64,000 nucleotides of DNA, from the NCBI GenBank assembly GCA_002238825.1, contig MPNC01000004.1:69241-133240 (forward strand). The letters run 5' to 3'. Positions 1-64,000 of this stretch are shown here, in pieces (position 1 is the stretch's first letter; the number at the start of each line of letters is the position of its first letter). The notes under the pieces are model-generated. The model made no database searches. It saw nothing but the letters and a program-made list of their open reading frames with translations, and was not told the DNA's origin. The translations under genes and the position numbers were made by a program. This DNA comes from SAR202 cluster bacterium bin87. GTDB taxonomy: Bacteria > Chloroflexota > Dehalococcoidia > Lucifugimonadales > UBA3495.

Positions 1-99
1 TCCCTCACCGTCATCTACACCTACCCCGACAACTGCGTCATGCACCTCTACAACGACACCTCGCACATCAGCGGCGTGGTGCGCGCCTGGGACCGGTAA
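1..99 (+). CDS. C-terminal end of a gene cut by the window edge, possibly histidine phosphatase superfamily
   Basis: Frame 1 is open from the first base to a TAA at 97-99 and encodes the last 32 residues of a protein. The tail contains NCVMHLYNDTSHI, which resembles the C-terminal strand of phosphoglycerate-mutase-like histidine phosphatases, where an Asn-Cys pair and an asparagine-rich L-x-N-D-T-x-H-L segment close the fold. With so little sequence this is only a suggestion. The codon use matches the high-GC neighbours, so it is very likely a real coding end. Confidence 0.4.
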   Translation, partial: SLTVIYTYPDNCVMHLYNDTSHISGVVRAWDR

Positions 100-132
100 G
101 CCCACGGGAGCGTGGTCTAGTTGCCTGTGGAC

Positions 133-1701
133 CTATCGTTCGCGGGTTCGCCTGGCGAGTTCGCGCGTGAATGTGGCCCCTTGGTAGATTTCATCGAGGG
201 CTTCAACGATTTCAGGAAAATCCTCGGCGAGCCGGGCGCGGCTTGGCTCGGGATCGAGTTCGGTGGTGACCTCAAAGTAGGCGGTTGAGACTACGGCGAA
301 GAATTCCATGACGTTGGCCATCATGTGCGTGCCCGGGTAAATCCCTTCCTCCAACGCTTCAGCGTATAAGCCGTCCCAGGTCTGATGGTCCTGCTCGTTG
401 AAGCAGAGGTTCTGGATGGCGTGAGCGAACTCGTGGGCGGTGCTTAGGGCGATGTATGGATAGCGAGGGTGGTGGTCGTCGAGGTCATCGATGAGCTGCT
501 CTTCGGGCCCGGAGGCTACGGGCTGACCTTTTACGGCGCCCAGTCCGCGGAGTGCGAAAGACTCGTAGGTGCGTCCGGTGAAGTCGGACCTGCCCGCCAG
601 GTAGGCATATTCGGGCAGATCTGTCACGTATCGGTCCTTGGGAATAACCGCCAACTGAGAGCCCGTGCGCGCCATGCACTCCTGGATGTCGCTCCGGCCA
701 GAGAGCATGACGTTGGCGATACCCGCCGCTTTGCGCAGTGCCTCGGGTTGGACGCCCGCTGGCGCTTTGACGATGACCTGTCCGAGGTTGACGTACTGTT
801 CGTAGTAGGCGGGTTGAGTTGCTATGGCGAAGCTTTCGAAGATGCGTTGGCGTTCCTGAGTGTGACCCGCCTCATCGTGCTGGCACGTATAGTGGCGTAG
901 CCTGATGCCCAGCTCGTTGTCCGGCAGGGAATCTGCGATAAGAAAGACCTCCCTTACCGAGACAGCACAATATTGGGGAGCCTCCTGTACGAGGTAGTCT
1001 ATCGTCGTCGTCTCGTGCTCGCCATCATTTTCGTGGCGGACGTTCTGAATCTGGAAACGCGACGGGGTGCGCCACCAATCCTGGCGAAGGTGTTTTTGGA
1101 TGTCAGCTGCGAACTGTCGGGTGGAAGTGCCATCGGGAAGCGCGTGTTGGAGTATCTGTACTACGCCCCATGGTTGCTGGCGCTGATATCGGTTGTGGCC
1201 GGTCGTGATCCAGGAGTCGGACAGGTCCAGAGCAAATGCGTACTCCTGGTCGCGTGGGTGAATGGGCTGGTCGAGGCCGGGCCTTTCTGGTTGCGTTGAC
1301 CAGTCTATAGGCTCCGGTTCCGGAGTGGATGTAGGAGATGGCGGGGGAGTGTTGGTTGGTGGCGGCACCGTAGTTGGAGCCGGGGCGGGGCTCGGTTTCG
1401 GCGCGCTGGTGGGCGTAGGCACAGGTGTCTGCGTTGCAGTGGGAGGTGGTGTGGAGGTGGGAACGGGCCTGGTTTCGGTCGGAGGTGTGGCCGTCTTGGT
1501 CGGAGACGGCGAAGGTGCGACGGGAGTGGTCGTTGCGGTGGCGGCGGTTTGCGGGGTAGGTCCCGGCGATCGCGGGGATGCCTGGGCTGGCTCTCGTGTT
1601 ACTGCGGACCCCGCTGGCACCTCAGACTCACCTGAGCAGGCTACGCCCAACAGGGTCACCATCAGCAGAACCAGCCTGGCTGTTGAGATTGCGCTGCGCA
1701 T
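133..1701 (-). CDS. Lipoprotein with Pro/Thr-rich linker and HExxH zincin-like domain
   Basis: The 522-residue product begins with a hydrophobic signal ending in LLGVAC, a plausible lipobox, so it should be anchored on the outer face of the membrane. Residues of about 25-140 are an extremely Pro/Thr/Ser-rich linker, typical of a flexible surface spacer. The C-terminal part contains HEFAH at about residues 423-427, a classic HExxH zinc motif, followed some 45 residues later by an MEFFAVVSTAYFE segment that could supply the third (Glu) ligand, as in lethal-factor/Pro-Pro endopeptidase type zincins. I chose the ATG at 1701 rather than the TTG three codons upstream. It lies 73 bases downstream of the aminotransferase gene on the same strand. 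Peptidase activity is inference from the motif; the substrate is unknown. Confidence 0.7.
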   Translation of the reverse strand: MRSAISTARLVLLMVTLLGVACSGESEVPAGSAVTREPAQASPRSPGPTPQTAATATTTPVAPSPSPTKTATPPTETRPVPTSTPPPTATQTPVPTPTSAPKPSPAPAPTTVPPPTNTPPPSPTSTPEPEPIDWSTQPERPGLDQPIHPRDQEYAFALDLSDSWITTGHNRYQRQQPWGVVQILQHALPDGTSTRQFAADIQKHLRQDWWRTPSRFQIQNVRHENDGEHETTTIDYLVQEAPQYCAVSVREVFLIADSLPDNELGIRLRHYTCQHDEAGHTQERQRIFESFAIATQPAYYEQYVNLGQVIVKAPAGVQPEALRKAAGIANVMLSGRSDIQECMARTGSQLAVIPKDRYVTDLPEYAYLAGRSDFTGRTYESFALRGLGAVKGQPVASGPEEQLIDDLDDHHPRYPYIALSTAHEFAHAIQNLCFNEQDHQTWDGLYAEALEEGIYPGTHMMANVMEFFAVVSTAYFEVTTELDPEPSRARLAEDFPEIVEALDEIYQGATFTRELARRTRER

Positions 1702-1774
1702 ACTGTTCAAGTGTCTATCCCATCGGCAGTCTCGGGCGACCAGTGGGAGTGTTGATGCAGAGGCTAAACACGCC

Positions 1775-3079
1775 CTACGTAACCGCCCCGATCGCCGCGT
1801 CCAGTATCTCCGCCGCCAGGTCCATCTGCGCCTCCGTGGTGGTGAAGGGCGGGACGAAGCGGAGCACCGAGCCGCGCCGGCGGATGCTCACGATCAGGCC
1901 GTTGTCCAGCAGCATGCGGCCGATGCGCTGGCCCTGCTCGTAGGCCGGCTCCCGCGTCTCCCGGTCGGTGACGAACTCGATGCCCTGCAGCAGCCCCCGC
2001 CCGCGCACGTCGCCGATGAGCTCGTGCCGCTCCTGCAGCCGTAGCAGGTGACCCTGCCAGTACCGCCCGATGCGGTCGGCCACGTCCACCAGGTTCTCCT
2101 CCAGGATGATGTCCAGGCTGGCGATGGCCGCGTTGCAGGTCAGCGGGTCGTTGGAGTGGGAGTGAGCGACGACCAGGCCGGTGTCCACCGCGTTCTCCTC
2201 GATCTCGTCGGTGGTGATGGTCGCGCTGATGGCGATGCCGCCGCCGAAGTGCTTCGAGATGGTGAAGATGTCCGGCACCACCCCCTCCTGCTCTGACGCC
2301 CACATCGTGCCCAGCTTGGCCAGCCCGGTCTGGGCCTCGTCCAGGATCAGCAGCATGCCCCGCCGTTCGCAGCGCAGCTTCAGCTCCTGCAGCCAGCCCG
2401 GGGGCGGCTCGATGACCCCGCCGGCGCTGAACAGCGGCTCGGTGATGACGGCGGCCATGCGCCCGTCGGCCTGGGCGTCCAGCAACTCGAAGCTGGTGTC
2501 CAGGCAGGTGTAGTCGCACGCCGATTGGTCCTTGCAGAATGCGCAGCGGTAGCGGTACGGCGCGATGATGGGGTAGTTGCCCGGCGCGTAGGGGCCGTAG
2601 CCCTGCCGCCAGCCGGAGAAGGTTACCGCCCGCGCCGCGTCGCTCATGCCGTGGAAGCTGACCACCGGGCTGGCCACCTCGTAGCCGCCGGTGTAACGCT
2701 TGGCGATGGCCATGGCGGCTTCGTTGGAGTCGCTGCCGGAGCCCAGGAACATGCTCCGGTTCATGCCCTCCGGCGTGATCTCCGCCAGGCGGCTGGCCAG
2801 GATGATCTCCCGGTCGTTGAGGATGGTCATGTGGCTGTGGATCAGCGACTCGGCGCTTTCCTGGAGGGCTTGGACGATGCGGGGGTGGTTGTGCCCCAGC
2901 GCGGCGCACATCTGGCCGGAGTTGAAATCGAGGTACTCCTTGCCGTTGACGTCGCGCACCACCGAGCCGCGCCCCCACACGAAAATCGGGCCAGTGACGC
3001 CGCTGCGGTCCATCCGGCTGCGGAAGCTGTACCTCCGCGCCAGTTCCAGCAGTTCCTCTTCAGTATGGTTGTCGGGCAC
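1775..3079 (-). CDS. Class III PLP aminotransferase, 2,2-dialkylglycine decarboxylase-like
   Basis: The 434-residue protein has the fold-type I layout of class III aminotransferases: a GSGSDSNEAAM cofactor-binding turn, the HGMSDAA segment, ILDEAQTG (PLP-stacking and Asp ligand) and TISKHFGGG, where Lys276 is the expected Schiff-base lysine. The stretch IAEP/ITEP-GGVIE-PPGW, MLLILDEAQTG and IGDVRGRGLLQGIE closely follows dialkylglycine decarboxylase rather than ornithine or GABA aminotransferases, so decarboxylation-dependent transamination of alpha-substituted amino acids is likely but not proven. The start is a GTG at 3079 preceded by GGAGG six bases upstream. Open reading upstream to 3349 runs into a transposable-element-like repeat and is rejected as coding. 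Confidence 0.85.
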   Translation of the reverse strand: MPDNHTEEELLELARRYSFRSRMDRSGVTGPIFVWGRGSVVRDVNGKEYLDFNSGQMCAALGHNHPRIVQALQESAESLIHSHMTILNDREIILASRLAEITPEGMNRSMFLGSGSDSNEAAMAIAKRYTGGYEVASPVVSFHGMSDAARAVTFSGWRQGYGPYAPGNYPIIAPYRYRCAFCKDQSACDYTCLDTSFELLDAQADGRMAAVITEPLFSAGGVIEPPPGWLQELKLRCERRGMLLILDEAQTGLAKLGTMWASEQEGVVPDIFTISKHFGGGIAISATITTDEIEENAVDTGLVVAHSHSNDPLTCNAAIASLDIILEENLVDVADRIGRYWQGHLLRLQERHELIGDVRGRGLLQGIEFVTDRETREPAYEQGQRIGRMLLDNGLIVSIRRRGSVLRFVPPFTTTEAQMDLAAEILDAAIGAVT

Positions 3080-3151
3080 GGTGGGCCTCCGGGGATGATG
3101 GATACGGGCGATTGTAGTGCGGAGGCCGGCGGTGTCAACCGGGCCAGATTG

Positions 3152-3336
3152 CCCATGCGTGCCCAGTTTGATGACGGCGGGAGAAAATTTACATCGATAA
3201 ACAGGATGGACAGGATTTGATTGCTGGACACGCCCCGCACCCTGGGACGGCGCCATAAGCGGAGCGGAGAGCCGGTGTTGTCGACATCTCATCCATTCTG
3301 TCCATCGATGGATAAGGCAAACTGGGTACGCGTGAG
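3152..3336. mobile_element. MITE-like element, B core, with perfect 10-bp target duplication
   Basis: The ends are an imperfect 18-bp inverted repeat (3152-3169 and 3319-3336; consensus CTCACGCGTACCCAGTTT, 15/18 matching). The element is flanked on both sides by the identical 10-mer GGCCAGATTG at 3142-3151 and 3337-3346. The interior is the B core, with ACATCGATAAACAGGATGGACAG near one end and its partial complement near the other. No protein is encoded, so it would need a transposase in trans. Confidence 0.75.
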
Positions 3337-3362
3337 GGCCAGATTGCACACTCGACCCGGGT

Positions 3363-3499
3363 CTCGCGCGTCCCCAGTTTCACCAGAACCGTCATTGCGA
3401 GCGCAGCGCGGCAATCTCGTTGGGGCAAGGAATGCTACCGCGGGAAGGGGATCGCCACGTCGCTTCGCTCCTCGCGATGACAAAATGGGTACGAGTGAG
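3363..3499. mobile_element. MITE-like element, A core
   Basis: The 18-bp end repeats are present but diverged (CTCGCGCGTCCCCAGTTT at the left, AAATGGGTACGAGTGAG at the right). The interior is the A core: GTCATTGCGAGCGCAGCG-x-GGCAATCTCGT followed by its imperfect complement GATCGCCACGTCGCTTCGCTCCTCGCGATGAC. No flanking duplication is visible. It lies only 26 bases from the preceding element and ends 59 bases before the abrB-type antitoxin gene, which may have inherited promoter context from it. Confidence 0.65.
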
Positions 3500-3558
3500 G
3501 GCTCAGATGCCTTGACGCAAGCGCCTTACCGACCCTACCATACCGGTAAGGAGACATC

Positions 3559-3801
3559 ATGATCGTCAAAATCACCTCCAAGCGGCAGGTAACTTTCCCG
3601 GCTCGCGTGCTCGACGCTATGGGAGTGAAGCCTGGGGACCAACTGGAACTGACCGAGGGCCCGGACGGTTTCATCCTGCGTCCCCGGCGCATCGACCATT
3701 CGCGGCTGGGTACCCTGCGGGACAAGATCGCACCCGGAACACCGCCGTTCGATATCCGGAAATTCCGTGATCAGCCCTATGACACCTCGCTTCGGGATTG
3801 A
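3559..3801 (+). CDS. AbrB/MazE-type antitoxin with SpoVT-AbrB domain
   Basis: The 80-residue protein opens with MIVKITSKRQVTFPARVLDAMGVKPGD, the swapped-hairpin AbrB DNA-binding domain used by VapB/MazE antitoxins. Its C-terminal 35 residues (rich in Asp/Arg, ending DQPYDTSLRD) would be the toxin-neutralising tail. The ATG follows GGAGAC about seven bases upstream. The gene overlaps the following PIN-domain toxin gene by 23 bases, the usual arrangement for translational coupling of a type II toxin-antitoxin pair, and the complex probably represses its own promoter. Confidence 0.85.
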   Translation: MIVKITSKRQVTFPARVLDAMGVKPGDQLELTEGPDGFILRPRRIDHSRLGTLRDKIAPGTPPFDIRKFRDQPYDTSLRD

Positions 3802-4177
3802 TACCTCAGTCCTGGTGAGGCTGGCGGTAGGAGAGCCGGAAAGCGACTTTCGTCATGCTGTGGAAGCGCTCCAGTCTATGGTCGAGAACGAAGGCCGCGA
3901 GATCTTTGCGTCCAATCAGGTCATCGGCGAAGCGTACGTTACCATTCAGCACCACTACGGTGTGTCTGACACTGATGCTCGCGCTGCGCTGACGAACGTG
4001 CTGACCAGCGGCCTGGTCGCGCCGCTGAACGGTCAAGCCGCAATCCAGGCGCTGCAATCGCCAGATAGTCCCGGCCTGTTCGACCGGCTCATCGCCGACG
4101 ATTATTCACGCGGTGGGCTGGAAACGCTTACCCTGGACCGTCGGATGGCAAACCTGCCCAATGTGCGCAGATTGTAG
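3779..4177 (+). CDS. VapC-like PIN-domain toxin ribonuclease
   Basis: The protein of about 132 residues begins MTPRFGIDTSVLVRLAVGE, the N-terminal PIN signature with the first catalytic Asp. It contains an E in NQVIGEAYVTI and a D-rich C-terminal metal site (FDRLIADDYSRGG and TLDRRM), giving the expected acidic quartet of an Mg-dependent RNase. I prefer the ATG at 3779 over the GTG at 3767. It follows and overlaps its AbrB-type antitoxin. VapC family members cleave tRNA or rRNA; the target here cannot be read from sequence. Confidence 0.85.
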   Translation: MTPRFGIDTSVLVRLAVGEPESDFRHAVEALQSMVENEGREIFASNQVIGEAYVTIQHHYGVSDTDARAALTNVLTSGLVAPLNGQAAIQALQSPDSPGLFDRLIADDYSRGGLETLTLDRRMANLPNVRRL

Positions 4178-4530
4178 AACATCCATAGCTCGCTGACCGG
4201 AGAACGAGCGTTCAACCACCCGCACGTTGACGCGTTGATCCACGTCGTAGAGCACGACAGCACGGTCAGGTGCAACCTGGTCGGCAGGGTCCATAAACTT
4301 TCTGCAACCAAGGGCGGCGCACCGGGCAGACACGCACGCGCAATCGGCTACCCGTTAGCCCGATGCGAAATCCGGTCCTTGGAGAAGGCGGTAGTGGCAA
4401 AGATCATCCGCGCCGCCAAAGTTGCTGCGGATCCCGATCAACCCACGGGATTCGTCGACCGCAGCAACCTGCCGGAAATTTGCCCGTGATGCAGTGATCG
4501 TCGCGCGCTATGTGTCAACGGTTGTCACGC
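4178..4530. other. Intergenic stretch with no recognisable gene
   Basis: An open frame on the plus strand (4235-4489, 84 codons) lacks a convincing ribosome binding site and any family resemblance. A minus-strand frame contains RVVERSFSGQRAM, vaguely like the C-terminal end of an IS5-type transposase, but only over about a dozen residues. It could be a decayed insertion remnant; I do not call a gene. Confidence 0.3.
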
Positions 4531-4668
4531 GCCGCGCGTACCCAGTTTGTCATCGCGAGGAGCGAAGCGACGTGGCGATCTCGTTCCCATATTAGCGTTC
4601 TTTGCTCCAACGAGATTGGCGCGCTGCGCTCGCAATGACGGGTTCCAGTAAAACTGGGTACGCATGAG
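4531..4668. mobile_element. MITE-like element, A core, with 9-bp flanking duplication
   Basis: The left end (4531-4548) and right end (4651-4668, AAACTGGGTACGCATGAG) are the family inverted repeats. The 9-mer TTGTCACGC occurs immediately outside both ends (4522-4530 and 4669-4677). The A core lies in between, in the orientation with GTCATCGCGAGGAGCG first and TCGCAATGAC last. Confidence 0.7.
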
Positions 4669-4800
4669 TTGTCACGCGCCGCGCAATTGCGAACCGCGCG
4701 CCCGGCATTCGGCGGCGCAATATCGAGAGTATTGCATGGCGATAAACTTGCAAAACCGTTGGCATGTATCATGGCAAGGACAGTAACAACAATATGATCC

Positions 4801-4820
4801 CTTGCACATTGTTGTGCAAG
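4801..4820. promoter_or_regulatory. Palindromic operator candidate upstream of nirK
   Basis: CTTGCACA-TTGT-TGTGCAAG is a perfect 8+8 inverted repeat with a 4-base centre. TTG-N-CAA spacing of this type is what CRP/FNR-family regulators (FNR, NnrR, DNR) recognise. Its centre is about 56 bases upstream of the start point predicted from the -10 element at 4855, so activation of the nitrite reductase gene under low oxygen or nitrogen oxides is plausible. Confidence 0.5.
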
Positions 4821-4854
4821 CGTTTTCTGAATATGGCATCACACGAGATAGTAG

Positions 4855-4860
4855 TATAAT
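4855..4860 (+). promoter_or_regulatory. -10 element TATAAT of the nirK promoter
   Basis: This is a perfect TATAAT in an AT-rich patch (GAGATAGTAGTATAATGAC), 57 bases before the nirK ATG. No good -35 hexamer sits 17 bases upstream, which fits an activator-dependent promoter using the palindrome at 4801-4820. Confidence 0.5.
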
Positions 4861-4917
4861 GACAATAGATACTGTTGCCGTGCTTTACGATACTTGGCCG
4901 GCCAGTACGGGGGAAGA

Positions 4918-6265
4918 ATGAATCACCCAAATATCGACCAACTGAGGACACGTCCCCTGGTGGCGGTCGTGATTGTCCTGCTGATGGCGGTGGCGCTGCT
5001 GGCGGGCGTCGCGTGCGGCCGGGACGCGGTGGCGCCCGCCGCCACACCCGAGTTCTCCCTGCCTACGGCGTTGCCCCGCCCCCAGGCGGCCCCCGCCGGG
5101 GGCGCCGGGGGCGCGGGGGCCCCCCCCCGCCACACCCGAGTTCTCCCTGCCTACGGCGTTGCCCAGCCCCGAGGCGGCCCCGGCCGCCGGCGCCGGTTCC
5201 GAGGCCACGGCGGCGGCCACGTCAGGCTATTGGGAAGCCCCGCGTACCTGGGAGCCTGAAGACGTGAGTACCCTGGAGCGGGTCACCCAGGAACTGGTCG
5301 CTCCCCCCTTCTTCCCGGAGCACGAGCAGGTGTACGACGGCGAACCTCGCGTCGTTGAGGTCCGCATGGAGATCGAGGAGAAGGAGATCGAGGTCGCGCC
5401 CGGCGTGTTCATGTGGGCTTTCACTTTTGATGGCTCGGTTCCCGGACCGATGATCGTGGTCCACGAGGGTGACTACGTGGAGCTGACTCTGGTCAACCCG
5501 TCCAGCAACGAGCTGCTGCACAACGTGGACTTCCACGCTTCCATTGGCGCGCTGGGCGGCGGGTCGCTGACCAATGTTGGGCCGGGGCAGGAGGTGGTGC
5601 TGCGCTTTCGGGCGCTGAAGCCGGGCGTGTACATCTACCACTGCGCCCCCGGCGGCACCATGGTGCCCTGGCACGTCACCCACGGCATGAACGGCGCCGT
5701 CATGGTGCTGCCAAAGGGCGGGTTGAAAGACCCCGCCGGCGATCCCATCACCTACGATCGCGCCTACTACGTGGGCGAGCAGGACTACTACATCCCCCGG
5801 GATGAGAACGGCGAGTTCAAGCGCTACGACAGCGCCGCCGCGTCAGCCGTGGACGACCTGGAAGCAATGAAGACGCTCGTCCCCACGCACATCGTGTTCA
5901 ACGGGGTCACCGGCGCGCTGCAGGGCGACGGGCAGTTGACCGCCAACGTGGGCGACAATGTCCTGATCGTCCACTCGCAGGCCAATCGGCAGTCGTATCC
6001 CCACCTTATCGGCGGACACGGCGACTACGTCTGGGAGCGGGGCAGCTTCACCGACGCGCCCGAAACCGGGCTGGAGACGTGGGTCATCGCGGCCGGCTCC
6101 GCCGGTGCGTCCATCTCCACCATTCGCCAGCCGGGGACCTACGTGTACTTGTCCCACAACCTCATCGAGGCCTTCGCCTTCGACGCCAAGGCCATCCTCG
6201 TGGCCGAGGGCGAATGGGACAACGATCTGATGGAGCAGGTCACGCCGCCTGGCCCCATCCAATAG
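4918..6265 (+). CDS. nirK: Copper-containing nitrite reductase NirK (lipoprotein), frameshifted in the N-terminal linker
   Basis: NirK reduces nitrite to nitric oxide outside the cytoplasmic membrane. Translation from the ATG at 4918 (GGGGGAAG just upstream) gives a signal with the lipobox LLAGVAC and a short Ala/Pro linker, then runs out of frame. The catalytic part continues in another frame to 6265. All copper ligands are visible: HNVDFH, then [20 protein letters not shown] (type 1 Cys, His, Met; type 2 His) and the active-site [11 protein letters not shown] and [11 protein letters not shown]. The break is caused by an 88-bp tandem duplication (5041/5129). Deleting one copy joins the two parts into a single reading frame. 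Whether the shift is real, a sequencing or assembly error in the long G/C runs, or makes a pseudogene cannot be told here. Confidence 0.9.
5041..5216 (+). repeat. 88-bp imperfect tandem duplication inside nirK
   Basis: GCCACACCCGAGTTCTCCCT starts at 5041 and again at 5129, and similarity continues through the Ala/Pro-coding part. The period of 88 is not a multiple of three, so the second copy is in a different frame from the first. The end of copy one contains runs of G and nine C residues that are prone to slippage. Confidence 0.85.
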
Positions 6266-6302
6266 CGCTTCAGAAGCACTCGGCGTGGTCCGTTTCCTTG
6301 CC

Positions 6303-6422
6303 GGATCTGTCATTGCGAGCCCAGCGCGGCAATCCCATTGCCATATCTGTCATTGCGAGCGCAGCGCGGCAATCCCGTTGCCAGATCTGTCATTGCGAGC
6401 GCAGTGTGGCAATCTCGTTGCC
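6303..6422 (+). repeat. Three tandem copies of a 40-bp A-core half
   Basis: The unit ATCTGTCATTGCGAGCGCAG followed by CGCGGCAATCCCGTTGCCAG recurs with starts at 6309, 6349 and 6389 (counted at GTCATTG), period 40. It is the left half of the dispersed A core without its terminal inverted repeat. The rest of the 6266-6594 gap holds no gene I can support. Confidence 0.75.
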
Positions 6423-6594
6423 GGTGGCAACCGCGCTACCTCGACGAGATCGTGGCGTTGATCCGCTCCTCGCGATGCCAAGCTGGCGCGCATAAGCCGG
6501 GGAGCGCAGTTGCAATGCGACTGCGCTCCTTGCTATGTATAGAGACAGCGTATACAACACATCGGGCGCACCGCGCACCGAGGAGGCTTTTGGC

Positions 6595-7017
6595 ATGTCC
6601 ACCACCCCCGTTTACACCTACACCTACGACCACATTCACGTGCGCACGAAGGACCCGGAGGGCATGGCCGGCTTCTTCGAGACCATGTTCGGCGCCAAGG
6701 TGCTGCGCCTGACCCAGAGCGACGGCGTGCCCCGCGTCGACCTGGACGTCAACGGACTGGCCATCTTCATCGCCTCAGTGCCGCCCGAGGAGCACATCGA
6801 TCTGAGCCCGCGCGACCCGCACCTGGGCTTGGACCACTTCGGCTTCCGCGTCGATGACATCGACGGCGCGGTGGAGGATCTGCGCAGCAAGGGCGCGGAG
6901 ATCTACGTGGAGCCGCGCACCATCCGCCCCGGCGTCCGCATCGCCTTCGTGCGCGGACCCGACGACGTGCGCATCGAAATCCTCCAGCGCGACGGCTCCG
7001 GCCTGATGGAAGAGTGA
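6595..7017 (+). CDS. VOC (glyoxalase/bleomycin-resistance fold) metal-dependent protein
   Basis: The 140-residue protein has paired beta-alpha-beta-beta-beta units. Candidate metal ligands are His in TYDHIHV, His in GLDHFGF and Glu in VRIEIL, the usual H/H/E set of vicinal oxygen chelate enzymes. The WFF/GFFETMFG and RVDDIDGAVEDLRSKG segments are typical. The start is the ATG at 6595 with a strong GAGGAGG about nine bases upstream; upstream extension to 6535 is unlikely. Substrate is unknown: lyase, dioxygenase, epimerase and drug-binding members share this fold. Confidence 0.85.
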   Translation: MSTTPVYTYTYDHIHVRTKDPEGMAGFFETMFGAKVLRLTQSDGVPRVDLDVNGLAIFIASVPPEEHIDLSPRDPHLGLDHFGFRVDDIDGAVEDLRSKGAEIYVEPRTIRPGVRIAFVRGPDDVRIEILQRDGSGLMEE

Positions 7018-7040
7018 TCGCCTGTCTGTTGCCGGCTCGC

Positions 7041-7970
7041 ATGAGTAGCAGCAAACGACCTATAAAGGCGCCGTCCGTTCGGCACAACGGACGGCGCCAG
7101 CTATTCCCATTTCGGGCAGGGTATGCGCCCGTGGTGTTGGTGTGGTTCCTCTGCGCCCTCCTGTTGGTGGCCGCATTTGCATGCAGTTCCAATGATGCGG
7201 TAGCGCCGCCCCAAAGCGAAACGCCGGCAGACAGCGTCGATGTGACGCTTCCCCGCCATCATGAGCCACCGGTGGTGAACAGCGGCGACGACTATGTCTT
7301 CGGCGAGATTATCCGGTCCGGCCAATGCCTCCGGATCACCTACTATGACCAGACGTCCCCCGAGGTATCGCGGGAGGGTTTGCTGGTGGTCTGGCCGCCG
7401 GGATTCGGCGCGGTCGTACTCGATGACGCGGCGCAGGTGTTGGATCCGGATGATCAAGTGCGGGCGTCGGTCGGCGATACCGTTCGTCTTTCCGGCCGGA
7501 AGATGCGTCAGGATACGGGAGAAGCGCCGGAGTGGGACTGGGATGGTGAACATGTTGCCGATTGTCCCGGGCCTTATTGGCTGGTTGGCGACGAAGTGAG
7601 CGCGGGTGTGCTCCGGTATCCCAGTGATGCTGACGATTCCGCAATTTTCTTCCCCAGGATGGCACACCAGCACGGGCCGATAGTGAGCATGGCCGCGTTG
7701 CTGGAAGGACGCTTGGAGCTGCACGGCGAATGCCTTCGCGTGGTGACTCCGAGGGAGATGCAGGAGTTCGTGATAGTCTGGCCACCCGGCTTCAGGGTCG
7801 AGGCGCAGGACGGCGAGTTGGCGGTGGTCAACGGCGGTGGTTCCGTGATCGTGCGGGTGGGCGGCGCCGTCGCGATGGGGGGAGGCCAGCCACCCAGGAA
7901 GATGTTTCCTGAGAGTTCGAGATGCCCGGGGAAAATCTGGAACGCCATGTCGGTGCGCTCCGTTCCTTGA
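7041..7970 (+). CDS. Lipoprotein with two repeated WPPGF domains, function unknown
   Basis: The product has a basic N-terminus, a hydrophobic helix and the lipobox VAAFAC, so it should be surface-anchored. Two homologous units of about 100 residues follow. Each has G-x-CLR, a V-WPPGF motif, a V-x-VGG/VGD turn and an RCPG/DCPG end, suggesting an internally duplicated beta-rich domain with a possible disulfide per unit. I do not recognise the family. The start is uncertain: GTG 7014 overlaps the previous stop, ATG 7041 gives the cleanest basic n-region, and GTG 7131 would begin directly with the hydrophobic helix and avoid a strong hairpin at 7067-7098. Confidence 0.65.
   Translation: MSSSKRPIKAPSVRHNGRRQLFPFRAGYAPVVLVWFLCALLLVAAFACSSNDAVAPPQSETPADSVDVTLPRHHEPPVVNSGDDYVFGEIIRSGQCLRITYYDQTSPEVSREGLLVVWPPGFGAVVLDDAAQVLDPDDQVRASVGDTVRLSGRKMRQDTGEAPEWDWDGEHVADCPGPYWLVGDEVSAGVLRYPSDADDSAIFFPRMAHQHGPIVSMAALLEGRLELHGECLRVVTPREMQEFVIVWPPGFRVEAQDGELAVVNGGGSVIVRVGGAVAMGGGQPPRKMFPESSRCPGKIWNAMSVRSVP
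7067..7098. terminator. Perfect 13-bp inverted repeat, possible terminator after the VOC gene
   Basis: GGCGCCGTCCGTT, six-base loop, AACGGACGGCGCC. There is no U-run on the plus strand; TTTATAG follows on the minus strand. It overlaps the 5' part of the next reading frame and may mark that the true start of that gene is downstream. Confidence 0.4.
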
Positions 7971-8110
7971 CGTACGTGCGCAGCGCGCCCGCTCCCACCT
8001 GGGTGCCCATGTCCCCACCCGTCTACGATCACATGGGGTCACACTGGCGTTCGCGTTGATTCATGATACCTTACGGCCCACGCCAATTTCGCCAACTCAA
8101 GGATAGGATC

Positions 8111-9238
8111 ATGCCCCGCGCCGCCTTCGTCTACGACGACGCCATGAGCCAGCACGTGCTGCGTCAGGACCACCCCATGCGGCCCATCCGGCTGCGCAAC
8201 ACCTACGAACTGCTGGAAGCCTACGACGCATTCGACGGCGTCGACTCGTTGCTGGTCACGCCTACCCTGGCCGACGAGACCAGCGTGGGCGCGTTCCACT
8301 CCCGTGACTACATGGCCGCCGTGCGCACCTTCAGCCTCGGCCTCACCGGGTTCCAGCCCCAGCGCTTCGGGTTCGCCCAGGGCGGCGACAACCCGACCTA
8401 TCCCGGCATGTACGAGGCCGCGATGCTCAGCACCGGCGCGACCCTCACCGCCGCCCGCATGGTCGCCGACGGCGAGGTCCCGGCCGCGTTCAACATCAGC
8501 GGCGGCCTGCACCACGCGGCGGCCCGCAACGCCAGCGGCTTCTGCGTGTTCAACGACCCCGTGGTCGCCATCATGTACCTGCTGCAGCGCGGCCTGCGCG
8601 TCGCCTACGTGGACATCGACGCCCACCACGGCGATGGCGTACAGGACGCCTTCTACAACGACCCCCGCGTGCTCACCATCTCGGTCCACGAGTCGGGGCA
8701 GTACCTGTTCCCCGGCACCGGCTTCGCCGGCGAGGTCGGCGCGGGCGATGGCGTCGGCTACGCCGTCAATCTGCCCCTGTATCCCTACACCGACGACGAG
8801 ATCTACCTCGAGGCCTTCGAGGCCGTGGTGCCTCCGCTGCTCGAAGCCTTCGCGCCCGACGTGCTGCTCACCCAGCTCGGCATCGATTCCTACCACACCG
8901 ACCCGCTCACCCACCTGCAGGTCACCAGCCGAGGGTTCATCGGCGCCGTGACGCGACTTGGCGGGTTGGGTTACCCGTGGCTGGCCACCGGCGGCGGCGG
9001 GTACGACATCGGCGCGGTGGCCCGCTGCTGGACCCTGGCCTACGGCGTCATGTGCGGCGCGGACTGGCCCGACCGCATCCCCACACCGGCCATCGAGCGG
9101 CTGGGCCGCACCACCCTGCGCGACACCGAGATACCGGAAATCCCCGACCACATCCGCGCCGACGCCCGCGCCCTGGCCACCGAGAGCGTGGCCGCCATCC
9201 GGGACGCGGTGTTCCCGGTTCACGGCCTGGAAGCGTAG
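8111..9238 (+). CDS. acuC: Histone-deacetylase-family deacetylase, AcuC type
   Basis: The 375-residue protein carries the full class I/II HDAC active site: GGLHHA (His134-His135, proton relay), DIDAHHGDG (zinc ligands Asp170 and His172), LGIDSYHTDP (third ligand Asp259) and GGGGYD (transition-state Tyr). Bacterial relatives (AcuC) remove acetyl groups from acetyl-CoA synthetase or act on small acetylated amines. The ATG at 8111 follows AAGGATAGG. The gene converges with trmI, and the two 3' ends overlap by 19 bases. Confidence 0.9.
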   Translation: MPRAAFVYDDAMSQHVLRQDHPMRPIRLRNTYELLEAYDAFDGVDSLLVTPTLADETSVGAFHSRDYMAAVRTFSLGLTGFQPQRFGFAQGGDNPTYPGMYEAAMLSTGATLTAARMVADGEVPAAFNISGGLHHAAARNASGFCVFNDPVVAIMYLLQRGLRVAYVDIDAHHGDGVQDAFYNDPRVLTISVHESGQYLFPGTGFAGEVGAGDGVGYAVNLPLYPYTDDEIYLEAFEAVVPPLLEAFAPDVLLTQLGIDSYHTDPLTHLQVTSRGFIGAVTRLGGLGYPWLATGGGGYDIGAVARCWTLAYGVMCGADWPDRIPTPAIERLGRTTLRDTEIPEIPDHIRADARALATESVAAIRDAVFPVHGLEA

Positions 9239-10113
9239 CCCTCCCGGCCCGGCGGCACGCAGCGCACCGCCGTGGTGATGAACCCGCTGTGGGCCACCAT
9301 CCGGTGGGCCGGCCGCACGCTGCGCCGCGACACGTTCCAGCCCCGCAGCAGGGTCTCGGCGGTCTCCACCCGAGCGAAGCGGCCGTCGTTGTTCAGGGCC
9401 AGCACCACTTCCTGCACCTGCAGAACGGTGGGCAGGAACGACAGCAGGATCCCGCCGGTGACCAGCGCGTTGGCGGCGGCGTCCACCGCGTGCCAGGGCT
9501 CGGGCAGGTCCAGTATCACCCGGTCAACGTCCGTGTCGGAGATGCCATCGAAGATGTCGCCCACCGTAACCTCGTGGCGCGAGGTGTCGGGTATCACGGA
9601 GCGCACGTTGGACAGCGCCTTGTTCACCACCGCCTCGTTGATCTCGTAGGAGTGGACGCGCCCCATCGGACCAACCGCGCGCAGTAGGGCCGTAGTCAGC
9701 GCGCCCGAGCCGAACCCCGCCTCGACCACCATAGCACCGGGAAAGATGTCCGCCATGGACACGATGTTGCCCAGGTCCTTGGCGTAGATCACCTGGGGCC
9801 CGCGCGGCATCAGTCGCACGTAGTCGCCCAGCGTGGGCCGGATGCCCAGCATCACGTGGCCGCGACTGGTGGTGTACCAGCCGCCCACGGATTGCCCGAT
9901 GACGTCGTCATGGGGCAGCCACCCCAGGTGGCAATGGAACTCGCCGCCCGGGTTGAGGGTCTCCTGGTAGGTGCGGCCCTTGCGGTCCAGGAACAGGGCC
10001 AGCTCGCCGGCGCGGAAACGGCCGCGGTCACCAGCGTCAACCTCCGTCACCGCCGGGGGCACGGCCCCGTTGCCATCCTGATCGTTGCTGGCGTCATCGT
10101 CTGGCGTTGTCAT
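9220..10113 (-). CDS. trmI: tRNA (adenine-58-N1)-methyltransferase TrmI
   Basis: This enzyme methylates A58 in the T loop of tRNA using S-adenosylmethionine. The 297-residue chain has the small N-terminal beta domain followed by the TrmI catalytic core: YAKDLGNIVSMADIFPG, VVEAGFGSGALTTALLRAVGP (SAM motif I), SYEINE (motif II Glu) and DRVILDLPEPWHAV (motif IV), a layout specific to TrmI. The first 25 residues are an acidic, low-complexity extension. The ATG at 10113 lies six bases after a TATAAT read on this strand, so the mRNA is probably leaderless. Confidence 0.93.
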   Translation of the reverse strand: MTTPDDDASNDQDGNGAVPPAVTEVDAGDRGRFRAGELALFLDRKGRTYQETLNPGGEFHCHLGWLPHDDVIGQSVGGWYTTSRGHVMLGIRPTLGDYVRLMPRGPQVIYAKDLGNIVSMADIFPGAMVVEAGFGSGALTTALLRAVGPMGRVHSYEINEAVVNKALSNVRSVIPDTSRHEVTVGDIFDGISDTDVDRVILDLPEPWHAVDAAANALVTGGILLSFLPTVLQVQEVVLALNNDGRFARVETAETLLRGWNVSRRSVRPAHRMVAHSGFITTAVRCVPPGREGYASRP

Positions 10114-10118
10114 TGGTG

Positions 10119-10125
10119 TATTATA
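10119..10125. promoter_or_regulatory. Overlapping divergent -10 elements of trmI and the DUF2203 gene
   Basis: The sequence TATTATA reads TATTAT on the plus strand and TATAAT on the minus strand. It is 9 bases from the plus-strand ATG (10134) and 6 bases from the minus-strand ATG (10113), so both transcripts would start at or next to their start codons and compete for the same DNA. Confidence 0.5.
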
Positions 10126-10133
10126 CCGCCGTT

Positions 10134-10532
10134 ATGCAGGAGCGGTTGTTCAGTCTGGAAGAGGCCAACGACCTCGTGCCGTGGCTCGAGGAGCGTTTTG
10201 AGGCCATGGCGCCGCTGCGGGCGGAGTTGGTCCGCCAGCAGGAGGAGCTGCTCTCTCTGCTGCGTCGACGCCGCAGCAACGGCCACTCCAGCAGCGAAGA
10301 GGACATCGCCGAGACCGAGCGCATCGTCTCTCAACTCACCCAACGCCTGCAGGACGCGGTGCGCGAGATCACCGAGCGGGGCATCCAGGTGCGCGACATC
10401 GGCCGCGGCCTGGTCGACTTCCCATCCAACCGTCAGGGCGACGTCGTATACCTCTGCTGGCAGCGCGGCGAGCCCTCCATCGACTGGTGGCACCCCACGG
10501 ACACCGGCTTCGCGGGCCGCCGGCCACTGTAG
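10134..10532 (+). CDS. DUF2203 family protein
   Basis: The 132-residue protein starts LFSLEEANDLVPWLEERF and ends with GLVDFPSNRQGDVVYLCWQRGEPSIDWWH and GFAGRRPL, the two conserved blocks of DUF2203. The middle is a long, charged amphipathic helical region. The molecular role of the family is not known. The gene is divergent from trmI with only 20 bases between the start codons. I chose the ATG at 10134 because upstream codons overlap the shared -10 element. Confidence 0.88.
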   Translation: MQERLFSLEEANDLVPWLEERFEAMAPLRAELVRQQEELLSLLRRRRSNGHSSSEEDIAETERIVSQLTQRLQDAVREITERGIQVRDIGRGLVDFPSNRQGDVVYLCWQRGEPSIDWWHPTDTGFAGRRPL

Positions 10533-10572
10533 CGCGCGGCGGGCTAGCGTCGCCAATGTAAGGTTGGCGGCG

Positions 10573-10937
10573 AAAGGTTGCATTGGCCTGGTGGCAATGC
10601 AAGGAACCTTGCACTGGGGTCGGAGTAGTGCAAGGTTAGAGGCCCAAAGGTTGCATTGGCCTGGTGGCAATGCAAGGAACCTTGCACTGGGGTCGGAGTA
10701 GTGCAAGGTTAGAGGCCCAAAGGTTGCATTGGCCTGGTGGCAATGCAAAGAACCTTGCACTGGGGTCGGAGTAGTGCAAGGTTAGAGGCCCAAAGGTTGC
10801 ATTGGCCTGGTGGCAATGCAAGGAACCTTGCACTGGGGTTGGAGTAGTGCAAGGTTAGAGGCCCAAAGGTTGCATTGGCCTGGTGGCAATGCAAGGAACC
10901 TTGCACTGGGGTTGGAGTAGTGCAAGGTTGGAGGCTC
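10573..10937. repeat. Five tandem copies of a 73-bp unit, each with two hairpins
   Basis: Units begin at 10573, 10646, 10719, 10792 and 10865, with degenerate partial copies on both sides (sixth start at 10938). Each unit holds TTGCATTG-N9-CAATGCAA and CCTTGCACT-N11-AGTGCAAGG. The junction TGCAAGGAACCTTGCA is itself a near-perfect palindrome, so alternative foldings compete. Copies differ by only one or two bases (for example GGTCGG against GGTTGG). There is no spacer diversity, so this is not a CRISPR array. It ends about 100 bases before the Fic gene start. Confidence 0.92.
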
Positions 10938-11035
10938 AAAGGTTGCACTGTCTGTATGTTAATGCAGGTTTACCGTGCTATCCTTGCATTAATTTGTGAA
11001 TGCCCACAATCGGTCGACCCGATGCGAGGACAGCG

Positions 11036-12208
11036 ATGCGAGAATCCGATTTCACTGACGCAAGCCCAGGACGGCTGGTAGCAGCGCAAATGCTTGATGG
11101 TAGTGACTGGCCGGCATTTGTACCTGATCCATTGCCTCCTGAATTGACTTGGAGCCAAACAACGGTTGGGTTGCTGTCTCAGGCTGACCAGGCATTGAGC
11201 CGCCTAAATGGACGCGCATCAAGTATGCCTAATCCGTATTTGTTGATTAGACCGATGACAACGCGCGAGGCGGTGGCGTCGAGCCGAATCGAAGGTACGA
11301 CTGCTGATTTTCCAGATGTTTATCAGTTTCAGTTGGACGGAATGGCGTCCGATCGGGACGATGCCGAGGAGGTTGATAATCACGTCAGGGCCATGCAGTT
11401 GGGTTTGGAGCGTTTGCAACAACTGCCAATGAGCCTGCGGCTAATTCGCGACGTTCATCGAGAACTGATGTCAGGTGTTAGAGGAGGCAACCGCCGTCCG
11501 GGAGAGTTTCGCAATGGGCAGGTGGTGATTGGCGGACGACGCGGCATGCAGTACGCGCGATACGTTCCTCCACCACCCGTTGAGATGACAACGGCACTGT
11601 ACGCGCTGGAAGAGTACATTGTTGCTGATAGCCCGATGCCGATGTTGGTCCAGGCGGCACTAGTACACTACCAGTTCGAGGCCATTCATCCGTTTGAGGA
11701 CGGCAACGGACGGACTGGCCGAGTCCTTATAACTTTGCTACTTTGCGTACGCGAGTATTTACAGCACCCTTGGTTGTACCTCAGTGACTACTTTTCTAGA
11801 TATCGTCAGGAATACGTAGACTTACTGCTAGGCGTGAGCTTGCGCGGTGAGTGGGATGCATGGCTTCAGTTTTTTCTGATGGCCGTAGCTGCAGTGGCCA
11901 ATGACGCACTGGCTCGAATAGAGAATCTGGAGAAGATCAGCTCAGACTACCAGGACAGGGTCAGGGCTCACCGTACCGCTGGCACAGAGTTCCAACTCAT
12001 CACGTCGCTTTTTGAACAGCCTTATATAACTTCTCCCCGCGTCCAGTCGCTCCTCGGAGTGTCTCACACGTCGGCTCAGGGACATTTGGCGCGCCTTGTT
12101 GATACGGAGATACTGACCCCGGTTGAGGGACGCCGCCGCCCCCAGCTTTACGTCGCCCAGGGCATCCTCAACGCTATTGCCGAGGACCCGGACTTCCGCG
12201 ACTTCTGA
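11036..12208 (+). CDS. Fic-domain protein AMPylator, class II, with C-terminal winged helix
   Basis: Fic enzymes transfer AMP from ATP to target hydroxyls. The 390-residue protein has the N-terminal autoinhibitory motif SSRIEG (Ser82 to Glu86-Gly87, [ST]xxxE[GN]) and the catalytic HPFEDGNGRTGR with His218. A C-terminal region (LGVSHTSAQGHLARLV) resembles a winged-helix DNA-binding domain, as in Fic proteins that control their own expression. The ATG at 11036 follows GAGGACA. Base composition is visibly more AT-rich than in neighbouring genes, suggesting acquisition by transfer. The 73-bp palindrome array lies immediately upstream and could hold its operators. Its 3' end overlaps the convergent protease gene by 35 bases. 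Confidence 0.92.
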   Translation: MRESDFTDASPGRLVAAQMLDGSDWPAFVPDPLPPELTWSQTTVGLLSQADQALSRLNGRASSMPNPYLLIRPMTTREAVASSRIEGTTADFPDVYQFQLDGMASDRDDAEEVDNHVRAMQLGLERLQQLPMSLRLIRDVHRELMSGVRGGNRRPGEFRNGQVVIGGRRGMQYARYVPPPPVEMTTALYALEEYIVADSPMPMLVQAALVHYQFEAIHPFEDGNGRTGRVLITLLLCVREYLQHPWLYLSDYFSRYRQEYVDLLLGVSLRGEWDAWLQFFLMAVAAVANDALARIENLEKISSDYQDRVRAHRTAGTEFQLITSLFEQPYITSPRVQSLLGVSHTSAQGHLARLVDTEILTPVEGRRRPQLYVAQGILNAIAEDPDFRDF

Positions 12209-12938
12209 TCTCCTCCAGCGCCGCCCGTATCTCGTCCGCGTGCACCGCGTAGAAGGTGCCGACCACCTGCACGCCTCCCGGCGTCCGGCGAGCGGCGGCG
12301 CGTACCATGCCCACCACTTCGCCGGCGGTGTTCAGCACGGGGCCGCCACTGTCCCCCGGGTCGATGGGCGCGTCCATCTCCAGGTTGCGGCCGTAACTCT
12401 GCGCGCCGAAGTTGGTGATCTGCGAAAGGATGCCGGCGTTGGCCTTGGGCGAGCCCACCTCGCCGCTGCCCTTGACCCCGCTGCCCGAGTAGCCCAGGGC
12501 CAGCAACTCCGTGGCGATGTCGTGGATGTCCGCGTCGCCCAGGATCAGCGGGGCCGCGCCTGCCGCCAGTTGCGTCCCCGCGATGTCGTACCGGAGCAGT
12601 GCGACGTCCCGGCGCTCGTCCCGGCCCGCCACCGTCGCAGCGAAGGCCGGCCCGGCCGCCTGCCGCACGGTTACTCCGTCGCTGCCGGACACCACGTGGG
12701 CCGCCGTGACGATCACCCCGGGTTCCAGAAGCCAGCCCGTGCCGTGCTGCCCGTCCTCGGGTTCGATGTAGAACACGGCCGGCCAGACCTGCTGGTAAAC
12801 CGCGCTGAGACCAGAAGGTGCGCGTTCCGCCAGCGCGGTCGCCACCGTACTCTCGATCCGCGCGTCCAGATCCGCGTCGCTCGGGCCGCAGGCGCCAGCA
12901 AGAAGTATGAGGGCAACCGCCAGCGCCCAGGTCCTCAT
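12174..12938 (-). CDS. Trypsin-like serine protease lipoprotein (HtrA-like, no PDZ)
   Basis: The 254-residue product has a signal with the lipobox LLAGAC and a chymotrypsin-fold domain with His81 (TAAHVV), Asp111 (RRDVALLR) and Ser197 (DPGDSGGP). The oxyanion and S1 regions resemble DegP/HtrA, but the chain ends after the protease domain without a PDZ. It should act outside the cytoplasmic membrane. The start is taken as ATG 12938. Longer versions to 13046 read through a dispersed repeat. It converges on and overlaps the fic gene. Confidence 0.88.
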   Translation of the reverse strand: MRTWALAVALILLAGACGPSDADLDARIESTVATALAERAPSGLSAVYQQVWPAVFYIEPEDGQHGTGWLLEPGVIVTAAHVVSGSDGVTVRQAAGPAFAATVAGRDERRDVALLRYDIAGTQLAAGAAPLILGDADIHDIATELLALGYSGSGVKGSGEVGSPKANAGILSQITNFGAQSYGRNLEMDAPIDPGDSGGPVLNTAGEVVGMVRAAARRTPGGVQVVGTFYAVHADEIRAALEEIRSRGSPGPRQ

Positions 12939-12974
12939 AGCGAGGGCAGCGCGGCAATTCTGATGCGGATAAAT

Positions 12975-13085
12975 GTCAGAATCAGGATTTACGGGATTTT
13001 GTGATTTGGTAGGATTGGAGATATCTCCATCACGAAGCGGTCTCAATCCTGATAATCCTCAAATCCGGCAAATCCTGATTCTGAC
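12975..13085. repeat. Dispersed palindromic repeat, C family
   Basis: The ends are GTCAGAATCAGGATTT at 12975 and its exact complement AAATCCTGATTCTGAC at 13070-13085. The interior is AT-rich with AGGATTGGA and TCAATCCTGATAATCC arms. Relatives lie at 52121, 53830 and 55487. No clear flanking duplication was seen. Confidence 0.8.
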
Positions 13086-13098
13086 GGTTTCCATTGGA

Positions 13099-14595
13099 TT
13101 AGATGAACCGCGCCTGCGCCCGGGCCTCGTCCGCGTAGTCGATGTACACGGTGATGACCTCGCTGAAGAAGTCCACCGCCTCCACGCCCTGCTCCCGCTG
13201 CCCCACGCCCGAGGCCTTCAGGCCGCCGAAGGGCAGGTGTACCTCGCCGCCCAGGGTCGGCGCGTTGACGTGGACCATGCCCGCGTCCACCGTGTTGATG
13301 TACCGGAAGGCCCGGGGGATGTCCCGGGTGTAAACCGACGACGACAGGCCAAACTTCACGCTGTTGGAGATCTCCACCGCGTGGTCCAGGTCGCGGGCGC
13401 GAAACACCGTCAGCACCGGCCCGAAGATCTCCTCCTTGGCGATGCGCATGTCCGGCGTCACTTCGGTGAAGATTGTCGGCTCCACGTACCAGCCCTCGTC
13501 GTAGATGCCGCCGGAAAGCGTGCGCCCGCCGAAGGCCACGGTCGCGCCTTCGTCCCGGCCCACGGTGATGTAGTCCGACACCGTGCGCTGCTGCGACTCG
13601 CTGGACAGCGGGCTCACATCGATGCCGTCTTCCAGCCCGTCGCCAATGGTCAGCTTCGACGTGCGCTCGATCAGTTCCTCCATGAACTGGTCGTACACCC
13701 CGTCCTCGACAATCACCCGGCTGGTGGCGGTGCAACGCTGCCCGGTCGAGCCGAACGCCCCCTGCACGATGCCGCCCAGCGCCTTGTCCAGGTCGGCGTC
13801 GGCCAGCAGGATCACGGCGTTCTTGCCGCCCATCTCAGCCTGCACCTTCTTCAGCAGCGACGCGCCGTGGGTGTACAGGTCCGTGCCGATCTCCGTGCTG
13901 CCGGTGAAGGAGATGCCGGCCACGTCGGGCGACTCCACCAGCGCGTTGCCCACGCTGCCGCCGGGGCCGGTGATCAGGTTGAGCACGCCGGGAGGCACCC
14001 CGGCTTCCTCGAACACCTCGGTCAGCTTCACCGCGCACAGCGGCGTGCTGGAGGCCGGCTTGAAGATGATCGCGTTGCCGCAGATCAGCGCCGGCGCCAT
14101 CTTCCACGCCGGGATGGCGATGGGGAAGTTCCACGGTGTGATGATGCCGACCACTCCCAGCGGCCGGCGCACCGTGTAGGCCACCGTGTTAGGCAACTCC
14201 GACGGCGTGGTGTAGCCGAACATGCGCCGACCCTCGCCGGCGGCGTATTCCATGATGTTCATGGCGCGCTTGACCTCGCCCCGGGCGTCGGGCAGCGGCT
14301 TGCCCTCTTCCTCGGTGATGGTCCGGGCGATCTCCTCGCCGCGACGTTCCATGATCTCCAGGGCGCGGAAGAGCACCTGCGCGCGCACCGGCGCCGGAGT
14401 GTCCGCCCAGCCGGCGGCGGCTTCCGACGCGGCGGCCACGGCCCGCAGGGTGTCCTCCGGGTTGGACAGCTGGAAGTGCCCCAGCAGCATGTCCTTGTGT
14501 GCCGGGTTGTACACGGAGTAGGTGCGGCCGGAGTCGGATGGCGTCCACTGGCCGTTGATGAAATTGTTGTGCGTGCGAACTTCGGTGATGGGCAT
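13099..14595 (-). CDS. NAD(P)-dependent aldehyde dehydrogenase
   Basis: The 498-residue protein is a canonical aldehyde dehydrogenase: TPWNFPIAIPAWK and KPASSTP cofactor loops, GSTEIG, EMGGKNAV (general-base Glu) and GQRCTATSR with catalytic Cys288, then KEEIFGPVL and LPFGGLKASGVG. The sequence is closest in style to semialdehyde dehydrogenases of the succinic/alpha-ketoglutaric type, but the substrate cannot be settled. It probably is cytoplasmic and transcribed alone. The ATG at 14595 was chosen because the alignment of the NNFINGQW motif near residue 10 matches the family. Confidence 0.92.
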   Translation of the reverse strand: MPITEVRTHNNFINGQWTPSDSGRTYSVYNPAHKDMLLGHFQLSNPEDTLRAVAAASEAAAGWADTPAPVRAQVLFRALEIMERRGEEIARTITEEEGKPLPDARGEVKRAMNIMEYAAGEGRRMFGYTTPSELPNTVAYTVRRPLGVVGIITPWNFPIAIPAWKMAPALICGNAIIFKPASSTPLCAVKLTEVFEEAGVPPGVLNLITGPGGSVGNALVESPDVAGISFTGSTEIGTDLYTHGASLLKKVQAEMGGKNAVILLADADLDKALGGIVQGAFGSTGQRCTATSRVIVEDGVYDQFMEELIERTSKLTIGDGLEDGIDVSPLSSESQQRTVSDYITVGRDEGATVAFGGRTLSGGIYDEGWYVEPTIFTEVTPDMRIAKEEIFGPVLTVFRARDLDHAVEISNSVKFGLSSSVYTRDIPRAFRYINTVDAGMVHVNAPTLGGEVHLPFGGLKASGVGQREQGVEAVDFFSEVITVYIDYADEARAQARFI

Positions 14596-14723
14596 CGTGG
14601 CTGGCGCTCCTGTATCCGTCCTCTTGAGGCGGCTTGCGAGTGCGAATCAGAATACTACCGGGCGCAACTGTCGGCAAGCGGCGTGCTGGACCACTAAATT
14701 GGGCCCCGTCCTCTTGCAGCGCC

Positions 14724-14900
14724 CCGCCATACCACGGTACCCCCGTCGTGGTTCCGTTCGGATTCGGTTCATACGCCGTGTGTCAGTGCCGCAGTCTCCA
14801 ACCGCCATACCACGGTACCCCTGTCGTGGTTCCGTTCGGATTCGGTTCATACGCCGTGTGTCAGTGCCGCAGTCTCCAACCGCCATACCACGGTACCCCT
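14724..14900 (+). repeat. 78-bp tandem repeat, about 2.3 copies
   Basis: CCGCCATACCACGGTACCCC recurs at 14724, 14802 and 14880 (period 78), with the two full units almost identical. The third copy is interrupted and changes into GTCATTCCGGCGAAAGTAGGAATCC, half of another dispersed palindrome also seen inside the restriction enzyme gene. No gene lies between 14596 and 15180. Confidence 0.85.
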
Positions 14901-14941
14901 GTCATTCCGGCGAAAGTAGGAATCCACATGATCGTTGCACA

Positions 14942-15079
14942 CTCACGCGTACCCAGTTTCAGTCGAACTGTCATTGCGAGCGAAGCGTGGCAATCTCGTG
15001 ATGTCAGCCGGGGTCTCTTGCAGCAACGAGATCGCCACGTCGCTGCGCTCCTCGCGGTGACAAACCGGGTACGCGTGAG
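14942..15079. mobile_element. MITE-like element, A core
   Basis: The left end CTCACGCGTACCCAGTTT matches the consensus exactly, and the right end is AAACCGGGTACGCGTGAG. The ten bases outside each end (14932-14941 and 15080-15089) match at 7 of 10 aligned positions around GTTGCAC, consistent with an aged target duplication. Confidence 0.7.
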
Positions 15080-15180
15080 GGGTTGCACGGAATGGCCGCA
15101 GTCGATAGCGGCGGGTTAGAATGGCATTGGCCGGTATGACCCGCCCGCCACCAGACCTGATTTCAGCAAGGAGAAAACCC

Positions 15181-15468
15181 ATGGCCGCCTATATCATCGC
15201 GACGATTGAAGTAACCGATCCCGAGAAGTTCGAGGTCTATCGCGGGCAGGTTCCCGCCACCATCGAGAAGCACGGCGGCCGCTACCTGGCGCGCGGCGGC
15301 GACGTGACCGTGGTGGAAGGCGACCAACCGACCCGCCGCACCGTCATCCTCGAGTTCGACAGCCTCGAAAAGGCCAACGGCTGGTACTACTCCGACGACT
15401 ACGCCGGCCCCAAGGAACTGCGCATCGCCTCCACCATCTCCAACGTGATGATTGTAGAGGGCGTGTAG
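15181..15468 (+). CDS. DUF1330 family small protein
   Basis: The 95-residue protein fits the DUF1330 dimeric alpha/beta barrel family: AAYIIATIEVTDPEKFEVY, IEKHGGRYLARGGD, VEGDQPTRRTVILEF and WYYSDDYAGPKELR are all family hallmarks. Function is not established for the family. The ATG at 15181 has a clear AAGGAG eight bases upstream. Confidence 0.9.
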   Translation: MAAYIIATIEVTDPEKFEVYRGQVPATIEKHGGRYLARGGDVTVVEGDQPTRRTVILEFDSLEKANGWYYSDDYAGPKELRIASTISNVMIVEGV

Positions 15469-15499
15469 AAGCCCATGCCAGAGGGCGGGAGTTTGCGAA

Positions 15500-15778
15500 A
15501 TGCGCGAAATACGGGAGGACATAGCGAAAGACTGCCTGCTACAGCTTTTGGTCATCGTCGAGCAGGGCGAGCCCGTGGCGATCACGCGTGATGGGCTGGC
15601 GGTAGCGCACTTGGTGCCCGCTCACGAGGGTGCGGGCGAGGTCACTCCAGAGGATGCGGAAACCCTCAAACGGCAGAAAGCCCTGGCGGAGAACTTTATC
15701 GAGTGGTGCGCTCAGCAGGAACCCATGTCCGATAGTTTGCAGGATATCCTGGGACGGCGGAGCTCTGATCGTACTTGA
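15500..15778 (+). CDS. Phd/YefM-type antitoxin
   Basis: The 92-residue protein begins MREIREDIAKDCLLQLLVIVEQGEPVAITRDGLAVAHLVP, the Phd/YefM pattern of a short DNA-binding domain ending in an ITR-G-x-x-VA-LVP strand. The remaining charged helical tail (ETLKRQKALAENFIEW) would bind the toxin. Its stop codon overlaps the start codon of the following PIN-domain gene by one base, the standard coupling in a type II module. Confidence 0.82.
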   Translation: MREIREDIAKDCLLQLLVIVEQGEPVAITRDGLAVAHLVPAHEGAGEVTPEDAETLKRQKALAENFIEWCAQQEPMSDSLQDILGRRSSDRT

Positions 15779-16185
15779 TGGACTCCGCGATCATTCTTGA
15801 CGCATCGGTCACTGCCGCGTGGGTGCTCGACGATGAAAACTCGCCGTACGCTGACGCGGTGATAGATCGGATTAGATCCGAAGGGGCAACGGTCCCCCAG
15901 TTTTGGCATATCGAAATGCGCAACGTGCTGGTGATCGCAGAGCACAGACGCCGGATAAACGCGGACGTCGCCGACGGGCATCTGATCAGACTGCAATCTC
16001 TTCCGATAAGGGTCGATCAGGGCCTGGACCTCCCCACCGCCTACTCGCTGGCGAGGACGCATAACCTGACCTTCTACGATGCCATTTACCTCGAAGCTAC
16101 CCTCAGGAATGACGGCGCGTTGGCGACGTTGGATCGTGCGTTGACCAGAGCGGCGAACGCCGAAGGCCTCTTCTTGGTCGTTTAA
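15778..16185 (+). CDS. VapC-like PIN-domain toxin ribonuclease
   Basis: The 135-residue PIN protein has IILDASVTAAWVLDDE (first catalytic Asp), WHIEMRNVL (Glu), LTFYDAIYLEATLRN (Asp/Glu pair) and LATLDRALTRAA (fourth acid), the full Mg-binding set. I use the ATG at 15778, not the TTG one codon upstream. It forms an operon with the Phd-type antitoxin and is followed by a strong hairpin. Confidence 0.88.
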   Translation: MDSAIILDASVTAAWVLDDENSPYADAVIDRIRSEGATVPQFWHIEMRNVLVIAEHRRRINADVADGHLIRLQSLPIRVDQGLDLPTAYSLARTHNLTFYDAIYLEATLRNDGALATLDRALTRAANAEGLFLVV

Positions 16186-16223
16186 CGCGAATGGGGCGGG
16201 TCTCAAACTCGCCCCATTCGCGT
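16185..16223. terminator. Bidirectional hairpin between convergent genes
   Basis: ACGCGAATGGGGCG at 16185-16198, an 11-base loop, and the exact complement CGCCCCATTCGCGT at 16210-16223. It starts at the vapC stop codon and ends 24 bases from the stop of the convergent gene. No U-run follows, so it may act as a barrier or Rho-independent-like terminator with low efficiency. Confidence 0.5.
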
Positions 16224-16246
16224 CGTGCCTGTCTGAACCTGCGGCG

Positions 16247-16696
16247 CTAGCCCTCGAAGTCCACGCCCACGCCCACGATTTCCACCTGCATGGAACGAAT
16301 GTCTGGCGCGCCCTGGTCGAAAGTCACGCCCACCACCACGTTGATGCCGCGGTCCACCTCGGGGGCGCCGGGAATCTCGAAACTGGCGTCCAGGTTGTCG
16401 CCTTTGATGGCCATGCCCAGGTGCTCGGCGATGATCTTCTCGCCGTCGTACACCAGCACCTCGGCCACGTTGGCGTGTGAGCGCGCGCGGAAGGATACCG
16501 ACACCGACTCGGCCTTGGTCCGGTTGCCGTTCTGCACCGTCGGCGTGGGTATGGCGAAGTGCATCCACGCGTTCTGGCCCTCGCTGCCCTCGATGCGGGC
16601 GAATGGCCCACAGTGGCGCACCGCGGTGACACGGTTGAGGTACTCACTGGTCATCGCGGAGCCGTGTACCCAAGATGTGAATTTCTGTCCTGCCAT
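16247..16696 (-). CDS. Conserved-looking hypothetical protein
   Basis: The 149-residue protein starts MAGQKFTSWVHGSAMTSEY after a perfect AGGAGG nine bases upstream of the ATG at 16696. It contains alternating polar/hydrophobic strands (FARIEG, WMHFAIPTPTV, VSVSFRARSHANVAEVLVYDG, INVVVGVTFD) that suggest an all-beta, jelly-roll-like domain, and no signal peptide. I do not recognise a function. The longer frame to 16906 runs back into a repeat and is rejected. Confidence 0.65.
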   Translation of the reverse strand: MAGQKFTSWVHGSAMTSEYLNRVTAVRHCGPFARIEGSEGQNAWMHFAIPTPTVQNGNRTKAESVSVSFRARSHANVAEVLVYDGEKIIAEHLGMAIKGDNLDASFEIPGAPEVDRGINVVVGVTFDQGAPDIRSMQVEIVGVGVDFEG

Positions 16697-16839
16697 CGTC
16701 GTAACCTCCTGCCGCCGGAGCGGTTGGATAGCGCGATTGTCGTTGCTGATCAGAGGGGATTGAATCCCGCTACAGAATACCCGTCGGGTGGTTCGTCCGC
16801 AAGGAGTACCGTCCCGAACTCGTACCGGGTTCGCTCTTG

Positions 16840-16963
16840 ACATCGATGGACAGGATTTACAGGATGTTGAAGATATCGCGGACCCGTTCAACCCATGGCC
16901 TTGCATGGCACGTCCCGGACTTCGCTACAGCCAGTTGATCCTGTCCATCCTGTCCATCGATGT
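16840..16963. repeat. B-core palindromic repeat without the MITE ends
   Basis: The ends ACATCGATGGACAGGAT and its complement ATCCTGTCCATCGATGT enclose about 90 bases of unrelated sequence. This is the same core found inside the elements at 3152, 28071 and 58999, here without the CTCACGCGTACCC ends. It occupies most of the 16697-17023 gap. Confidence 0.7.
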
Positions 16964-17023
16964 AACGATCGCATCGGTGGAGGATCAGGTGGCCGATTTT
17001 CAGATGCGGGCGAAGCGAAGGGG

Positions 17024-17560
17024 CTATAGCAACGAGCCCCGGTTGCGCTCCATCTCCAGCAGCCGCGCCTTCACGCCGACGCCCCCGGCGCCGTACCCGT
17101 GCAGGCCCCCGTTGCTGCCCACCACCCGGTGGCACGGAATGATCAGCGGGAAAGGATTTTTGGCCATGGCCTGGCCGGCCGCGCGCGATGCCCTGGAGTT
17201 CCCGGCAGCCTCCGCCAGCCACTGGTAGGAGCGGGTCTCCCCCGCGGGTATGCCCCGGCAGGCGGCCCACGCCGCTCCGAAGAACGGCGACGCGTTGGAC
17301 AGGTCCAGTGGGATCGCGTTCAGGGCGTTGACATTGCCCGCGAAGTACTCGTTGAAGGCCGCCAGCGCGTCCACGAAGACCTCGGCGTTTTCATTGGCGT
17401 CGTCCATCCCGCCGCCCAGGCCATCCAGAGCCTGTTGCGGTTCCGGCTGCAGGCTGACCCGGAGCAGTCCCTGCGTGGTGCCCAGCAGCGCCAGCCACCC
17501 GAAGGGTGTCTCCTCCAGGCAGTAGTGGAGCGTCCCATGTGGTCCCGTGCTTGAACTCAC
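17024..17560 (-). CDS. ogt: Methylated-DNA-protein cysteine methyltransferase
   Basis: This suicide repair protein transfers alkyl groups from O6-alkylguanine to its own cysteine. The 178-residue chain has the conserved IPAGETRSYQWLAEAAGN helix-turn-helix, AMAKNPFPLIIPCHRVV with the acceptor Cys143, and GGLHGYGAGGVGVKARLLEME. The N-terminal domain is short, as in Ogt proteins without the Ada regulatory part. It lies 45 bases downstream of tgpA on the same strand and may be co-transcribed with it. Confidence 0.92.
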   Translation of the reverse strand: MSSSTGPHGTLHYCLEETPFGWLALLGTTQGLLRVSLQPEPQQALDGLGGGMDDANENAEVFVDALAAFNEYFAGNVNALNAIPLDLSNASPFFGAAWAACRGIPAGETRSYQWLAEAAGNSRASRAAGQAMAKNPFPLIIPCHRVVGSNGGLHGYGAGGVGVKARLLEMERNRGSLL

Positions 17561-17605
17561 CGTCAGGTCCCTCCGTGATGCGCGGTCACCGTTGCCCGCC
17601 GGTCG

Positions 17606-20161
17606 TCAGACTTCCCGGCGGCGCAGGGCGTACCACGCCAGCGGGCCGCGAACCGTTTTCCACGCCTCGGCCACGTCAGGGTTCGCGTCTGCAGCCAAAT
17701 GCTCGCGCCCTGCATAAGTGTGCCGGACATAGGCATTGACGATCCGCCCGATATCCTGCGCCTGCTCCGGCACGGCCGCGGCCAGCGTCCCAGCCCACTG
17801 GTGTGGCGTCTGGTGCTCCCGCAGCGGAAGCGACGCCAACCGCCCCAGGCGGCGCAGGCGGCGATACGCGCCCGGCACGTCCCGGGGAGGCGCGAACAGC
17901 CACCGCCACACTGCCCAGGCGACCAGCGCCAGCGCCACTACGCCAGCCAGCGATCCTGCGATCCAGGGTATCAAACTGCGGGCGGTGGTGCTCCAGCCTT
18001 CACCGACCGGGTCGCCGCCCCGCAGGTCGGCATCCTCCAACCCGTCTTCGAAGTCCTCGCATTCCTCTTCGATCTCGCACAGCAGATCCTGCGCGTCGGC
18101 GGTGTCACCGGTGGACACCGCCCGTCGGGCCTGCTCCTCCGGCGGTATGGCCACCGGTATCTCCCTGCCGGGAGTGGGCTCAAACGGGATCCAGCCGTAG
18201 CCGGGGAAGAAAACCTCGGTCCAGCCGTGGCTGTGGCGGTCCGTGACCACGTAGATGTGGGAACCGTCCGCGAGGTTTCCGGTGGTATAGCCGGTGGTCA
18301 TGCGCGTCGGAACGCCCAGGCTCCGCATCAGGACGGTCATCGCCGAGCCAAAATACTCGCTGTAGCCCTGGCCGCTCTCGAACAGGAAGTGGTCCACCCC
18401 GTCCGAACCGAAGGGAGGGGGATCGATGGCCAGGTTGTAGGTGTAGTTGCTCTTGAGATACTGCTCGATTGCCACCGCCTTGTCGTACGGGTTGTCCTGC
18501 GCGCCCGTGATCGACCGCGCCAGTTCCCCGACTCGTGGCGGCATATCGGGAGGCAGTTGCGTGTACCGCGCCCAGAGCCAGGGAGCGTACTCCTCGCCGG
18601 CGGTGCGCAACTGTTCCGGCTCCGCGGAGGACACCGAGGCGGTGAGCTGGTAGGGGTCCCCGGCCTCCGCCGCGCCGCCGGCGGCGCGCACGGCCAGCAC
18701 GTCAGGCTCGGAGGGTACTATCTCGCCGATCACGGCGTTGACCACGCTTCCGGAGGCGTCGCGCTCCACCGATTCCAGCACAAAGGACGTGGGCAGCACG
18801 CCCGCAACGGTTTCTGCCGCGGCGAAGGCGTCCGCAGACACGGCGTCGCGCAGGCCGTCCACGGCCAGCTGGAGGGCCGCAGGCAGCAGGTCGGTCTTGC
18901 TCTCCAGGTGCGGGTCAATCACGTAGCTTGGGGAATCGAAGGTTTCGACGCGCACGTCCCGGTTGGCGCCGATCACCTGCCCCCCGGCAAAGAGGCTGCG
19001 GCTGTCGTAATTGGGAATGATCTCAAAGGTTACGTTGAACCGCTCCTGCTGAGGGTTGGGTGTGCTGTGCTTGGGCTGCCATCCGGGCTCGCGGAGCACG
19101 GTGCCGTCGGATAGCCAGCCTTCGTGCGTGTAGGTGGCGTAGGAACGCGCTTTCCAGTACATGGGCACCGGCGAGTTCACCTGCAGCACCGGCGTGTCCG
19201 TGGGGTTGATGGTGCCCTGGAAGGCCATGGTGTCGCCCCAGATGCGGTAGGGCAGCGGGCGGCGGGCCGGCAGTCCGGCGAACAGCCGGTTGAAGTCCTC
19301 CTCCCACGACACCAGGGGAGCGCGGGTCAGCGAGTAAAAGGCGTTGGCCGGCCCCCACTGGCCACCGACGGGCAGCAGGAACGCGATCACCAGGGCGATG
19401 ATCGCAACCACCGACGTATCGCTGACGGTCAGGATGCCCAGGTGCCCGTCGTAGACCCGGCCCTCCGCGTCCCACCGTTGCCGGGAACGCATCGACTGGA
19501 CCCACCCCACCAGCAGCAGGCCGGTGAAAATGTAGATCGCCAGGTAGATGCTGGCGGTGTCCGGCAGGAAGGTCAGGTTGGACATCAGGCCCACCGCTCC
19601 CAAGGCGAACACTCCCCAGAAGTTCCGGTAGCGGAAAAACACCCAGCCCGCCAGGTAGCCCGACAGCCAGGCGGCCATCATCAGTCCCACCGCGAAGGGG
19701 AGGGGGTCCACGCTGATGCCCTCGGTGCGCGCCGCCAGCAGCCACAATCCCAGCCGCTCGAACAGTTGTCCCGCGGTGGCGACCTGCAGCTCGTCCGGAG
19801 CGGCGACCACCATCTGCCAGATGATCACGCCGATGCCGATGAGCAATCCCACGGGCAGCACTGCGGCGGTCCACAGGCGAATGCGCGTCAGCGGAATGGC
19901 GGTCAGCACCGCCAGGATCATGACCAGCACCAGCGACGGCGATGGCGCCCAGTCCGCCGCCTCCACCGACCATACAACGATGATCATGTTGAGGAGGAGC
20001 AATCCGGCGGCCACCCATCCGTCGGGCGGCCGCAGCGCGGTCAGAACCGATAGCAGCCTGCGGGCCGCGCCGGCTCCGCTCCACGGCGGGTTTGCCCCCG
20101 GCGAAGGCTGTGCCGGCGAGGGCTGTGCAATGGGAGGGGCGGGAGCCGTGATGGTAGCCAT
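17606..20161 (-). CDS. TgpA-like membrane transglutaminase-fold protein with Cys-to-Ser active site
   Basis: The 851-residue protein has several N-terminal transmembrane helices (about residues 40-270), an extracytoplasmic middle domain, a transglutaminase-like core (about 540-680), one more helix (about 740-765) and a cytoplasmic DUF4129-type tail ending near residue 850. The core keeps SLGVPTRMTTGY, His645 in RHSHGWTEVFFPGYGW and EPTPG. The position normally occupied by the nucleophilic Cys (GYCEYF) is Ser601 in GQGYSEYF. The family accompanies MoxR and DUF58 proteins, here in the same operon. Either Ser acts as nucleophile or this member is a non-catalytic scaffold. Confidence 0.88.
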   Translation of the reverse strand: MATITAPAPPIAQPSPAQPSPGANPPWSGAGAARRLLSVLTALRPPDGWVAAGLLLLNMIIVVWSVEAADWAPSPSLVLVMILAVLTAIPLTRIRLWTAAVLPVGLLIGIGVIIWQMVVAAPDELQVATAGQLFERLGLWLLAARTEGISVDPLPFAVGLMMAAWLSGYLAGWVFFRYRNFWGVFALGAVGLMSNLTFLPDTASIYLAIYIFTGLLLVGWVQSMRSRQRWDAEGRVYDGHLGILTVSDTSVVAIIALVIAFLLPVGGQWGPANAFYSLTRAPLVSWEEDFNRLFAGLPARRPLPYRIWGDTMAFQGTINPTDTPVLQVNSPVPMYWKARSYATYTHEGWLSDGTVLREPGWQPKHSTPNPQQERFNVTFEIIPNYDSRSLFAGGQVIGANRDVRVETFDSPSYVIDPHLESKTDLLPAALQLAVDGLRDAVSADAFAAAETVAGVLPTSFVLESVERDASGSVVNAVIGEIVPSEPDVLAVRAAGGAAEAGDPYQLTASVSSAEPEQLRTAGEEYAPWLWARYTQLPPDMPPRVGELARSITGAQDNPYDKAVAIEQYLKSNYTYNLAIDPPPFGSDGVDHFLFESGQGYSEYFGSAMTVLMRSLGVPTRMTTGYTTGNLADGSHIYVVTDRHSHGWTEVFFPGYGWIPFEPTPGREIPVAIPPEEQARRAVSTGDTADAQDLLCEIEEECEDFEDGLEDADLRGGDPVGEGWSTTARSLIPWIAGSLAGVVALALVAWAVWRWLFAPPRDVPGAYRRLRRLGRLASLPLREHQTPHQWAGTLAAAVPEQAQDIGRIVNAYVRHTYAGREHLAADANPDVAEAWKTVRGPLAWYALRRREV

Positions 20162-20208
20162 GAACTGGTAACTTTACGCTGGTTATGGGTACAAACCCAA
20201 TTGTATCG

Positions 20209-21534
20209 CTAGGCAACTCGGCCGGCTACTGGCCCGGGGCCGGCGACGGGCGCCGGATCCTCGGGAGCGCTGCTGCTCTCGGGTATCCTCGCTCCGCTGA
20301 TGGTGAGGGGACGCGACAGGGCATGGTTGATGTCTTCGTCGCGCCGCACCACGTAGATGGGTATGTCGTGCTGGGCCAGGTAATCGGCGACGGCCTGGCC
20401 GGTCATGCCGGTGCTCGACTCCCCTCCGGAACCGGTGAACGACGTTGGGTCCACGTAGCACACCGTGACGTTGATCCCCTGCCGGCGCAGGCTCACCAGC
20501 GCCGACGTCCACTCCGGACGACGCGAGGCGGTGATGACCATCAGCGTGTTGAACCCCGACAGGTGGGGACGCAGATCGTAGATGAACCGTTCCAGCGACA
20601 GCGACCCGTCGGCGCGGATGCCGGCCAGGGTCTCCATCAATATGCCCAGCTGGGCCGGCCTGCGGTCCGGATTCAGCATCCAGAGGTCGGCGGAATTGGC
20701 GGCCAGTCCCACGGGGACGGCCGTTTCATCCCAGTGCTGCACCAGCGACGCGGCAACGGTGACGGCCAACTCTTCCGTGTTGTCCGGCGGCTCGCCGACG
20801 TGGGATCGACGCTCCATGTCCAGCAGGATCCACGCCTGGGCCGACACCCCGATGTCGAACTCCTTGACCATCAGGCGGTTCATGCGGGCGGTGTACGGCC
20901 AGTGGATGCGACGCAGGCTGTCGCCGTGGGCGTAGTCCCGCACCGTGGACGATTCGGGGGTGATCGCCGGCGTGCGCCGGGAGAACACCGAGTCGCTGGG
21001 CAGGTTGGCGAAGCGACGGTCCAGGTCGGGCAGGGGCACAGTACGGGGAAGCACCGTGTAGGACTGGTCGTTGAGGAAGGTCCGGCTCAGGCGAAAGAGA
21101 CCGAAGGGATCACGGGCGGTGACGCGGACCTGCCCGGTGCGATAGATGCCACGCCGGGCAAGATACGTGGCGATGCGGAAGGAGCGCACCTGTCCCTTGA
21201 CCAGCGCCACGGTGCGCCCGCCCGGCTCCGCCAGGTCGGTGTCCTCCACCACTTCCAGCCACGACTTGGGCAGTCGCGCACGGTTGATCATCTGTATCTG
21301 GCCTTCCAGGTAATCGCCGACCCGGCCCCGGGTCCCCAGCCGCGTCAGGCGAACCTCCAGCCCGCGCAGGTTGAGCCAGGCCCAGCCGTAGCCGATGATG
21401 ACCAGCAGCACCAGTGTGAACAGCAGCCGGTAGAAGAAGGAGAACCCGGTGCCCAGAGAGTAAAACAGCACCGCCAGGATCAGCAGGCTGAACAGTATCT
21501 TGCGCCGGTGTTGGATGATTAAAGCTTTGATCAT
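20209..21534 (-). CDS. DUF58 domain membrane protein
   Basis: The 441-residue protein has two adjacent N-terminal transmembrane helices (about residues 13-55). These are followed by a beta-rich region with RDPFGLFRLSR and the DUF58 signature YAHGDSLRRIHWPYTARMNRLMVKEFD. A von Willebrand A-like region follows (AWILLDMERRS). DUF58 proteins work with MoxR AAA+ ATPases, probably in assembly or maturation of envelope complexes. The start is the ATG at 21534; the track-style TTG at 21543 is less likely. It follows hicA copy two by only 13 bases, so it belongs to the MoxR-HicBA-DUF58-TgpA operon. Confidence 0.9.
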   Translation of the reverse strand: MIKALIIQHRRKILFSLLILAVLFYSLGTGFSFFYRLLFTLVLLVIIGYGWAWLNLRGLEVRLTRLGTRGRVGDYLEGQIQMINRARLPKSWLEVVEDTDLAEPGGRTVALVKGQVRSFRIATYLARRGIYRTGQVRVTARDPFGLFRLSRTFLNDQSYTVLPRTVPLPDLDRRFANLPSDSVFSRRTPAITPESSTVRDYAHGDSLRRIHWPYTARMNRLMVKEFDIGVSAQAWILLDMERRSHVGEPPDNTEELAVTVAASLVQHWDETAVPVGLAANSADLWMLNPDRRPAQLGILMETLAGIRADGSLSLERFIYDLRPHLSGFNTLMVITASRRPEWTSALVSLRRQGINVTVCYVDPTSFTGSGGESSTGMTGQAVADYLAQHDIPIYVVRRDEDINHALSRPLTISGARIPESSSAPEDPAPVAGPGPVAGRVA

Positions 21535-21547
21535 GGTGAACAACCGG

Positions 21548-21820
21548 TTAGTTGCTCCAGAATTCGGGATTGGTGAACCGCTCGGGAGTATTCCCGTTCA
21601 TAGCTTCACGGAACTCGTCAACAGTCATACGTAGCTGATCGGCTATGATCTTTCCCATGAACGCGGCATCTAACTCTTTATTGCCGAAAGAGACGAACGT
21701 GCGCAAGCCCAAACCGAAATGACGATAGCGCCAGTGGTCGTTTCGTGCCGTTTCGACAAACCCCATGCGCAAAAGTAGATTCCGGAATTCCCGGGGCCGG
21801 ACACCACCGTAGCGGGGCAT
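21548..21820 (-). CDS. HicA-like toxin, copy 2
   Basis: The 90-residue protein has the HicA layout: an N-terminal helix (FRNLLLRMGFVETARN), an H-containing strand (DHWRYRHFGLGLRTFVSFGNKEL) and the C-terminal DQLRMTVDEFREAM helix, which matches the LKQAGLSREEF end of HicA RNases. The family's GSHH active-site motif is reduced to DHW with the His kept. It is about 60 percent identical by eye to copy 1 at 22199. Its ATG overlaps the stop of its HicB-like partner by one base (TGATG). Confidence 0.75.
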   Translation of the reverse strand: MPRYGGVRPREFRNLLLRMGFVETARNDHWRYRHFGLGLRTFVSFGNKELDAAFMGKIIADQLRMTVDEFREAMNGNTPERFTNPEFWSN

Positions 21821-22125
21821 CAGACGTCGGCTGGTTCTGGTATGGCCAAGGTCACTTGGTGTACTTGGTACGAAATGCCTTCGTCGGCTAGTTCTCGCAT
21901 CAAGTCTGCCATTTCTGCTGAAGCGGCCGCATGGTCAGCTAGGCTCTTGCCGTCATCCCAGGGGTGTTGGATCACATCCGTCATCATGGCGGTGATGCTC
22001 TCCACCGCTTCCGCTTCCGTGTCCTCCTGCGCTCCAACGCCCAGCACGTACGAACACCAAGCGGAGTAGCACGTAGACCCGTCGGATAACGTTCCTTCCC
22101 AGGTAACAACATCGAAGGTGTGCAT
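21820..22125 (-). CDS. HicB-like antitoxin, copy 2
   Basis: The 101-residue protein starts MHTFDVVTWEGTLSDGSTCYSAWCSYVLGV and contains the HicB-type EDTEAEAVESITAMMTDVI helix. It lacks the usual C-terminal ribbon-helix-helix, ending instead with QVHQVTLAIPEPADV. The ATG at 22125 was chosen by comparison with copy 1 and by the GAGAGAG upstream. It pairs with the HicA-like gene 21548-21820. Confidence 0.68.
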   Translation of the reverse strand: MHTFDVVTWEGTLSDGSTCYSAWCSYVLGVGAQEDTEAEAVESITAMMTDVIQHPWDDGKSLADHAAASAEMADLMRELADEGISYQVHQVTLAIPEPADV

Positions 22126-22198
22126 GTTTTGCTCTCTCTTTAGGGTTTCGGCGCGCTGCCCGCCGACGGGCGGCAAAGCAACGGATTTTCAATGTTGC

Positions 22199-22471
22199 TC
22201 AGTTGTTCCACAGTTCCGGGTTCGTGAACCGCTCGGGAATATCCCCGTTCATAGCTTCGCGGAATTCATCAACGGTCATGCGTAGCTGATTGGTGATGAT
22301 TTCACCCATCACGCTTGGCCTGACTTCTTTGTTCCCAAAAGAAACTCGGACACGCAGGCCAAGCCCGTGATGGCGGTAATGACGATGATGGTTTCTTCCA
22401 ATTTCCACGAATCCCATACGCAAAAGCAGTCTGTGCAGACCTGTTGTCCGCACGTTGGCGTATCGAGGCAT
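22199..22471 (-). CDS. HicA-like toxin, copy 1
   Basis: The 90-residue protein is the paralogue of the HicA-like protein at 21548: both begin MPRY and end with QLRMTVDEFREAMNG and PERFTNPE-W-N. The putative active-site strand is NHHRHYRHHGLGLRVRVSFGNKEV, very rich in His. Stop and start codons of HicB copy 1 and this gene overlap (TGATG). The two cassettes are 73 bases apart, which is what a tandem duplication followed by divergence leaves. Confidence 0.75.
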   Translation of the reverse strand: MPRYANVRTTGLHRLLLRMGFVEIGRNHHRHYRHHGLGLRVRVSFGNKEVRPSVMGEIITNQLRMTVDEFREAMNGDIPERFTNPELWNN

Positions 22472-22776
22472 CAGACCTCGGCCAATTCAGGGTCTGCAAC
22501 GGATACCTGCCGCACCCAGCAAGGTATCCCCTCAGTTTCGCGTTCGCGGATCATGTCCGCCATCTCTGCTACCGCCGCTTCAGGATCGACCAGGCTCTCA
22601 ACGAGGTCTTCCGGATCGTTCACGACGTCGGTCATCATCAACGTGACTTCCGTCAGGGCTTCCTCCTCTGTTTCGCCCTGCCCCCACACGCCATACACAT
22701 ACGAGCACCACGCGCCGTATCCCATGGATCCATCGGAGGATGGATCTTCCCAAACCAGTACGTCAAAGGTGTACAT
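22471..22776 (-). CDS. HicB-like antitoxin, copy 1
   Basis: The 101-residue product begins MYTFDVLVWEDPSSDGSMGYGAWCSYVYGVWGQ and shares the framework of copy 2 (GETEEEALTEVTLMMTDVV, AEMADMIRERETEGI, RQVSVADPELAEV). The ATG at 22776 follows a strong GGGAGGGG. It lies 27 bases downstream of the moxR stop codon, so it is embedded in the MoxR operon rather than expressed from its own promoter. Confidence 0.68.
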   Translation of the reverse strand: MYTFDVLVWEDPSSDGSMGYGAWCSYVYGVWGQGETEEEALTEVTLMMTDVVNDPEDLVESLVDPEAAVAEMADMIRERETEGIPCWVRQVSVADPELAEV

Positions 22777-22803
22777 CCTTGGATCCCCTCCCAATACGCC
22801 AGC

Positions 22804-23790
22804 TTACCGCGCGCCCGGCACCGGTACGCTGTTCAGCAGTTCGCTCACCATCTGCTCGGCCCGCACCCCGCGCATCCGTGCGGCCGGCGTCAGCACGATG
22901 CGGTGGGACAGCACGGCCACCGCCAGTTCCTTGATGTCGTCGGGCAGCACGTAGTCCCGGCCGCGCACCAGCGCCAGCGCCCGCCCGGTGCGGAACAGGC
23001 CCAGCGACGCCCGTGGCGATGCTCCCAGCGCGGCGTCGGCGTGTTCCCGCGTGGCCTCCGCCAGCCCTACCAGGTACTCGCGGACCAGGCCGTCGACGTA
23101 CACTTCCTGCGCTGCCTGCTGCATCCCGATTACCTGCTCCGGCGACGCCACGGGCTCGAGGTCCAGGATCGGATGCGAGTGCTCCTGCTGCGCGATGATC
23201 GTGATCTCCTCCTCGAAACGGGGGTAGCCCACGTTGATGCGCATCAGGAACCGGTCCAGCTGCGCCTCGGGCAGCGGGAAGGTGCCCTCGTACTCGATGG
23301 AGTTCTGGGTGGCGATGACCAGGAACGGCAGCGACAGCGGGTGCGTCACCCCGTCCACCGTGACCTGGCGCTCTTCCATGGCTTCCAGCAGCGCCGACTG
23401 GGTCTTGGGCGTGGCCCGGTTGATCTCGTCGGCCAGCACCAGTTGGGCCGCGATGGGGCCGGACCGGAAGGAGAACTCGCCGGAGGACTGGTTGTACACC
23501 GATACCCCGGTCACGTCGCTGGGCAGCAGGTCGGGAGTGAACTGGATGCGGGAAAAGGTGCCGCCAATGGAGGTCGCGAGGGAGCGGGCCAGCATCGTCT
23601 TGCCGACGCCCGGTACATCCTCGACGAGGATATGTCCCTCGGCGATCAGGGCGGCCAGCGCCATCTCGATCACGTCGCTCTTGCCGACGATGACCGTGGA
23701 GACGTTGTCGGCGATGCGCTGCGCCACGACGGCGGCGTCCAGGATGGCCGGCGCGACCCCGGCCGCGGGAGATACTGCTGTGTTTTGCAC
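22804..23790 (-). CDS. MoxR-family AAA+ ATPase
   Basis: The 328-residue AAA+ protein has Walker [18 protein letters not shown], Walker [25 protein letters not shown], sensor 1 [24 protein letters not shown] and the MoxR lid. It works as a chaperone-like partner of DUF58 and transglutaminase-fold proteins encoded downstream. The start is a GTG at 23790 (VQNTAVSPA). An open frame continues upstream over the divergent gene, but that part is a shadow. It is divergent from the restriction-modification gene. Confidence 0.93.
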
Positions 23791-23919
23791 GGTACAATCC
23801 TGACCAGTTTGGCTGAGTTCGCGCCAGTTTAGCACAGGCGACCCCGCATCTACCCCGGCTTTGTCATTGCGAGCGCAGCGTGGCAATCCCGATGCCGATG
23901 CCGATGCTACAATCAACCG

Positions 23920-26900
23920 ATGACCACGCATCTCGACATGACCGACCCGAAGTACGCGGCGGCGGCAAACTTTATCCTGGACCGCTACGAAAGCGAAGGG
24001 GCCGAGGCCAATGTCACCTCCGCAGTGCGTGATTTCCTCCTCCTGACGGGGTTGGCCCGTGCCGAAGAGATCGTCGAAGAGAACCCACCCAGCGACGGTA
24101 GCCGCCGCGCCGTCGACCTCACCGCGCTCGACACCTTCATCGAGTTCAAAAAGCGCATCGGCACCAACGCCGGTTTCGACCCCGACCCGGCCAACGTCCA
24201 GCAGTTGGACGACTACCTGGAACTCTCCAAGTCCGACGGCAAGGGCATCCGCACCGGCATCCTGACCGATGGGAAGTACTGGCTGCTGCGCTGGCCTGAG
24301 GCCGGCCCGGTGCGGACCTCGCGTCCCTATGGCTTTGTCCTGGAATCGTCGGGCCAGTGGAATCTGCTTCGCGAATGGCTGCGGGACAGCGCCCTCATTT
24401 CGCTGGAAAGCATTCCCGCCGATCGTTCCAGCGTGGAGCAGTACCTGGGTCCCGGCAGCCCCACCTATCAGCGCGACATCGACGTCCTCGCCAGCCTCTA
24501 CCATCACGCCGCCCAGTACGAGACCGTCAGGGTCAAGCGCCGGCTGTGGGAGAACCTGCTTCGCGCCGCCCTCGGCGAAATCGCCCGCGACCCCGCCGAG
24601 CTTGACCACCTGTTCATCCGTCACACCTACCTCAGCCTCGTCATCGGCATGGCCGTCCAGGCCTCCTTCGGCATCGACCTGCGCCAGTTGGCCGAGATCG
24701 ACCCCTCCGACCTGCTCCAGGGGCGCCGCTTCCGCGACGCCACCGGGCTCAGCGGCATCATCGAGTCTGACTTCTTCGCCTGGCCCGACGAGGTGGGCGG
24801 CCACGACCTCCTCAAGGCCCTGGCCCGCCGCGTCGCCCGCTTCGACTGGCAGAACGCGCCGCCCGACATCGCCGCCATTCTCTACGAGGCCGTCATACCG
24901 CCCGACGAACGTCGCACCCTGGGCGAGTACTACACCCCCGCCTGGCTGGCCCGGGCCATGGTCACCGAGCTGGTGGATGACCCGTTGCAGCAGCGCGTCC
25001 TGGACCCCGCCTGCGGCTCCGGCACCTTCATCGCCGAGGCCGTGCGCCATTTCCTGGAAGCGGCGGGTGTTTTTCGCATGGATGCACTGGATGAACGGGA
25101 TGATGAAGCCAACCCGTCATTCCTGCGAAGGCAGGAATCCATAGGTCCACGCACAAACGACGGTCTGGATTCCCGCGTTCGCGGGAATGACGGTAGCCGG
25201 GACGATGAGCTGAACGGGCCGGCGGGTGGGTGGCTCGAACCCAAAGAACTCCTGGAACCCAAAGAACTCCTGGAACCCAAAGAACTCCTGGAACCCAAAG
25301 AACTCCTGGAACCCAAAGAACTCCTGGACCGCCTGCGCGTCGCCGTCACCGGTATCGACGTCCATCCCGTGGCCGTCCACCTTGCCCGCGCCGCCTGGGC
25401 CCTGGCCGCCCGGCCCGCCATCGAGGCCGCCGTGCGCGCCGGCTACGACGCCTCCGGATCCGTTCCCGTCTACCTGGGCGACGCCCTGCAACTCCGGTTC
25501 AACGCCGGCGACCTCTTCGCCGGCCAGCAGGTCACCATCCAGGTGGATGACGACGCTAACTCCGAGCTGACCTTCCCCATCTCCCTGGTGGACCGCGCCG
25601 ACACCTTCGACTCCCTCATGAGCCAGGTCGCCGCCGACATCGAGGCCGGCGACGACCCCATGCTCGCGCTGGATGACCACGGCGTCAGCGACGCCAACGA
25701 GCGCAATACCCTGGCCGCCACCATCGCCGTCCTGCAACGCCTCCACGACGAGGGCCGCAACCACATCTGGGCCTACTACGCCCGCAACCTCGTCCGACCC
25801 GTTGCCCTAGCGCGCACCAAGGTCGACGTGATCATCGGCAACCCGCCGTGGTTGAGCTACCGCAACACCGCTGACATTTTGCGTTCCGAACTGGAAAATC
25901 AGAGTAAGAGCCGCTATGGCATTTGGGCAGGAGGTCGGTATGCCAATCGTCAAGACGTGGCAGGCCTGTTCTTTGCCCGCAGCGTTGACCTGTACCTGAA
26001 GGACGGCGGCAGGATCGGTATGGTGTTGCCCCACAGCGCGTTGCAAGCGGGACAATATGCCAAGTGGCGCAGCGGGGTATGGGAGCAACGAGGTTTGACT
26101 GCTGGAGGCAACCTCAGCAAAAACGTGGAACGCACACTTGGGATTGATTTCTCGCACAAGACCGCTTGGGATCTTGAGCAATTGGAGCCCAATACTTTCT
26201 TTCCTGTCGCGTCCTGCGTTGCGTTTTCGAAACGTGTGGGCGAAAACGCCGAAGGAACCCCGCTGGCCGGATTTGTCGAACAGTGGCGAGGGGAAACCGG
26301 CAGCTCAGATGTGGTGCGAGTACATACTGATATCGTTGACACTTCGCTGGTAGTCGATTCTCAATACTCTGCTTACTCGCGGCAAGGGGCGACCATAGTG
26401 CCGCGGTGCCTCTTTTTCGTTCGCGAAACGAACAGCACCGTCGTTGTACAGGCTGGCCAAACCGTTACTGTCAACCCTAGGCGAGGCTCCCAGGACAAGG
26501 CTCCGTGGCGTGACCTCGGCTTATCTTCCATCGCCGAGCAAACCGTCGAGCGCACCCACCTTTACGACGTACATTTGGGCGAGACGTTGGTTCCGTACGC
26601 TACCTTGGAACCGCTCAAAGCAATCTTGCCTGTCAAACGGGGGGAAGAAGAGATACCGACCGAAAGCGACGTCACCCGTGATGTCCGCTTGAGTGGCCTC
26701 GGACAGCGCATGCGTCGGCGATGGCAGACCGTTGCTAGCACATGGGAGGCTTACAAGAACCCTGCTAACAAGCTCAACTTGTACGAGCGCTTAGACTATC
26801 ACGGTGGATTATCCGCTCAACTGAATTGGCAAAATCATTCGGCAGGCAGACCAATTCGAGTTGTGCAGAACGAGTCAGGCACTCCGACGGCAGCATTGCT

Positions 26901-27300
26901 TACGGATAACTCTGCGGTGATTGACACTACCCTGTATTGGATCCCGTGCCGGGATGCCCGAGAAGCAAACTACCTCCTAGCCATCATCAACAGCGATACT
27001 TTGGCGGATGCAGTTAACCCACTTACCGTACCGAATTGGTCAGGGAAAACTCGCCACCTGCACAAACACCTCTGGAAATTGCCAATCCCCGAGTTCGACG
27101 CCGACAACACGCTCCACGCTCGCATATCCGATGCCGGAGCGCAGGCCGCCGCCGCCGCAGCCGAACGGCTGGAACAACTGCGAGCGGATCGTGGCGACAA
27201 TCTCACCGTGACCATCGCCCGCCGCGAGCTGCGCAAGTGGCTCCGCAACTCCCCCGAGGGCGCCGCAGTCGAGGAGGCGGTCAAGGACCTGCTGGGCTGA
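23920..27300 (+). CDS. Single-chain restriction-modification enzyme (type IIG-like), N6-adenine methylase with fused nuclease
   Basis: The 1126-residue protein has an N-terminal PD-(D/E)xK nuclease-like region (Asp66, Glu75-Phe-Lys77 in FIEFKK) and a helical spacer. A gamma-class adenine methylase follows, with motif [12 protein letters not shown] at 360-370 and motif IV NPPW at 641-644, then a C-terminal target-recognition region. Cutting, methylation and specificity in one chain is the type IIG/Eco57I layout; no separate S or R gene is adjacent. Between motifs I and IV it carries an in-frame dispersed repeat (about residues 398-424) and five EPKELL repeats (440-469). The part from about 25.86 to 27.07 kb is noticeably AT-richer than both flanks, as if the recognition domain had been exchanged. 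The start is ATG 23920. Confidence 0.9.
25116..25191. repeat. Dispersed palindrome inserted in frame in the restriction-modification gene
   Basis: GTCATTCCTGCGAAGGCAGGAATCC at one end and GGATTCCCGCGTTCGCGGGAATGAC at the other form two hairpin arms. Translated it gives the SFLRRQES...DSRVRGNDG string that is widely seen when this repeat type falls inside genes. A half copy lies at about 14899. The reading frame is preserved through it. Confidence 0.85.
25237..25326 (+). repeat. 18-bp minisatellite, five copies, encoding EPKELL
   Basis: GAACCCAAAGAACTCCTG is repeated five times without a mismatch. The period is a multiple of three, so copy-number change lengthens or shortens a helical linker without breaking the frame. 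Perfect identity implies recent expansion or continuing slippage. Confidence 0.95.
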
Positions 27301-27406
27301 ACGGAGGCGCAACGGCCGACGCGGATATGCGTGGCCATGGCATGATACGATTGACAACCAGTCCGCTGGATAACTGATTGTGCCCAGGGCAAAAGAACGC
27401 AAACCC

Positions 27407-27543
27407 CTCATGCACACCCAGTTTCGCTGGAACCGTCATTGCGAGTGAAGCGTGGCAATCTCGTCGGGGCAGGGAACGCCACCACGGGAACGAGATATCC
27501 ACGTCGCTACGCTTCTCGCGATGACAAACTGGGTACACGTGAG
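27407..27543. mobile_element. MITE-like element, A core, with 10-bp flanking duplication
   Basis: The left end is CTCATGCACACCCAGTTT and the right end AAACTGGGTACACGTGAG. The ten bases outside are ACGCAAACCC (27397-27406) and GCGCAAACCC (27544-27553), 9 of 10 identical. It fills most of the 27301-27616 gap. Confidence 0.75.
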
Positions 27544-27616
27544 GCGCAAACCCCACTACCTTTGGATCAGTCGGCCGCATTGATGCCGAGCCGACGCAAA
27601 ACGGTGGGAGGTTACT

Positions 27617-27898
27617 ATGGTCAACGTTGAAATCAATATGCCGGACAACCTTTACGAGCGGCTCTGCAGACTTGCGGGAGCGGGTGACGCTGTGGGCGAT
27701 TTCGCGTTGGTCGTGATTCAGCAGGAGGTGGAAAGACGGGAACGTAACGAGCGGCGAGAGTTGACCATGGCAGAATGGCAGGCACGCCGCAAGAATCGCC
27801 CGGTGCTCCACATCAATTTTGACGCGGCGGCGGCCATTCGGGAGGAACGCGAACAGCGGACACACCCGGCAACGAGCTCTCCACGTCGCGCTTCGTAA
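27617..27898 (+). CDS. Small antitoxin-like protein without an adjacent toxin
   Basis: The 93-residue protein begins MVNVEINMPDNLYERLCRLA, resembling the N-terminal ribbon-helix-helix of VapB/RelB-type antitoxins. It has a long charged helix and ends with VLHINFDAAAAIREEREQR, which looks like a toxin-wrapping tail. GGGAGG lies seven bases before the ATG. The next 450 bases hold only repeats, so if it was part of a toxin-antitoxin pair the toxin has been lost, possibly through repeat insertion. Assignment is tentative. Confidence 0.55.
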   Translation: MVNVEINMPDNLYERLCRLAGAGDAVGDFALVVIQQEVERRERNERRELTMAEWQARRKNRPVLHINFDAAAAIREEREQRTHPATSSPRRAS

Positions 27899-27918
27899 CT
27901 GTCCAGAATTCAGGAAGT

Positions 27919-28030
27919 TGTCATTGCGAGGCGCTTGCGCCGTGGCAATCTCGACGCCCTGGCAGCAACGTCTTCCCCGAAGGACCCCCCTGCGCTAACG
28001 GGATTGCCGCGCTTCGCTCGCAATGACACG
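27919..28030. repeat. A-core repeat lacking MITE ends
   Basis: GTCATTGCGAGGCGCTTGCG at the left and CTTCGCTCGCAATGACACG at the right form the A-core inverted repeat. The CTCACGCGTACCC ends are absent. It directly precedes a B-core element. Confidence 0.65.
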
Positions 28031-28070
28031 TTTCCCGCAACCCTGAACGGTTACGTCGCGTCTTCAGCAC

Positions 28071-28258
28071 CTCACGTGTACCCAGTTTGCCGACTACGGG
28101 AGCAAATTTACATCGATGAACAGGACGAATAGGATGCCGACAACACCGGCTCTCCACTCTGCTATTGGCACAGTCCAGGGTGCGCGGTGTTTTCAGCAAT
28201 CAGTCCAATCCTGTCCATCCTGTCTATCGATGTAAAAGACAAAGCGGGTGCACGTGAG
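28071..28258. mobile_element. MITE-like element, B core
   Basis: The left end is CTCACGTGTACCCAGTTT and the right end AAAGCGGGTGCACGTGAG. The interior is the B core in the orientation opposite to the element at 3152 (the CCGGCTCTCCACTCTGC block is the complement of the one there). No aligned flanking duplication was found. Confidence 0.7.
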
Positions 28259-28270
28259 CTACGGCACGGA

Positions 28271-28299
28271 ATGACACCTCCCGCCCAACCCGCTATAAT
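28271..28299 (+). promoter_or_regulatory. Promoter of the first acyl-CoA dehydrogenase gene
   Basis: ATGACA at 28271-28276, exactly 17 bases, then a perfect TATAAT at 28294-28299. The ATG of the gene follows about 50 bases later. The -35 starts 13 bases after the end of a MITE-like element. Confidence 0.6.
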
Positions 28300-28350
28300 T
28301 GCACGGCGTACGTAAACGAACGGCACACTCTTTCACGAGGCAGCGTTGCT

Positions 28351-29553
28351 ATGGAATTCGCATTCACCCCCGAACAGGAAGCCCTGCGCGCCGAAGTCCA
28401 GCAATTTATTGCGGAAAACGTAACCCCCGAGATCGTCGCCGAACTCGAGGACACCGGCATCCGCCGGCGTGGGCCCAAGACCCGCGAAATGTACCAGGAA
28501 ATCGCCAAACGCGGCTGGATCGGCATCTCCTGGCCCAGGGAGTACGGCGGCCAGGCCGGCAGCCGGATCGACCAGTACATCGTCGAGGAAGAGTTCGCCC
28601 GCGCTGGTATCACCGTTGGCGGCGCCGGCTCCGGCGCCCCGGCCATCCTGGCCGCCGGCACCGAGGAGCAGAAACAGGAGTTCCTGCCCGGCATCATCCG
28701 CGGCGAAATCAGCTTCGCCCTGGGCTTCACCGAGCCCCAGGCGGGCGCAGACCTGGCCGGCCTGCAGTGCCGCGCCGTCCGTGACGGCGACGAGTACGTC
28801 ATCAACGGCCAGAAGATGTACACCACCGCCGCGCACTATGCCACGCACATCTACCTGATGGCGCGCACCGACCCCGACGCTCCCCGTCATCGCGGCATCA
28901 GCATCTTCCTGATCCCCATGGACACGCCCGGCATCACCGTGCGCCCCCTGTGGACCATCCAGAACAACCCGCCGGCGCCCCTGGGCACCACCTACGGCGA
29001 CAACCGCACCAACGAGACCTTCTTCGAGAACGTTCGGGTCCCCGCGTCCTGCCTGCTGGGCGAGGAGAACCAGGGCTGGTACGTCGGCGCCATGGGCCTG
29101 AACCTCGACCGCGTCGGCGCGTCCCGCTACCTGATCTCCATCCAGCGCGATGAGGACATCGTCAACTGGGTCAAGGACAACGACATCGAGGGCTACGCCA
29201 TGCGCGAAGACCCCGCGCTGCGCGACCGTCTCGCCGATATGTGGATCGAGGGCCAGGTCTGCCGCCTGATGACCCTGCGCAGCATGTCCATCGTGGAGAC
29301 CGACGGTAACTTCACCTACGAGGGCTCCGCCGAGAAGGTCTTCGCCCCCGAGCACGGCGTCCGCACCACCGAGACCATCGCCCAGATGCTCGGCCCCTAC
29401 GGCCAGTTGCTCAACGGTTCCGAGGACGCCATCGAGAGCGGCGTGTTCGCCCACAACCTCATGGGCGCCTTCCAGAGCGGCATCAACCACGGCAGCGTCC
29501 AGGTCATGCGCGACCAGGTGGCCCGCCGCGGCCTGGGCATGCCCCGCGTCTAG
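28351..29553 (+). CDS. Acyl-CoA dehydrogenase
   Basis: This flavoprotein dehydrogenates acyl-CoA thioesters at C2-C3. The 400-residue chain has the N-terminal helical domain (FTPEQEALRAEVQQFIAENV), IGISWPREYGG, the FAD/substrate loop FALGFTEPQAGADLAGLQ, YVINGQKMYTT and the C-terminal helical domain. The end is somewhat divergent in the region of the catalytic Glu (AEKVFAPEHGVRTTETIAQMLGPYG). Chain-length preference is not evident. A second acyl-CoA dehydrogenase lies 1.2 kb downstream on the same strand, and such pairs can form an alpha2beta2 enzyme as in steroid side-chain degradation; this is inference. Confidence 0.92.
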   Translation: MEFAFTPEQEALRAEVQQFIAENVTPEIVAELEDTGIRRRGPKTREMYQEIAKRGWIGISWPREYGGQAGSRIDQYIVEEEFARAGITVGGAGSGAPAILAAGTEEQKQEFLPGIIRGEISFALGFTEPQAGADLAGLQCRAVRDGDEYVINGQKMYTTAAHYATHIYLMARTDPDAPRHRGISIFLIPMDTPGITVRPLWTIQNNPPAPLGTTYGDNRTNETFFENVRVPASCLLGEENQGWYVGAMGLNLDRVGASRYLISIQRDEDIVNWVKDNDIEGYAMREDPALRDRLADMWIEGQVCRLMTLRSMSIVETDGNFTYEGSAEKVFAPEHGVRTTETIAQMLGPYGQLLNGSEDAIESGVFAHNLMGAFQSGINHGSVQVMRDQVARRGLGMPRV

Positions 29554-29573
29554 CGATCTCGGGAGTTTCCGCT

Positions 29574-30362
29574 GTGACGCAACCGCTGGCGGTGGCCGCC
29601 GAAACTTGCGACCAATTCCTGCGCCAGGGCCGCGAGTTCCTGGCGCAAGGCGACTTGGCGTCAGCCTCGGCGGCAGGCTGGCGAGCCGCCGTGTTGGCCC
29701 TGGAAGACCACTCCGGCAACCCGGTAGCCGACGGCGATTTCAGGGATGCCGCGCGCACCCTGGTGAAGGACCCTCTGGCGAACGCCAACACCGCCGAGTG
29801 GGTGGTCAGCGCGATCGCGCTATCGGATAACGTCGATGACGACTGGCTGGACAGGGACGGAGTAGGCCGGCGTCTGGACGACGTGCAGCGGCTGGCCCTG
29901 CTGGTCAAGGACATTGCCCAACCGCCGCAGACCGCCGAGGACATCCTCGCCCGCAGCCGCGAATGCCTGGCCAACGGCTATCTGGCCGTCGCGTCCGAAA
30001 AAGGCTGGGAGGCGGCCACCCATGCGGCTAAAGCCTACGCCGAAACCATGGGCTTCAACTGCGACGGCGACAACCATTTTGAGCAGGTCACGCGGTCGTT
30101 GGAGAAGGATCGATCATTTCCCAAAGAGGTAGCAATTTGGATAGATGGGGCTTCGATGTTGCGCAAGACTGCCTCACTGTGCAGTACGTATCCGCATAGT
30201 CTGCACCCTGAAGTGCCTGTCGAGGACAGCCGCCCCGCCGTCAAGTTCTTCCACCCCAGTTGGCTTCATCCCTTTATCCTTGCTGAAGACTTGGACGGTG
30301 TAGGTCAACTGGTGGCGGCATTGCGGTCCCGATCCAGTAGATCGAAAGGTGTGATCGGTTAG
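29574..30362 (+). CDS. Tandem-duplicated PaREP1/HEPN-like protein
   Basis: The 262-residue protein contains two copies of the same helical module. Residues of about 5-110 (FLRQGREFLAQGDLASASAAGWRAAVLAL) and about 120-255 (ILARSRECLANGYLAVASEKGWEAATHAAKAYAE) both follow the PaREP1 pattern, a small HEPN-clan domain with an A/SEKGW-AA signature. The start is a GTG at 29574, 20 bases after the acyl-CoA dehydrogenase stop. The next gene, another PaREP1 protein, begins immediately after its stop. Nuclease activity is not evident (no clear R-x4-H). Function in the family is unknown; nucleic-acid or nucleotide-linked roles are possible. Confidence 0.7.
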   Translation: MTQPLAVAAETCDQFLRQGREFLAQGDLASASAAGWRAAVLALEDHSGNPVADGDFRDAARTLVKDPLANANTAEWVVSAIALSDNVDDDWLDRDGVGRRLDDVQRLALLVKDIAQPPQTAEDILARSRECLANGYLAVASEKGWEAATHAAKAYAETMGFNCDGDNHFEQVTRSLEKDRSFPKEVAIWIDGASMLRKTASLCSTYPHSLHPEVPVEDSRPAVKFFHPSWLHPFILAEDLDGVGQLVAALRSRSSRSKGVIG

Positions 30363-30363
30363 A

Positions 30364-30741
30364 ATGTCTCAGTTTGGAGCTGATCACGACCGCATCAGTG
30401 TTGAGTTCCTGCGCCGCAGTCGTGAGTATCTGGCCCAGGGTGAATTGCTGCAAGCTTCCGAAAAGGGATGGGGCGCCGCAGCCCACGCCGCCAAATCTTA
30501 CGCCGCCACTCGCCAGTTGCAGTACAACCATCATGAGCAATTGAATGACCTGATCACCGAGATGCGACTGGAAACTCACATTGATCTGGTGCGTGAATGG
30601 CACATCAACGCCAACAAACTGCACAGCAATTTTTACGATGACAACCTTGATGCTCTTACAATCGCAATCTACCTTGACGATGTGGCAAAGATCGTAAACC
30701 TCATCAGGCAACTGACAGGCCAGCTTCCTGTAGATTGCTGA
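30364..30741 (+). CDS. PaREP1 family (HEPN-like) protein
   Basis: The 125-residue protein has FLRRSREYLAQGELLQASEKGWGAAAHAAKSYAA, a His-containing middle (NHHEQLNDLITEM) and INANKLHSNFYDDNLD, matching PF05942-type PaREP1 proteins over their full length. It starts one base after the stop of the tandem-duplicated relative, so the two are co-translated and may form a complex. Composition is AT-richer than the flanking acyl-CoA dehydrogenase genes. Confidence 0.8.
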   Translation: MSQFGADHDRISVEFLRRSREYLAQGELLQASEKGWGAAAHAAKSYAATRQLQYNHHEQLNDLITEMRLETHIDLVREWHINANKLHSNFYDDNLDALTIAIYLDDVAKIVNLIRQLTGQLPVDC

Positions 30742-30794
30742 CCCTATCTCTGCAAGACACTTACTGTCCAAACCTACCACCCAACCGAGGCACG

Positions 30795-31970
30795 ATGAAC
30801 GTACTACCCGCCGAAGAAGAATTGATGGTCAAGAACGCCGCCCGGGAGTTCCTGGACGCGGAATGCCCGCCGAGCCTCGCCCGCGCCATCGAGCAGGACG
30901 AGCGCGGCTACTCCGTGGAACTCTGGGAGCAGATGGCCAGCCTGGGCTGGTTCGGCATTTCCCTGCCCGAGGCCTACGGCGGCGGCGGTCTGCCCGTCAC
31001 CTACCTCGGCCTCATCCTCGAAGAATGCGGACGCGCCATCGCTCCGGTGCCCTTCCACAGCACCGCCACCGCTGCTCTCGCCGTCGTCAACCACGGCTCC
31101 GACGAGCAGAAGCAGTCCATCCTGCCCCGCGTCGCCCGCGGCGACCTCATCATGACCTGGGCGTTGCAGGAACAGGACCCGCGCCTGCGCGCCGACGCCG
31201 TCCAGTGCCGTGGCGTAGTCGACGGCGACAGCCTGGTCATCAACGGCATCAAGCACTTCGTGGACAACTTCTCCGCCGCCGAACTGGTGGTCATGGCCGT
31301 GCGCACCGCGGAACCGACTGACGACAGTGCCGGCATCTCCCTGGTCATCGTGCCCACCAACTCCGCCGGCATCACCGAGACCCGTCTCACCACGCTGGCC
31401 AAGGACTCCCAGAGCAAGATCGCTCTGGAGAACGTCCGCATCCCCCTGAGCAACGTCATCGGCGATGTCAGCCAGGGCTGGCCGGCCACTTCCGAGATGC
31501 TGGACACCGGCACCGCATTGCTGTGTACCCAGATCATCGGCGCGGCCCGCAAGGATGCCGAGATGGCCATCGAGTACGCCAAGAACCGCGTCGCCTTTGG
31601 CCGCCCCCTCGCCGGGTTCCAGTCCATCCAGCACCTCTGCGCCGACATGATCGTCGCCGTGGACGGCGCCCAACTGCTCACCTACGAAGCCCTGTGGAAG
31701 CTGGACGCCGGCCTGCCCTACAGCGTCGAGGTGTCCCAGGCCAAGGCCTTCACCAACGACAAATGCCAGGCCACGGTGCGTTCCTCCCAGCAGATCCACG
31801 GCGGCATCGGTTTCATGATGGAGTTCGACCTCCACCTCTGGTACCGCCGCGTCGCCGCTTGGACCATGCGCATGGGAACCAGCTTCGAGCACCGCGCCCG
31901 GGTCGCCCGCTCCCTGCTGGCCCAGCCCGGCCGGGTGCGCCTGGGCATGGACATCGAAGCCGTCGCCTGA
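30795..31970 (+). CDS. Acyl-CoA dehydrogenase, second subunit-type
   Basis: The 391-residue flavoprotein has WFGISLPEAYGGGG, WALQEQDPRLRADAVQ in place of the usual TEP-x-GSD loop, LVINGIKHFVDN, AKNRVAFGRPLAGFQSIQHLCADM and QIHGGIGFMMEFDLHLWYRR. The altered loop and the missing canonical Glu suggest either an unusual substrate or the non-FAD-binding partner of a heteromeric enzyme with the 28351 gene. The ATG at 30795 is preferred over the upstream TTG because the family starts near the LMVKNAAREF helix. Confidence 0.88.
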   Translation: MNVLPAEEELMVKNAAREFLDAECPPSLARAIEQDERGYSVELWEQMASLGWFGISLPEAYGGGGLPVTYLGLILEECGRAIAPVPFHSTATAALAVVNHGSDEQKQSILPRVARGDLIMTWALQEQDPRLRADAVQCRGVVDGDSLVINGIKHFVDNFSAAELVVMAVRTAEPTDDSAGISLVIVPTNSAGITETRLTTLAKDSQSKIALENVRIPLSNVIGDVSQGWPATSEMLDTGTALLCTQIIGAARKDAEMAIEYAKNRVAFGRPLAGFQSIQHLCADMIVAVDGAQLLTYEALWKLDAGLPYSVEVSQAKAFTNDKCQATVRSSQQIHGGIGFMMEFDLHLWYRRVAAWTMRMGTSFEHRARVARSLLAQPGRVRLGMDIEAVA

Positions 31971-31986
31971 GCCAATGCCACCTGTC

Positions 31987-32042
31987 ATTTCATTGCGAGC
32001 GCAGCGCCACCCGTCATTGCGAGCGCAGCGTGGCAATCTCGT
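31987..32042. repeat. Two partial A-core copies
   Basis: CATTGCGAGCGCAGCGCCACCC and GTCATTGCGAGCGCAGCGTGGCAATCTCGT in direct order, without the complementary half or ends. They lie between the acyl-CoA dehydrogenase and the YHS gene. Confidence 0.6.
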
Positions 32043-32072
32043 CCGTCATTCAAACTACACAGGAGCCTGACA

Positions 32073-32282
32073 ATGCCCGCCGATCCCGTCTGCCCCGTCT
32101 GCAAGACCGTAATCAACGAGGACAGCGCCCGCGCCACCACCGGCCAGACCATGCACGGGGCCAACGAGGTTGACCCCGACGCCGGCACCCGCAGCTTCTT
32201 CAATGGCGAGTGGTACTATTTCTGCACCCTGCAGTGCCGGACCAGGTTCCTCACCGCGCCCAACACCTACATCGAGGCCTAG
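32073..32282 (+). CDS. YHS/TRASH-type small zinc-binding protein
   Basis: The 69-residue protein has DPVCPVC at the start and EWYYFCTLQCRTRFLTAPNTYIEA at the end, the YHS pattern in which Cys pairs bind a metal. Between the halves is a linker longer than usual (about 35 residues, with an HGANEVDPDAGTR segment). YHS domains occur in metal transport and in monooxygenase-associated proteins. The following gene is a luciferase-like monooxygenase, and a link is possible but unproven. Confidence 0.75.
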   Translation: MPADPVCPVCKTVINEDSARATTGQTMHGANEVDPDAGTRSFFNGEWYYFCTLQCRTRFLTAPNTYIEA

Positions 32283-32369
32283 CCGCCACTTGTCATCGCC
32301 GGCGCGGCACGGCAGTACCGCCGCCTCAGCCGCTCAAATCTCTTTGAACGAAACGATGGGAGGATCATC

Positions 32370-33452
32370 ATGCACGTCGGTCTGGTAATGGAATGCGACT
32401 ATCGCGAGGGTCGCACCCAGGACGAAGCCTTCGACGAAGCCTTTACCGTGGCTCAGCTTGCCGACGAAAAGGGCATCGACGGCGTCTGGCTGGCCGAGCG
32501 CCACTTCGCCGCGCCGGCCACGCCCACCGACCCGGGCGGAGCCGGCATTCCGTCGATCTCGTCGGTTCCCCTGATGATGGCCGGCATCATCGCCGCCCGC
32601 ACCGAGCGGGTGCGCGTCGGCACCGGCGTCAGCGTCCTGCCCCTGGCCCACCCCATTCGCCTCGCCGAGGAAGCCTCCATCGTGGACAACGTATCCCGCG
32701 GCCGCCTGGACTTCGGCATCGGCCGCAGCAGCTTCCCCCGTTCCTACCACGGCTACGACGTGCCCTACGACGAGAGCAGGGAGCGTTTCGCCGAGGCTCT
32801 GGAGATCATCCTCAAGGCGTGGAACAACTACCGCTTCGACCACCACGGCCACTACTACAACATGGACGATGTGGTCGTCACGCCGCGACCGTACCAACAG
32901 CCCCATCCTCCCATCCGCATCGCCGCCAACTCGGTGGAGACCTTCCGGATCATCGGGGAACTGGGGTTCCCGCTGGTTACGGGAGTGCGTGGCCAGGGCA
33001 TCTCGCAGGTCGCCAGCAACCTGAAGATCTACCGCGAGACCGCCGCCGCCAGCGGCCATGACGTGGACGACGCCTACGTGCGCATGCCCATCTACGTGGG
33101 CGACTCCATGGAAGAGGTTCGCGCGGACACGGAAGAGAGCACCATGCGGGCCTTCCGCCGCACCGCCGACACCTACATCCGCACCGTGGAGGCCGAGGGC
33201 GCCAACGCCAGCGAGGAGCGTCGCCAGCGCGCCGAGCAGTTGCTCAACACCACTTACGATGACCTCTTGGTGGATCGGGTCGCCTACGGCACGCCGGAGC
33301 AGGTCGCCGAGCGCCTCATCTCCCTCCGCGACGACCTGGGCCTGACCGGCTTCATCATGGAGCCCAACCTGGGCGGAACCGTGCCCGCCGAGCGCGTCCA
33401 GAAGTCCATCCGCCTCTACGCCGAAGAGGTCGGCCCCGCCGTGCGGGGGTGA
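32370..33452 (+). CDS. Luciferase-like flavin-dependent monooxygenase
   Basis: The 360-residue TIM-barrel protein has DGVWLAERHF, RVRVGTGVSVLPLAHPIRLAEEASIVDNVSRGRLDFGIGR, RFAEALEIILKAW and PHPPIRIAANS, the hallmarks of bacterial luciferase-type enzymes using FMN or F420. Substrate is unknown. The ATG at 32370 follows GGGAGGATCATC. A good intrinsic terminator lies 25 bases after the stop. Confidence 0.9.
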   Translation: MHVGLVMECDYREGRTQDEAFDEAFTVAQLADEKGIDGVWLAERHFAAPATPTDPGGAGIPSISSVPLMMAGIIAARTERVRVGTGVSVLPLAHPIRLAEEASIVDNVSRGRLDFGIGRSSFPRSYHGYDVPYDESRERFAEALEIILKAWNNYRFDHHGHYYNMDDVVVTPRPYQQPHPPIRIAANSVETFRIIGELGFPLVTGVRGQGISQVASNLKIYRETAAASGHDVDDAYVRMPIYVGDSMEEVRADTEESTMRAFRRTADTYIRTVEAEGANASEERRQRAEQLLNTTYDDLLVDRVAYGTPEQVAERLISLRDDLGLTGFIMEPNLGGTVPAERVQKSIRLYAEEVGPAVRG

Positions 33453-33477
33453 TTTCCCGCAACCTCCGGCACAAATG

Positions 33478-33511
33478 AAAGGCCCCGCCAACCGGTGGGG
33501 CCTTTCGTTTT
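33478..33511 (+). terminator. Intrinsic terminator after the luciferase-like gene
   Basis: AAAGGCCCC, a short loop containing ACCGGT, GGGGCCTTT, followed by CGTTTT. Stem and U-rich tail are both present on the plus strand. Confidence 0.85.
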
Positions 33512-33531
33512 GAGAGAAGGCAGGCGCACTA

Positions 33532-33918
33532 CTATTCCGGTCGTTCTGCGATGGCGCGACGCAATTCCTCCTGTAATTCTGGCACAGTGTCGGTGACTAT
33601 TCTCCAAACCGTTTCGGATTCCGCACGCCAGGGAATATGCGCGAGAACAACTCGCGTCCGAATTAGCTCGCTCCAGTCAGCATTAGGAATGGTTCTCAAT
33701 AAACTCGGCCCGGTCTGCTTGGCCATTTCAGCTAGCAAACATATCGCTTGATAAACGGCTAGCCGCGACCTGAGTTCTCCCGCCACGTATTCCGAGGCGT
33801 GACGGTGTCGGAGCCAAGCAATAACCTCACACCAATGTTCGAGCTGACGAAGGCGGTCGGATTCGTCAGGGCCGCGTTCATCGGGCGGCGTAGATAACAT
33901 CACGGGCTTCCATTTCAC
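33532..33918 (-). CDS. HepT-like HEPN toxin
   Basis: The 128-residue helical protein ends with RTRVVLAHIPWRAESETVWRIVTDTVPELQEELRR, the HepT pattern in which an R-x4-H motif (R-VVLA-H) precedes an E-x-VW-IV helix. The usual Tyr after the His is replaced by Trp or Pro. HepT proteins are RNases whose activity is silenced when MntA adds AMP to that Tyr. It follows and overlaps the nucleotidyltransferase-like gene by up to 41 bases. ATG 33900 is an alternative start. Confidence 0.75.
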   Translation of the reverse strand: MKWKPVMLSTPPDERGPDESDRLRQLEHWCEVIAWLRHRHASEYVAGELRSRLAVYQAICLLAEMAKQTGPSLLRTIPNADWSELIRTRVVLAHIPWRAESETVWRIVTDTVPELQEELRRAIAERPE

Positions 33919-34261
33919 GCTTGGCCCACCCCACGCCTTTGGCTATGTGCTTTTCCAGGATGTCTTTCTCCTCAATCCAGACGTGGCAGCCCAGCAGGTT
34001 GTACAAATCTTCGACCACGTCCATGTGGTGCTTCTTGAAGTACCAGGAACGTTTGCCGGGCCCAAAATCTACGATCAAGTAGAGGTCAATTGACCGGAAC
34101 GGGTTGTCATCCGGAATGAATGGGAATGGGTTGGGGGGAGGTCTGGTCCGACTCGGATCTATCGCCATCTCCCGCACGCCCCATCGCCGGCAGATGGCAG
34201 CGATGGCGTCCAGCGGCAGGTCATCCCGCGTGAGCAGTGGCTTGGGCTCTGGAGAAGTCAT
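33878..34261 (-). CDS. MntA-like nucleotidyltransferase-fold antitoxin, degenerate
   Basis: The 127-residue protein has the position and size of MntA partners of HepT. It keeps AAICRRWGVREMAI, the IDLYLIVDFGPGKRSWYF acidic strand and YNLLGCHVWIEEKDILEKHI, which ends like the DLV-xxALK-L-E family region. The GS-x10-DxD loop that binds ATP is replaced by a Pro-rich insert (RPPPNPFPF). It therefore may not adenylylate its partner and could neutralise it simply by binding. The stop overlaps the HepT-like start. Confidence 0.68.
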   Translation of the reverse strand: MTSPEPKPLLTRDDLPLDAIAAICRRWGVREMAIDPSRTRPPPNPFPFIPDDNPFRSIDLYLIVDFGPGKRSWYFKKHHMDVVEDLYNLLGCHVWIEEKDILEKHIAKGVGWAKREMEARDVIYAAR

Positions 34262-34300
34262 CGCAATGCTCCCTCGTTACTCCCAGCATAGCATCCCCGC

Positions 34301-35179
34301 CTAGCTCCCAATCTCCCCGAGGAACGCCAGCAGGGCGGCGTTCACCTCGTCGGGTTTCTCCTCGTGCAGGAAGTGCCCGCCGCCGGCGATGAATTGCGTC
34401 CGCAGGTTCGACGCCGACCGCTGCCACGACGCCTCCGGATCCAGCCCGCTGGCCGCCGACGTGCGTTGCCGCCGCTCGCCCCACAGGTACAGCACCGGAA
34501 TGTCCAGCACCTGTTCCGCGTCGGCGCGCCAGTCCGGTGGGTCCTCATAGGCCGCGGCCCGGTAGTAGGAGAACCCGCCCCGCAGCGCCCCGGGCTGCGA
34601 GTACGCCGTCGCATACACCGCCACCTCCTCGTCCGACATCATGGCCTGGTTCACCGACCAGTTGCGGTAGAAATGACGCAGGTAGGCCTCCTCGTTGCCT
34701 CGCACCAGGTGCTCCGCCAGGTCGGGGATCTGGTGGAAGTATGAGTGCCACCGCTCGCGCACACCCTCGGGCGTCTGCGGCCCCAACTGCTCCAGCGGAT
34801 GCGTTCCGTCCAGCAGGGCCAGCCGGTCCACCTCGGCCTCGTGGTCCAGGCAGTAGCGGTACGAGACCCGCACGCCGATGTCATGCCCCACGATGGCGAT
34901 CTTGTCGTGTCCCAGGTGCCGCACCAACTCGTAGATGTCGGTGGCCGCCGTCCGCGTCCGGTAGTCCTGCAGGGGCTTCTCCGAGGAACCGAACCCGCGC
35001 ATGTCGGGCACGATCACCTGGTAGTCCTGCGACAGCACGGGGATCTGCTTGCGCCATGAGAACCACATCTCCGGCCACCCGTGCAGCAGCACCACCGGAT
35101 ACCCGTCGCCCTCGATCACATAGTGGATGTTGACCCCGTTCACTCGCGCCGTGCGGTGCGTGAAATTCCAGTCCCCCAT
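34301..35179 (-). CDS. Alpha/beta hydrolase, epoxide hydrolase/haloalkane dehalogenase-like
   Basis: The 292-residue enzyme has VVLLHGWPEMWFSWRKQIPVL (oxyanion HGxP), DMRGFGSSEKP, the nucleophile loop AIVGHDIGV with Asp100, a helical cap region (residues of about 130-215) and GGHFLHEEKPDEV with the catalytic His. Asp at the nucleophile position, not Ser, points to epoxide hydrolase, haloalkane or haloacetate dehalogenase chemistry. The start is ATG 35179 with GGAGGTG about eight bases upstream. Confidence 0.88.
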   Translation of the reverse strand: MGDWNFTHRTARVNGVNIHYVIEGDGYPVVLLHGWPEMWFSWRKQIPVLSQDYQVIVPDMRGFGSSEKPLQDYRTRTAATDIYELVRHLGHDKIAIVGHDIGVRVSYRYCLDHEAEVDRLALLDGTHPLEQLGPQTPEGVRERWHSYFHQIPDLAEHLVRGNEEAYLRHFYRNWSVNQAMMSDEEVAVYATAYSQPGALRGGFSYYRAAAYEDPPDWRADAEQVLDIPVLYLWGERRQRTSAASGLDPEASWQRSASNLRTQFIAGGGHFLHEEKPDEVNAALLAFLGEIGS

Positions 35180-35203
35180 CGCAGCACCTCCGTGGTTCAA
35201 TCG

Positions 35204-35273
35204 GCATGGATAAACAGGATGGACGGGATACGGATACTGAATCCAATATCCCGAACATCCTGCTCATCCATGC
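35204..35273. repeat. Short B-core-like palindrome
   Basis: GCATGGATAAACAGGATG at the left and CATCCTGCTCATCCATGC at the right with a 34-base centre. It carries the AAACAGGATGGAC block of the B core in a 70-base version. It lies between two minus-strand genes. Confidence 0.6.
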
Positions 35274-35296
35274 TGCATTCAGGTTTTGTCGGGCAG

Positions 35297-35713
35297 TTAC
35301 AGATTCATCGCGTCCAATCCCACCCGCGACAGGTCCTCATCGGCCTGCCCGCTGGGGTAGCCGCCCACGCCGATGCCGCCCAGGATCACGCCGTCCTTCA
35401 TGATCACCAGCCCGCCCTGGCCGTAGGTGAACCCGGGGTCGCCCATGTCGGCGATGCCCCGGCCCTGGGCGGCCAACCCGGCGGCGTGCTCACCCGAATC
35501 CCGGCCTATGATGGCGGAGGTGTACGCCTTGCGCCGGGCGTGACGGCGGCTGAAGACCCGCAGGTTTTCCATGGTCATATAGGCCAGCATCTCGCCGCCC
35601 GCGTCCACGATGGCCATGGCCACCGGCGCGTCGGGAGTCTCGTTGGCCTTGGCCAGCATGGCGTCCATCGCCGCCTTGATCTGCTCGGTGGTGAGTGCCG
35701 GTTTCGTAGCCAT
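35297..35713 (-). CDS. GlcG/HbpS family heme-binding-type protein
   Basis: The 138-residue protein has the family pattern PVAMAIVDAGGEMLAYMTMEN, SRRHARRKAYTSAI and TYGQGGLVIMKDGVILGGIGVGGYPSGQADEDLSRVGLDAM, which is diagnostic for GlcG/HbpS. Members bind heme or act in glycolate and diol metabolism; the exact role is unknown. No signal peptide is present. The ATG at 35713 follows GGAGGCGT. Confidence 0.9.
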   Translation of the reverse strand: MATKPALTTEQIKAAMDAMLAKANETPDAPVAMAIVDAGGEMLAYMTMENLRVFSRRHARRKAYTSAIIGRDSGEHAAGLAAQGRGIADMGDPGFTYGQGGLVIMKDGVILGGIGVGGYPSGQADEDLSRVGLDAMNL

Positions 35714-35834
35714 CAGTACGCCTCCAGAAAATGGTCTTGCAACTCAAAATGCGGCCCGATGATACCATGCGCGCATTTGCAGCCAAAAGCGCCAAATGCC
35801 CCATGCTAGGTAAATGAGTACTCCCGAACCAAAC

Positions 35835-36206
35835 TATACCGTCGTTTCTATGGTCAGAATCAGGTCCCACGGCCAATATTTAGGACTAGACGTACTTTGT
35901 GCTGTCGCATCCTTGACTGCGGTCATATCCATCCCGAATATTATGTTTGCAAATATTCCTGAAAACACAGCGATAGTACCAACTAAGGGGTATGCCTGAC
36001 CACAAAAACATTTCGTCGCTCGGTGCGGTTCTCAGCCAAACAACTAGCAATCCCAAGGCGATCGCTATTGTCCCCGTTAACTGCAAATAATCGCCAAAAT
36101 CGGCTGGTTTCCAATGTACGATGATAACAACTTGGGCAGCAATGGCGGCCAGAATTATCAACCTTAGCGAAAACAGAATTCTTGATACGTACATATTTAC
36201 CTCCAT
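35835..36206 (-). pseudogene. Small membrane protein gene with a frameshift
   Basis: Reading from ATG 36206 gives two transmembrane helices (ILFSLRLIILAAIAAQVVII and LQLTGTIAIALGLLVVWL) and then, after SGIP, a low-quality tail ending near 35886. In the next frame the sequence continues as LVGTIAVFSGIFANIIFGMDM, a third hydrophobic helix, and ends PKYWPWDLILTIETTV at 35835. A one-base shift at the CCCC near 35990 therefore seems to have broken a protein of about 123 residues with three helices. The region is AT-rich relative to its neighbours. It could instead be a sequence error. Confidence 0.5.
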
Positions 36207-36628
36207 TGGGTGATGACGAGATGATTGCTGATCTACCAGTGTAAGATCGACATTAACGTCTCGTAACTATGCTTGAGCGTCGCATCGATATGTTGATGTC
36301 CTTCTAGTTGGTCATACGATGCCAGTCCCAAGTCTTTGGGTTAGATAGCAACTGCTGTCACACGAGGGGTTATAGTCTGCCTATGGTTCCCACAACAATG
36401 GAGTCAAGCCGGGGAAGTTCTCCGAATTTCCCAAGACGGCTACCAGTCAAGTGCTCTGCGCCCTGTAGTAGCCATACCATCGGCTCAGGCACGGATTGGA
36501 ACAGCATCCATTCGGCCTGCCTCCAGCGCATCGTCTACGAGTTTCTGCCACGTTCGTCGATGCCGATTGCCCCCAACCCCACTCGCGCATATCATCAGGG
36601 CACACACCCGCTTGGATGAGGTAACGTG
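36207..36628. other. Intergenic region with no gene called
   Basis: It is AT-richer than the flanks at its left end. Open frames of up to 104 codons exist on both strands, but none has a ribosome binding site, family resemblance or high-GC codon bias. GATGAGG at 36615 is the ribosome binding site of the following gene. Confidence 0.5.
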
Positions 36629-37615
36629 ATGGACTATCGACCACTGGGCAGCACCGGCATCAGCGTGTCCGAGATCGGCTTCGGCTGCGGCAACGTCGGC
36701 GGCCTGATGATCCGCGGCGAGCACCGCGACCAGGTCAACGCCGTCGCCCGCGCCATGGAACTGGGCATCAACTACTTCGACACCGCCTCCTCCTACGGCG
36801 ACGGCCAGTCGGAGACCAACCTGGGGCGGGTCCTGAAGGAGCTATCGGCGGACGTCTACGTCGGCACCAAGTTCCGCGTCACCACCCACGAGCCGGGAGG
36901 CGTCCGGGGCAACGTAATCGCCGCGGTGGAGGAGAGCCTGACCCGGATGCAGCGGGAGCAGGTCGACCTGATCCAGATGCACAACCACGTCGCGGCGGTG
37001 GCTGACGGCGGGTCGGTCTCTCCCGAGGAGACGCTGGGCGAGGTGGCGGACGCGCTGCGGGACCTGCGGGATCAGGGCAAGGTCCGGTACTGGGGCATGA
37101 CCGCCGTGGGCGAGACCGCCGCCTTGCACCGGGTCATCGACGCCGGTACGCTGAACACCATCCAGTCGGTGTACAACCTGGTCAATCCCAGCGCCGGCGC
37201 CGCCGTGCCGGACGGGTTCGACATGCCCGACTATGGCAACCAGATTGAGCGCGCCGCCGCCAACGGCATGGGCGTGCTGGTGATCCGCGTCCTGGCCGCC
37301 GGCGCCCTCAGCGGAGAGCCGACGCGGCATCCTGTCGCCGTGCCCAGCGTCGCGCCCATCGGCTCCGGCCGCGACTACGACCAGGACCAATCACGAGGCG
37401 AGGGCTTCCGGTTCCTCCAACAGGAGGGTTACGCCGGCAGCCTCGTCGAGGCGTCGCTGCGTTTCGCGCTGACCAATCCCGGCGTCAGCAGCGTGCTGGT
37501 GGGGTATTCCAGCATGGAGCACCTGGAGCAGTCCGTCGAGTTTGCCGCCAATGGTCCGCTGCCCGACGACGCCATGGCCCTCCTGCCTGAGGTGTGGGCC
37601 GGCTTCACCGGCTGA
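36629..37615 (+). CDS. Aldo/keto reductase
   Basis: The 328-residue NAD(P)H-dependent oxidoreductase has the barrel motifs MDYRPLGSTGISVSEIGFGCGNVGG, GINYFDTASSYGDGQSETNLGRVLK (catalytic Asp and Tyr), VYVGTKF (Lys), DLIQMHNH (His) and GYSSMEHLEQSV (cofactor end). Substrate is not predictable. Of the adjacent GTG 36626 and ATG 36629, I use the ATG, placed after GATGAGG. Confidence 0.92.
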   Translation: MDYRPLGSTGISVSEIGFGCGNVGGLMIRGEHRDQVNAVARAMELGINYFDTASSYGDGQSETNLGRVLKELSADVYVGTKFRVTTHEPGGVRGNVIAAVEESLTRMQREQVDLIQMHNHVAAVADGGSVSPEETLGEVADALRDLRDQGKVRYWGMTAVGETAALHRVIDAGTLNTIQSVYNLVNPSAGAAVPDGFDMPDYGNQIERAAANGMGVLVIRVLAAGALSGEPTRHPVAVPSVAPIGSGRDYDQDQSRGEGFRFLQQEGYAGSLVEASLRFALTNPGVSSVLVGYSSMEHLEQSVEFAANGPLPDDAMALLPEVWAGFTG

Positions 37616-37700
37616 TCCTGCGGCGTGCCACGTCGGGGAGTTGCCGTGCTGACCGGCGTCCTTGGACGGGCGTAACGCGGTTCGCAACAACCGGGCCCGT

Positions 37701-37862
37701 CTCACGCGTACCCAGTTTCACTGGAACTGTCATTGCGAGCGGAGCGTGGCAATCTCGTGATGGCAACCAGGGTCTCTTTCAGCAACGAGATCGCCACGTG
37801 GTTCGACAGGCTCACCATGAGCGGGCTACGCTCCTCGCGATGACAAACTGAGTACGCGTGAG
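37701..37862. mobile_element. MITE-like element, A core, with perfect 10-bp target duplication
   Basis: The left end matches the consensus CTCACGCGTACCCAGTTT exactly, and the right end is AAACTGAGTACGCGTGAG. The flanks are identical: CCGGGCCCGT at 37691-37700 and at 37863-37872. A foreign segment of about 29 bases (TGGTTCGACAGGCTCACCAT...) is inserted in the right arm of the core, showing that other small repeats nest in it. Confidence 0.85.
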
Positions 37863-37872
37863 CCGGGCCCGT

Positions 37873-38252
37873 CCGCGACGACCTGCCGGTTGCCGGTTCC
37901 GCCAACGCGGTGCGCGTGCCAGCGTAGCCGCGTCGGTTGAAACAGTTTCCGGGCTCGGCGCCGTTGATACCTCCGGGAGCGCTAACCCCCGGGCGATTGG
38001 CTGGTTCCCGCCGACAAATTCCTGGACCCGTCGCGTTGTTGCGAGCAAATTCAGGCCGGATTCGACGGATAACGAGCGCCGGGCTGGACGACTTCGCAAA
38101 TCGCCCGAAACTCCCTCCCCATTCCCTTGCGCATCGTTGCACCCGGTCGCCAGAATCGGTCAACGTCGCCAGCATCCCGTGCCGGTTCACTCATCCGGCC
38201 GCCTGTCGACGCTTCCCATTCCGTACATTTGTCACCTGCTGAGGTTCGACCC
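37873..38252. other. Non-coding stretch before the STAS gene
   Basis: No frame here has a ribosome binding site and recognisable product. An open frame continuous with the STAS gene reaches back to 38127, but the only good start is ATG 38253. Confidence 0.5.
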
Positions 38253-38597
38253 ATGGCTATCGACGCTCTCTCTGATGGCGGGACCGTGTTCGTGCTGGTC
38301 GAACAGCGCCTGGACAGTTCCAATGCCCCGGCATTCAACGAGGAGTTGGAGACTGCCACCGGTTCCGCCAGCCGGGCCGTGGTGATCGATATGCAGGGGC
38401 TCGATTACATCAGCAGCGCCGGCCTCCGGGCGATCATGCAGGCAGTGCGCAGGACGCAGCAACAGGGCGGCAGCCTGGCCCTGTGCTCCCTGTCCAGCGA
38501 CGTGCGCGCCGTGTTCGAGACCAGCGGCTTCGACCAACTGGTCGCGATCCACCCTTCCAGGGCTGACGCCGTCGCCGCCGTAGCCACGGAGGGCTGA
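38253..38597 (+). CDS. STAS-domain anti-sigma factor antagonist
   Basis: The 114-residue protein is a single STAS domain of the SpoIIAA/RsbV kind. It has VFVLVEQRLDSSNAPAFNEEL, AVVIDMQGLDYISSAGLRAIMQAVRR (conserved phosphorylatable Ser pair in DYISSAGLR) and GGSLALCSLSSDVRAVFETSGFDQLVAIH. When unphosphorylated it would bind an anti-sigma or serine kinase partner; none is encoded nearby. The ATG at 38253 follows CTGAGGTT. Confidence 0.9.
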   Translation: MAIDALSDGGTVFVLVEQRLDSSNAPAFNEELETATGSASRAVVIDMQGLDYISSAGLRAIMQAVRRTQQQGGSLALCSLSSDVRAVFETSGFDQLVAIHPSRADAVAAVATEG

Positions 38598-38750
38598 CCG
38601 TTCCGCTCGGCGCGCTCCCGCCGTCGGTTTCCCTACTTCCGTCGGTTTGTCGCTCCTATCTGGCGCCAACGGCAAAGGAAAGCCCGCTGCCAGATGGTCA
38701 GCGGACAAACTGTTCAGCGGTATGAGTAGCTCAGTATTGGCGGTTCCGCG

Positions 38751-39089
38751 TCACCGCTCCAAATCGGCTGCCAGTCGTGCGCTGATTAGTCTGTTCAGGC
38801 TGACCCCTTCCTCGGCAGCCTTCATGGCAAGGGACCGGTGCGTTTCCGGCGGCACACGAACCACGAATCGCCCGCTGTAGGCGCGGTCTGCCATGGGCTC
38901 CGGGGCCGTTTCACCATTGGCCTCCATATCCGCCACGCAGTCCGCCACCAACTGACGGATGCCGGAGAACGCTTCTTCGTGCGTCGGCGCGAGCCAGCTC
39001 AGTGACGTAAACTCGGTGCACAGTCCGACGAACTCTTCGTCCTCAGCGGACCATGTAACCCGGTACGTGTAATGATCAGCCATCATCAT
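38751..39089 (-). CDS. hicB: HicB-family antitoxin with C-terminal ribbon-helix-helix
   Basis: The 112-residue protein begins YTYRVTWSAEDEEFVGLCTEFTSLSWLAPTHEEAFSGIRQLV, the partial RNase H-fold of HicB. It ends with SGRFVVRVPPETHRSLAMKAAEEGVSLNRLISARL, an Arc-type DNA-binding domain. Three consecutive ATG codons (39089, 39086, 39083) are possible starts. The gene overlaps the upstream hicA stop, and hicA-hicB order is standard. Confidence 0.88.
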   Translation of the reverse strand: MMMADHYTYRVTWSAEDEEFVGLCTEFTSLSWLAPTHEEAFSGIRQLVADCVADMEANGETAPEPMADRAYSGRFVVRVPPETHRSLAMKAAEEGVSLNRLISARLAADLER

Positions 39090-39321
39090 TCAGCTTCTCG
39101 AGGGCGCGAATGACCTGGCGCACCTGGTACGCCTTGGCCATGCCCTTGTCGTTTTGGATATTCACCCTGGGGTCGCCCGGCCACGGCGTACGGTACACCT
39201 GATGGCTCGATCCGCTTTGGCGGGGCTCACCAAAAAAGTGATCGCAAATTCTAACCAATTCATTGAACCTGATCCCTTTGGGATTCCGACGAAGAGACTC
39301 GACGATACGGGTTATTTCCAT
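39076..39321 (-). CDS. hicA: HicA-like toxin
   Basis: The 81-residue protein has LRRNPKGIRFNELVRICDHFFGEPRQSGSSHQVYRTP, with GSSHQVY as the active-site His strand of HicA RNases, and VRQVIRALEKLNDDG at the end. It is translationally coupled to the HicB antitoxin. A palindromic operator candidate lies 37 bases upstream. Confidence 0.85.
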   Translation of the reverse strand: MEITRIVESLRRNPKGIRFNELVRICDHFFGEPRQSGSSHQVYRTPWPGDPRVNIQNDKGMAKAYQVRQVIRALEKLNDDG

Positions 39322-39357
39322 GTAAATATTTCAACCCGGTATGAAATCGGAATAATG

Positions 39358-39373
39358 GTATCAATAATGATAC
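39358..39373. promoter_or_regulatory. Palindromic operator candidate for hicAB
   Basis: GTATCA-ATAA-TGATAC is a perfect 6+6 palindrome in an AT-rich block upstream of hicA. HicB proteins with an Arc-type domain repress their own operon at such sites. Confidence 0.5.
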
Positions 39374-39630
39374 TGATTGTCAACAGATTGAGGACCATCA
39401 ATCTTAGGACACGTCTCCCAAGACGTGCACGCCGGGCTGGTGGATCACCTTTCTCAGTCGCTTCAATACCAGCCGTCTACACCAGAGGACCGAGCAGATA
39501 GACGGCCTTCATCGTGATACAGCGACGACCGGCTGACGAAAGTCCGACAACTATTTGGCAGCGGACACCCAGGCGTATGGGACGGCCAGGATCTCTCCGG
39601 TGCCGGGCGCGGCTGACCCGCCGGCCGCGT

Positions 39631-39957
39631 TCAGGGCAGCGGTCCCAGTCCCATCCGGATCCGGAACTCTTCGTACACCGCCTCCAGAAAACCGCCGGCG
39701 TAGTGCTGATGGCTGAAGGTGATGCCGTGGGCCGAGGCGTCCGATTTCGCCGCTTCGTACAACTGCACCGCCGCCCCGTTGTCGTACGGGAAGGGCATGG
39801 GCCCCATGTAGTGCTCGAAGTCGGAAATATCGGCCCAGGCGACCAGGTCGCCCAGCTCCGCGTCGTTCCTCGCCCATTGGCCGCCGTCGTTCTTGCCGCG
39901 CATCAGCGACCAGGCGGGCGGGTTCTCCGGCGGTTGCAGGTCTCCACCCGACGCCAT
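39631..39957 (-). CDS. Small hypothetical protein downstream of the F420/FMN oxidoreductase
   Basis: The 108-residue protein (MASGGDLQPPENPPAWSLM...) is rich in aromatic residues and ends AVYEEFRIRMGLGPLP. No signal or transmembrane segment is seen and I do not recognise a family. It starts two bases after the stop of the luciferase-like gene on the same strand, so the two are coupled. Confidence 0.6.
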   Translation of the reverse strand: MASGGDLQPPENPPAWSLMRGKNDGGQWARNDAELGDLVAWADISDFEHYMGPMPFPYDNGAAVQLYEAAKSDASAHGITFSHQHYAGGFLEAVYEEFRIRMGLGPLP

Positions 39958-39959
39958 CC

Positions 39960-40802
39960 CTACAGAACCTGTTCCGCCAGGCGCTCCAACTTGTTCAGAC
40001 CCTCGGCGCCGGTGTCCGGCGGCAGGGCCACCGTCACCCGGTTCGCGCCGGCCTCGCCGTATCCCGCGATGACATCCCGGTCCGGTTGTACGTTGGATAC
40101 GATGAGCTGGATCGTGCTGGGATCCCTGCCGGCGGCCTCTGCCAGCTCGTCCATGGCGGCGCGGCCGGCCCGCACCTGTTCTTCGGTCACCCGCACCGGC
40201 ATCCAGCCGTCGCCCCAGGCCACCACGCGCTTGAATACGTTGGCGGCATAGCCTCCCAGCAGCACCGGAGGATGCGGTGTCTGGACCGGCTTCGGCGAGC
40301 ATTTGACCAGCGGGAAATCGAAGAAGCGTCCGTGGAACTCTGCTTCCTCTTTGGTCCATAGCTCCTTCATCGCAAGGATCGCTTCCCGGGTCTGGCCCCA
40401 GCGGTGTTCAAAGTCACCGCCCATGATCTCGGTTTCCTCCCGCAACCAGCCGGCGCCAATGCCGAACAGGAACCGTCCCCCGGAGAACTTGTCCAGGGTT
40501 GCGATCTGCTTGGCCTGCATCAACGGGTTGTGTTCCGGCACCAGGCTGATGCTGGTGCCCAGCTTGATCGAACTCGTGGCCGCCGCCGCCATGGCCAGGG
40601 CGATGAGCGGATCGCCAATGTCTGCCATGGAAGCCGGTATCGACCCGTCGGGCGTGCCGCCGTACCGGGAGGTCGTATGCACGGGCAGGATGGGGTGCTC
40701 CGGAAGCCAGAACGACTCAAACCCCAGTTCCTCCGCGCGTTTCGCCAACTCTGCCGGGTCAACCGAATCGCTCGAAGCCCTGGCGCTCACTCCAATATCC
40801 AT
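39960..40802 (-). CDS. Luciferase-like F420/FMN-dependent oxidoreductase
   Basis: The 280-residue protein has AEELGFESFWLPEHP, SIKLGTSISLVPEHNPLMQAKQIATLDKFSGGRFLFGIGAGWLREE, WTKEEAEFHGRFFDF and PHPPVLLGGYAANVFKR, typical of the F420-dependent luciferase-like subgroup. Substrate is unknown. The ATG at 40802 has GGAGGTAT upstream. Confidence 0.9.
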   Translation of the reverse strand: MDIGVSARASSDSVDPAELAKRAEELGFESFWLPEHPILPVHTTSRYGGTPDGSIPASMADIGDPLIALAMAAAATSSIKLGTSISLVPEHNPLMQAKQIATLDKFSGGRFLFGIGAGWLREETEIMGGDFEHRWGQTREAILAMKELWTKEEAEFHGRFFDFPLVKCSPKPVQTPHPPVLLGGYAANVFKRVVAWGDGWMPVRVTEEQVRAGRAAMDELAEAAGRDPSTIQLIVSNVQPDRDVIAGYGEAGANRVTVALPPDTGAEGLNKLERLAEQVL

Positions 40803-40979
40803 CTCGATACCTCCCTTTGCGAACTTGGCCTGATGTTACCACCGAACGACACCGGATTCGGCTCCCGCGGCGGCGTACATGACTTCAACCAGAGCCGTCA
40901 ATAAACGTCGCTGATGCCCTCCGACGTGTCCGGCGCCCAAGCGATGTGCGGCTAGTTGTTCGTCGCCCGGGTGATGGAC

Positions 40980-41116
40980 CTCACGCGTGCCCAGTTTGTC
41001 ATCGCGAGGAGCGTAGCGACGTGGCGATCTCGTTCCTGAAGGAGACCCTGCTGCCCCGACGAGATTGCCACGCTCCGCTCGCAATGACAGTTCCAGTGAA
41101 ACTGGGTACGCGTGAG
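40980..41116. mobile_element. MITE-like element, A core, with 10-bp flanking duplication
   Basis: The left end is CTCACGCGTGCCCAGTTT and the right end AAACTGGGTACGCGTGAG. The flanks are GGTGATGGAC (40970-40979) and GGCGATGGAC (41117-41126), 9 of 10 identical. It separates the luciferase-like gene from the urease accessory genes. Confidence 0.8.
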
Positions 41117-41187
41117 GGCGATGGACACTCGGCTGTCCGACCGGTCGTGCTCCCGGCGCCATGACGCTGCGTAACGGGCGGTACGGC

Positions 41188-42090
41188 TCAATACTTCCGC
41201 AGGGCCGGCGCAGCCACGCCAAGCAACTCCTGCCGCGCAATCGACCATACCCGCGTCAAGGCCTGCTGAACCGCCGCGCAATCCTGGCCGATCATCTTGA
41301 CGCCCACCCCGTTGTCGTGGGGCAGCATCGAAGCGCCGACGCGAACCTCGGGGCAGGGCTCCAGGTTACGCCTGACCCGGTCCAATATCACACTCGCGCG
41401 CCCGCTGTCGCACACGATCAGCAGGGAGCCCAGGGTGCGCGCGGACGCCGCATCTGCAACCCCCTGACCCCCGAAGCCCAGTACGCCGATCCCGGTCAGG
41501 TTTCCCGCCTCCGGTTCCAGGTCGAAGGCGTCAAGATAGGCCGGTCGCCCGCTTTGGCCGCGTACCGTGAGCCGGTTGGAGATCCTCTTGAACCGGAAGG
41601 ACTCCCCCATGGCGACCCTGCCGGGCGTTATCACGTCGCTGAACAGCAGTGCGCCGCCCGGCTCGCAGGCGATCTCAACTGCCTGCTCCAGGCTGGCGTC
41701 CCGGTAGGGTATCAACGGGTCCGGCAGATACTCCAGGTACCCGCCCGCCGCGACTTCGAGGCGAACCCGCTGCTCGGCAACGCCCCCGGCCATCGTGTAC
41801 ACCTTCGTCGCGCTCTGGGTGGTCACGTGGGCCCTGGCGCCGGCGCCCACGCTCACCGCGATGCTGTGGCGGTCGTTCTGGAGCAACCCGCCGGTGGGGT
41901 TCGCCAGGAAAACGTAGGCCATGTCGGGCACGGCCTCGTCCGGATACAGCGCCTGCTGGACCAGCAGCGGCGGCCTGGTGCGGCTATGCGCCAGCCGGGT
42001 CCGCCCTGCCCTCCGTTCCAGCACCAGCTCGATCAGGCCGTTTTGGCCGGCCGAGCCGGCGTCAGCAGACGGCGCCCGGGCCAACAGCAT
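41188..42090 (-). CDS. ureD: Urease accessory protein UreD
   Basis: UreD forms the scaffold with UreF and UreG that delivers nickel to urease. The chain of about 300 residues has the family regions [72 protein letters not shown] and [15 protein letters not shown] chose ATG 42090 over GTG 42126. It overlaps the 3' end of ureG by 29 bases, showing tight coupling. Confidence 0.9.
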
Positions 42091-42685
42091 CGAGAATCCG
42101 GTCCAGTACCGCGTCCAGCCCCTCACCAGTGCGGCAGTTGGTGAACGCGTAGGGCCGCTCGCCCCGGACGATATCGAGGTCGCGCCGCATCACGTCCAGG
42201 TCCGCGCCCACGTAGGGGGCCAGGTCGGTCTTGTTCACCACCAGCAGGTCGGTCTGGGTGATGCCCTGCCCGCGCTTGCGGGGTATCTTGTCGCCCGCCG
42301 CCACGTCGATCACGTAGATCTGGTAGTCCGCCAGTGCCGGGCTGAAGGTCAGCGTCAGGTTGTCGCCGCCGCTTTCGATCAGGACGATGTCGGAATCGGG
42401 GTAGGCTTCGGTCAACTCCTCAGCCGCCAGCAGGTTGAGGCTGGGGTCCTCCCGCACCGCCGTGTGTGGGCAGGCGCCGGTGGCAACGCCCCGGATGCGC
42501 CCGGTGTCGAAGACGCCCTCCAGCGTCCGCGTGACGTGCTCGGCGTCCTCTCGCGTGAAGATGTCATTGGTGATGACTACCGGATGCCGGCCCCGGGCCA
42601 GCAGCATCGGCACCAGCCGCTCCACCAGCGTGGTCTTGCCGGAGCCCACCGGCCCGCCGACGCCAATTCGGGGCACACTTCGCAT
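42062..42685 (-). CDS. ureG: Urease accessory GTPase UreG
   Basis: UreG hydrolyses GTP to drive nickel insertion. The 207-residue protein has the P-loop [15 protein letters not shown] (Lys17), the nickel-binding [11 protein letters not shown] (Cys-Pro-His), [14 protein letters not shown] and NKTDLAP (base recognition). The gene starts a little downstream of an intrinsic terminator that follows a PaREP1 gene, so it may need its own promoter or read-through. Confidence 0.95.
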
Positions 42686-42718
42686 GGTTATTCTCCGGTT
42701 GTTTGGGCTGCGGTTAGT

Positions 42719-42755
42719 AAAAGGTCAGGCCGGCGGAACGGTGTTCCGTCGGCCT
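42719..42755 (-). terminator. Intrinsic terminator between the PaREP1 gene and ureG
   Basis: Read on the minus strand: AGGCCGACGGAAC, 3-base loop, GTTCCGCCGGCCT, GACC, TTTT. One mismatch in a 13-bp stem. It follows the PaREP1 stop by about 30 bases and precedes the ureG start by about 34. Confidence 0.7.
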
Positions 42756-42785
42756 CAGAGACGCTCAATCTGGATCGCAGGGTTA

Positions 42786-43145
42786 TCAGACCTGTTTCAG
42801 CAGCGTCCCCAGCTTGTCCAGTAAAGCCTGCACGTCGTCCAGGCTCTCGGCGATGTCCTCCTGCGACATCTCGTTTTCGTAGAAGTTCCCGTGCAGGTCG
42901 TTGGCCACTGAGAAGAAGCGGTAAACATCCCGATCGCCCGTTTCCGATCGGATCCTGCTGGCGGCTCGGGATAGATGCCGGTGCTTGCCGTGCTCCCACC
43001 CGCGCTGCTCGGCGACGGCCTTGAGCATCTGGGCAGCCGCACCCCAGCCCTTTTCGGAGGCCTGCGGCAGGTCGCCGGCGGTCAGCTCCGCCCTGGCTTG
43101 GACCAGGAACCTCTGGCTGGCTTGTTGATACGTCTGCGTGGTCAT
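42786..43145 (-). CDS. PaREP1 family (HEPN-like) protein inside the urease cluster
   Basis: The 119-residue protein has RFLVQARAELTAGDLPQASEKGWGAAAQMLKAVAEQRGWEHGKHRHL and FFSVANDLHGNFYENEMSQEDIAESLDDVQALL, a textbook PaREP1 domain. It belongs to the same family as the proteins at 29574 and 30364. It is flanked by ureF upstream and ureG downstream, all on the minus strand, with 245 bases of non-coding DNA before it and its own terminator after it. This suggests insertion into the operon. Start ATG 43145 (upstream TTG less likely). Confidence 0.82.
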   Translation of the reverse strand: MTTQTYQQASQRFLVQARAELTAGDLPQASEKGWGAAAQMLKAVAEQRGWEHGKHRHLSRAASRIRSETGDRDVYRFFSVANDLHGNFYENEMSQEDIAESLDDVQALLDKLGTLLKQV

Positions 43146-43390
43146 GGTCAATCTTCGGGTGTTCTCTCAGGTTACCAAGTGCGACGCGGCGGTGGCAAGG
43201 TCCACCTGCAATTGATCGCGGCGAAGCGGGCCACATCGGGCCGTCGTTCCCCATCACTGCAGCGCCAAAGCGAAGCGCAGCAACGGTGGGTGCCGATTGC
43301 GATGTGTTCATTTTGTTCATCCGGGACTGCCAGCTGAGCGACTATGTCGATCGTAGGGTCTCTGGTACTTCCCTGCGGCGTGAGCGTCCG

Positions 43391-44101
43391 TCAGCTGGCG
43401 AACATCCGCACGTCGTCGTGTTCGTGCATCATGGACGCAATGTCGGTCTGCGGAGCGAAGGATGTCATCTCGCGCCAGTCACGATACTGCAACGCCGCCA
43501 TCGCACCGATTACCGGTTGATGCAGCCCATGCAGGATGCGCTGCGCCTCCGAGTGCGTGATGGGCAGCAGCCGTTGCGCCGCGCCCAGGACGCCCACCGC
43601 GAAGCTGTGGCAGTGCATCAGCAGTGCGTTCCCGGCATCGATCCCCACCGCGCCGGCCGCCACTCCCAGCGCGACCGCTCCCGTGCCCGGCGTTTCCCGT
43701 TCCGTCACCAGCCGCCGAAACTCGCCGTGAACCGCGCGTCCGGTCTCTCCCAATAGCAACGGCGCCGTTTCGTCCAGGATGCGCCGCCCGGCGTGGCCGG
43801 ACGCCACCCGCAGTTCCGCCGGCAGCTTCATCGCGTGCAAACGCCAGTCGATTTCCACCAGCGTCGTCAGGTCGCCGTCCCGCGCCGCGGGGTGGGCATT
43901 CAGCAACGCGACCCCATCGCACGGCAGGATCGACCAGGTCAGCAGGTTGCGCAGGTACTCCCCCAGGTCGTCGGCGTTACGGACCCAACCCCGCGTCACC
44001 ATCCCTTCCAACCCTTGCGAGTGGGCATAGGTGCCGGACGGGAAGAACGAGTCGGCAAGCTGCAGGGCGGCCAGATAGCTCGCGCTGGCGTCGGCGCTCA
44101 T
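43391..44101 (-). CDS. ureF: Urease accessory protein UreF
   Basis: The 236-residue helical protein has LQLADSFFPSGTYAHSQGLEGMV, MKLPAELRVASGHAGRRIL, GVAAGAVGIDAGNALLMHCHSFAVGVLGAAQRLLPITHSEAQRILHGL, all characteristic of UreF. It acts with UreD and UreG in urease maturation. It begins 15 bases after the ureC stop, so it is co-transcribed with the structural genes. ATG 44101 preferred to GTG 44104. Confidence 0.93.
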   Translation of the reverse strand: MSADASASYLAALQLADSFFPSGTYAHSQGLEGMVTRGWVRNADDLGEYLRNLLTWSILPCDGVALLNAHPAARDGDLTTLVEIDWRLHAMKLPAELRVASGHAGRRILDETAPLLLGETGRAVHGEFRRLVTERETPGTGAVALGVAAGAVGIDAGNALLMHCHSFAVGVLGAAQRLLPITHSEAQRILHGLHQPVIGAMAALQYRDWREMTSFAPQTDIASMMHEHDDVRMFAS

Positions 44102-44116
44102 CACGGTTCGCGTCCG

Positions 44117-45835
44117 CTATACCAGGAAGTGCAGCTGCGCCAGGCTGAGCCGTTCCGCCGGCGGAACCGTGGCGACCTCGCCGTCGACGCGCACCGTGTA
44201 GGTGTCCGGGTCGACCTCGATCACCGGCATCCCATCGTTGCGCACCATCTGCCGCTTGGTGATGGTGCGGCAGCCGCGCACCGGCTCGACCCGTCGCGTC
44301 AGTCCCAGGTCGCGGTGGACGCCCGCCTCGTAAGCCGCCTGGGACACGAAGGTGAGCGAGGTGCTGGCCACCGCCTTGCCCATCGCGCCGAACATGGGAC
44401 GGTAAAACGACGGCTCGGCGGTGGGTATCGACCCGTTGGGGTCGCCCATGACCGCCCAGCAGATCATCCCGCCCTTGATGATCATCTTGGGTTTCGCGCC
44501 GAAGCTGCCCAGCGGCCACAGCACGATGTCCGCCAGCTTGCCCGGCTCCAGCGAGCCCACCAGGTGCGATATGCCGTGGGTGATGGCCGGGTTGATGGTC
44601 AGCTTGGCCAGGTAGCGCAGCGCTCGGAAGTTGTCGTGGTCGGGCGAGTCCTCGGCCAGCTTGCCCTTGAACTGCCGCATCTTGTCGGCGGTCTGGAACA
44701 GCCGGGTGAAGTTCTCTCCCACCCGGCCCATGGCCTGCGAGTCCGACGCGTACATGCTGATCACGCCCAGGTCGTGCAGCACATCCTCGGCGGCCATGGT
44801 CTCCGGCCGGATGCGGCTCTCGGCAAAGGCCACGTCTTCCGGCACCCGCGGGCTGAGGTGGTGGCACACCATCAGCATGTCCATGTGCTCGGTGAGAGTA
44901 TTGATGGTGTACGGACGCGTCGGGTTGGTGGATGAGGGCAGCACGTTCAGCTCGGATGCGATGCGGATGATGTCCGGCGCGTGCCCGCCGCCAGCGCCCT
45001 CGGTATGGTAGGTGTGGATCGCCCGCCCGCCGATGGCCGCGATGGTGTCCTCAACGAACCCGGCCTCGTTCAGCGTGTCGGTGTGGATCGCCACCGGCAC
45101 GTCGAACCGGTCCGCCACGGCCAGGCAGCAGTCGATGGCCGCCGGCGTGGTGCCCCAGTCCTCGTGCAGCTTGAGCCCGCTGGCCCCCGCCGCGATCTGC
45201 TCCTCCAGCGGAGCGGGATCGCTGGCGTTGCCCTTGCCCAGCAAGCCCCAGTTCATGGGCAACGGCTCGGCGGCTTCGAGCATCCGCGCGATGTTCCAGG
45301 GGCCAGGCGTGCAGGTGGTGGCGTTGGTGCCGTCGGCCGGCCCGGTGCCCCCGCCGATCATGGTCGTGATGCCGTTGGACAGCGCGTGGTACACCTGCTG
45401 CGGCGCGATCATGTGGATGTGGGAGTCCACGCCTCCAGGAGTGGCGATCAGGTGCTCGCCGGCGATGACCTCGGTGCCCGGGCCAACGACCATGTCGGGA
45501 TGCACGCCATCCATGACCCCCGGGTTGCCGGACTTGCCCACCGCCACGATGTGCCCGTGGCGCACCCCAATGTCGGCCTTGATGACGCCCAGCACCGGGT
45601 CCATGATGATGGCGTTGGTGATGACCAGGTCCAGCGCGCCGTTGCGGTTGGTCGCCTCCGACGCCTGCCCCATGCCGTCCCGCGCCGACTTGCCCCCGCC
45701 GAACACCAGCTCGTCGCCGTGCGTGAGCAGGTCCCGCTCGATCTGGCAGACCAGGGAGGTGTCGGCCAGGCGGAACCGGTCTCCCACGGTGGGGCCGTAG
45801 AGGTCAACGTACTGCCGGCGGCTGATTCTGGCCAT
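44117..45835 (-). CDS. ureC: Urease alpha subunit UreC
   Basis: UreC carries the dinuclear nickel site that hydrolyses urea to ammonia and carbamate. The 572-residue protein has [14 protein letters not shown] (nickel His pair), GLKLHEDWG with the carbamylated Lys222, [14 protein letters not shown] and [15 protein letters not shown] (nickel ligands), and MVCHHLSP with the catalytic His. Full length compared with bacterial UreC (about 567-573). It follows ureB by 4 bases. Confidence 0.97.
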
Positions 45836-45839
45836 GTCG

Positions 45840-46244
45840 CTATGCCTCGCTGGTGTCCGTCGGAACCGACGGTGGGTTCAGGAAACCCCGCTTGGCGATG
45901 GCTTCCACTGCTTGTGCCCGCACGGCCGGCGAGTCCAGGCTGCCGTCGGTCAGGCCGTTGAGCCCGCGCACCCGGCGCGTCCCGCCAATGGCCACCAGCG
46001 TCACGTCCTTGCGGTCGCCCGGCTCGAAGCGCACGGCGGTCCCGGACGGCACGTCCAGCCGCATCCCGAAGGCGGCCTCCCGGTCGAACCGCAGCGCGCG
46101 GTTCACCTCGAAGAAGTGGAAGTGCGAGCCCACTTGTATCGCCCGGTCGCCCGTGTTCCACACCGATAGGGTGCGAGTGGGCCGGCCCGCGTTTATCTCA
46201 ACCGGATCGTCGGCGATGATGTAGTGTTCGCTGGGATTGCTCAT
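45840..46244 (-). CDS. ureB: Urease beta subunit UreB
   Basis: The 134-residue protein has [60 protein letters not shown] and VALGG-like [10 protein letters not shown], the entire UreB fold, plus a C-terminal extension of about 30 residues. It forms the heterotrimer with UreA and UreC. Start is ATG 46244. The upstream in-frame TTG is within repeat-adjacent DNA. Confidence 0.93.
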
Positions 46245-46276
46245 CACTGTTTTGCCTTGTCTATTCTGGGACACGT

Positions 46277-46414
46277 CTCACGCGTACCCAGTTTCACTGG
46301 AACTGTCATTGCGAGCGGAGCGTGGCAATCTCGTGATGGCAGTCGGGGTCTCTTTCAGCAACGAGATCGCCACGTCGCTACACTCCTCGCGATGACAAAC
46401 TGGGTACGCGCGAT
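46277..46414. mobile_element. MITE-like element, A core, between ureA and ureB
   Basis: The left end is a perfect CTCACGCGTACCCAGTTT; the right end AAACTGGGTACGCGCGAT is altered in its last four bases. No flanking duplication is visible. It occupies the whole intergenic space between two structural urease genes, where transcription must pass through it. Confidence 0.75.
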
Positions 46415-46418
46415 GTTG

Positions 46419-46721
46419 CTACACAATGGGGTCATGCACCGACACCAGCTTGGTGCCGTCGGGGAACGTCGCCTCCACCTGCACCATGTCCACCAGCTCG
46501 GGCACGCCTTCCATCACGTCCTCCCTCCGCAGCACCTGCCGGCCCAGCTCCATCACCTCGGCGACGGTGCGGCCGTCCCGCGCGCCCTCCAGGATCGACT
46601 CGGTGATCAGGGCAATCGACTCGGGCACGTTGAGCTTCAGACCGCGACCCTGCCGTTTGCGCGCCAGGTCGGCCGCGACGTAGATCAGCAGCTTCTCCGA
46701 TTCCCGTGGAGTGAGCATCAT
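46419..46721 (-). CDS. ureA: Urease gamma subunit UreA
   Basis: The 100-residue protein has [78 protein letters not shown], full-length UreA. Two adjacent ATG codons (46721, 46718) could start it. It is separated from ureB by the MITE-like element. Confidence 0.95.
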
Positions 46722-46756
46722 AGGACAAATTCCAAAGGCGGTGTGGTCATCGTTAT

Positions 46757-46845
46757 CGTGGGGAGCGCAACGACGCGGCAGTCTCGTTCCGGAAACAAAC
46801 CCTCCGGTCTTTGCGAGATTGCCACGCTCCGCTCGCAATGACGGG
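46757..46845. repeat. Degenerate A-core repeat without MITE ends
   Basis: TATCGTGGGGAGCGCAACGACGCGGCAGTCTCGTT at one side and GAGATTGCCACGCTCCGCTCGCAATGAC at the other. It lies between glnA and ureA. Confidence 0.55.
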
Positions 46846-46874
46846 TTTGCCGGGGCGAGGCGGCGCGTGGCGGG

Positions 46875-48212
46875 TCACAGCGAGGAAAGGTAGCGGGAGA
46901 CCTCGTAGTCGGTCACCTCGGAGCGGTACTCGTCCCACTCCAGCTTCTTGTTCTCGATGAGGCTGTTGAACACGTGGTCGCCCAGCGCCTCATAGAGCAG
47001 TTCGCTGGTCTCGGCCAGGTTGATCGCCTCTCCCAGGCTGGACGGCAGCGTGCGGATGCCCAGCGACTGCCGACGCTGCGGCGACATCTCCTGCACGTTG
47101 CCCACCACCGGAGCCGGCACCTGGTACTGCTCCTCGATGCCCTTGAGCCCCGCGGCCAGCATCGCGCTGAACGCCAGGTACGGGTTGCACGCGGGGTCGG
47201 GAGACCGGTACTCGATGCGGATGGACGATTCCTCGCCCCGCTCGTAGCTGGGCACGCGAATGAGATCAGAGCGGTTCACGTGGGTCCACGAAACGTACAC
47301 CGGCGCCTCGTAGCCAGGGATCAGCCGCTTGTAGGAGTTGACCCACTGGTTGGTCACCAGCGTGATCTCCGGCGCGTGGGCGATCAGCCCGGCGATGAAC
47401 TGCTTGCCCAACGCCGAGAGGTACTGTTCGTCGTCCGCGCTGTAGAACCGGTTGTCCTCGCCGGAGAACAGCGACTGGTGCAGGTGCAGTCCCGACCCGT
47501 TGATGCGCGAAACCGGCTTCGGCATGAACGTGGCGTACACGTTCTGCAGCTGGGCCAGCTCCTTGATCACCAGCTTGGCCGTCATCAGGTTGTCGGCCAT
47601 GGTCAGCGCGTCGGTGTACTCCAGGTCGATCTCGTGCTGGCTGGGCGCGCCCTCGTGGTGGGAGTACTTGACCGGTATGCCCATCTCGGCAAGGTTGAGC
47701 ACGGTGTCCCGCCGCAGGTCGGAGGCGGGGTAGCTGGATAGCTGGTCAAAGTAGCCGTCGTGGTCCAGCAGTTCTGGCGCGCCGGCGCTCTTCAGGTAGA
47801 AGAATTCCAGCTCCGCGCCCACGTTGTACGTGAACCCCATCTCCGCCGCCTTGTCCAGGTTGCGCCGCAGGACCTGCCGCGGGTCGCCGGGGAAGGTCTG
47901 GCCCCGAGGGTGGCGGATGTCGCAGAACATCCGGGCCACGGCGTTCTGGCGCGGTCGCCACGGCAGCAGGTTGAAGGTGGACGGGTCGGGGTGCGCCCGC
48001 ATATCGCTCTCGTGGTGGCGGGCGAACCCGTCGATGGCCGACCCGTCGAAGCCCACGCCCCGCTCCAGCGCGTCCTCCAGATCGTCGACGGTCACCGCGA
48101 ATCCCTTCAGCTTGCCCAGGATGTCGGTGAACCACAGGCGGATGAACTTGACGTCGTTTTCCCGCGCGGTCCGCAGTACGAAGTCCCGGGCGGCGGATGT
48201 CTCAGTTGTCAT
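46875..48212 (-). CDS. glnA: Glutamine synthetase type I
   Basis: Glutamine synthetase condenses glutamate and ammonia using ATP. The 445-residue protein has IRLWFTDILGKLKGFAV, VGFDGSAIDGF, YNVGAELEFFYL (metal Glu), HHEGAPSQHEIDLEY, TFMPKPVSRINGSGLHLHQSL, NSYKRLIPGYEAPVYVSW and SIRIEYRSPDPACNPYLAFS. Length and the absence of a long C-terminal insert with the adenylylation Tyr point to the GSI-alpha group. Position between urtE and ureA links it directly to the use of ammonia from urea. Confidence 0.95.
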   Translation of the reverse strand: MTTETSAARDFVLRTARENDVKFIRLWFTDILGKLKGFAVTVDDLEDALERGVGFDGSAIDGFARHHESDMRAHPDPSTFNLLPWRPRQNAVARMFCDIRHPRGQTFPGDPRQVLRRNLDKAAEMGFTYNVGAELEFFYLKSAGAPELLDHDGYFDQLSSYPASDLRRDTVLNLAEMGIPVKYSHHEGAPSQHEIDLEYTDALTMADNLMTAKLVIKELAQLQNVYATFMPKPVSRINGSGLHLHQSLFSGEDNRFYSADDEQYLSALGKQFIAGLIAHAPEITLVTNQWVNSYKRLIPGYEAPVYVSWTHVNRSDLIRVPSYERGEESSIRIEYRSPDPACNPYLAFSAMLAAGLKGIEEQYQVPAPVVGNVQEMSPQRRQSLGIRTLPSSLGEAINLAETSELLYEALGDHVFNSLIENKKLEWDEYRSEVTDYEVSRYLSSL

Positions 48213-48248
48213 GTCTATTCCTCACGTTCGCGTTTTATGCGCCGGTGC

Positions 48249-48977
48249 CTACACCGCCACGTACTCCCGGACCAGGTTGTGGTCCAGATCCCGTGCGGCG
48301 CCTTCCAGCACTATGGCTCCCTTTTCCATCACGTAGCAGTAGTCGGCGATGCCCAGGGCAAAGTCCAGGAACTGCTCGACCAGCAATATCGTCGTCTCGT
48401 TCTGCTCCCGCAGCCGGTGCAGCAACTCCTCGATCTCCTGGACGATCGACGGCTGGATCCCCTCGGTGGGCTCGTCCAGCAGCAGCAGGGATGGCTGACG
48501 CACCAGCGCCCGGGCCAGGGCCAGTTGCTGCTGCTGCCCGCCGCTCAGCGTGCCGGCGACCTTCTTCGTGTAGGTCTTCAGCGCGGGGAACAGGCCATAC
48601 ATCCTTTCGATGGATTCGGAGCGCCCCTGCTTGCCGGCGAAGGCTTCCAGACCCATCAGCAGGTTCTCGTGCACCGTCAGGTAGGGGAAGATGTGCCGGC
48701 CCTGCGGCACGTAGCCGAACCCCGCCTTGGCCCGCTTGTGCGGCGCCCATCGCGTCATGTCCGACTGCCCGAACCGGATCTCGCCGGCCCGGGGGTTCAG
48801 CAACCCCATGATCGCCTTGAGCATCGTGGTCTTGCCCACGCCGTTGCGGCCCATGAGGCACACCACCTGCCCTTCCGGCACGTCCAGCGCCACGTCGGTC
48901 AGCACCAGGCTCTGCCCGTAGCCCACGGACAGGCCCTTGATGGTCAGGAATGGTTCGGGTTGACGAAACATGGTCAT
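48249..48977 (-). CDS. urtE: Urea ABC transporter ATP-binding protein UrtE
   Basis: The 242-residue ATPase has Walker A GRNGVGKTTMLKAIMG, LSGGQQQQLALARAL signature and Walker B LLLLDEPTEGIQPSIVQEIEE. The GRNGVGKTT variant and TEGIQPSI are specific to the UrtE/LivF-like branch that goes with urea transporters. Start ATG 48977 (49010 would include non-family sequence). Confidence 0.93.
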   Translation of the reverse strand: MTMFRQPEPFLTIKGLSVGYGQSLVLTDVALDVPEGQVVCLMGRNGVGKTTMLKAIMGLLNPRAGEIRFGQSDMTRWAPHKRAKAGFGYVPQGRHIFPYLTVHENLLMGLEAFAGKQGRSESIERMYGLFPALKTYTKKVAGTLSGGQQQQLALARALVRQPSLLLLDEPTEGIQPSIVQEIEELLHRLREQNETTILLVEQFLDFALGIADYCYVMEKGAIVLEGAARDLDHNLVREYVAV

Positions 48978-48996
48978 GATGATCTGCCAGTGAAGA

Positions 48997-49869
48997 TCAG
49001 TCCGCGGCAACCGGCGCGGCGTGTTCGGCCTCTCGTCGCCCGTTGAGCCGGCCGGCCTGCGGCCGCTGCGACCGGCTGTTGCCCAGGTACGCCCGGATGA
49101 CCTCCGGGTCCTGCTGCACCTCTTCCATCGTGCCCTCGCTGAGCACCTTGCCCAGGTGCAGCACGGTGACCGTCTGCGCGAACTGCCGCACGAAGTCCAT
49201 GTCGTGCTCCACCACCAGCACCGACCGCGCGCCGCCGATGGACTGCAGCAGTTCGCCGGTGCGGTCGCGCTCCCGGCGGGTCATGCCGGCCACCGGCTCG
49301 TCCAGCAGCAGCAGCTTGGGCTCCTGCACCAGCAGCATGCCGATCTCCAGCCACTGCTTCTCGCCGTGGGACAGCCCGCCCGCGATGTCCTGCGCCCGGT
49401 GCTGCAGGCCCACCTCCTCCAGCGTGCTCATGATCCGGTCGCCCTCGCCCCGCCGTGGCTTGCCCAGCAATCGCGTGATCCGGCTGCGGAACCCCAGCGT
49501 CACTTCGAGGTTCTGGTACACGGTGAGGCTGGCGAATATCGACGGCGTCTGGAACTTGCGGCCCACGCCCAGCCGAACCAGCTGGTACTCCTGCCGGCGG
49601 CTCAGGTCCGTCGTGCCATCGAAGATGATGCGCCCCCGCGTTGGCTTGGACTTGCCCGTGATCACGTCGATCAGCGTCGTCTTGCCTGCGCCGTTGGGCC
49701 CGATCAGGAACCGCATCTCCCCGTAGCCGATGGCGAGGTCCAACTCGTTCAGCACCGTGAACCCGTCGAAGCTCACCGTCAGGCCCTCCACGGACAGGAT
49801 GGGTTTGCTCAGATCCGGCGTCGGGCTGGACCCATTGCGCGAGGCTGAGTTGTTGGTACTGCCAATCAT
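48997..49869 (-). CDS. urtD: Urea ABC transporter ATP-binding protein UrtD
   Basis: The 290-residue ATPase has [23 protein letters not shown] (Walker A), [23 protein letters not shown] (UrtD-specific) and [37 protein letters not shown]. The C-terminal 25 residues are a variable Arg/Gln-rich tail. Its ATG at 49869 overlaps the urtC stop by four bases. A longer open frame to 51432 is a shadow of urtC and urtB. Confidence 0.93.
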
Positions 49870-51008
49870 CGTTGTGCTCCAGGAAGCCGGCGTGAGATCG
49901 CCCCGCGAACCTGCTCGCGTGACAGCCACCACGGCTTCCGCCAGCCCTCGCCGCGCAGCAGGCCCATGATGCCCGAGGGGAACAGCAGCACCGCCCCGAT
50001 GAACAGCAGGCCCAGGAAGTACTGCCACATCGCCGGGAACGACTCGCTCAGGCCGCTCTTGGCTCCGTTGACCACCACCGCGCCCAGGATCGCGCCCAGC
50101 AGCACGCCGCGTCCGCCCACGGCCACCCAGATGGCGATCTCGATGGATGGCACGATGCCCATCATCGTCGGCGAGATGATGCCCACCTGCGGCGTGAACA
50201 GCGCGCCGGCCACGCCGGCAATGCCCGCCGACAGCGAGAATACCAGAGTCTTCAGCACCGCCGGGTCGTAGCCGGAAAAGCGCACGCGGTTCTCGTCGTC
50301 GCGCATGGCCACCAGCAGCCGGCCCAGCCGCGAAGAGATCAGCCACCAGCACAGCAGGTAGGCGGCGGTCAGCGCGGTCACGCTGGCGTAGTACAGGATC
50401 AGTTGCATCGACGGCGCGTTTAGCGGATAGCCGAAAATCGTCGTGTAGTTGGTGATGCCGTTGGTGCCGCCGGTGTACGCCTGCTGCCCGATGAACAGGA
50501 TGCTGACGATCAGCGCCAGCGCCTGGGTGATCAGCGCGAAGTACACCCCCGTGATGCGGCTGCGGAACACCAGGTATCCCAGCGCCCCGGCCAGGACCGC
50601 CGGAACGATGAAGGTCATGGGTATGGCGAACCAGGCGTACTTGAACGGCGCCCAGAAGAAGGGCAGCTCCGTCAGGCCGCTCCAGAACATGAAGTCGGGC
50701 AGCTTTCCGCCGGCCGATTCCAGCTTCAGGTACATTGCCATGGCGTACCCGCCCAGCCCGAAGAACACGCCGTGCCCCAGGCTGAGCATCCCGGCGTAGC
50801 CCCAGATCAGGTTCAGGGACAGCGCCAGCATGGCAAAGGTCAGGAACTTGCCCAGCAACGCGATCCGGAAGTCGGACAGCACCGCCGGCGCCGCCAGCAG
50901 CACGACCAGCATGATCGCCGGCGCGATCCACGAGCCGATGCGGTCGTTCATCCGCACCGGCGCCGACGCGTTGCGCACCACGGTGATGATCGATGACATG
51001 GTCGTCAT
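49866..51008 (-). CDS. urtC: Urea ABC transporter permease UrtC
   Basis: The 380-residue membrane protein has about ten hydrophobic segments and the motif [30 protein letters not shown] that marks UrtC. It also has [35 protein letters not shown] and [29 protein letters not shown]. It forms the inner membrane channel with UrtB. It lies six bases downstream of urtB. Confidence 0.94.
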
Positions 51009-51014
51009 GGCGCT

Positions 51015-51911
51015 CTACCGTCCCTTGGCCCGCATCAGGCCGGCCGGCCGCCACTGCAGGAACAGGATCACCATGGCGAACACCAGCACCTTGCCCACCA
51101 CCGCGGTGGTGCCAAACTCCAGCATGGTGTTCAGCATCCCGATGATCAGCGCCGCCAGGATGGTGCCCGGCACCTGCCCCAGTCCGCCCAGGATCACGAC
51201 GATGAAGGCGTCCACCACGTAGAACGTGCCCAGCGATGGCCCGATGGGGCCGATCAGCGTCAGCGCGCACCCGGCCACGCCGGCCAGTCCGGAGCCCAGC
51301 GCGAAGGTGAAGCTGTCCACCCGCCGGGTCGAGACGCCCAGGCTGGAGGCCATTTCCCGGTTCTGCATCACGCCCCGCATCCGGCGTCCTTCGCTGGAAC
51401 GGTACATGTAAAAGTAGAGCCCGCCGATGCACGCGGTGACCAGCCCCAGGATGAATACGCGCTTCACGGGCAGCACCAGGTCAGACGTGACCGTGAGCGC
51501 GGTGCCCAGCCACGGCGGGGCCACCACCTGCACGTTGGGCGCGCCGAAGATCGTCCGCGCCAGTTGCTGCAGGAACAGGCCGACGCCCCACGTCGCCAGC
51601 AGCGTGTCCAGGGGGCGGCGGTACAGGAACCGGATCAGCGCGTTCTCCACCACGTATCCCGCCGCTCCGGCAACCACGAAGGACGCGGGAATGGCGATCA
51701 GGAACGTGATACCCGATTGGGCGTCACCGGTGAAGCTGAGCGCCGCCTGCTGCAGCGCGTACGTGGTGTACGCTCCGATCATGATGAACTCGCCGTGGGC
51801 CAGGTTGATGACGTTCATCAACCCGAAGGACAGCGCCAGTCCCAGAGCGATCAGCAGCAGGATTGAGCTCAGGCTGAGCCCGTTGAACAGTTGTAGAGCC
51901 CAAACTTCCAT
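51015..51911 (-). CDS. urtB: Urea ABC transporter permease UrtB
   Basis: The 298-residue membrane protein has [75 protein letters not shown] and [69 protein letters not shown], matching UrtB. A 327-base gap with two repeats separates it from urtA, which may lower its expression relative to the binding protein. Confidence 0.94.
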
Positions 51912-51969
51912 ATTGTGGCCATAAAGGAGTTTGAGGAGGCGGAGGCGCGGATGTTATCCGCAACTGTGG

Positions 51970-52105
51970 TTCACGGCTACCCGGTTGGTCATTGCGAGCG
52001 CAGCGTGGCAATCTCGTTGTGGTCAGGATCGTCGCTACACGAACGGAATCGCCGCATCGCTTCGCTCCGCGCGGTGACAGTTTTGCGGAACTGGGTACGC
52101 GTGAG
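51970..52105. mobile_element. MITE-like element, A core, between urtB and urtA
   Basis: Diverged left end (TTCACGGCTACCCGGTTG) and good right end (GAACTGGGTACGCGTGAG). The ten flanking bases, GCAACTGTGG and GAGCCTGTGG, match at 7 of 10 aligned positions including CTGTGG next to the ends. Confidence 0.65.
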
Positions 52106-52120
52106 GAGCCTGTGGTTGTG

Positions 52121-52229
52121 GTCAGAAGCAGGATTCTCAGGATTTGGGGACTTACAGGATTCCAGCCATCCGGGGGCGGATAACACCCAATCCTGTAAAT
52201 CCTTCAATCCGGCAAATCCTGATTCTGAC
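52121..52229. repeat. Dispersed palindromic repeat, C family
   Basis: GTCAGAAGCAGGATTCTCAGG at the left and CGGCAAATCCTGATTCTGAC at the right. It lies 15 bases beyond the MITE-like element and ends 10 bases from the urtA stop, so as a hairpin it may act as a transcript-stabilising 3' structure for urtA. Confidence 0.75.
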
Positions 52230-52238
52230 GGTTGAGAC

Positions 52239-53552
52239 TTACTGGGCCAGCTCCCGGAGGCCGGCGGCCCATTCGTAGCTGTCCAGGTAGGGGTCCGGGA
52301 CCACCGGCGAGCCGGAGTTCCAGATCTCGTCGATCTGTCCGTCGTCGCGCACCGTGCCGATGCGGACGGTCTTGGACACGTGCTGGTTCTCGTTGTGGAT
52401 GGTCACCATTCCGCCCGGAGCGGCGAACTGGATGCCCTTGGCGGCTTCCTTGACGGCGGCCACGTCGGTGCTGCCGGCCTTCTCAACGGCGGCCTTCCAC
52501 AGGTACACGCCGAAGTAGCCTGCCTCGATGGGGTCGTCGGTGACGCGGTTCTCGCCGTACTTGGACTTGAACGCGCTGACGAACTTCACGTTTTCCGGCG
52601 TGTCGGTGGTCTGGAAGTAGTTCCACGCCACCAGGTGCCCGGCGATGTTCTCCGCGCCGATGCCGGTGATCTCTTCCTCAGCGACGCTCACCGAGATAGT
52701 CGGCAGGTCCTCGGCGGTGATGCCGGCGTCCTTGAGCTGCTTGAAGAAGGCCACGTTGGAGTCGCCGTTCAGCGTGTTGAACACCACGTCGGGATCGGCG
52801 GCCTTGATCTTGGTGATCACGGTGCTGTACTCGGTGTGCCCCAGCGGGGTGTATTCCTCGCCCACGGCCTCAAGGCCGGCGGCGGTGAGCTGCTTGTTGA
52901 TGATCAGGTTCGACGTGCGCGGGAACACGTAGTCGGACCCCAGCAGGTAGAACTTGGTCTTGCCCTCTTCCAACAGGTACTCGATGGCCGGCACAATCTG
53001 CTGGTTGGTCGTCGCGCCCGTGTAGAAGATGTTGGGCGACGTCTCCAGGCCCTCGTACTGCACCGGGTAGAACAGCAGCCCGTTGTTGGCCTCGAACACC
53101 GGCAGCATCGCCTTTCGGCTGGCGCTGGTCCATCCGCCGAACACCACGGACACCTCGTCCTCCTGGAGCAGCTTGCGCGCCTTCTCGGCGAAGGTCGGCC
53201 AGTCGGACGCGCCGTCCTCGATGACGACCTCCAGCTGCTTGCCCATCACGCCGCCCGAGGCGTTGATCTCTTCAATCGCCAGCAGTTCGGCATCATGCAC
53301 CGCGGTCTCGCTGATCGACATGGTGCCGGACAGGGAGTGCAGTATGCCTACCTTGATCGTGTCGGACTCGGCGGCGGCGGGCTCGCTCGCCGGCTGGGAG
53401 GCTGCGCTGGCTGCGGGAGCCGCGGTGGCGGCCGGCGCCGGGGGCGGCTCGGAGCCGCAGGCGGCCAGCATCAGGGGCATGAGAACGGCGGCCACGCCAA
53501 TGAGCGCGAACCGCATCAGTACAGGCAGTTTGGTTAAACCGGTTAAAGACAT
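52239..53552 (-). CDS. urtA: Urea ABC transporter substrate-binding lipoprotein UrtA
   Basis: The 437-residue protein has a signal with the lipobox LMLAAC, an Ala/Pro linker and the urea-binding type 1 periplasmic fold: [118 protein letters not shown]. These are specific to UrtA. GAGGAGGAAA lies upstream of ATG 53552. It is the promoter-proximal gene of the cluster. Confidence 0.95.
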
Positions 53553-53829
53553 CGTGGGTGTTTCCTCCTCTGGGGTGTTTCATCAACGGCAGGTCGCCGC
53601 CAACGGTGGTAAAACGACTGCGCCGGACGCGGCGCGCCGGTGTCGATGCCAAATACGCTAGTCCCACGGTGTTACCGGCAAATTGCAACTCTATGACCGT
53701 GAAGTTGCGTCGGTGTAAACGACGCGTAACGTCTCCGAACCGCCCCAGCCACGGCAAACCGCGCACCCCAAACCGCTTCCAAACTCCATAAACCACTCTC
53801 ACGCGTTACGCGTGTGGCGACTGGGAAAC

Positions 53830-53938
53830 GTCAGAATCAGGATTTGCCGGATTTATGGATTATCAGGATTGGAACCGTTTCGTATGGAGATCTCCCAATC
53901 CTGTCCAATCACAAAATCCCGTGAATCCTGATTCTGAC
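53830..53938. repeat. Dispersed palindromic repeat, C family
   Basis: GTCAGAATCAGGATTTGCCGG at the left and GTGAATCCTGATTCTGAC at the right, with AGGATTGGAACCGTTTC in the centre. It lies between the amidohydrolase and urtA. Confidence 0.8.
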
Positions 53939-53971
53939 AATTCACGCAACGTGGGCACTCACCCATACGAA

Positions 53972-54002
53972 AGCGGGCCGGCTCCAAAGCAGCCGGCCCG
54001 CT
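53972..54002 (-). terminator. Hairpin terminator after the amidohydrolase gene
   Basis: AGCGGGCCGGCT, 7-base loop, AGCCGGCCCGCT, a perfect 12-bp stem, followed on the minus strand by TTCGTATGGG. The U-run is weak, but the position, about 45 bases after the stop, is right. Confidence 0.6.
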
Positions 54003-54047
54003 CTGCCGCACGCCCGTAATCCGCGGCGGCCGCCTATTTCACCCGGC

Positions 54048-55424
54048 TCAGGTGATGGCCGGCGGGATGGAGATGGGGAAAGGTATGTTGGGGTAGCGTT
54101 CCAGCAGCCGGCGCCACGACGCATGTCCCACCGCCTCCGCCCGGCGCACCACGTCCGCCTCGTCGATGGTCAGCACCTTGCTGTCGCGCATAACCCACGC
54201 GCCGTCCACCATGACCGAGGTGATGTCGGCCGGCTGCCCGTTGTGCACGAAGGCGGACACGACCCGCAGGGTGGGCACCAGGTGTGGCCGCATCAGGTCC
54301 ACCACGAACAGGTCGGCCTTCTTGCCCACCTCCAGCCTGCCGGTGATGTCCTCCATCCCCAGCGCCCGCGCTCCGCCCGAGGTGGCCCACTCCAGCACGT
54401 CCTCGGGCTGCGGATACACCTCGTCGTTGCGGCGCACGCGCTCCAGGAACAGCCCGGCCCGCATCACCTCCACCATGTCCTCGGCCATGTTGTCCGTCCC
54501 CATCCCGATGACGCACCCCGCTGCCTGCAACTCCCGCACCGGCGCGGCCGCGCCCCGGCGGGCGGCGATGGCGGCGTTGTTGGTCACCTTGACCCCCGTC
54601 TGGCCCAGCAGCGCGATCTCCGCCGGATTGACGTACCGGCAGTGGGCGGCCAGCAGATCCGGCCCCAGGAAGTCGTTGGCGAAGAGGTAGTGGGTTGGCG
54701 ATACCCCGCGCGTCCGCATCACCGCCTCGATCTCCTCACGGCTCTGCGACAGGTGGATGGTGTAGCCGACGCCGTGGCGCTCGGCCAATTCCCGGCTGCG
54801 CCGCAACAGGTCCGGCGAGCAGGTCTCCGGGGCGTGCGGCGCCGGGAAGCAACTGATCCGTCCCTGCTCCCGCCCGTGCCACGACTCCACCAGGTCGGCG
54901 CAGCGCTGCAGGCCGGCGTCGGCGCGGGCCTCGTCGAACCGGTACACCCCGTTCCGGATCTGGGCTTCGTCCACGTCGTTGATGTTTTCCCCCAGAACGA
55001 GCCGCAGCCCCGTCCCCGCCAGATCGGCTGCATAGCCGGCAACGTCGGACGAGATTTCCAGCAGACAGGTGACGCCGCTGCGGACCGACTCCAGGACGCC
55101 CAGCAGGGCCAGCGTCTGCCGCTCTTCATCGCTGAGCAGCGCCCGGGCCGACACCGGAAAGGTCAGCCGCGTCGGGAACCCGAAGTCCTCCAGTATCCCC
55201 CGGTCGCCCGTGGCCAGCAGGTGCGTGTGGCAGTTGATCAGCCCGGGAAAGACCGCCTTGCCCCGTCCGTCCACCACCTCGGCGTCGGGATGCGCCTGCC
55301 GCACATCGTCGGTAGGTCCGATGGCCGCGATGCGGTCCTCCACGATGGCAATGCCGGCGTCATGCAGAACGTCCCGTCCCGCGTTGCCGGTCACGATGGT
55401 CGCGTTGGCGATAACGGTGGTCAT
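54048..55424 (-). CDS. Amidohydrolase-family deaminase/chlorohydrolase (AtzA/MtaD-like)
   Basis: The 458-residue metal-dependent hydrolase has FPGLINCHTHLLATGDRG (metal His pair), TIHLSQSREE (His), LLAAHCRYV (His), VIGMGTDNMAEDM (metal Asp) and GRLEVGKKADLFVVDL. This single-metal subgroup includes S-adenosylhomocysteine deaminase, guanine deaminase-like and triazine hydrolases. The particular substrate is open. ATG 55424 is preceded by GTGGAGTG; the longer frame lacks a site. Confidence 0.88.
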   Translation of the reverse strand: MTTVIANATIVTGNAGRDVLHDAGIAIVEDRIAAIGPTDDVRQAHPDAEVVDGRGKAVFPGLINCHTHLLATGDRGILEDFGFPTRLTFPVSARALLSDEERQTLALLGVLESVRSGVTCLLEISSDVAGYAADLAGTGLRLVLGENINDVDEAQIRNGVYRFDEARADAGLQRCADLVESWHGREQGRISCFPAPHAPETCSPDLLRRSRELAERHGVGYTIHLSQSREEIEAVMRTRGVSPTHYLFANDFLGPDLLAAHCRYVNPAEIALLGQTGVKVTNNAAIAARRGAAAPVRELQAAGCVIGMGTDNMAEDMVEVMRAGLFLERVRRNDEVYPQPEDVLEWATSGGARALGMEDITGRLEVGKKADLFVVDLMRPHLVPTLRVVSAFVHNGQPADITSVMVDGAWVMRDSKVLTIDEADVVRRAEAVGHASWRRLLERYPNIPFPISIPPAIT

Positions 55425-55486
55425 GTCCACTCCACAGAACCCCTTATAACCGGGATTCAAGCCTACACAGTTTGCGGCGGGGAAAC

Positions 55487-55597
55487 GTCAGAATCAGGAT
55501 TTTCAAGATTTTGGGATTATCAGGATTGGAACCGTTCCCTGGTGGATATCTCCCAATCCTGTCCAATCATAAAATCCCGCAAATCCTTGTATCTTGA
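55487..55597. repeat. Dispersed palindromic repeat, C family
   Basis: GTCAGAATCAGGATTTTCAAG at the left. The right end CGCAAATCCTTGTATCTTG has lost the last part of the inverted repeat. It shares the left flank GGGAAAC with the copy at 53830. Confidence 0.7.
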
Positions 55598-55671
55598 AGA
55601 AGCCAACGACGCGGCAGACCGTTAGTCCTGGGGCTCGCTGCGCGAAGCCGGGAAGCAGCAAGGTCGCCGCG

Positions 55672-55815
55672 CCAGGACCTTTCCAAAGTAGCTTTTGTCA
55701 TTGCGAGCACAGCACGGCAATCTCGCTCCGGGGGCATGACTCATACGGGAAAGCCTTGTTGCATCGACGGGATTGCCACGTCGGTCCGTTCCTCGCAACG
55801 ACTTTGGAAAGGCCC
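55672..55815. mobile_element. MITE-like element, second family, with perfect 10-bp flanking duplication
   Basis: The ends are AGGACCTTTCCAAAGT and ACTTTGGAAAGGCCC (inverted). The 10-mer GGTCGCCGCG lies immediately outside both ends (55662-55671 and 55816-55825). The core is the A-type CATTGCGAG/CTCGCAACG pair around GGGGGCATGACTCATACGGG. Confidence 0.8.
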
Positions 55816-55989
55816 GGTCGCCGCGTCGTTCGCCCTTGGCTAGCCCGCACAGTTGTGAGGGGCTGACTGACCAGACCCCGTATTGCAAAGCAGGATAGTC
55901 CGGGGATGGCCGCGCACGCCAAACCAAAGATGCGCGGAGTGTAAAACATCATGACCACCGCGACAATGACGATCATCGGCATCGACGAC

Positions 55990-56121
55990 TACCTGCGTGC
56001 CCGGTTTGTCATCGCGAGGAGCGACGTGGCGAGCTCGTTCCCGGGGTAGCGTTCCTTGCCCCAACGAGATTGCCGCGCGTCGCTCGCAATGACGTCTCCG
56101 GGGAAACTGGGTACGCGTGAG
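55990..56121. mobile_element. MITE-like element, A core
   Basis: Left end TACCTGCGTGCCCGGTTT, right end AAACTGGGTACGCGTGAG. The left is diverged and no flanking duplication is left. It ends 104 bases before the methyltransferase gene. Confidence 0.6.
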
Positions 56122-56225
56122 ACTGCGTTTGCTCCTCGTCGGGACCGGAACCGCTTCCGCAGAGCATATAATCCGGTCTGGCATATCAGATAGACCGGTC
56201 ACATTTTCAACTTCGGAGAAGCGAT

Positions 56226-57044
56226 ATGAGCGCAATCGAAACCTGGGGCGAGATGGTGCGGGTGGAGCACGCCCAGTCCGACCGCATGCGCGGCGTGCGG
56301 CCCACCGATACCTGGAGCCAATCCGCCACCCAGTTCAGGGCCGACCCGCACCGCACCGGCGATCACACCGTCGAGGCGCTGCGCTCGCGCGTGCTGCCCG
56401 GCGAGACCCTGCTGGATATCGGAGCCGGCGGCGGACGGCTGGCCCTGCCCCTGGCGCTCACCTGCAGCGCGGTCACCGCCGTGGAGCCGTCGCCCAGCAT
56501 GTGTGCCGTGCTGCGCGAGACCGCCGACGAGTACAGCATCGAGAACGTGTCCATTGTCGAGTCCGGCTGGCTGGACGCGGATGTAGAACCCGCCGACGTG
56601 GCCCTGTGCAGCCACGTGGTCTACGTCGTCGAGGACATCGGAGCCTTCGTGCGCAAGATGGACAGCCACGCCCGCCGCCTGGTCATGGCCGTGGTTTTCG
56701 AAGCGTCGCCGCTGTCGCAGGTCTACGGGCTGTGGGAGCAGGTCCACGGCGAAATGCGGCACGCGCTGCCGTCGCTGCCCCAGTTCCTGCCGGTGCTGGA
56801 GGAGTTAGGCATCCAACCCGACGTGACCGAACTGGACCACCAACCGCCCCGCACATTCGCCAGCGTCGAGGAAGCCCGGGAAGCCGTCGCCCGCTGGCTC
56901 TTTATCAACCCAGACACCGACGCCATGACCCGCCTGGATCACATCCTGCAAGACGCCTTGCGCGAGGAGAACGGCGCCTGGCAAATCGAGGGCGCGCAGC
57001 CCTCACGCCCGAACATCGTATCGTGGGAAACGGGTCACGCATAG
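56226..57044 (+). CDS. SAM-dependent methyltransferase
   Basis: The 272-residue class I methyltransferase has TLLDIGAGGGRLALPLAL (motif I), VTAVEPSPSM (motif II acid), VSIVESGWLDADVEPADVALCSHVVYVVEDIGAFVRKM (motifs III-IV). The C-terminal part (WLFINPDTDAMTRLDHIL) is not enough to identify the acceptor. TATAAT at 56167-56172 is a possible -10. ATG 56226 follows GGAGAAGCG. Confidence 0.88.
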   Translation: MSAIETWGEMVRVEHAQSDRMRGVRPTDTWSQSATQFRADPHRTGDHTVEALRSRVLPGETLLDIGAGGGRLALPLALTCSAVTAVEPSPSMCAVLRETADEYSIENVSIVESGWLDADVEPADVALCSHVVYVVEDIGAFVRKMDSHARRLVMAVVFEASPLSQVYGLWEQVHGEMRHALPSLPQFLPVLEELGIQPDVTELDHQPPRTFASVEEAREAVARWLFINPDTDAMTRLDHILQDALREENGAWQIEGAQPSRPNIVSWETGHA

Positions 57045-57149
57045 CAGCGATCACTCGTGATGATCAGAGTGACAGATCATCGTCGGCAAATGAAAATCCC
57101 CAGCGAGCGCGGCCACGATGTTGGCGTCTTTCGATTCGGAGTAATTTTG

Positions 57150-58436
57150 ATGCGTGTTATCGACGCTGAAGGTACCTTTTGGCTCGCATCGAACCCTGAG
57201 AAACGTGTGTTTGGCAGGCTGAGGTTCGATCCACAAAACGGTGCCCGGCTCACTACCCAAGGCACGTTCTTCGACGAAGTGGAGGTCCGGCCCGGAGGAA
57301 TGCGCCCCAGCAATACGCCGGTCAGGATTTTGGGACTGCTCGGAACAGAGGAAGTTACCTTGGTCAACGGTTCGTGCGTCAATCGCAAAACGCAATTCTC
57401 GGCCAGGGAGAACATCGGACCATTCTTCGTGGAAGAGTATTCCATACCTTTCGTTGCTCAGGGAGCCCATTTTCCGGAAACTGAACTCCCCACGTTTGAG
57501 ACGTTGTCCCTTAGATGCGATTACCTAGAACCGTGGGTGAACGATCAGCTCATATCGCGTGGAACCGTGCAGTCTAGCGACGGTACCAAATTGCAGCTGA
57601 CCGCAGTTACGAACAAATCCTCTTCGTCGCCTGCAGCATTTGGGGAAGCCCAAGTTTTCTCTTCGATCGCTACGAGCGAAACTTTGTTCGATGCCTCGTT
57701 TACGCAGGAATCTCAATTGAACCTGACGTTCCATCCATGCGAAACTTTGGAAGGAGTTTTGTCGTATTGTCGGAGCCTACAGCATTTGTTGACCATCGCG
57801 GCGCTTAGACCCTCCAGGATTCTGAGCGTCGGTCTGACCTTTTCATCACGCGATGCCCTTGCTAGTAGTCCAACCACAGATAACTATACAAAGCTTTGTT
57901 TCTTGGACCATGCGGCCCGGATCCCTCATGATGGTTACGTGCCCATACCACAGAATATGCTTTTCACCGTTGATCAACTCGGCGGAGCGAATTTTGTAGC
58001 CAAGTGGTGCGAAATTGGGGCATTATTCGAGCCTGTAATTGACCAGTTGATGACCCCTTGGTATTCGCCGTGGGCGGATCCTGAGAATGCTTTCTTCAGC
58101 GCAGCCGCAGCGGCCGAAACGATGATCAGGATTGATACTGGCCGACAAAATTTCACCTTCAAGATCGAGCTTTCGATCCTCGCGGAAAGTGCCGGGTATG
58201 CGTTCCAACAACTAGTTGGCGACGTCGACCAATGGGCTAGCGAGATTGTCAGGGTTAGGAACAACCGTGTTGTGCATCGCGGATTGCACGAAACCGCCGC
58301 GATGCCGAACTGGTATACGATGTATCGTACCCTCTATCATTTGGTAATAGTGCACCTTCTGAAAAGGTGCAACGTAGAGGAAATGCGAGTCGATCTGGTG
58401 TCGCGTAATCTGGCCACGATAGTATCCGGTCGGTAA
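57150..58436 (+). CDS. ApeA-like HEPN anti-phage protein
   Basis: The 428-residue protein begins with AEGTFWLASNPEKRVFGRLRFDPQNGARLTTQGTF, which follows the N-terminal domain of ApeA-type abortive-infection proteins. It ends with a helical region containing VRVRNNRVVHRGL, a HEPN R-x5-H ribonuclease motif (Arg370, His376). ApeA halts phage growth by cleaving tRNA anticodon loops. ATG 57150 has GGAG nine bases upstream; ATG 57060 is possible. The gene is markedly AT-richer than its neighbours, suggesting horizontal transfer. Identification rests on remembered family pattern, so it is likely but unproven. Confidence 0.65.
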   Translation: MRVIDAEGTFWLASNPEKRVFGRLRFDPQNGARLTTQGTFFDEVEVRPGGMRPSNTPVRILGLLGTEEVTLVNGSCVNRKTQFSARENIGPFFVEEYSIPFVAQGAHFPETELPTFETLSLRCDYLEPWVNDQLISRGTVQSSDGTKLQLTAVTNKSSSSPAAFGEAQVFSSIATSETLFDASFTQESQLNLTFHPCETLEGVLSYCRSLQHLLTIAALRPSRILSVGLTFSSRDALASSPTTDNYTKLCFLDHAARIPHDGYVPIPQNMLFTVDQLGGANFVAKWCEIGALFEPVIDQLMTPWYSPWADPENAFFSAAAAAETMIRIDTGRQNFTFKIELSILAESAGYAFQQLVGDVDQWASEIVRVRNNRVVHRGLHETAAMPNWYTMYRTLYHLVIVHLLKRCNVEEMRVDLVSRNLATIVSGR

Positions 58437-58717
58437 GAGTTCAGAGTGGTATCCGCATTTGCAGGCTCCGCTTATTTGTGAACCCGGGTCACAGCGGCAC
58501 ACGGTCGGCCAATTGATACCTTCTCCGGTTGAAATAATGACGCCCGTTGCGCAAACTGCGCCGTGTGGGAGATTCTGGCGCTGACCACACTGCGATTTCC
58601 ACCGCCCTGACTTACCGGCCGCTAGTCACGGAAATCGCCTCCGACGGCGGCGTGTCATCATCACCAGCGGCCCCCTAATCAAAAACGGCTCCAATTGGAG
58701 CCGTCAGAAGTTCGCGC
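58437..58717. other. Intergenic region without a gene
   Basis: I see no coding frame with a start and ribosome binding site. The right end is close to the tRNA 3' side, and ACGGCTCCAATTGGAGCCGT at 58684-58703 is a perfect palindrome that could act as the terminator of the minus-strand tRNA transcript. Confidence 0.5.
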
Positions 58718-58791
58718 TGGCACCGGCGGAAGGAATCGAACCCTCGTTTTCGGTTTTGGAGACCGATGCGTTACCACTACACCACGCCGGT
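58718..58791 (-). tRNA. tRNA-Trp (anticodon CCA)
   Basis: Folded on the minus strand: acceptor ACCGGCG pairs with CGCCGGT, discriminator G, encoded CCA. The D stem is GTGT/ACGC. The anticodon stem TCGGT/ACCGA has loop CTCCAAA with anticodon CCA. The T stem GAGGG/CCTTC has loop TTCGATT. All four arms are complete. Confidence 0.95.
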
Positions 58792-58849
58792 ACGGTCTAT
58801 CTATTCTAGCAACCGACCCTATCCTGCGCAACACGCGCACCGACCACAC

Positions 58850-58994
58850 TAGGGCCTTTCCAAAGTAGCTTTTGTCATTGCGAGCGCAGCGCGGCAATCT
58901 CGCTCCGGGGGCATGACTCATACGGGAAAGCCATGTTGCATCGACGGGATTGCCACGTCGCTCCACTCCTCGCAATGACTTTGGAAAGGCCCTG
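58850..58994. mobile_element. MITE-like element, second family, with 9-bp flanking duplication
   Basis: Ends AGGGCCTTTCCAAAGT and its complement ACTTTGGAAAGGCCCT. CGACCACAC lies on both sides (58841-58849 and 58995-59003). The interior is over 90 percent identical by eye to the element at 55672, which indicates recent movement. Confidence 0.82.
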
Positions 58995-58998
58995 CGAC

Positions 58999-59186
58999 CA
59001 CACGCGTACCCGCTTCGTTTGTTACGTCGATAAACAGGATGGACAGGATTTCATTGATTGCTGGAAACGCTCCGCACTCTGGACGGCGCCATAAGCAGGG
59101 CGGGGAGCCGGTGATGTCAGCATCCTATTTATCCTGTTCATCGATGTAAATTTGCTCTCTTCGTCGTCAAACTGGGTCAGCATGAG
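58999..59186. mobile_element. MITE-like element, B core
   Basis: Left end CACACGCGTACCCGCTTC, right end AAACTGGGTCAGCATGAG. It has the B core with GTCGATAAACAGGATGGACAGG and CCTGTTCATCGATGTAAAT. It lies directly next to the second-family element, and its right end overlaps the 3' end of the small membrane-protein gene. Confidence 0.65.
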
Positions 59187-59346
59187 ATTGCGCCGGCGCT
59201 GTGGCGGGGGCGTCATGCGCTATCGAGACCGCCGCCGGAGCATGCCCCGTCGGCCGGTTCAGCCAGCCCGACCACAGGAACGTGATGAAGACCAGCACCA
59301 CCAGGGCGATCACCACCGCCAGCGCCAGGCAACCGTATCGCGCCAT
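59167..59346 (-). CDS. Small membrane protein, 59 residues
   Basis: From ATG 59346 the frame gives MARYGCLALAVVIALVVLVF followed by ITFLWSGW, one clear transmembrane helix, then a polar Ala/Pro-rich tail and a TGA at 59167. The gene starts 12 bases after the S15/CocE hydrolase stop on the same strand, so co-transcription is likely. The last six residues and the stop codon lie in the end of the MITE-like element, so the original C-terminus was probably replaced. Function unknown. Confidence 0.6.
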   Translation of the reverse strand: MARYGCLALAVVIALVVLVFITFLWSGWLNRPTGHAPAAVSIAHDAPATAPAQSHADPV

Positions 59347-59358
59347 TGACGGGCGGGG

Positions 59359-61116
59359 CTACGAGGCCGGTATGACGGGCAGCCGCAGCCGCGACGGATG
59401 CTGCTCGTTGTGCACGATGGTCTGCACCACCGGCACGCACTCCGTGGCGGCCCAGGGGTCGCCGCCGGTGTTGAAGTTCCGGTCGAACCGGGGGAAGTTG
59501 CTGCTGCTGATCTCCAGCCGGACCCGGTGGCCGGCCTTGAACACGTTGCTGGTTGCCACCAGGTCGATGGTGTACTCCTCCACCGCGCCCGGCGTGATCG
59601 GCACCGCGGCGTCCGTGCCCTTCCGGTAACGGCCCCGCATGATCCCGTCGACCAGCGCCCGGGCCGCGCCGCACGGCTCCACGTCCACCAGCTTGGCGGT
59701 GAAGTCGGTATCCTCCCCGGTGGTTGACGCGAACAGCGTGACCGTCAACGGACCCGTCACCTCCAGGTCCTCCGTCAAGGGCGGCGTGGTGTAGCACAGC
59801 ACGTCGCTGCGGTTCTCGATGAACTGCTGGTCGTAGGATCCGCCCGGCACGAAGGACGGCCCACAGCAGAGCGGCCCGCCTCGCGTGGGCACCGGGTCCC
59901 GCGGATCGTACAGGAACACGTCCGCCGCCTCGTCGCCCGGGGCGTCGACGGAGAGCCCGCCGTCGCCCGACGACGAGTTGGCCTTGCCGCCGCTGTGCAG
60001 GTAGTAGTCGGTGTACTGCGTCCGCGCCAGCGGCCATTCCTGCTCGCTGCGCCACTTGTTGTCGCCCATGACGAAGATGCGCACCGGCGCTTCCTCGTTG
60101 GCGCCGTTCGCCTCGCCCTTGAGCCAGTGATCGAACCACCGCAGCTGGATGCCGTCGGTGTCGATGGCCGGCCCGGCCGCGCCCAGCCCGAAGAAGAAGT
60201 CGCCGGAGGTCTCGCCGAAGGGGCCGTGATGCCACGGGCCCACGATCAGCCGCTGCCCGTCCCTGGCCGTCGCGTCCTCCGCGTGCTTGCGCATCCCGGC
60301 AAAGTTCCGCAGGGTGCCCAGCAGGAAGATGTCGTGCCAGCCGCCGATGTGCAGCGCCGGCGTGGTGATGTGCGGGTAGTGGTCCTCGATGCGCCAGCGC
60401 TTCCAGTACTCATCGCTGCTGGAGTGCTTGATCCAGTCGTAGAAGTACCCTGCCAGCGGCTCCTTCAGGTGCGGCAGGTCGACGATGGGCTGGTGGCGGA
60501 AGGCGCAATCCAGCTCGTTGAACGCGGCCAGCAGTCCCTCGCGGGTTCCGTCGGGCACGTCGTGGCGGCTGCTGATCGCGCCCATGTTGGCCATGGTGAG
60601 CTGCCGCATGGTCCACGACAGGGCAAAGCCCCAGGCCAGCGCGCCGCCCTGGTAGGTCCAGCCCTCGTAGTAGTCCGAGGCGGTGATCCCCGGCGCGATG
60701 CAGGTCAGGGCCGGCGGGTTGGTGATGGCGCACAGCCACTGGGTAGCGCCCACGTAGGACCGGCCGAACATGCCCACCTTGCCGGCGCTCCAGGGTTGCT
60801 CGGCGCACCAGGCCACCGTGTCATACCCGTCGTTGGGCTCGTCCAGGAAGGGGTAGAACTCGCCCTCCGAGGCAAACCGTCCCCGCGTGTCCTGGATCAC
60901 CACCGCGTACCCGTGGGACACGGCCCGCATCACGTCCATGCCGCCGCCCACGCCCTGGAACTTGTCATAGGGCGTGCGTTGCAACAGCACGGGCGTCGGG
61001 TCGTCCACGTCCGGACGGTACACGTCGGCGTACAGGGTGACGCCGTCCCGCATCCTGACCGGCACGCCGAATTCGCTGCGGAGCTTGGTGTAAGGGCCCA
61101 TCAACTCAGCTGGCAT
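59359..61116 (-). CDS. CocE/NonD family (peptidase S15-like) hydrolase
   Basis: The 585-residue serine hydrolase has the alpha/beta hydrolase nucleophile GMFGRSYVGATQW (Ser120), QDTRGRFASEGEFYPF, GGWHDIFLLGTLRNF (Asp region), VGPWHHGPFGE (catalytic His) and a C-terminal jelly-roll domain from about 350 on (SDVLCYTTPPLTEDLEVTGP and FKAGHRVRLEISSSNFPRFDRN). Relatives include cocaine esterase and X-Pro dipeptidyl peptidase; the substrate here is unknown. ATG 61116 has a strong GGAGGTGA. Confidence 0.93.
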   Translation of the reverse strand: MPAELMGPYTKLRSEFGVPVRMRDGVTLYADVYRPDVDDPTPVLLQRTPYDKFQGVGGGMDVMRAVSHGYAVVIQDTRGRFASEGEFYPFLDEPNDGYDTVAWCAEQPWSAGKVGMFGRSYVGATQWLCAITNPPALTCIAPGITASDYYEGWTYQGGALAWGFALSWTMRQLTMANMGAISSRHDVPDGTREGLLAAFNELDCAFRHQPIVDLPHLKEPLAGYFYDWIKHSSSDEYWKRWRIEDHYPHITTPALHIGGWHDIFLLGTLRNFAGMRKHAEDATARDGQRLIVGPWHHGPFGETSGDFFFGLGAAGPAIDTDGIQLRWFDHWLKGEANGANEEAPVRIFVMGDNKWRSEQEWPLARTQYTDYYLHSGGKANSSSGDGGLSVDAPGDEAADVFLYDPRDPVPTRGGPLCCGPSFVPGGSYDQQFIENRSDVLCYTTPPLTEDLEVTGPLTVTLFASTTGEDTDFTAKLVDVEPCGAARALVDGIMRGRYRKGTDAAVPITPGAVEEYTIDLVATSNVFKAGHRVRLEISSSNFPRFDRNFNTGGDPWAATECVPVVQTIVHNEQHPSRLRLPVIPAS

Positions 61117-61173
61117 AACGTCACCTCCAGATTGGCGCCATTATACACAGCGCGACCGGACGCTCACGTCATC

Positions 61174-61206
61174 GGTCATTGCGAGCGAAGCGCGGCAATC
61201 TCGTCG
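61174..61206. repeat. Partial A-core repeat
   Basis: GGTCATTGCGAGCGAAGCGCGGCAATCTCGTCG, a single half with no complement or ends. Confidence 0.55.
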
Positions 61207-61236
61207 CCGATCAGGGTTTGATGCTGGATGACGCGC

Positions 61237-61923
61237 TTACTGCGTCCGGAACTGCGGCGCCATCAGCCCCACCTGCAGCGACGGCGGCAGGTTGTTGCGC
61301 GTGACCTGCATGCGGCCCTGGGGCTGCAGGCTTCCCTCGGCCACTCCCAGTTCCCGCAGGAACGCCTCCGGACCTTCTGGCTCCACGGCCGAGGGCTCCC
61401 GTTCGCCCCGGTAGTGCATCGGGATGAGCCAGCGCGCGTCCAGTTGCTGCGCCGTCTGGTTGATGGCGCGATATGAAAGCAGGTTGTGGTCGGATCCGCC
61501 GGCCGGGGCCAGCACCACTTCGGCCGGGCCGATGAGGTCGATCTGCTGCGCCGTCAGCGGCTGGGTGATGTTCCCCAGGTGGCACACGTTGATTCCGTCC
61601 AGCGCGATGGCGAACGCCACGTTGCGCTTGCTGCGTGGGGTGTCCTCGGGCAGCGGCGTCATCACCGCGCGGATGGTGATGCCCTGGAACTCATACTCGC
61701 CGGGCGTGTCAAACACCCGCGGCTGGCCGTCGACCTCACGTGCGCTGTTGTGCATGGGGTCGTCGTGGCTGACAGTGACCCCCACCGCGTCGACCATCTG
61801 CCTCGGGTCGACCTGCACGCCGAGGCCACCGACGCCGGAGGCATAGGGGTCGGTGATGATCGACAGGCCCGCGTTGGTTGACCGCAGCCTGAAACAGGCG
61901 TGTCCCAGCCAGTAGATGTCCAT
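61237..61923 (-). CDS. Metallo-beta-lactamase-fold hydrolase, UlaG-like
   Basis: The 228-residue protein begins MDIYWLGHACFRLRS and has VTVSHDDPMHN, PGEYEFQGITIRAVMTPLPEDTPRSKRNVAFAI, GINVCHLGNIT and LIPMHYRG. The order is that of UlaG-type MBL proteins, but the canonical HxHxDH is represented by SHDDPMHN, so metal coordination may be altered. No partner is evident; bioY follows upstream on the same strand by 12 bases. Confidence 0.82.
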   Translation of the reverse strand: MDIYWLGHACFRLRSTNAGLSIITDPYASGVGGLGVQVDPRQMVDAVGVTVSHDDPMHNSAREVDGQPRVFDTPGEYEFQGITIRAVMTPLPEDTPRSKRNVAFAIALDGINVCHLGNITQPLTAQQIDLIGPAEVVLAPAGGSDHNLLSYRAINQTAQQLDARWLIPMHYRGEREPSAVEPEGPEAFLRELGVAEGSLQPQGRMQVTRNNLPPSLQVGLMAPQFRTQ

Positions 61924-61935
61924 GGGTTTCTGAGG

Positions 61936-62592
61936 CTACTCCGCGCCGTGGTCGGGTTTGGCGGCGAACCGGTCCAGCAGAGCCCATCCTGCGGGCACCG
62001 CCAGGCTCGCCACGATGAGCTTTGCCAGGTCGCCGGCGACGAAGGGGAGCAGGCCGCACTGCCACACGTTGGCGCAGCCCCAGGCCTCCGCCACGTTGGC
62101 CGGCAGGAACAGGTTCAGCTGGATCAATCCTGGCACGTAGAGCACGGCGTTGCCCAGCAGCATGGCCGCCAGTATCCAGGGGCGCCGGTTCCATCCCCGT
62201 TGGCACAGCCAGCCCACCAGCGCGGCCGCCGGTATGAAGCCGACGATGTATCCGCCCGACGGCAGCAGCCAGAACCAGCCGGAGGCTCCGCCGGCGAAGA
62301 AGGGCAGGAAGGCTCCCTCTACGGCGTAGAGCGCCAGCGCCAGGCCGCCGCGCCAGCCCCCCAGCATCGCGCCCACCAGCAGAACGGCAAAGGTCTGCCC
62401 GGTGATGGGCACGGGCGTGAACCCCAGGGGTATCTTGATCTGCGCGAATAGCGCGACCAGCAGGCTGCCGGCGACGATCAGGGCAACGTCCCTGGCGATG
62501 CGTCGCGCGCCGGCCGATTCGGGCAGAATCAGGTCCGCGAGGGTGCCGGGGAGGGGTGGAGAGGGGAGGGAAACAGCGGTTCGCGTTTGCAT
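61936..62592 (-). CDS. bioY: Biotin transporter substrate-binding component BioY
   Basis: The 218-residue membrane protein has about six hydrophobic segments with IPLGFTPVPITGQTFAVLLVGAMLGGWRGGLALALYAVEGAFLPFFAGG, PSGGYIVGFIPAAALVG and NLFLPANVAEAWGCANVWQCGLLPFVAGDLAKLIVA, the BioY signature. It takes up biotin alone or with an energy-coupling module; none is encoded in the window. ATG 62592 is the first in frame. Confidence 0.93.
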   Translation of the reverse strand: MQTRTAVSLPSPPLPGTLADLILPESAGARRIARDVALIVAGSLLVALFAQIKIPLGFTPVPITGQTFAVLLVGAMLGGWRGGLALALYAVEGAFLPFFAGGASGWFWLLPSGGYIVGFIPAAALVGWLCQRGWNRRPWILAAMLLGNAVLYVPGLIQLNLFLPANVAEAWGCANVWQCGLLPFVAGDLAKLIVASLAVPAGWALLDRFAAKPDHGAE

Positions 62593-62769
62593 TTCTCTAA
62601 TATCGTACCACTTGCCCCACGCCCGTCAAACGAAACGATTTGTGCATCTCATTCAATTTTGCCGCACCTAAGTCCGCTCTACCGGGAGTATTGCAGTCAT
62701 CATGAGTGCCCGGCCGGTACCGTCACACGTTGCTGGCGCAGATTGCTGTGCGATACGAAGAGTGCGGCA

Positions 62770-62775
62770 TATAAT
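62770..62775 (+). promoter_or_regulatory. -10 element of the histidine kinase gene
   Basis: Perfect TATAAT, 48 bases before the ATG. No convincing -35 at standard spacing. Confidence 0.4.
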
Positions 62776-62823
62776 TGCGCGTGTATGTCACACCAGCCAG
62801 GTTGAGCAAAGGGCGATAAAGCA

Positions 62824-64000
62824 ATGAGATTTCTGATCAATCGATGGCGTCAGGTCGGCACACGACTCTACCTGGCGCTCGTTTTCGCCGTGGCGCTCAC
62901 GCTCCTGTCCAGCGCCGTCGGCATCTATTATTTCGAGCGCAGCGGAGACCTCAGTTACCGGATCCGCTCCGAGTCCGCACCGGCCGTCGACGCCGCGTGG
63001 GCAGCGGCCCTGTCCGCCGAGAAGCTGCGATCATACGGCCGTGAAGTCATCGCCGGTTCCGGCTCTGCCCCCACCGTCGCCGCCGCCTCTCGGGCGGAAG
63101 TGGGAGAACTCCTGACTGAGCTGGAAGATTCGCTGAGCCGGTTGGTTGCGCTGGAGGACATGGAGTTCCTCGCGCTGGCCGTCCAGGACGCCGCATACGG
63201 AATGGCCGGCGTAATTGACCGTTTGACAGCCGGCCCCGCCGCGTCGGAGAGGCCGGCCCTGGTGGCCGAGTTCAACGACAGCAGCGATGCGCTGGACCAG
63301 TCGGTCGGCCTCCTGGTGGACGGCGCCGGCCAGTACGCCGACGTGAACCTCGATGCAACGGTGGGCAGTTTCGACCAGGGGCGCGTATTGCTGGCGACTA
63401 TTTGCGCGATCAGCGTGGCGGCCGCCACCCTCACGGCGTGGATCTGGGTGGGCAACGGCGTGTTGCGCCGCCTGTCCCGCGTGTCGGACCGGATGCGCAG
63501 CATGGCCCAGGGCGACCTGGATACGCCGGTGCCCGAGGTTAGCCGCGACGAAATCGGTGAGCTCGCGCGGGCCCTGGAGGTCTTCCGACAGCATGCCCGT
63601 GAGGTGCAGCGTCTCAACCTGGTGGAACAGCTCTACCAGGAGTTGCGAGAGGCGAACAACGAGCTCCAGACCATGCAGGCGCGGCTGGTGGCGCAGGAGA
63701 AGCTGGCGGCGCTGGGTGAACTGGTCTCCGGTGTCGCCCATGAGATCAGCAACCCGCTGAATTTCGTGACGAACTTCACCCAGGGAGCCACCGAGCTCCA
63801 CAGCGAACTCACCGAGATGCTGGAAACCTACCGCGACGGCATGAAGTCCGAGGACGTTGCCCTGCTGGACGATATCACCAGTGAAATGAGCGACAGCCTG
63901 GGACGGGTGATCACCAATGGCGGCCGGGCGTTGGCTATCGTCGAGCGGATGCAGGGCTTGAGCGTGGATACCCGACCACCGGAACTGGCGGACGTGAATG
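62824..64000 (+). CDS. Sensor histidine kinase, truncated by the window end
   Basis: The frame is open from ATG 62824 to the last base (392 codons). Residues of about 14-36 and 197-218 are transmembrane helices that enclose an extracytoplasmic sensor rich in Ala. A HAMP linker follows (about 219-270), then a coiled coil (ELREANNELQTMQARLVAQEKLA), then the HisKA box LGELVSGVAHEISNPLNFVTNF with phospho-acceptor His306. The ATP-binding domain lies beyond the window. The HEISNPLNFV motif is typical of sensors that use large loop linkers, and the ligand is unknown. Confidence 0.9.
   Translation, partial: MRFLINRWRQVGTRLYLALVFAVALTLLSSAVGIYYFERSGDLSYRIRSESAPAVDAAWAAALSAEKLRSYGREVIAGSGSAPTVAAASRAEVGELLTELEDSLSRLVALEDMEFLALAVQDAAYGMAGVIDRLTAGPAASERPALVAEFNDSSDALDQSVGLLVDGAGQYADVNLDATVGSFDQGRVLLATICAISVAAATLTAWIWVGNGVLRRLSRVSDRMRSMAQGDLDTPVPEVSRDEIGELARALEVFRQHAREVQRLNLVEQLYQELREANNELQTMQARLVAQEKLAALGELVSGVAHEISNPLNFVTNFTQGATELHSELTEMLETYRDGMKSEDVALLDDITSEMSDSLGRVITNGGRALAIVERMQGLSVDTRPPELADVN

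What the first reader, a model, noticed from the sequence alone, without database searches (positions are those of the whole stretch)
10573..10937. 73-bp x 5 array of paired palindromes upstream of a Fic gene
Five near-identical units, each with two stems that can be rearranged (TTGCATTG/CAATGCAA, CCTTGCACT/AGTGCAAGG and the hybrid TGCAAGG-AA-CCTTGCA), end 100 bases before fic. There are ten or more binding-site-like palindromes with no coding potential. Possibilities include a titration array for a regulator, a transcribed multi-hairpin RNA, or a VNTR. I know of no described element of this shape.
Basis: partly seen in the sequence, partly recalled or inferred. Interest (0 to 1): 0.78.

Follow-up and report, generated by a model that had tools for sequence, protein, structure and literature searches.

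The report
Self-binding DNA array before toxin gene
In front of a gene for a Fic enzyme (a relative of the anti-phage toxin SoFic) lies a strictly spaced ladder of 24 repeated DNA half-sites, which the Fic protein's own DNA-binding tail probably grips to keep the gene in check; the same spacing rule recurs before fic genes in many bacterial phyla, each with its own letters.

Summary
The array is real (5.1 copies of 73 bp, 98% match, found nowhere else in its 4.96-Mb genome) and larger than described. It is a lattice of 24 alternating 7-bp half-sites (TTRCAYT/ARTGYAA, 10555-10990) spaced 18, 13, 18, 24 bp, so same-direction half-sites lie 31 and 42 bp apart (about 3 and 4 helical turns). All six relatives with the orthologous fic have the same lattice at the same place, with diverged spacers and 7-12 sites; a seventh genome (G191) lost fic and keeps a decayed lattice. 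Outside the genus, in 101 fic upstreams from many phyla, repeats peak at exactly 31 and 41 bp (35% and 39% against 7-8% in controls; replicated in 29 further loci), each locus with its own half-site, which tracks the Fic winged-helix recognition helix. Best explanation: the self-operator of a SoFic-like Fic protein, bound by its C-terminal winged helix and probably autorepressing, here enlarged by tandem duplication. CccR and CbFic2 are experimental precedents for Fic-HTH proteins binding DNA. An RNA multi-hairpin and a global titration array are not supported. No binding was measured here. I found no published account of the spacing rule or its amplification.

The parts
10555..10990 (.). whole half-site lattice: 24 alternating half-sites, steps 23,(18,13,18,24)x5,18,23
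10573..10937 (+). five near-identical 73-bp units (10573, 10646, 10719, 10792, 10865)
10578..10602 (.). 25-bp palindrome TTGCATT-N11-AATGCAA (first copy; repeats every 73 bp)
10609..10633 (.). 25-bp palindrome TTGCACT-N11-AGTGCAA (first copy; 31 bp after the previous, 42 bp before the next)
10596..10615 (.). inner palindrome AATGCAAGG-AA-CCTTGCACT (13-bp half-site spacing, first copy)
10938..10990 (+). diverged proximal lattice (TTGCACT-N11-AATGCAG, then TTGCATT); last half-site ends about 46 bp before the fic ATG
11036..12208 (+). fic, 390 aa, SoFic-like class II Fic protein (start chosen from ortholog alignment)
11279..11296 (+). class II inhibitory motif SSRIEG (residues 82-87)
11687..11713 (+). 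Fic catalytic motif HPFEDGNGR (residues 218-226)
11981..12154 (+). [quoted passage not shown]
10107..10532 (+). upstream DUF2203 gene, conserved synteny marker (not itself part of the operator)

Best explanation
The array is the self-operator of the Fic protein encoded just downstream, amplified in tandem. The C-terminal winged helix of a SoFic-like, class II Fic protein recognises the 7-bp half-site TTRCAYT. Dimers most likely sit on the 25-bp palindromes (half-sites 18 bp apart). Neighbouring dimers follow at 31 bp (3 turns) and 41-42 bp (4 turns) on the same face of the helix, so they can bind cooperatively as a row over the fic promoter and repress it. Tandem duplication of the 72/73-bp period (3+4 turns) gave room for about 12 dimers instead of the roughly 4 to 6 of its relatives, which should sharpen repression and tie up more of a potentially toxic enzyme. 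Shown here: the lattice, its conservation with fic, the cross-phylum spacing rule, the tracking of recognition helix and half-site, and the predicted winged helix. Inferred: that Fic itself is the binder, that the outcome is repression, and that the extra sites buffer the protein.
For: (1) Strict geometry in the genus: all 20 array palindromes in 7 genomes have exactly N11 although N5-16 was allowed. The 18/13/18/23-24 lattice is found at all 7 orthologous fic genes while the spacers have diverged. (2) Linkage to fic: the lattice lies directly upstream of fic in every carrier. Strict N11 palindromes occur in 6 of 7 carriers (G184 has the TTGCAAT variant of the lattice) and in 1 of 7 non-carriers; that one, G191, has lost fic at the same site and keeps a decayed lattice. 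(3) The offsets 31 and 41, predicted from the genus, were tested on 101 fic upstreams outside it: 31 bp in 35/101 against 7.1% of 1542 control windows (p 8e-16), 41 bp in 39/101 against 8.1% (p 3e-17), no excess at 29, 32, 39 or 42. In 29 further loci: 10/29 (p 2e-5) and 13/29 (p 1e-7). Half-site triples in alternating orientation: 42 of 101 outside the genus (48 of 108 in all) against 0/303 shuffles, and 10/29 against 1/290. (4) Half-site families follow recognition-helix families (FTTAQRAI with CGAAAATAAG, SNPTARQAV with CTTTGAAAG, PVSAQR with GTATAATA, SHTSAQG/SNQTAQG with TTRCAYT): Mantel r 0.42, p 0.0005; partial given Fic-domain identity r 0.21, p 0.001. (5) AlphaFold gives a confident C-terminal winged helix, and the whole fold matches SoFic. 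(6) Independent tandem amplification of lattice periods before other fic genes: 71 bp x5.8, 41 bp x3.6, 40 bp x3.6, 41 bp x2.4, 72 bp x2. (7) Precedent: CccR, a Fic-HTH dimer, represses its own promoter through inverted repeats (PMC9755527); CbFic2 binds DNA through its HTH, which promotes dimerisation (PMC10628234).
Against: No binding or expression was measured. DNA binding by SoFic itself had not been shown as of 2023 (PMC10628234). The CccR operator has a 36-bp centre spacing, not 18/31/41. Fic-domain identity also predicts half-site similarity (partial r 0.24, p 0.0015), so part of the tracking is common descent. Only about half of the fic upstreams show the rule at this sensitivity. No sigma-70-like promoter was found in 10500-11100, so the position relative to the promoter is unknown.
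Confidence: 0.85

Rival explanations
1. The lattice is bound by a different regulator (for example a host global regulator or a phage protein) that controls fic, and Fic's own winged helix serves another purpose.
For: Binding partner not measured; fic is solitary here and any trans-acting protein could read the sites. Fic-domain similarity also predicts half-site similarity.
Against: The half-site changes from locus to locus with the Fic recognition helix while the spacing stays fixed across phyla, which fits a binder encoded by fic itself. No other target palindrome in the genome.
Confidence: 0.08
2. A transcribed multi-hairpin RNA (regulatory leader or small RNA made of ten stem-loops).
For: One unit folds better than shuffles (-29.9 kcal/mol, z -2.9); arms within 18-bp pairs match better than shuffled partners (119 of 133 against 107).
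Against: Predicted folds differ between orthologs and are weak in G184 and G187 (z -1.6, -1.7). Arms paired at 13 and 23 bp also match above chance, as for a repeated binding site. No Rfam match above threshold. Spacing by whole helical turns between separate hairpins has no reason in RNA.
Confidence: 0.04
3. A neutral variable-number tandem repeat made by slippage, without function.
For: Units 98% alike; unit number differs between G000 (5) and G191 (1).
Against: The register of degenerate flanking sites and of all orthologs is the same. Spacers diverge while half-sites and spacing stay. The same periods are amplified independently before other fic genes. Copy number may still be partly neutral.
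Confidence: 0.03

Closest known systems
CccR self-operator of Yersinia pseudotuberculosis (PMC9755527)
   Same: Fic domain plus C-terminal HTH; inverted repeats in its own promoter; dimer needed; autorepression
   Different: One pair AGATAATCAT-N26-ATGATAATCT (36 bp centre to centre), no array; half-site, spacing and lattice differ; CccR is only distantly related to SoFic-type proteins
SoFic / Sofic anti-phage Fic proteins (PDB 3eqx, 3zcn; PMC12249575; PADLOC SoFic)
   Same: Same domain order, class II inhibitory motif, C-terminal domain with winged-helix fold; fold match E 8e-19, PADLOC E 5e-111
   Different: 27% identity; below the NCBIfam SoFic equivalog cut-off (170.6 of 550 bits); DNA binding and operators of SoFic not described in the papers found; the E. 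coli Sofic has a small antitoxin gene AS1, for which no candidate was seen here
Coxiella CbFic2 (PMC10628234)
   Same: Class II Fic with C-terminal winged HTH; DNA binding promotes dimerisation and shifts the enzyme from AMPylation towards deAMPylation
   Different: No specific operator known; binds random DNA; proposed target is histone H3
Type II toxin-antitoxin operators with several palindromes (for example phd-doc)
   Same: A Fic-fold protein, several operator palindromes before the gene, expected autorepression
   Different: No separate antitoxin gene; the DNA-binding part is fused to the Fic enzyme; up to 24 half-sites on a fixed lattice

Membership tests
SoFic-like class II Fic proteins | catalytic motif HPFx[DE]GN[GK]R | tested here: met
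   HPFEDGNGR, residues 218-226
SoFic-like class II Fic proteins | N-terminal inhibitory motif [ST]xxxE[GN] | tested here: met
   SSRIEG, residues 82-87; S82, E86 and G87 invariant in 13 homologs
SoFic-like class II Fic proteins | C-terminal winged helix | tested here: met
   AlphaFold H316-327, H333-340, H344-356 and a wing; fold match to 3zcn and 3eqx
SoFic (NCBIfam equivalog NF046030) | score above the curated cut-off of 550 bits | tested here: not met
   170.6 bits; so SoFic-like, not a SoFic equivalog
SoFic anti-phage defence system | protects cells against phage | not testable with these tools
   PADLOC SoFic model E 5e-111 only
Fic-HTH self-operator (CccR type) | inverted repeats upstream of the fic gene itself | tested here: met
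   24 half-sites, 10555-10990
Fic-HTH self-operator (CccR type) | CccR spacing: 10-bp arms, 26-bp gap | tested here: not met
   7-bp arms, 11-bp gap, 31/42-bp phasing
Fic-HTH self-operator (CccR type) | direct binding and repression by the Fic protein | not testable with these tools
   needs EMSA, footprint and reporter
REP/BIME-like dispersed palindromic repeats | many copies across the genome | tested here: not met
   only at fic in 4.96 Mb
structured RNA element | match to a known family, or structure conserved in orthologs | tested here: not met
   no Rfam match above the gathering score; folds differ between orthologs

The most novel reading that the evidence does not exclude
The array works as a DNA antitoxin: by binding about 12 Fic dimers it holds the enzyme in a DNA-bound, inactive or deAMPylating state. 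Loss of the array's integrity or accessibility (for example during phage attack on the chromosome) frees the enzyme to AMPylate its target. The number of operator units would then set the threshold of an abortive-infection switch, and the 31/41 lattice would be the common sensor of SoFic-type defence.
Probability: 0.12. Interest if true: 0.88.

Novelty: new variant of a known kind. Interest (0 to 1): 0.64.

Why it matters
SoFic-type Fic proteins are widespread single-gene anti-phage toxins. How they are kept silent, and what their C-terminal domain does, is open (PMC12249575; DNA binding by SoFic not shown, PMC10628234). A spacing rule that holds across phyla, with half-sites that change with the recognition helix, gives a concrete prediction: the C-terminal domain reads a 13/18/23-bp half-site lattice in the gene's own promoter. 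It can be tested with short oligonucleotides in cultivated species such as Sinorhizobium meliloti. The window's 24-site array has the most sites of the upstream regions mapped here and suits the study of cooperative, helix-phased autoregulation and of operator number as an evolving dial.

Tried and rejected
Rfam gave only chance-level mir-239 matches. Consensus promoter and terminator scans found nothing in 10500-11100. Inverted-repeat counting with mononucleotide shuffles is inflated and was replaced by offset histograms with dinucleotide shuffles and 1542 control windows. In the controls, offsets divisible by 3 (30, 39, 42, 66, 72) are raised by coding sequence, so only 31, 40, 41 and 71 were read as signal. 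A global titration array was rejected because there is no other target. RNA hairpins were considered and disfavoured. DNA hits L017-L020 look like chance matches, mostly in coding DNA. The Das 2009 SoFic structure paper is not held.

Full report
What is there. The array is as described: five 73-bp units at 10573-10937 plus a partial sixth, 98% alike, ending 98 bp before the fic start codon at 11036. The start codon was chosen from the ortholog alignment. The unit occurs nowhere else in the 4.96-Mb genome. With up to two mismatches allowed, the only near-perfect TTGCAYT-N11-ARTGCAA palindrome outside the five units is the degenerate copy at 10943-10967 in the same promoter; all others carry two mismatches and are about as frequent as matches to the reversed-pattern control.

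The true structure is a half-site lattice. Reading every TTRCAYT (forward) and ARTGYAA (reverse) gives 24 alternating half-sites from 10555 to 10990 with start-to-start steps 23, then (18, 13, 18, 24) five times, then 18, 23. Same-direction half-sites are therefore 31 and 42 bp apart and the period is 73, that is 3, 4 and 7 turns at 10.3-10.5 bp per turn.

Relatives. Six other genomes of the genus carry the orthologous fic (58-71% identity) next to the DUF2203 and/or trypsin-like gene that flank it in the window. All six have the lattice in the intergenic space before fic: G187, G192, G182 and G190 begin with steps 23,18,13,18,23; G185 has 13,18,23,18,13,18,23,18,13; G184 has the variant half-site TTGCAAT and 31/18/24 steps. 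In a genus-wide pattern scan that allowed spacers of 5 to 16, every palindrome in these arrays had a spacer of exactly 11, while the few palindromes elsewhere had other spacers. Spacer sequences have diverged. G191, with flanks about 91% identical to the window, has lost fic (no tblastn remnant) and has an SDR gene and a pentapeptide-repeat gene (both named by reading their translations) around the site. It keeps one near-identical unit and a decaying lattice. So the window's five units are a recent local amplification of an older element of 7-12 half-sites.

The rule extends across phyla. I took 101 upstream regions of fic homologs from outside the genus (from; record titles name Chloroflexi, Planctomycetota, Nitrospirae, Proteobacteria, Omnitrophota, Verrucomicrobia, archaea and others). 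Direct 8-mer repeats (one mismatch allowed) in the last 260 bp peak at 31 (35 loci against 8.3 expected) and 41 (39 against 7.7), with most neighbours at background. Against 1542 windows of the same loci away from fic the rates are 34.7% against 7.1% and 38.6% against 8.1% (p 8e-16 and 3e-17). A fresh sample of 29 loci from the phylum gave 10/29 and 13/29 (p 2e-5, 1e-7). Alternating triples of 9-mers occur in 42 of 101 upstreams outside the genus (48 of 108 in all) against 0 of 303 shuffles, and in 10 of 29 against 1 of 290 in the fresh sample, several with literal 18/23 spacing. Cultivated examples include S. meliloti pSymA and Microvirga (41 bp), A. fabrum and a C. freundii plasmid (31 bp). 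Three paralogous fic genes of the window's own genome were also checked: two have a 40-bp repeat (CTTTAATA/CTTGAATA), the third an inverted pair. Tandem amplification of lattice periods arose independently elsewhere (71 bp x5.8 at L049; 41 and 40 bp x3.6 at L144 and L051).

Who binds. The half-site differs between loci and tracks the recognition helix of the encoded Fic winged helix. Mantel r is 0.42 (p 0.0005) and 0.21 after controlling for Fic-domain identity (p 0.001); the Fic domain keeps an independent correlation too (0.24, p 0.0015), as expected from common descent. The window protein is a class II Fic enzyme with intact catalytic and inhibitory motifs, matches PADLOC SoFic (E 5e-111) and SoFic structures, and its predicted C-terminal winged helix is confident. 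It falls below the NCBIfam SoFic equivalog cut-off, so I call it SoFic-like.

Mechanism. By the precedent of CccR, a Fic-HTH dimer that represses its own promoter through inverted repeats (PMC9755527), the likeliest reading is autorepression by cooperative, helix-phased binding of Fic dimers. CbFic2 shows that DNA binding can also change dimerisation and activity of such enzymes (PMC10628234), so the array may also hold the enzyme in a quiet state; this is a hypothesis. DNA binding by SoFic had not been shown as of 2023, and the 2025 E. coli Sofic study discusses the C-terminal domain only as a partner of the AMPylase domain.

Alternatives. RNA folds of orthologous arrays differ and two are near background; arm matching above chance is seen for the 13- and 23-bp pairings as well as the 18-bp pairing, where it is strongest. 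Rfam has nothing above threshold. A neutral VNTR does not explain the conserved register.

Limits. No wet data; draft assembly; promoter not located; about half of fic upstreams do not show the rule at this sensitivity; the literature search covers open-licence papers only.

Noticed in passing
L070 (G191:C1:286000-304000), about 8300-8500: A close relative has lost fic at the syntenic site but keeps an orphan, decaying lattice between an SDR gene and a pentapeptide-repeat gene.
   Followed up: yes
L161, L162, L163 (own genome, contigs C6, C34, C15): Three further SoFic-like fic genes of 428 aa in the same genome; L161 and L162 share a minimal 40-bp CTTTAATA/CTTGAATA operator and similar upstream DNA, L163 has an inverted pair TTCAAG/CTTGAA.
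   Followed up: partly
L049 upstream of fic (-463 to -50): Independent 71-bp x 5.8 array with half-site AAGCAAA/TTTGCTT before a fic gene of another family, convergent with the window array.
   Followed up: partly
L037 upstream of fic (-583 to -39): 139-bp x 3.9 tandem array before fic carrying CTTGATAC/GTATCAAG sites; the period is close to twice 70.
   Followed up: no
window 6298-6422: 40-bp x 3.1 tandem repeat TTGCCAGATCTGTCATTGCGAGCGCAGCGCGGCAATCCCG.
   Followed up: no
window 14724-14903: 78-bp x 2.3 tandem repeat (99%) beyond the aldehyde-dehydrogenase-like gene at 13099-14595 (named from its translation).
   Followed up: no
window 25237-25328: 18-bp x 5.1 perfect tandem repeat GAACCCAAAGAACTCCTG, possibly coding (EPKELL).
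   Followed up: no
window 15500-16185: Overlapping small genes that read like a Phd-type antitoxin and a PIN-domain (VapC-like) toxin; judged from the translation only.
   Followed up: no
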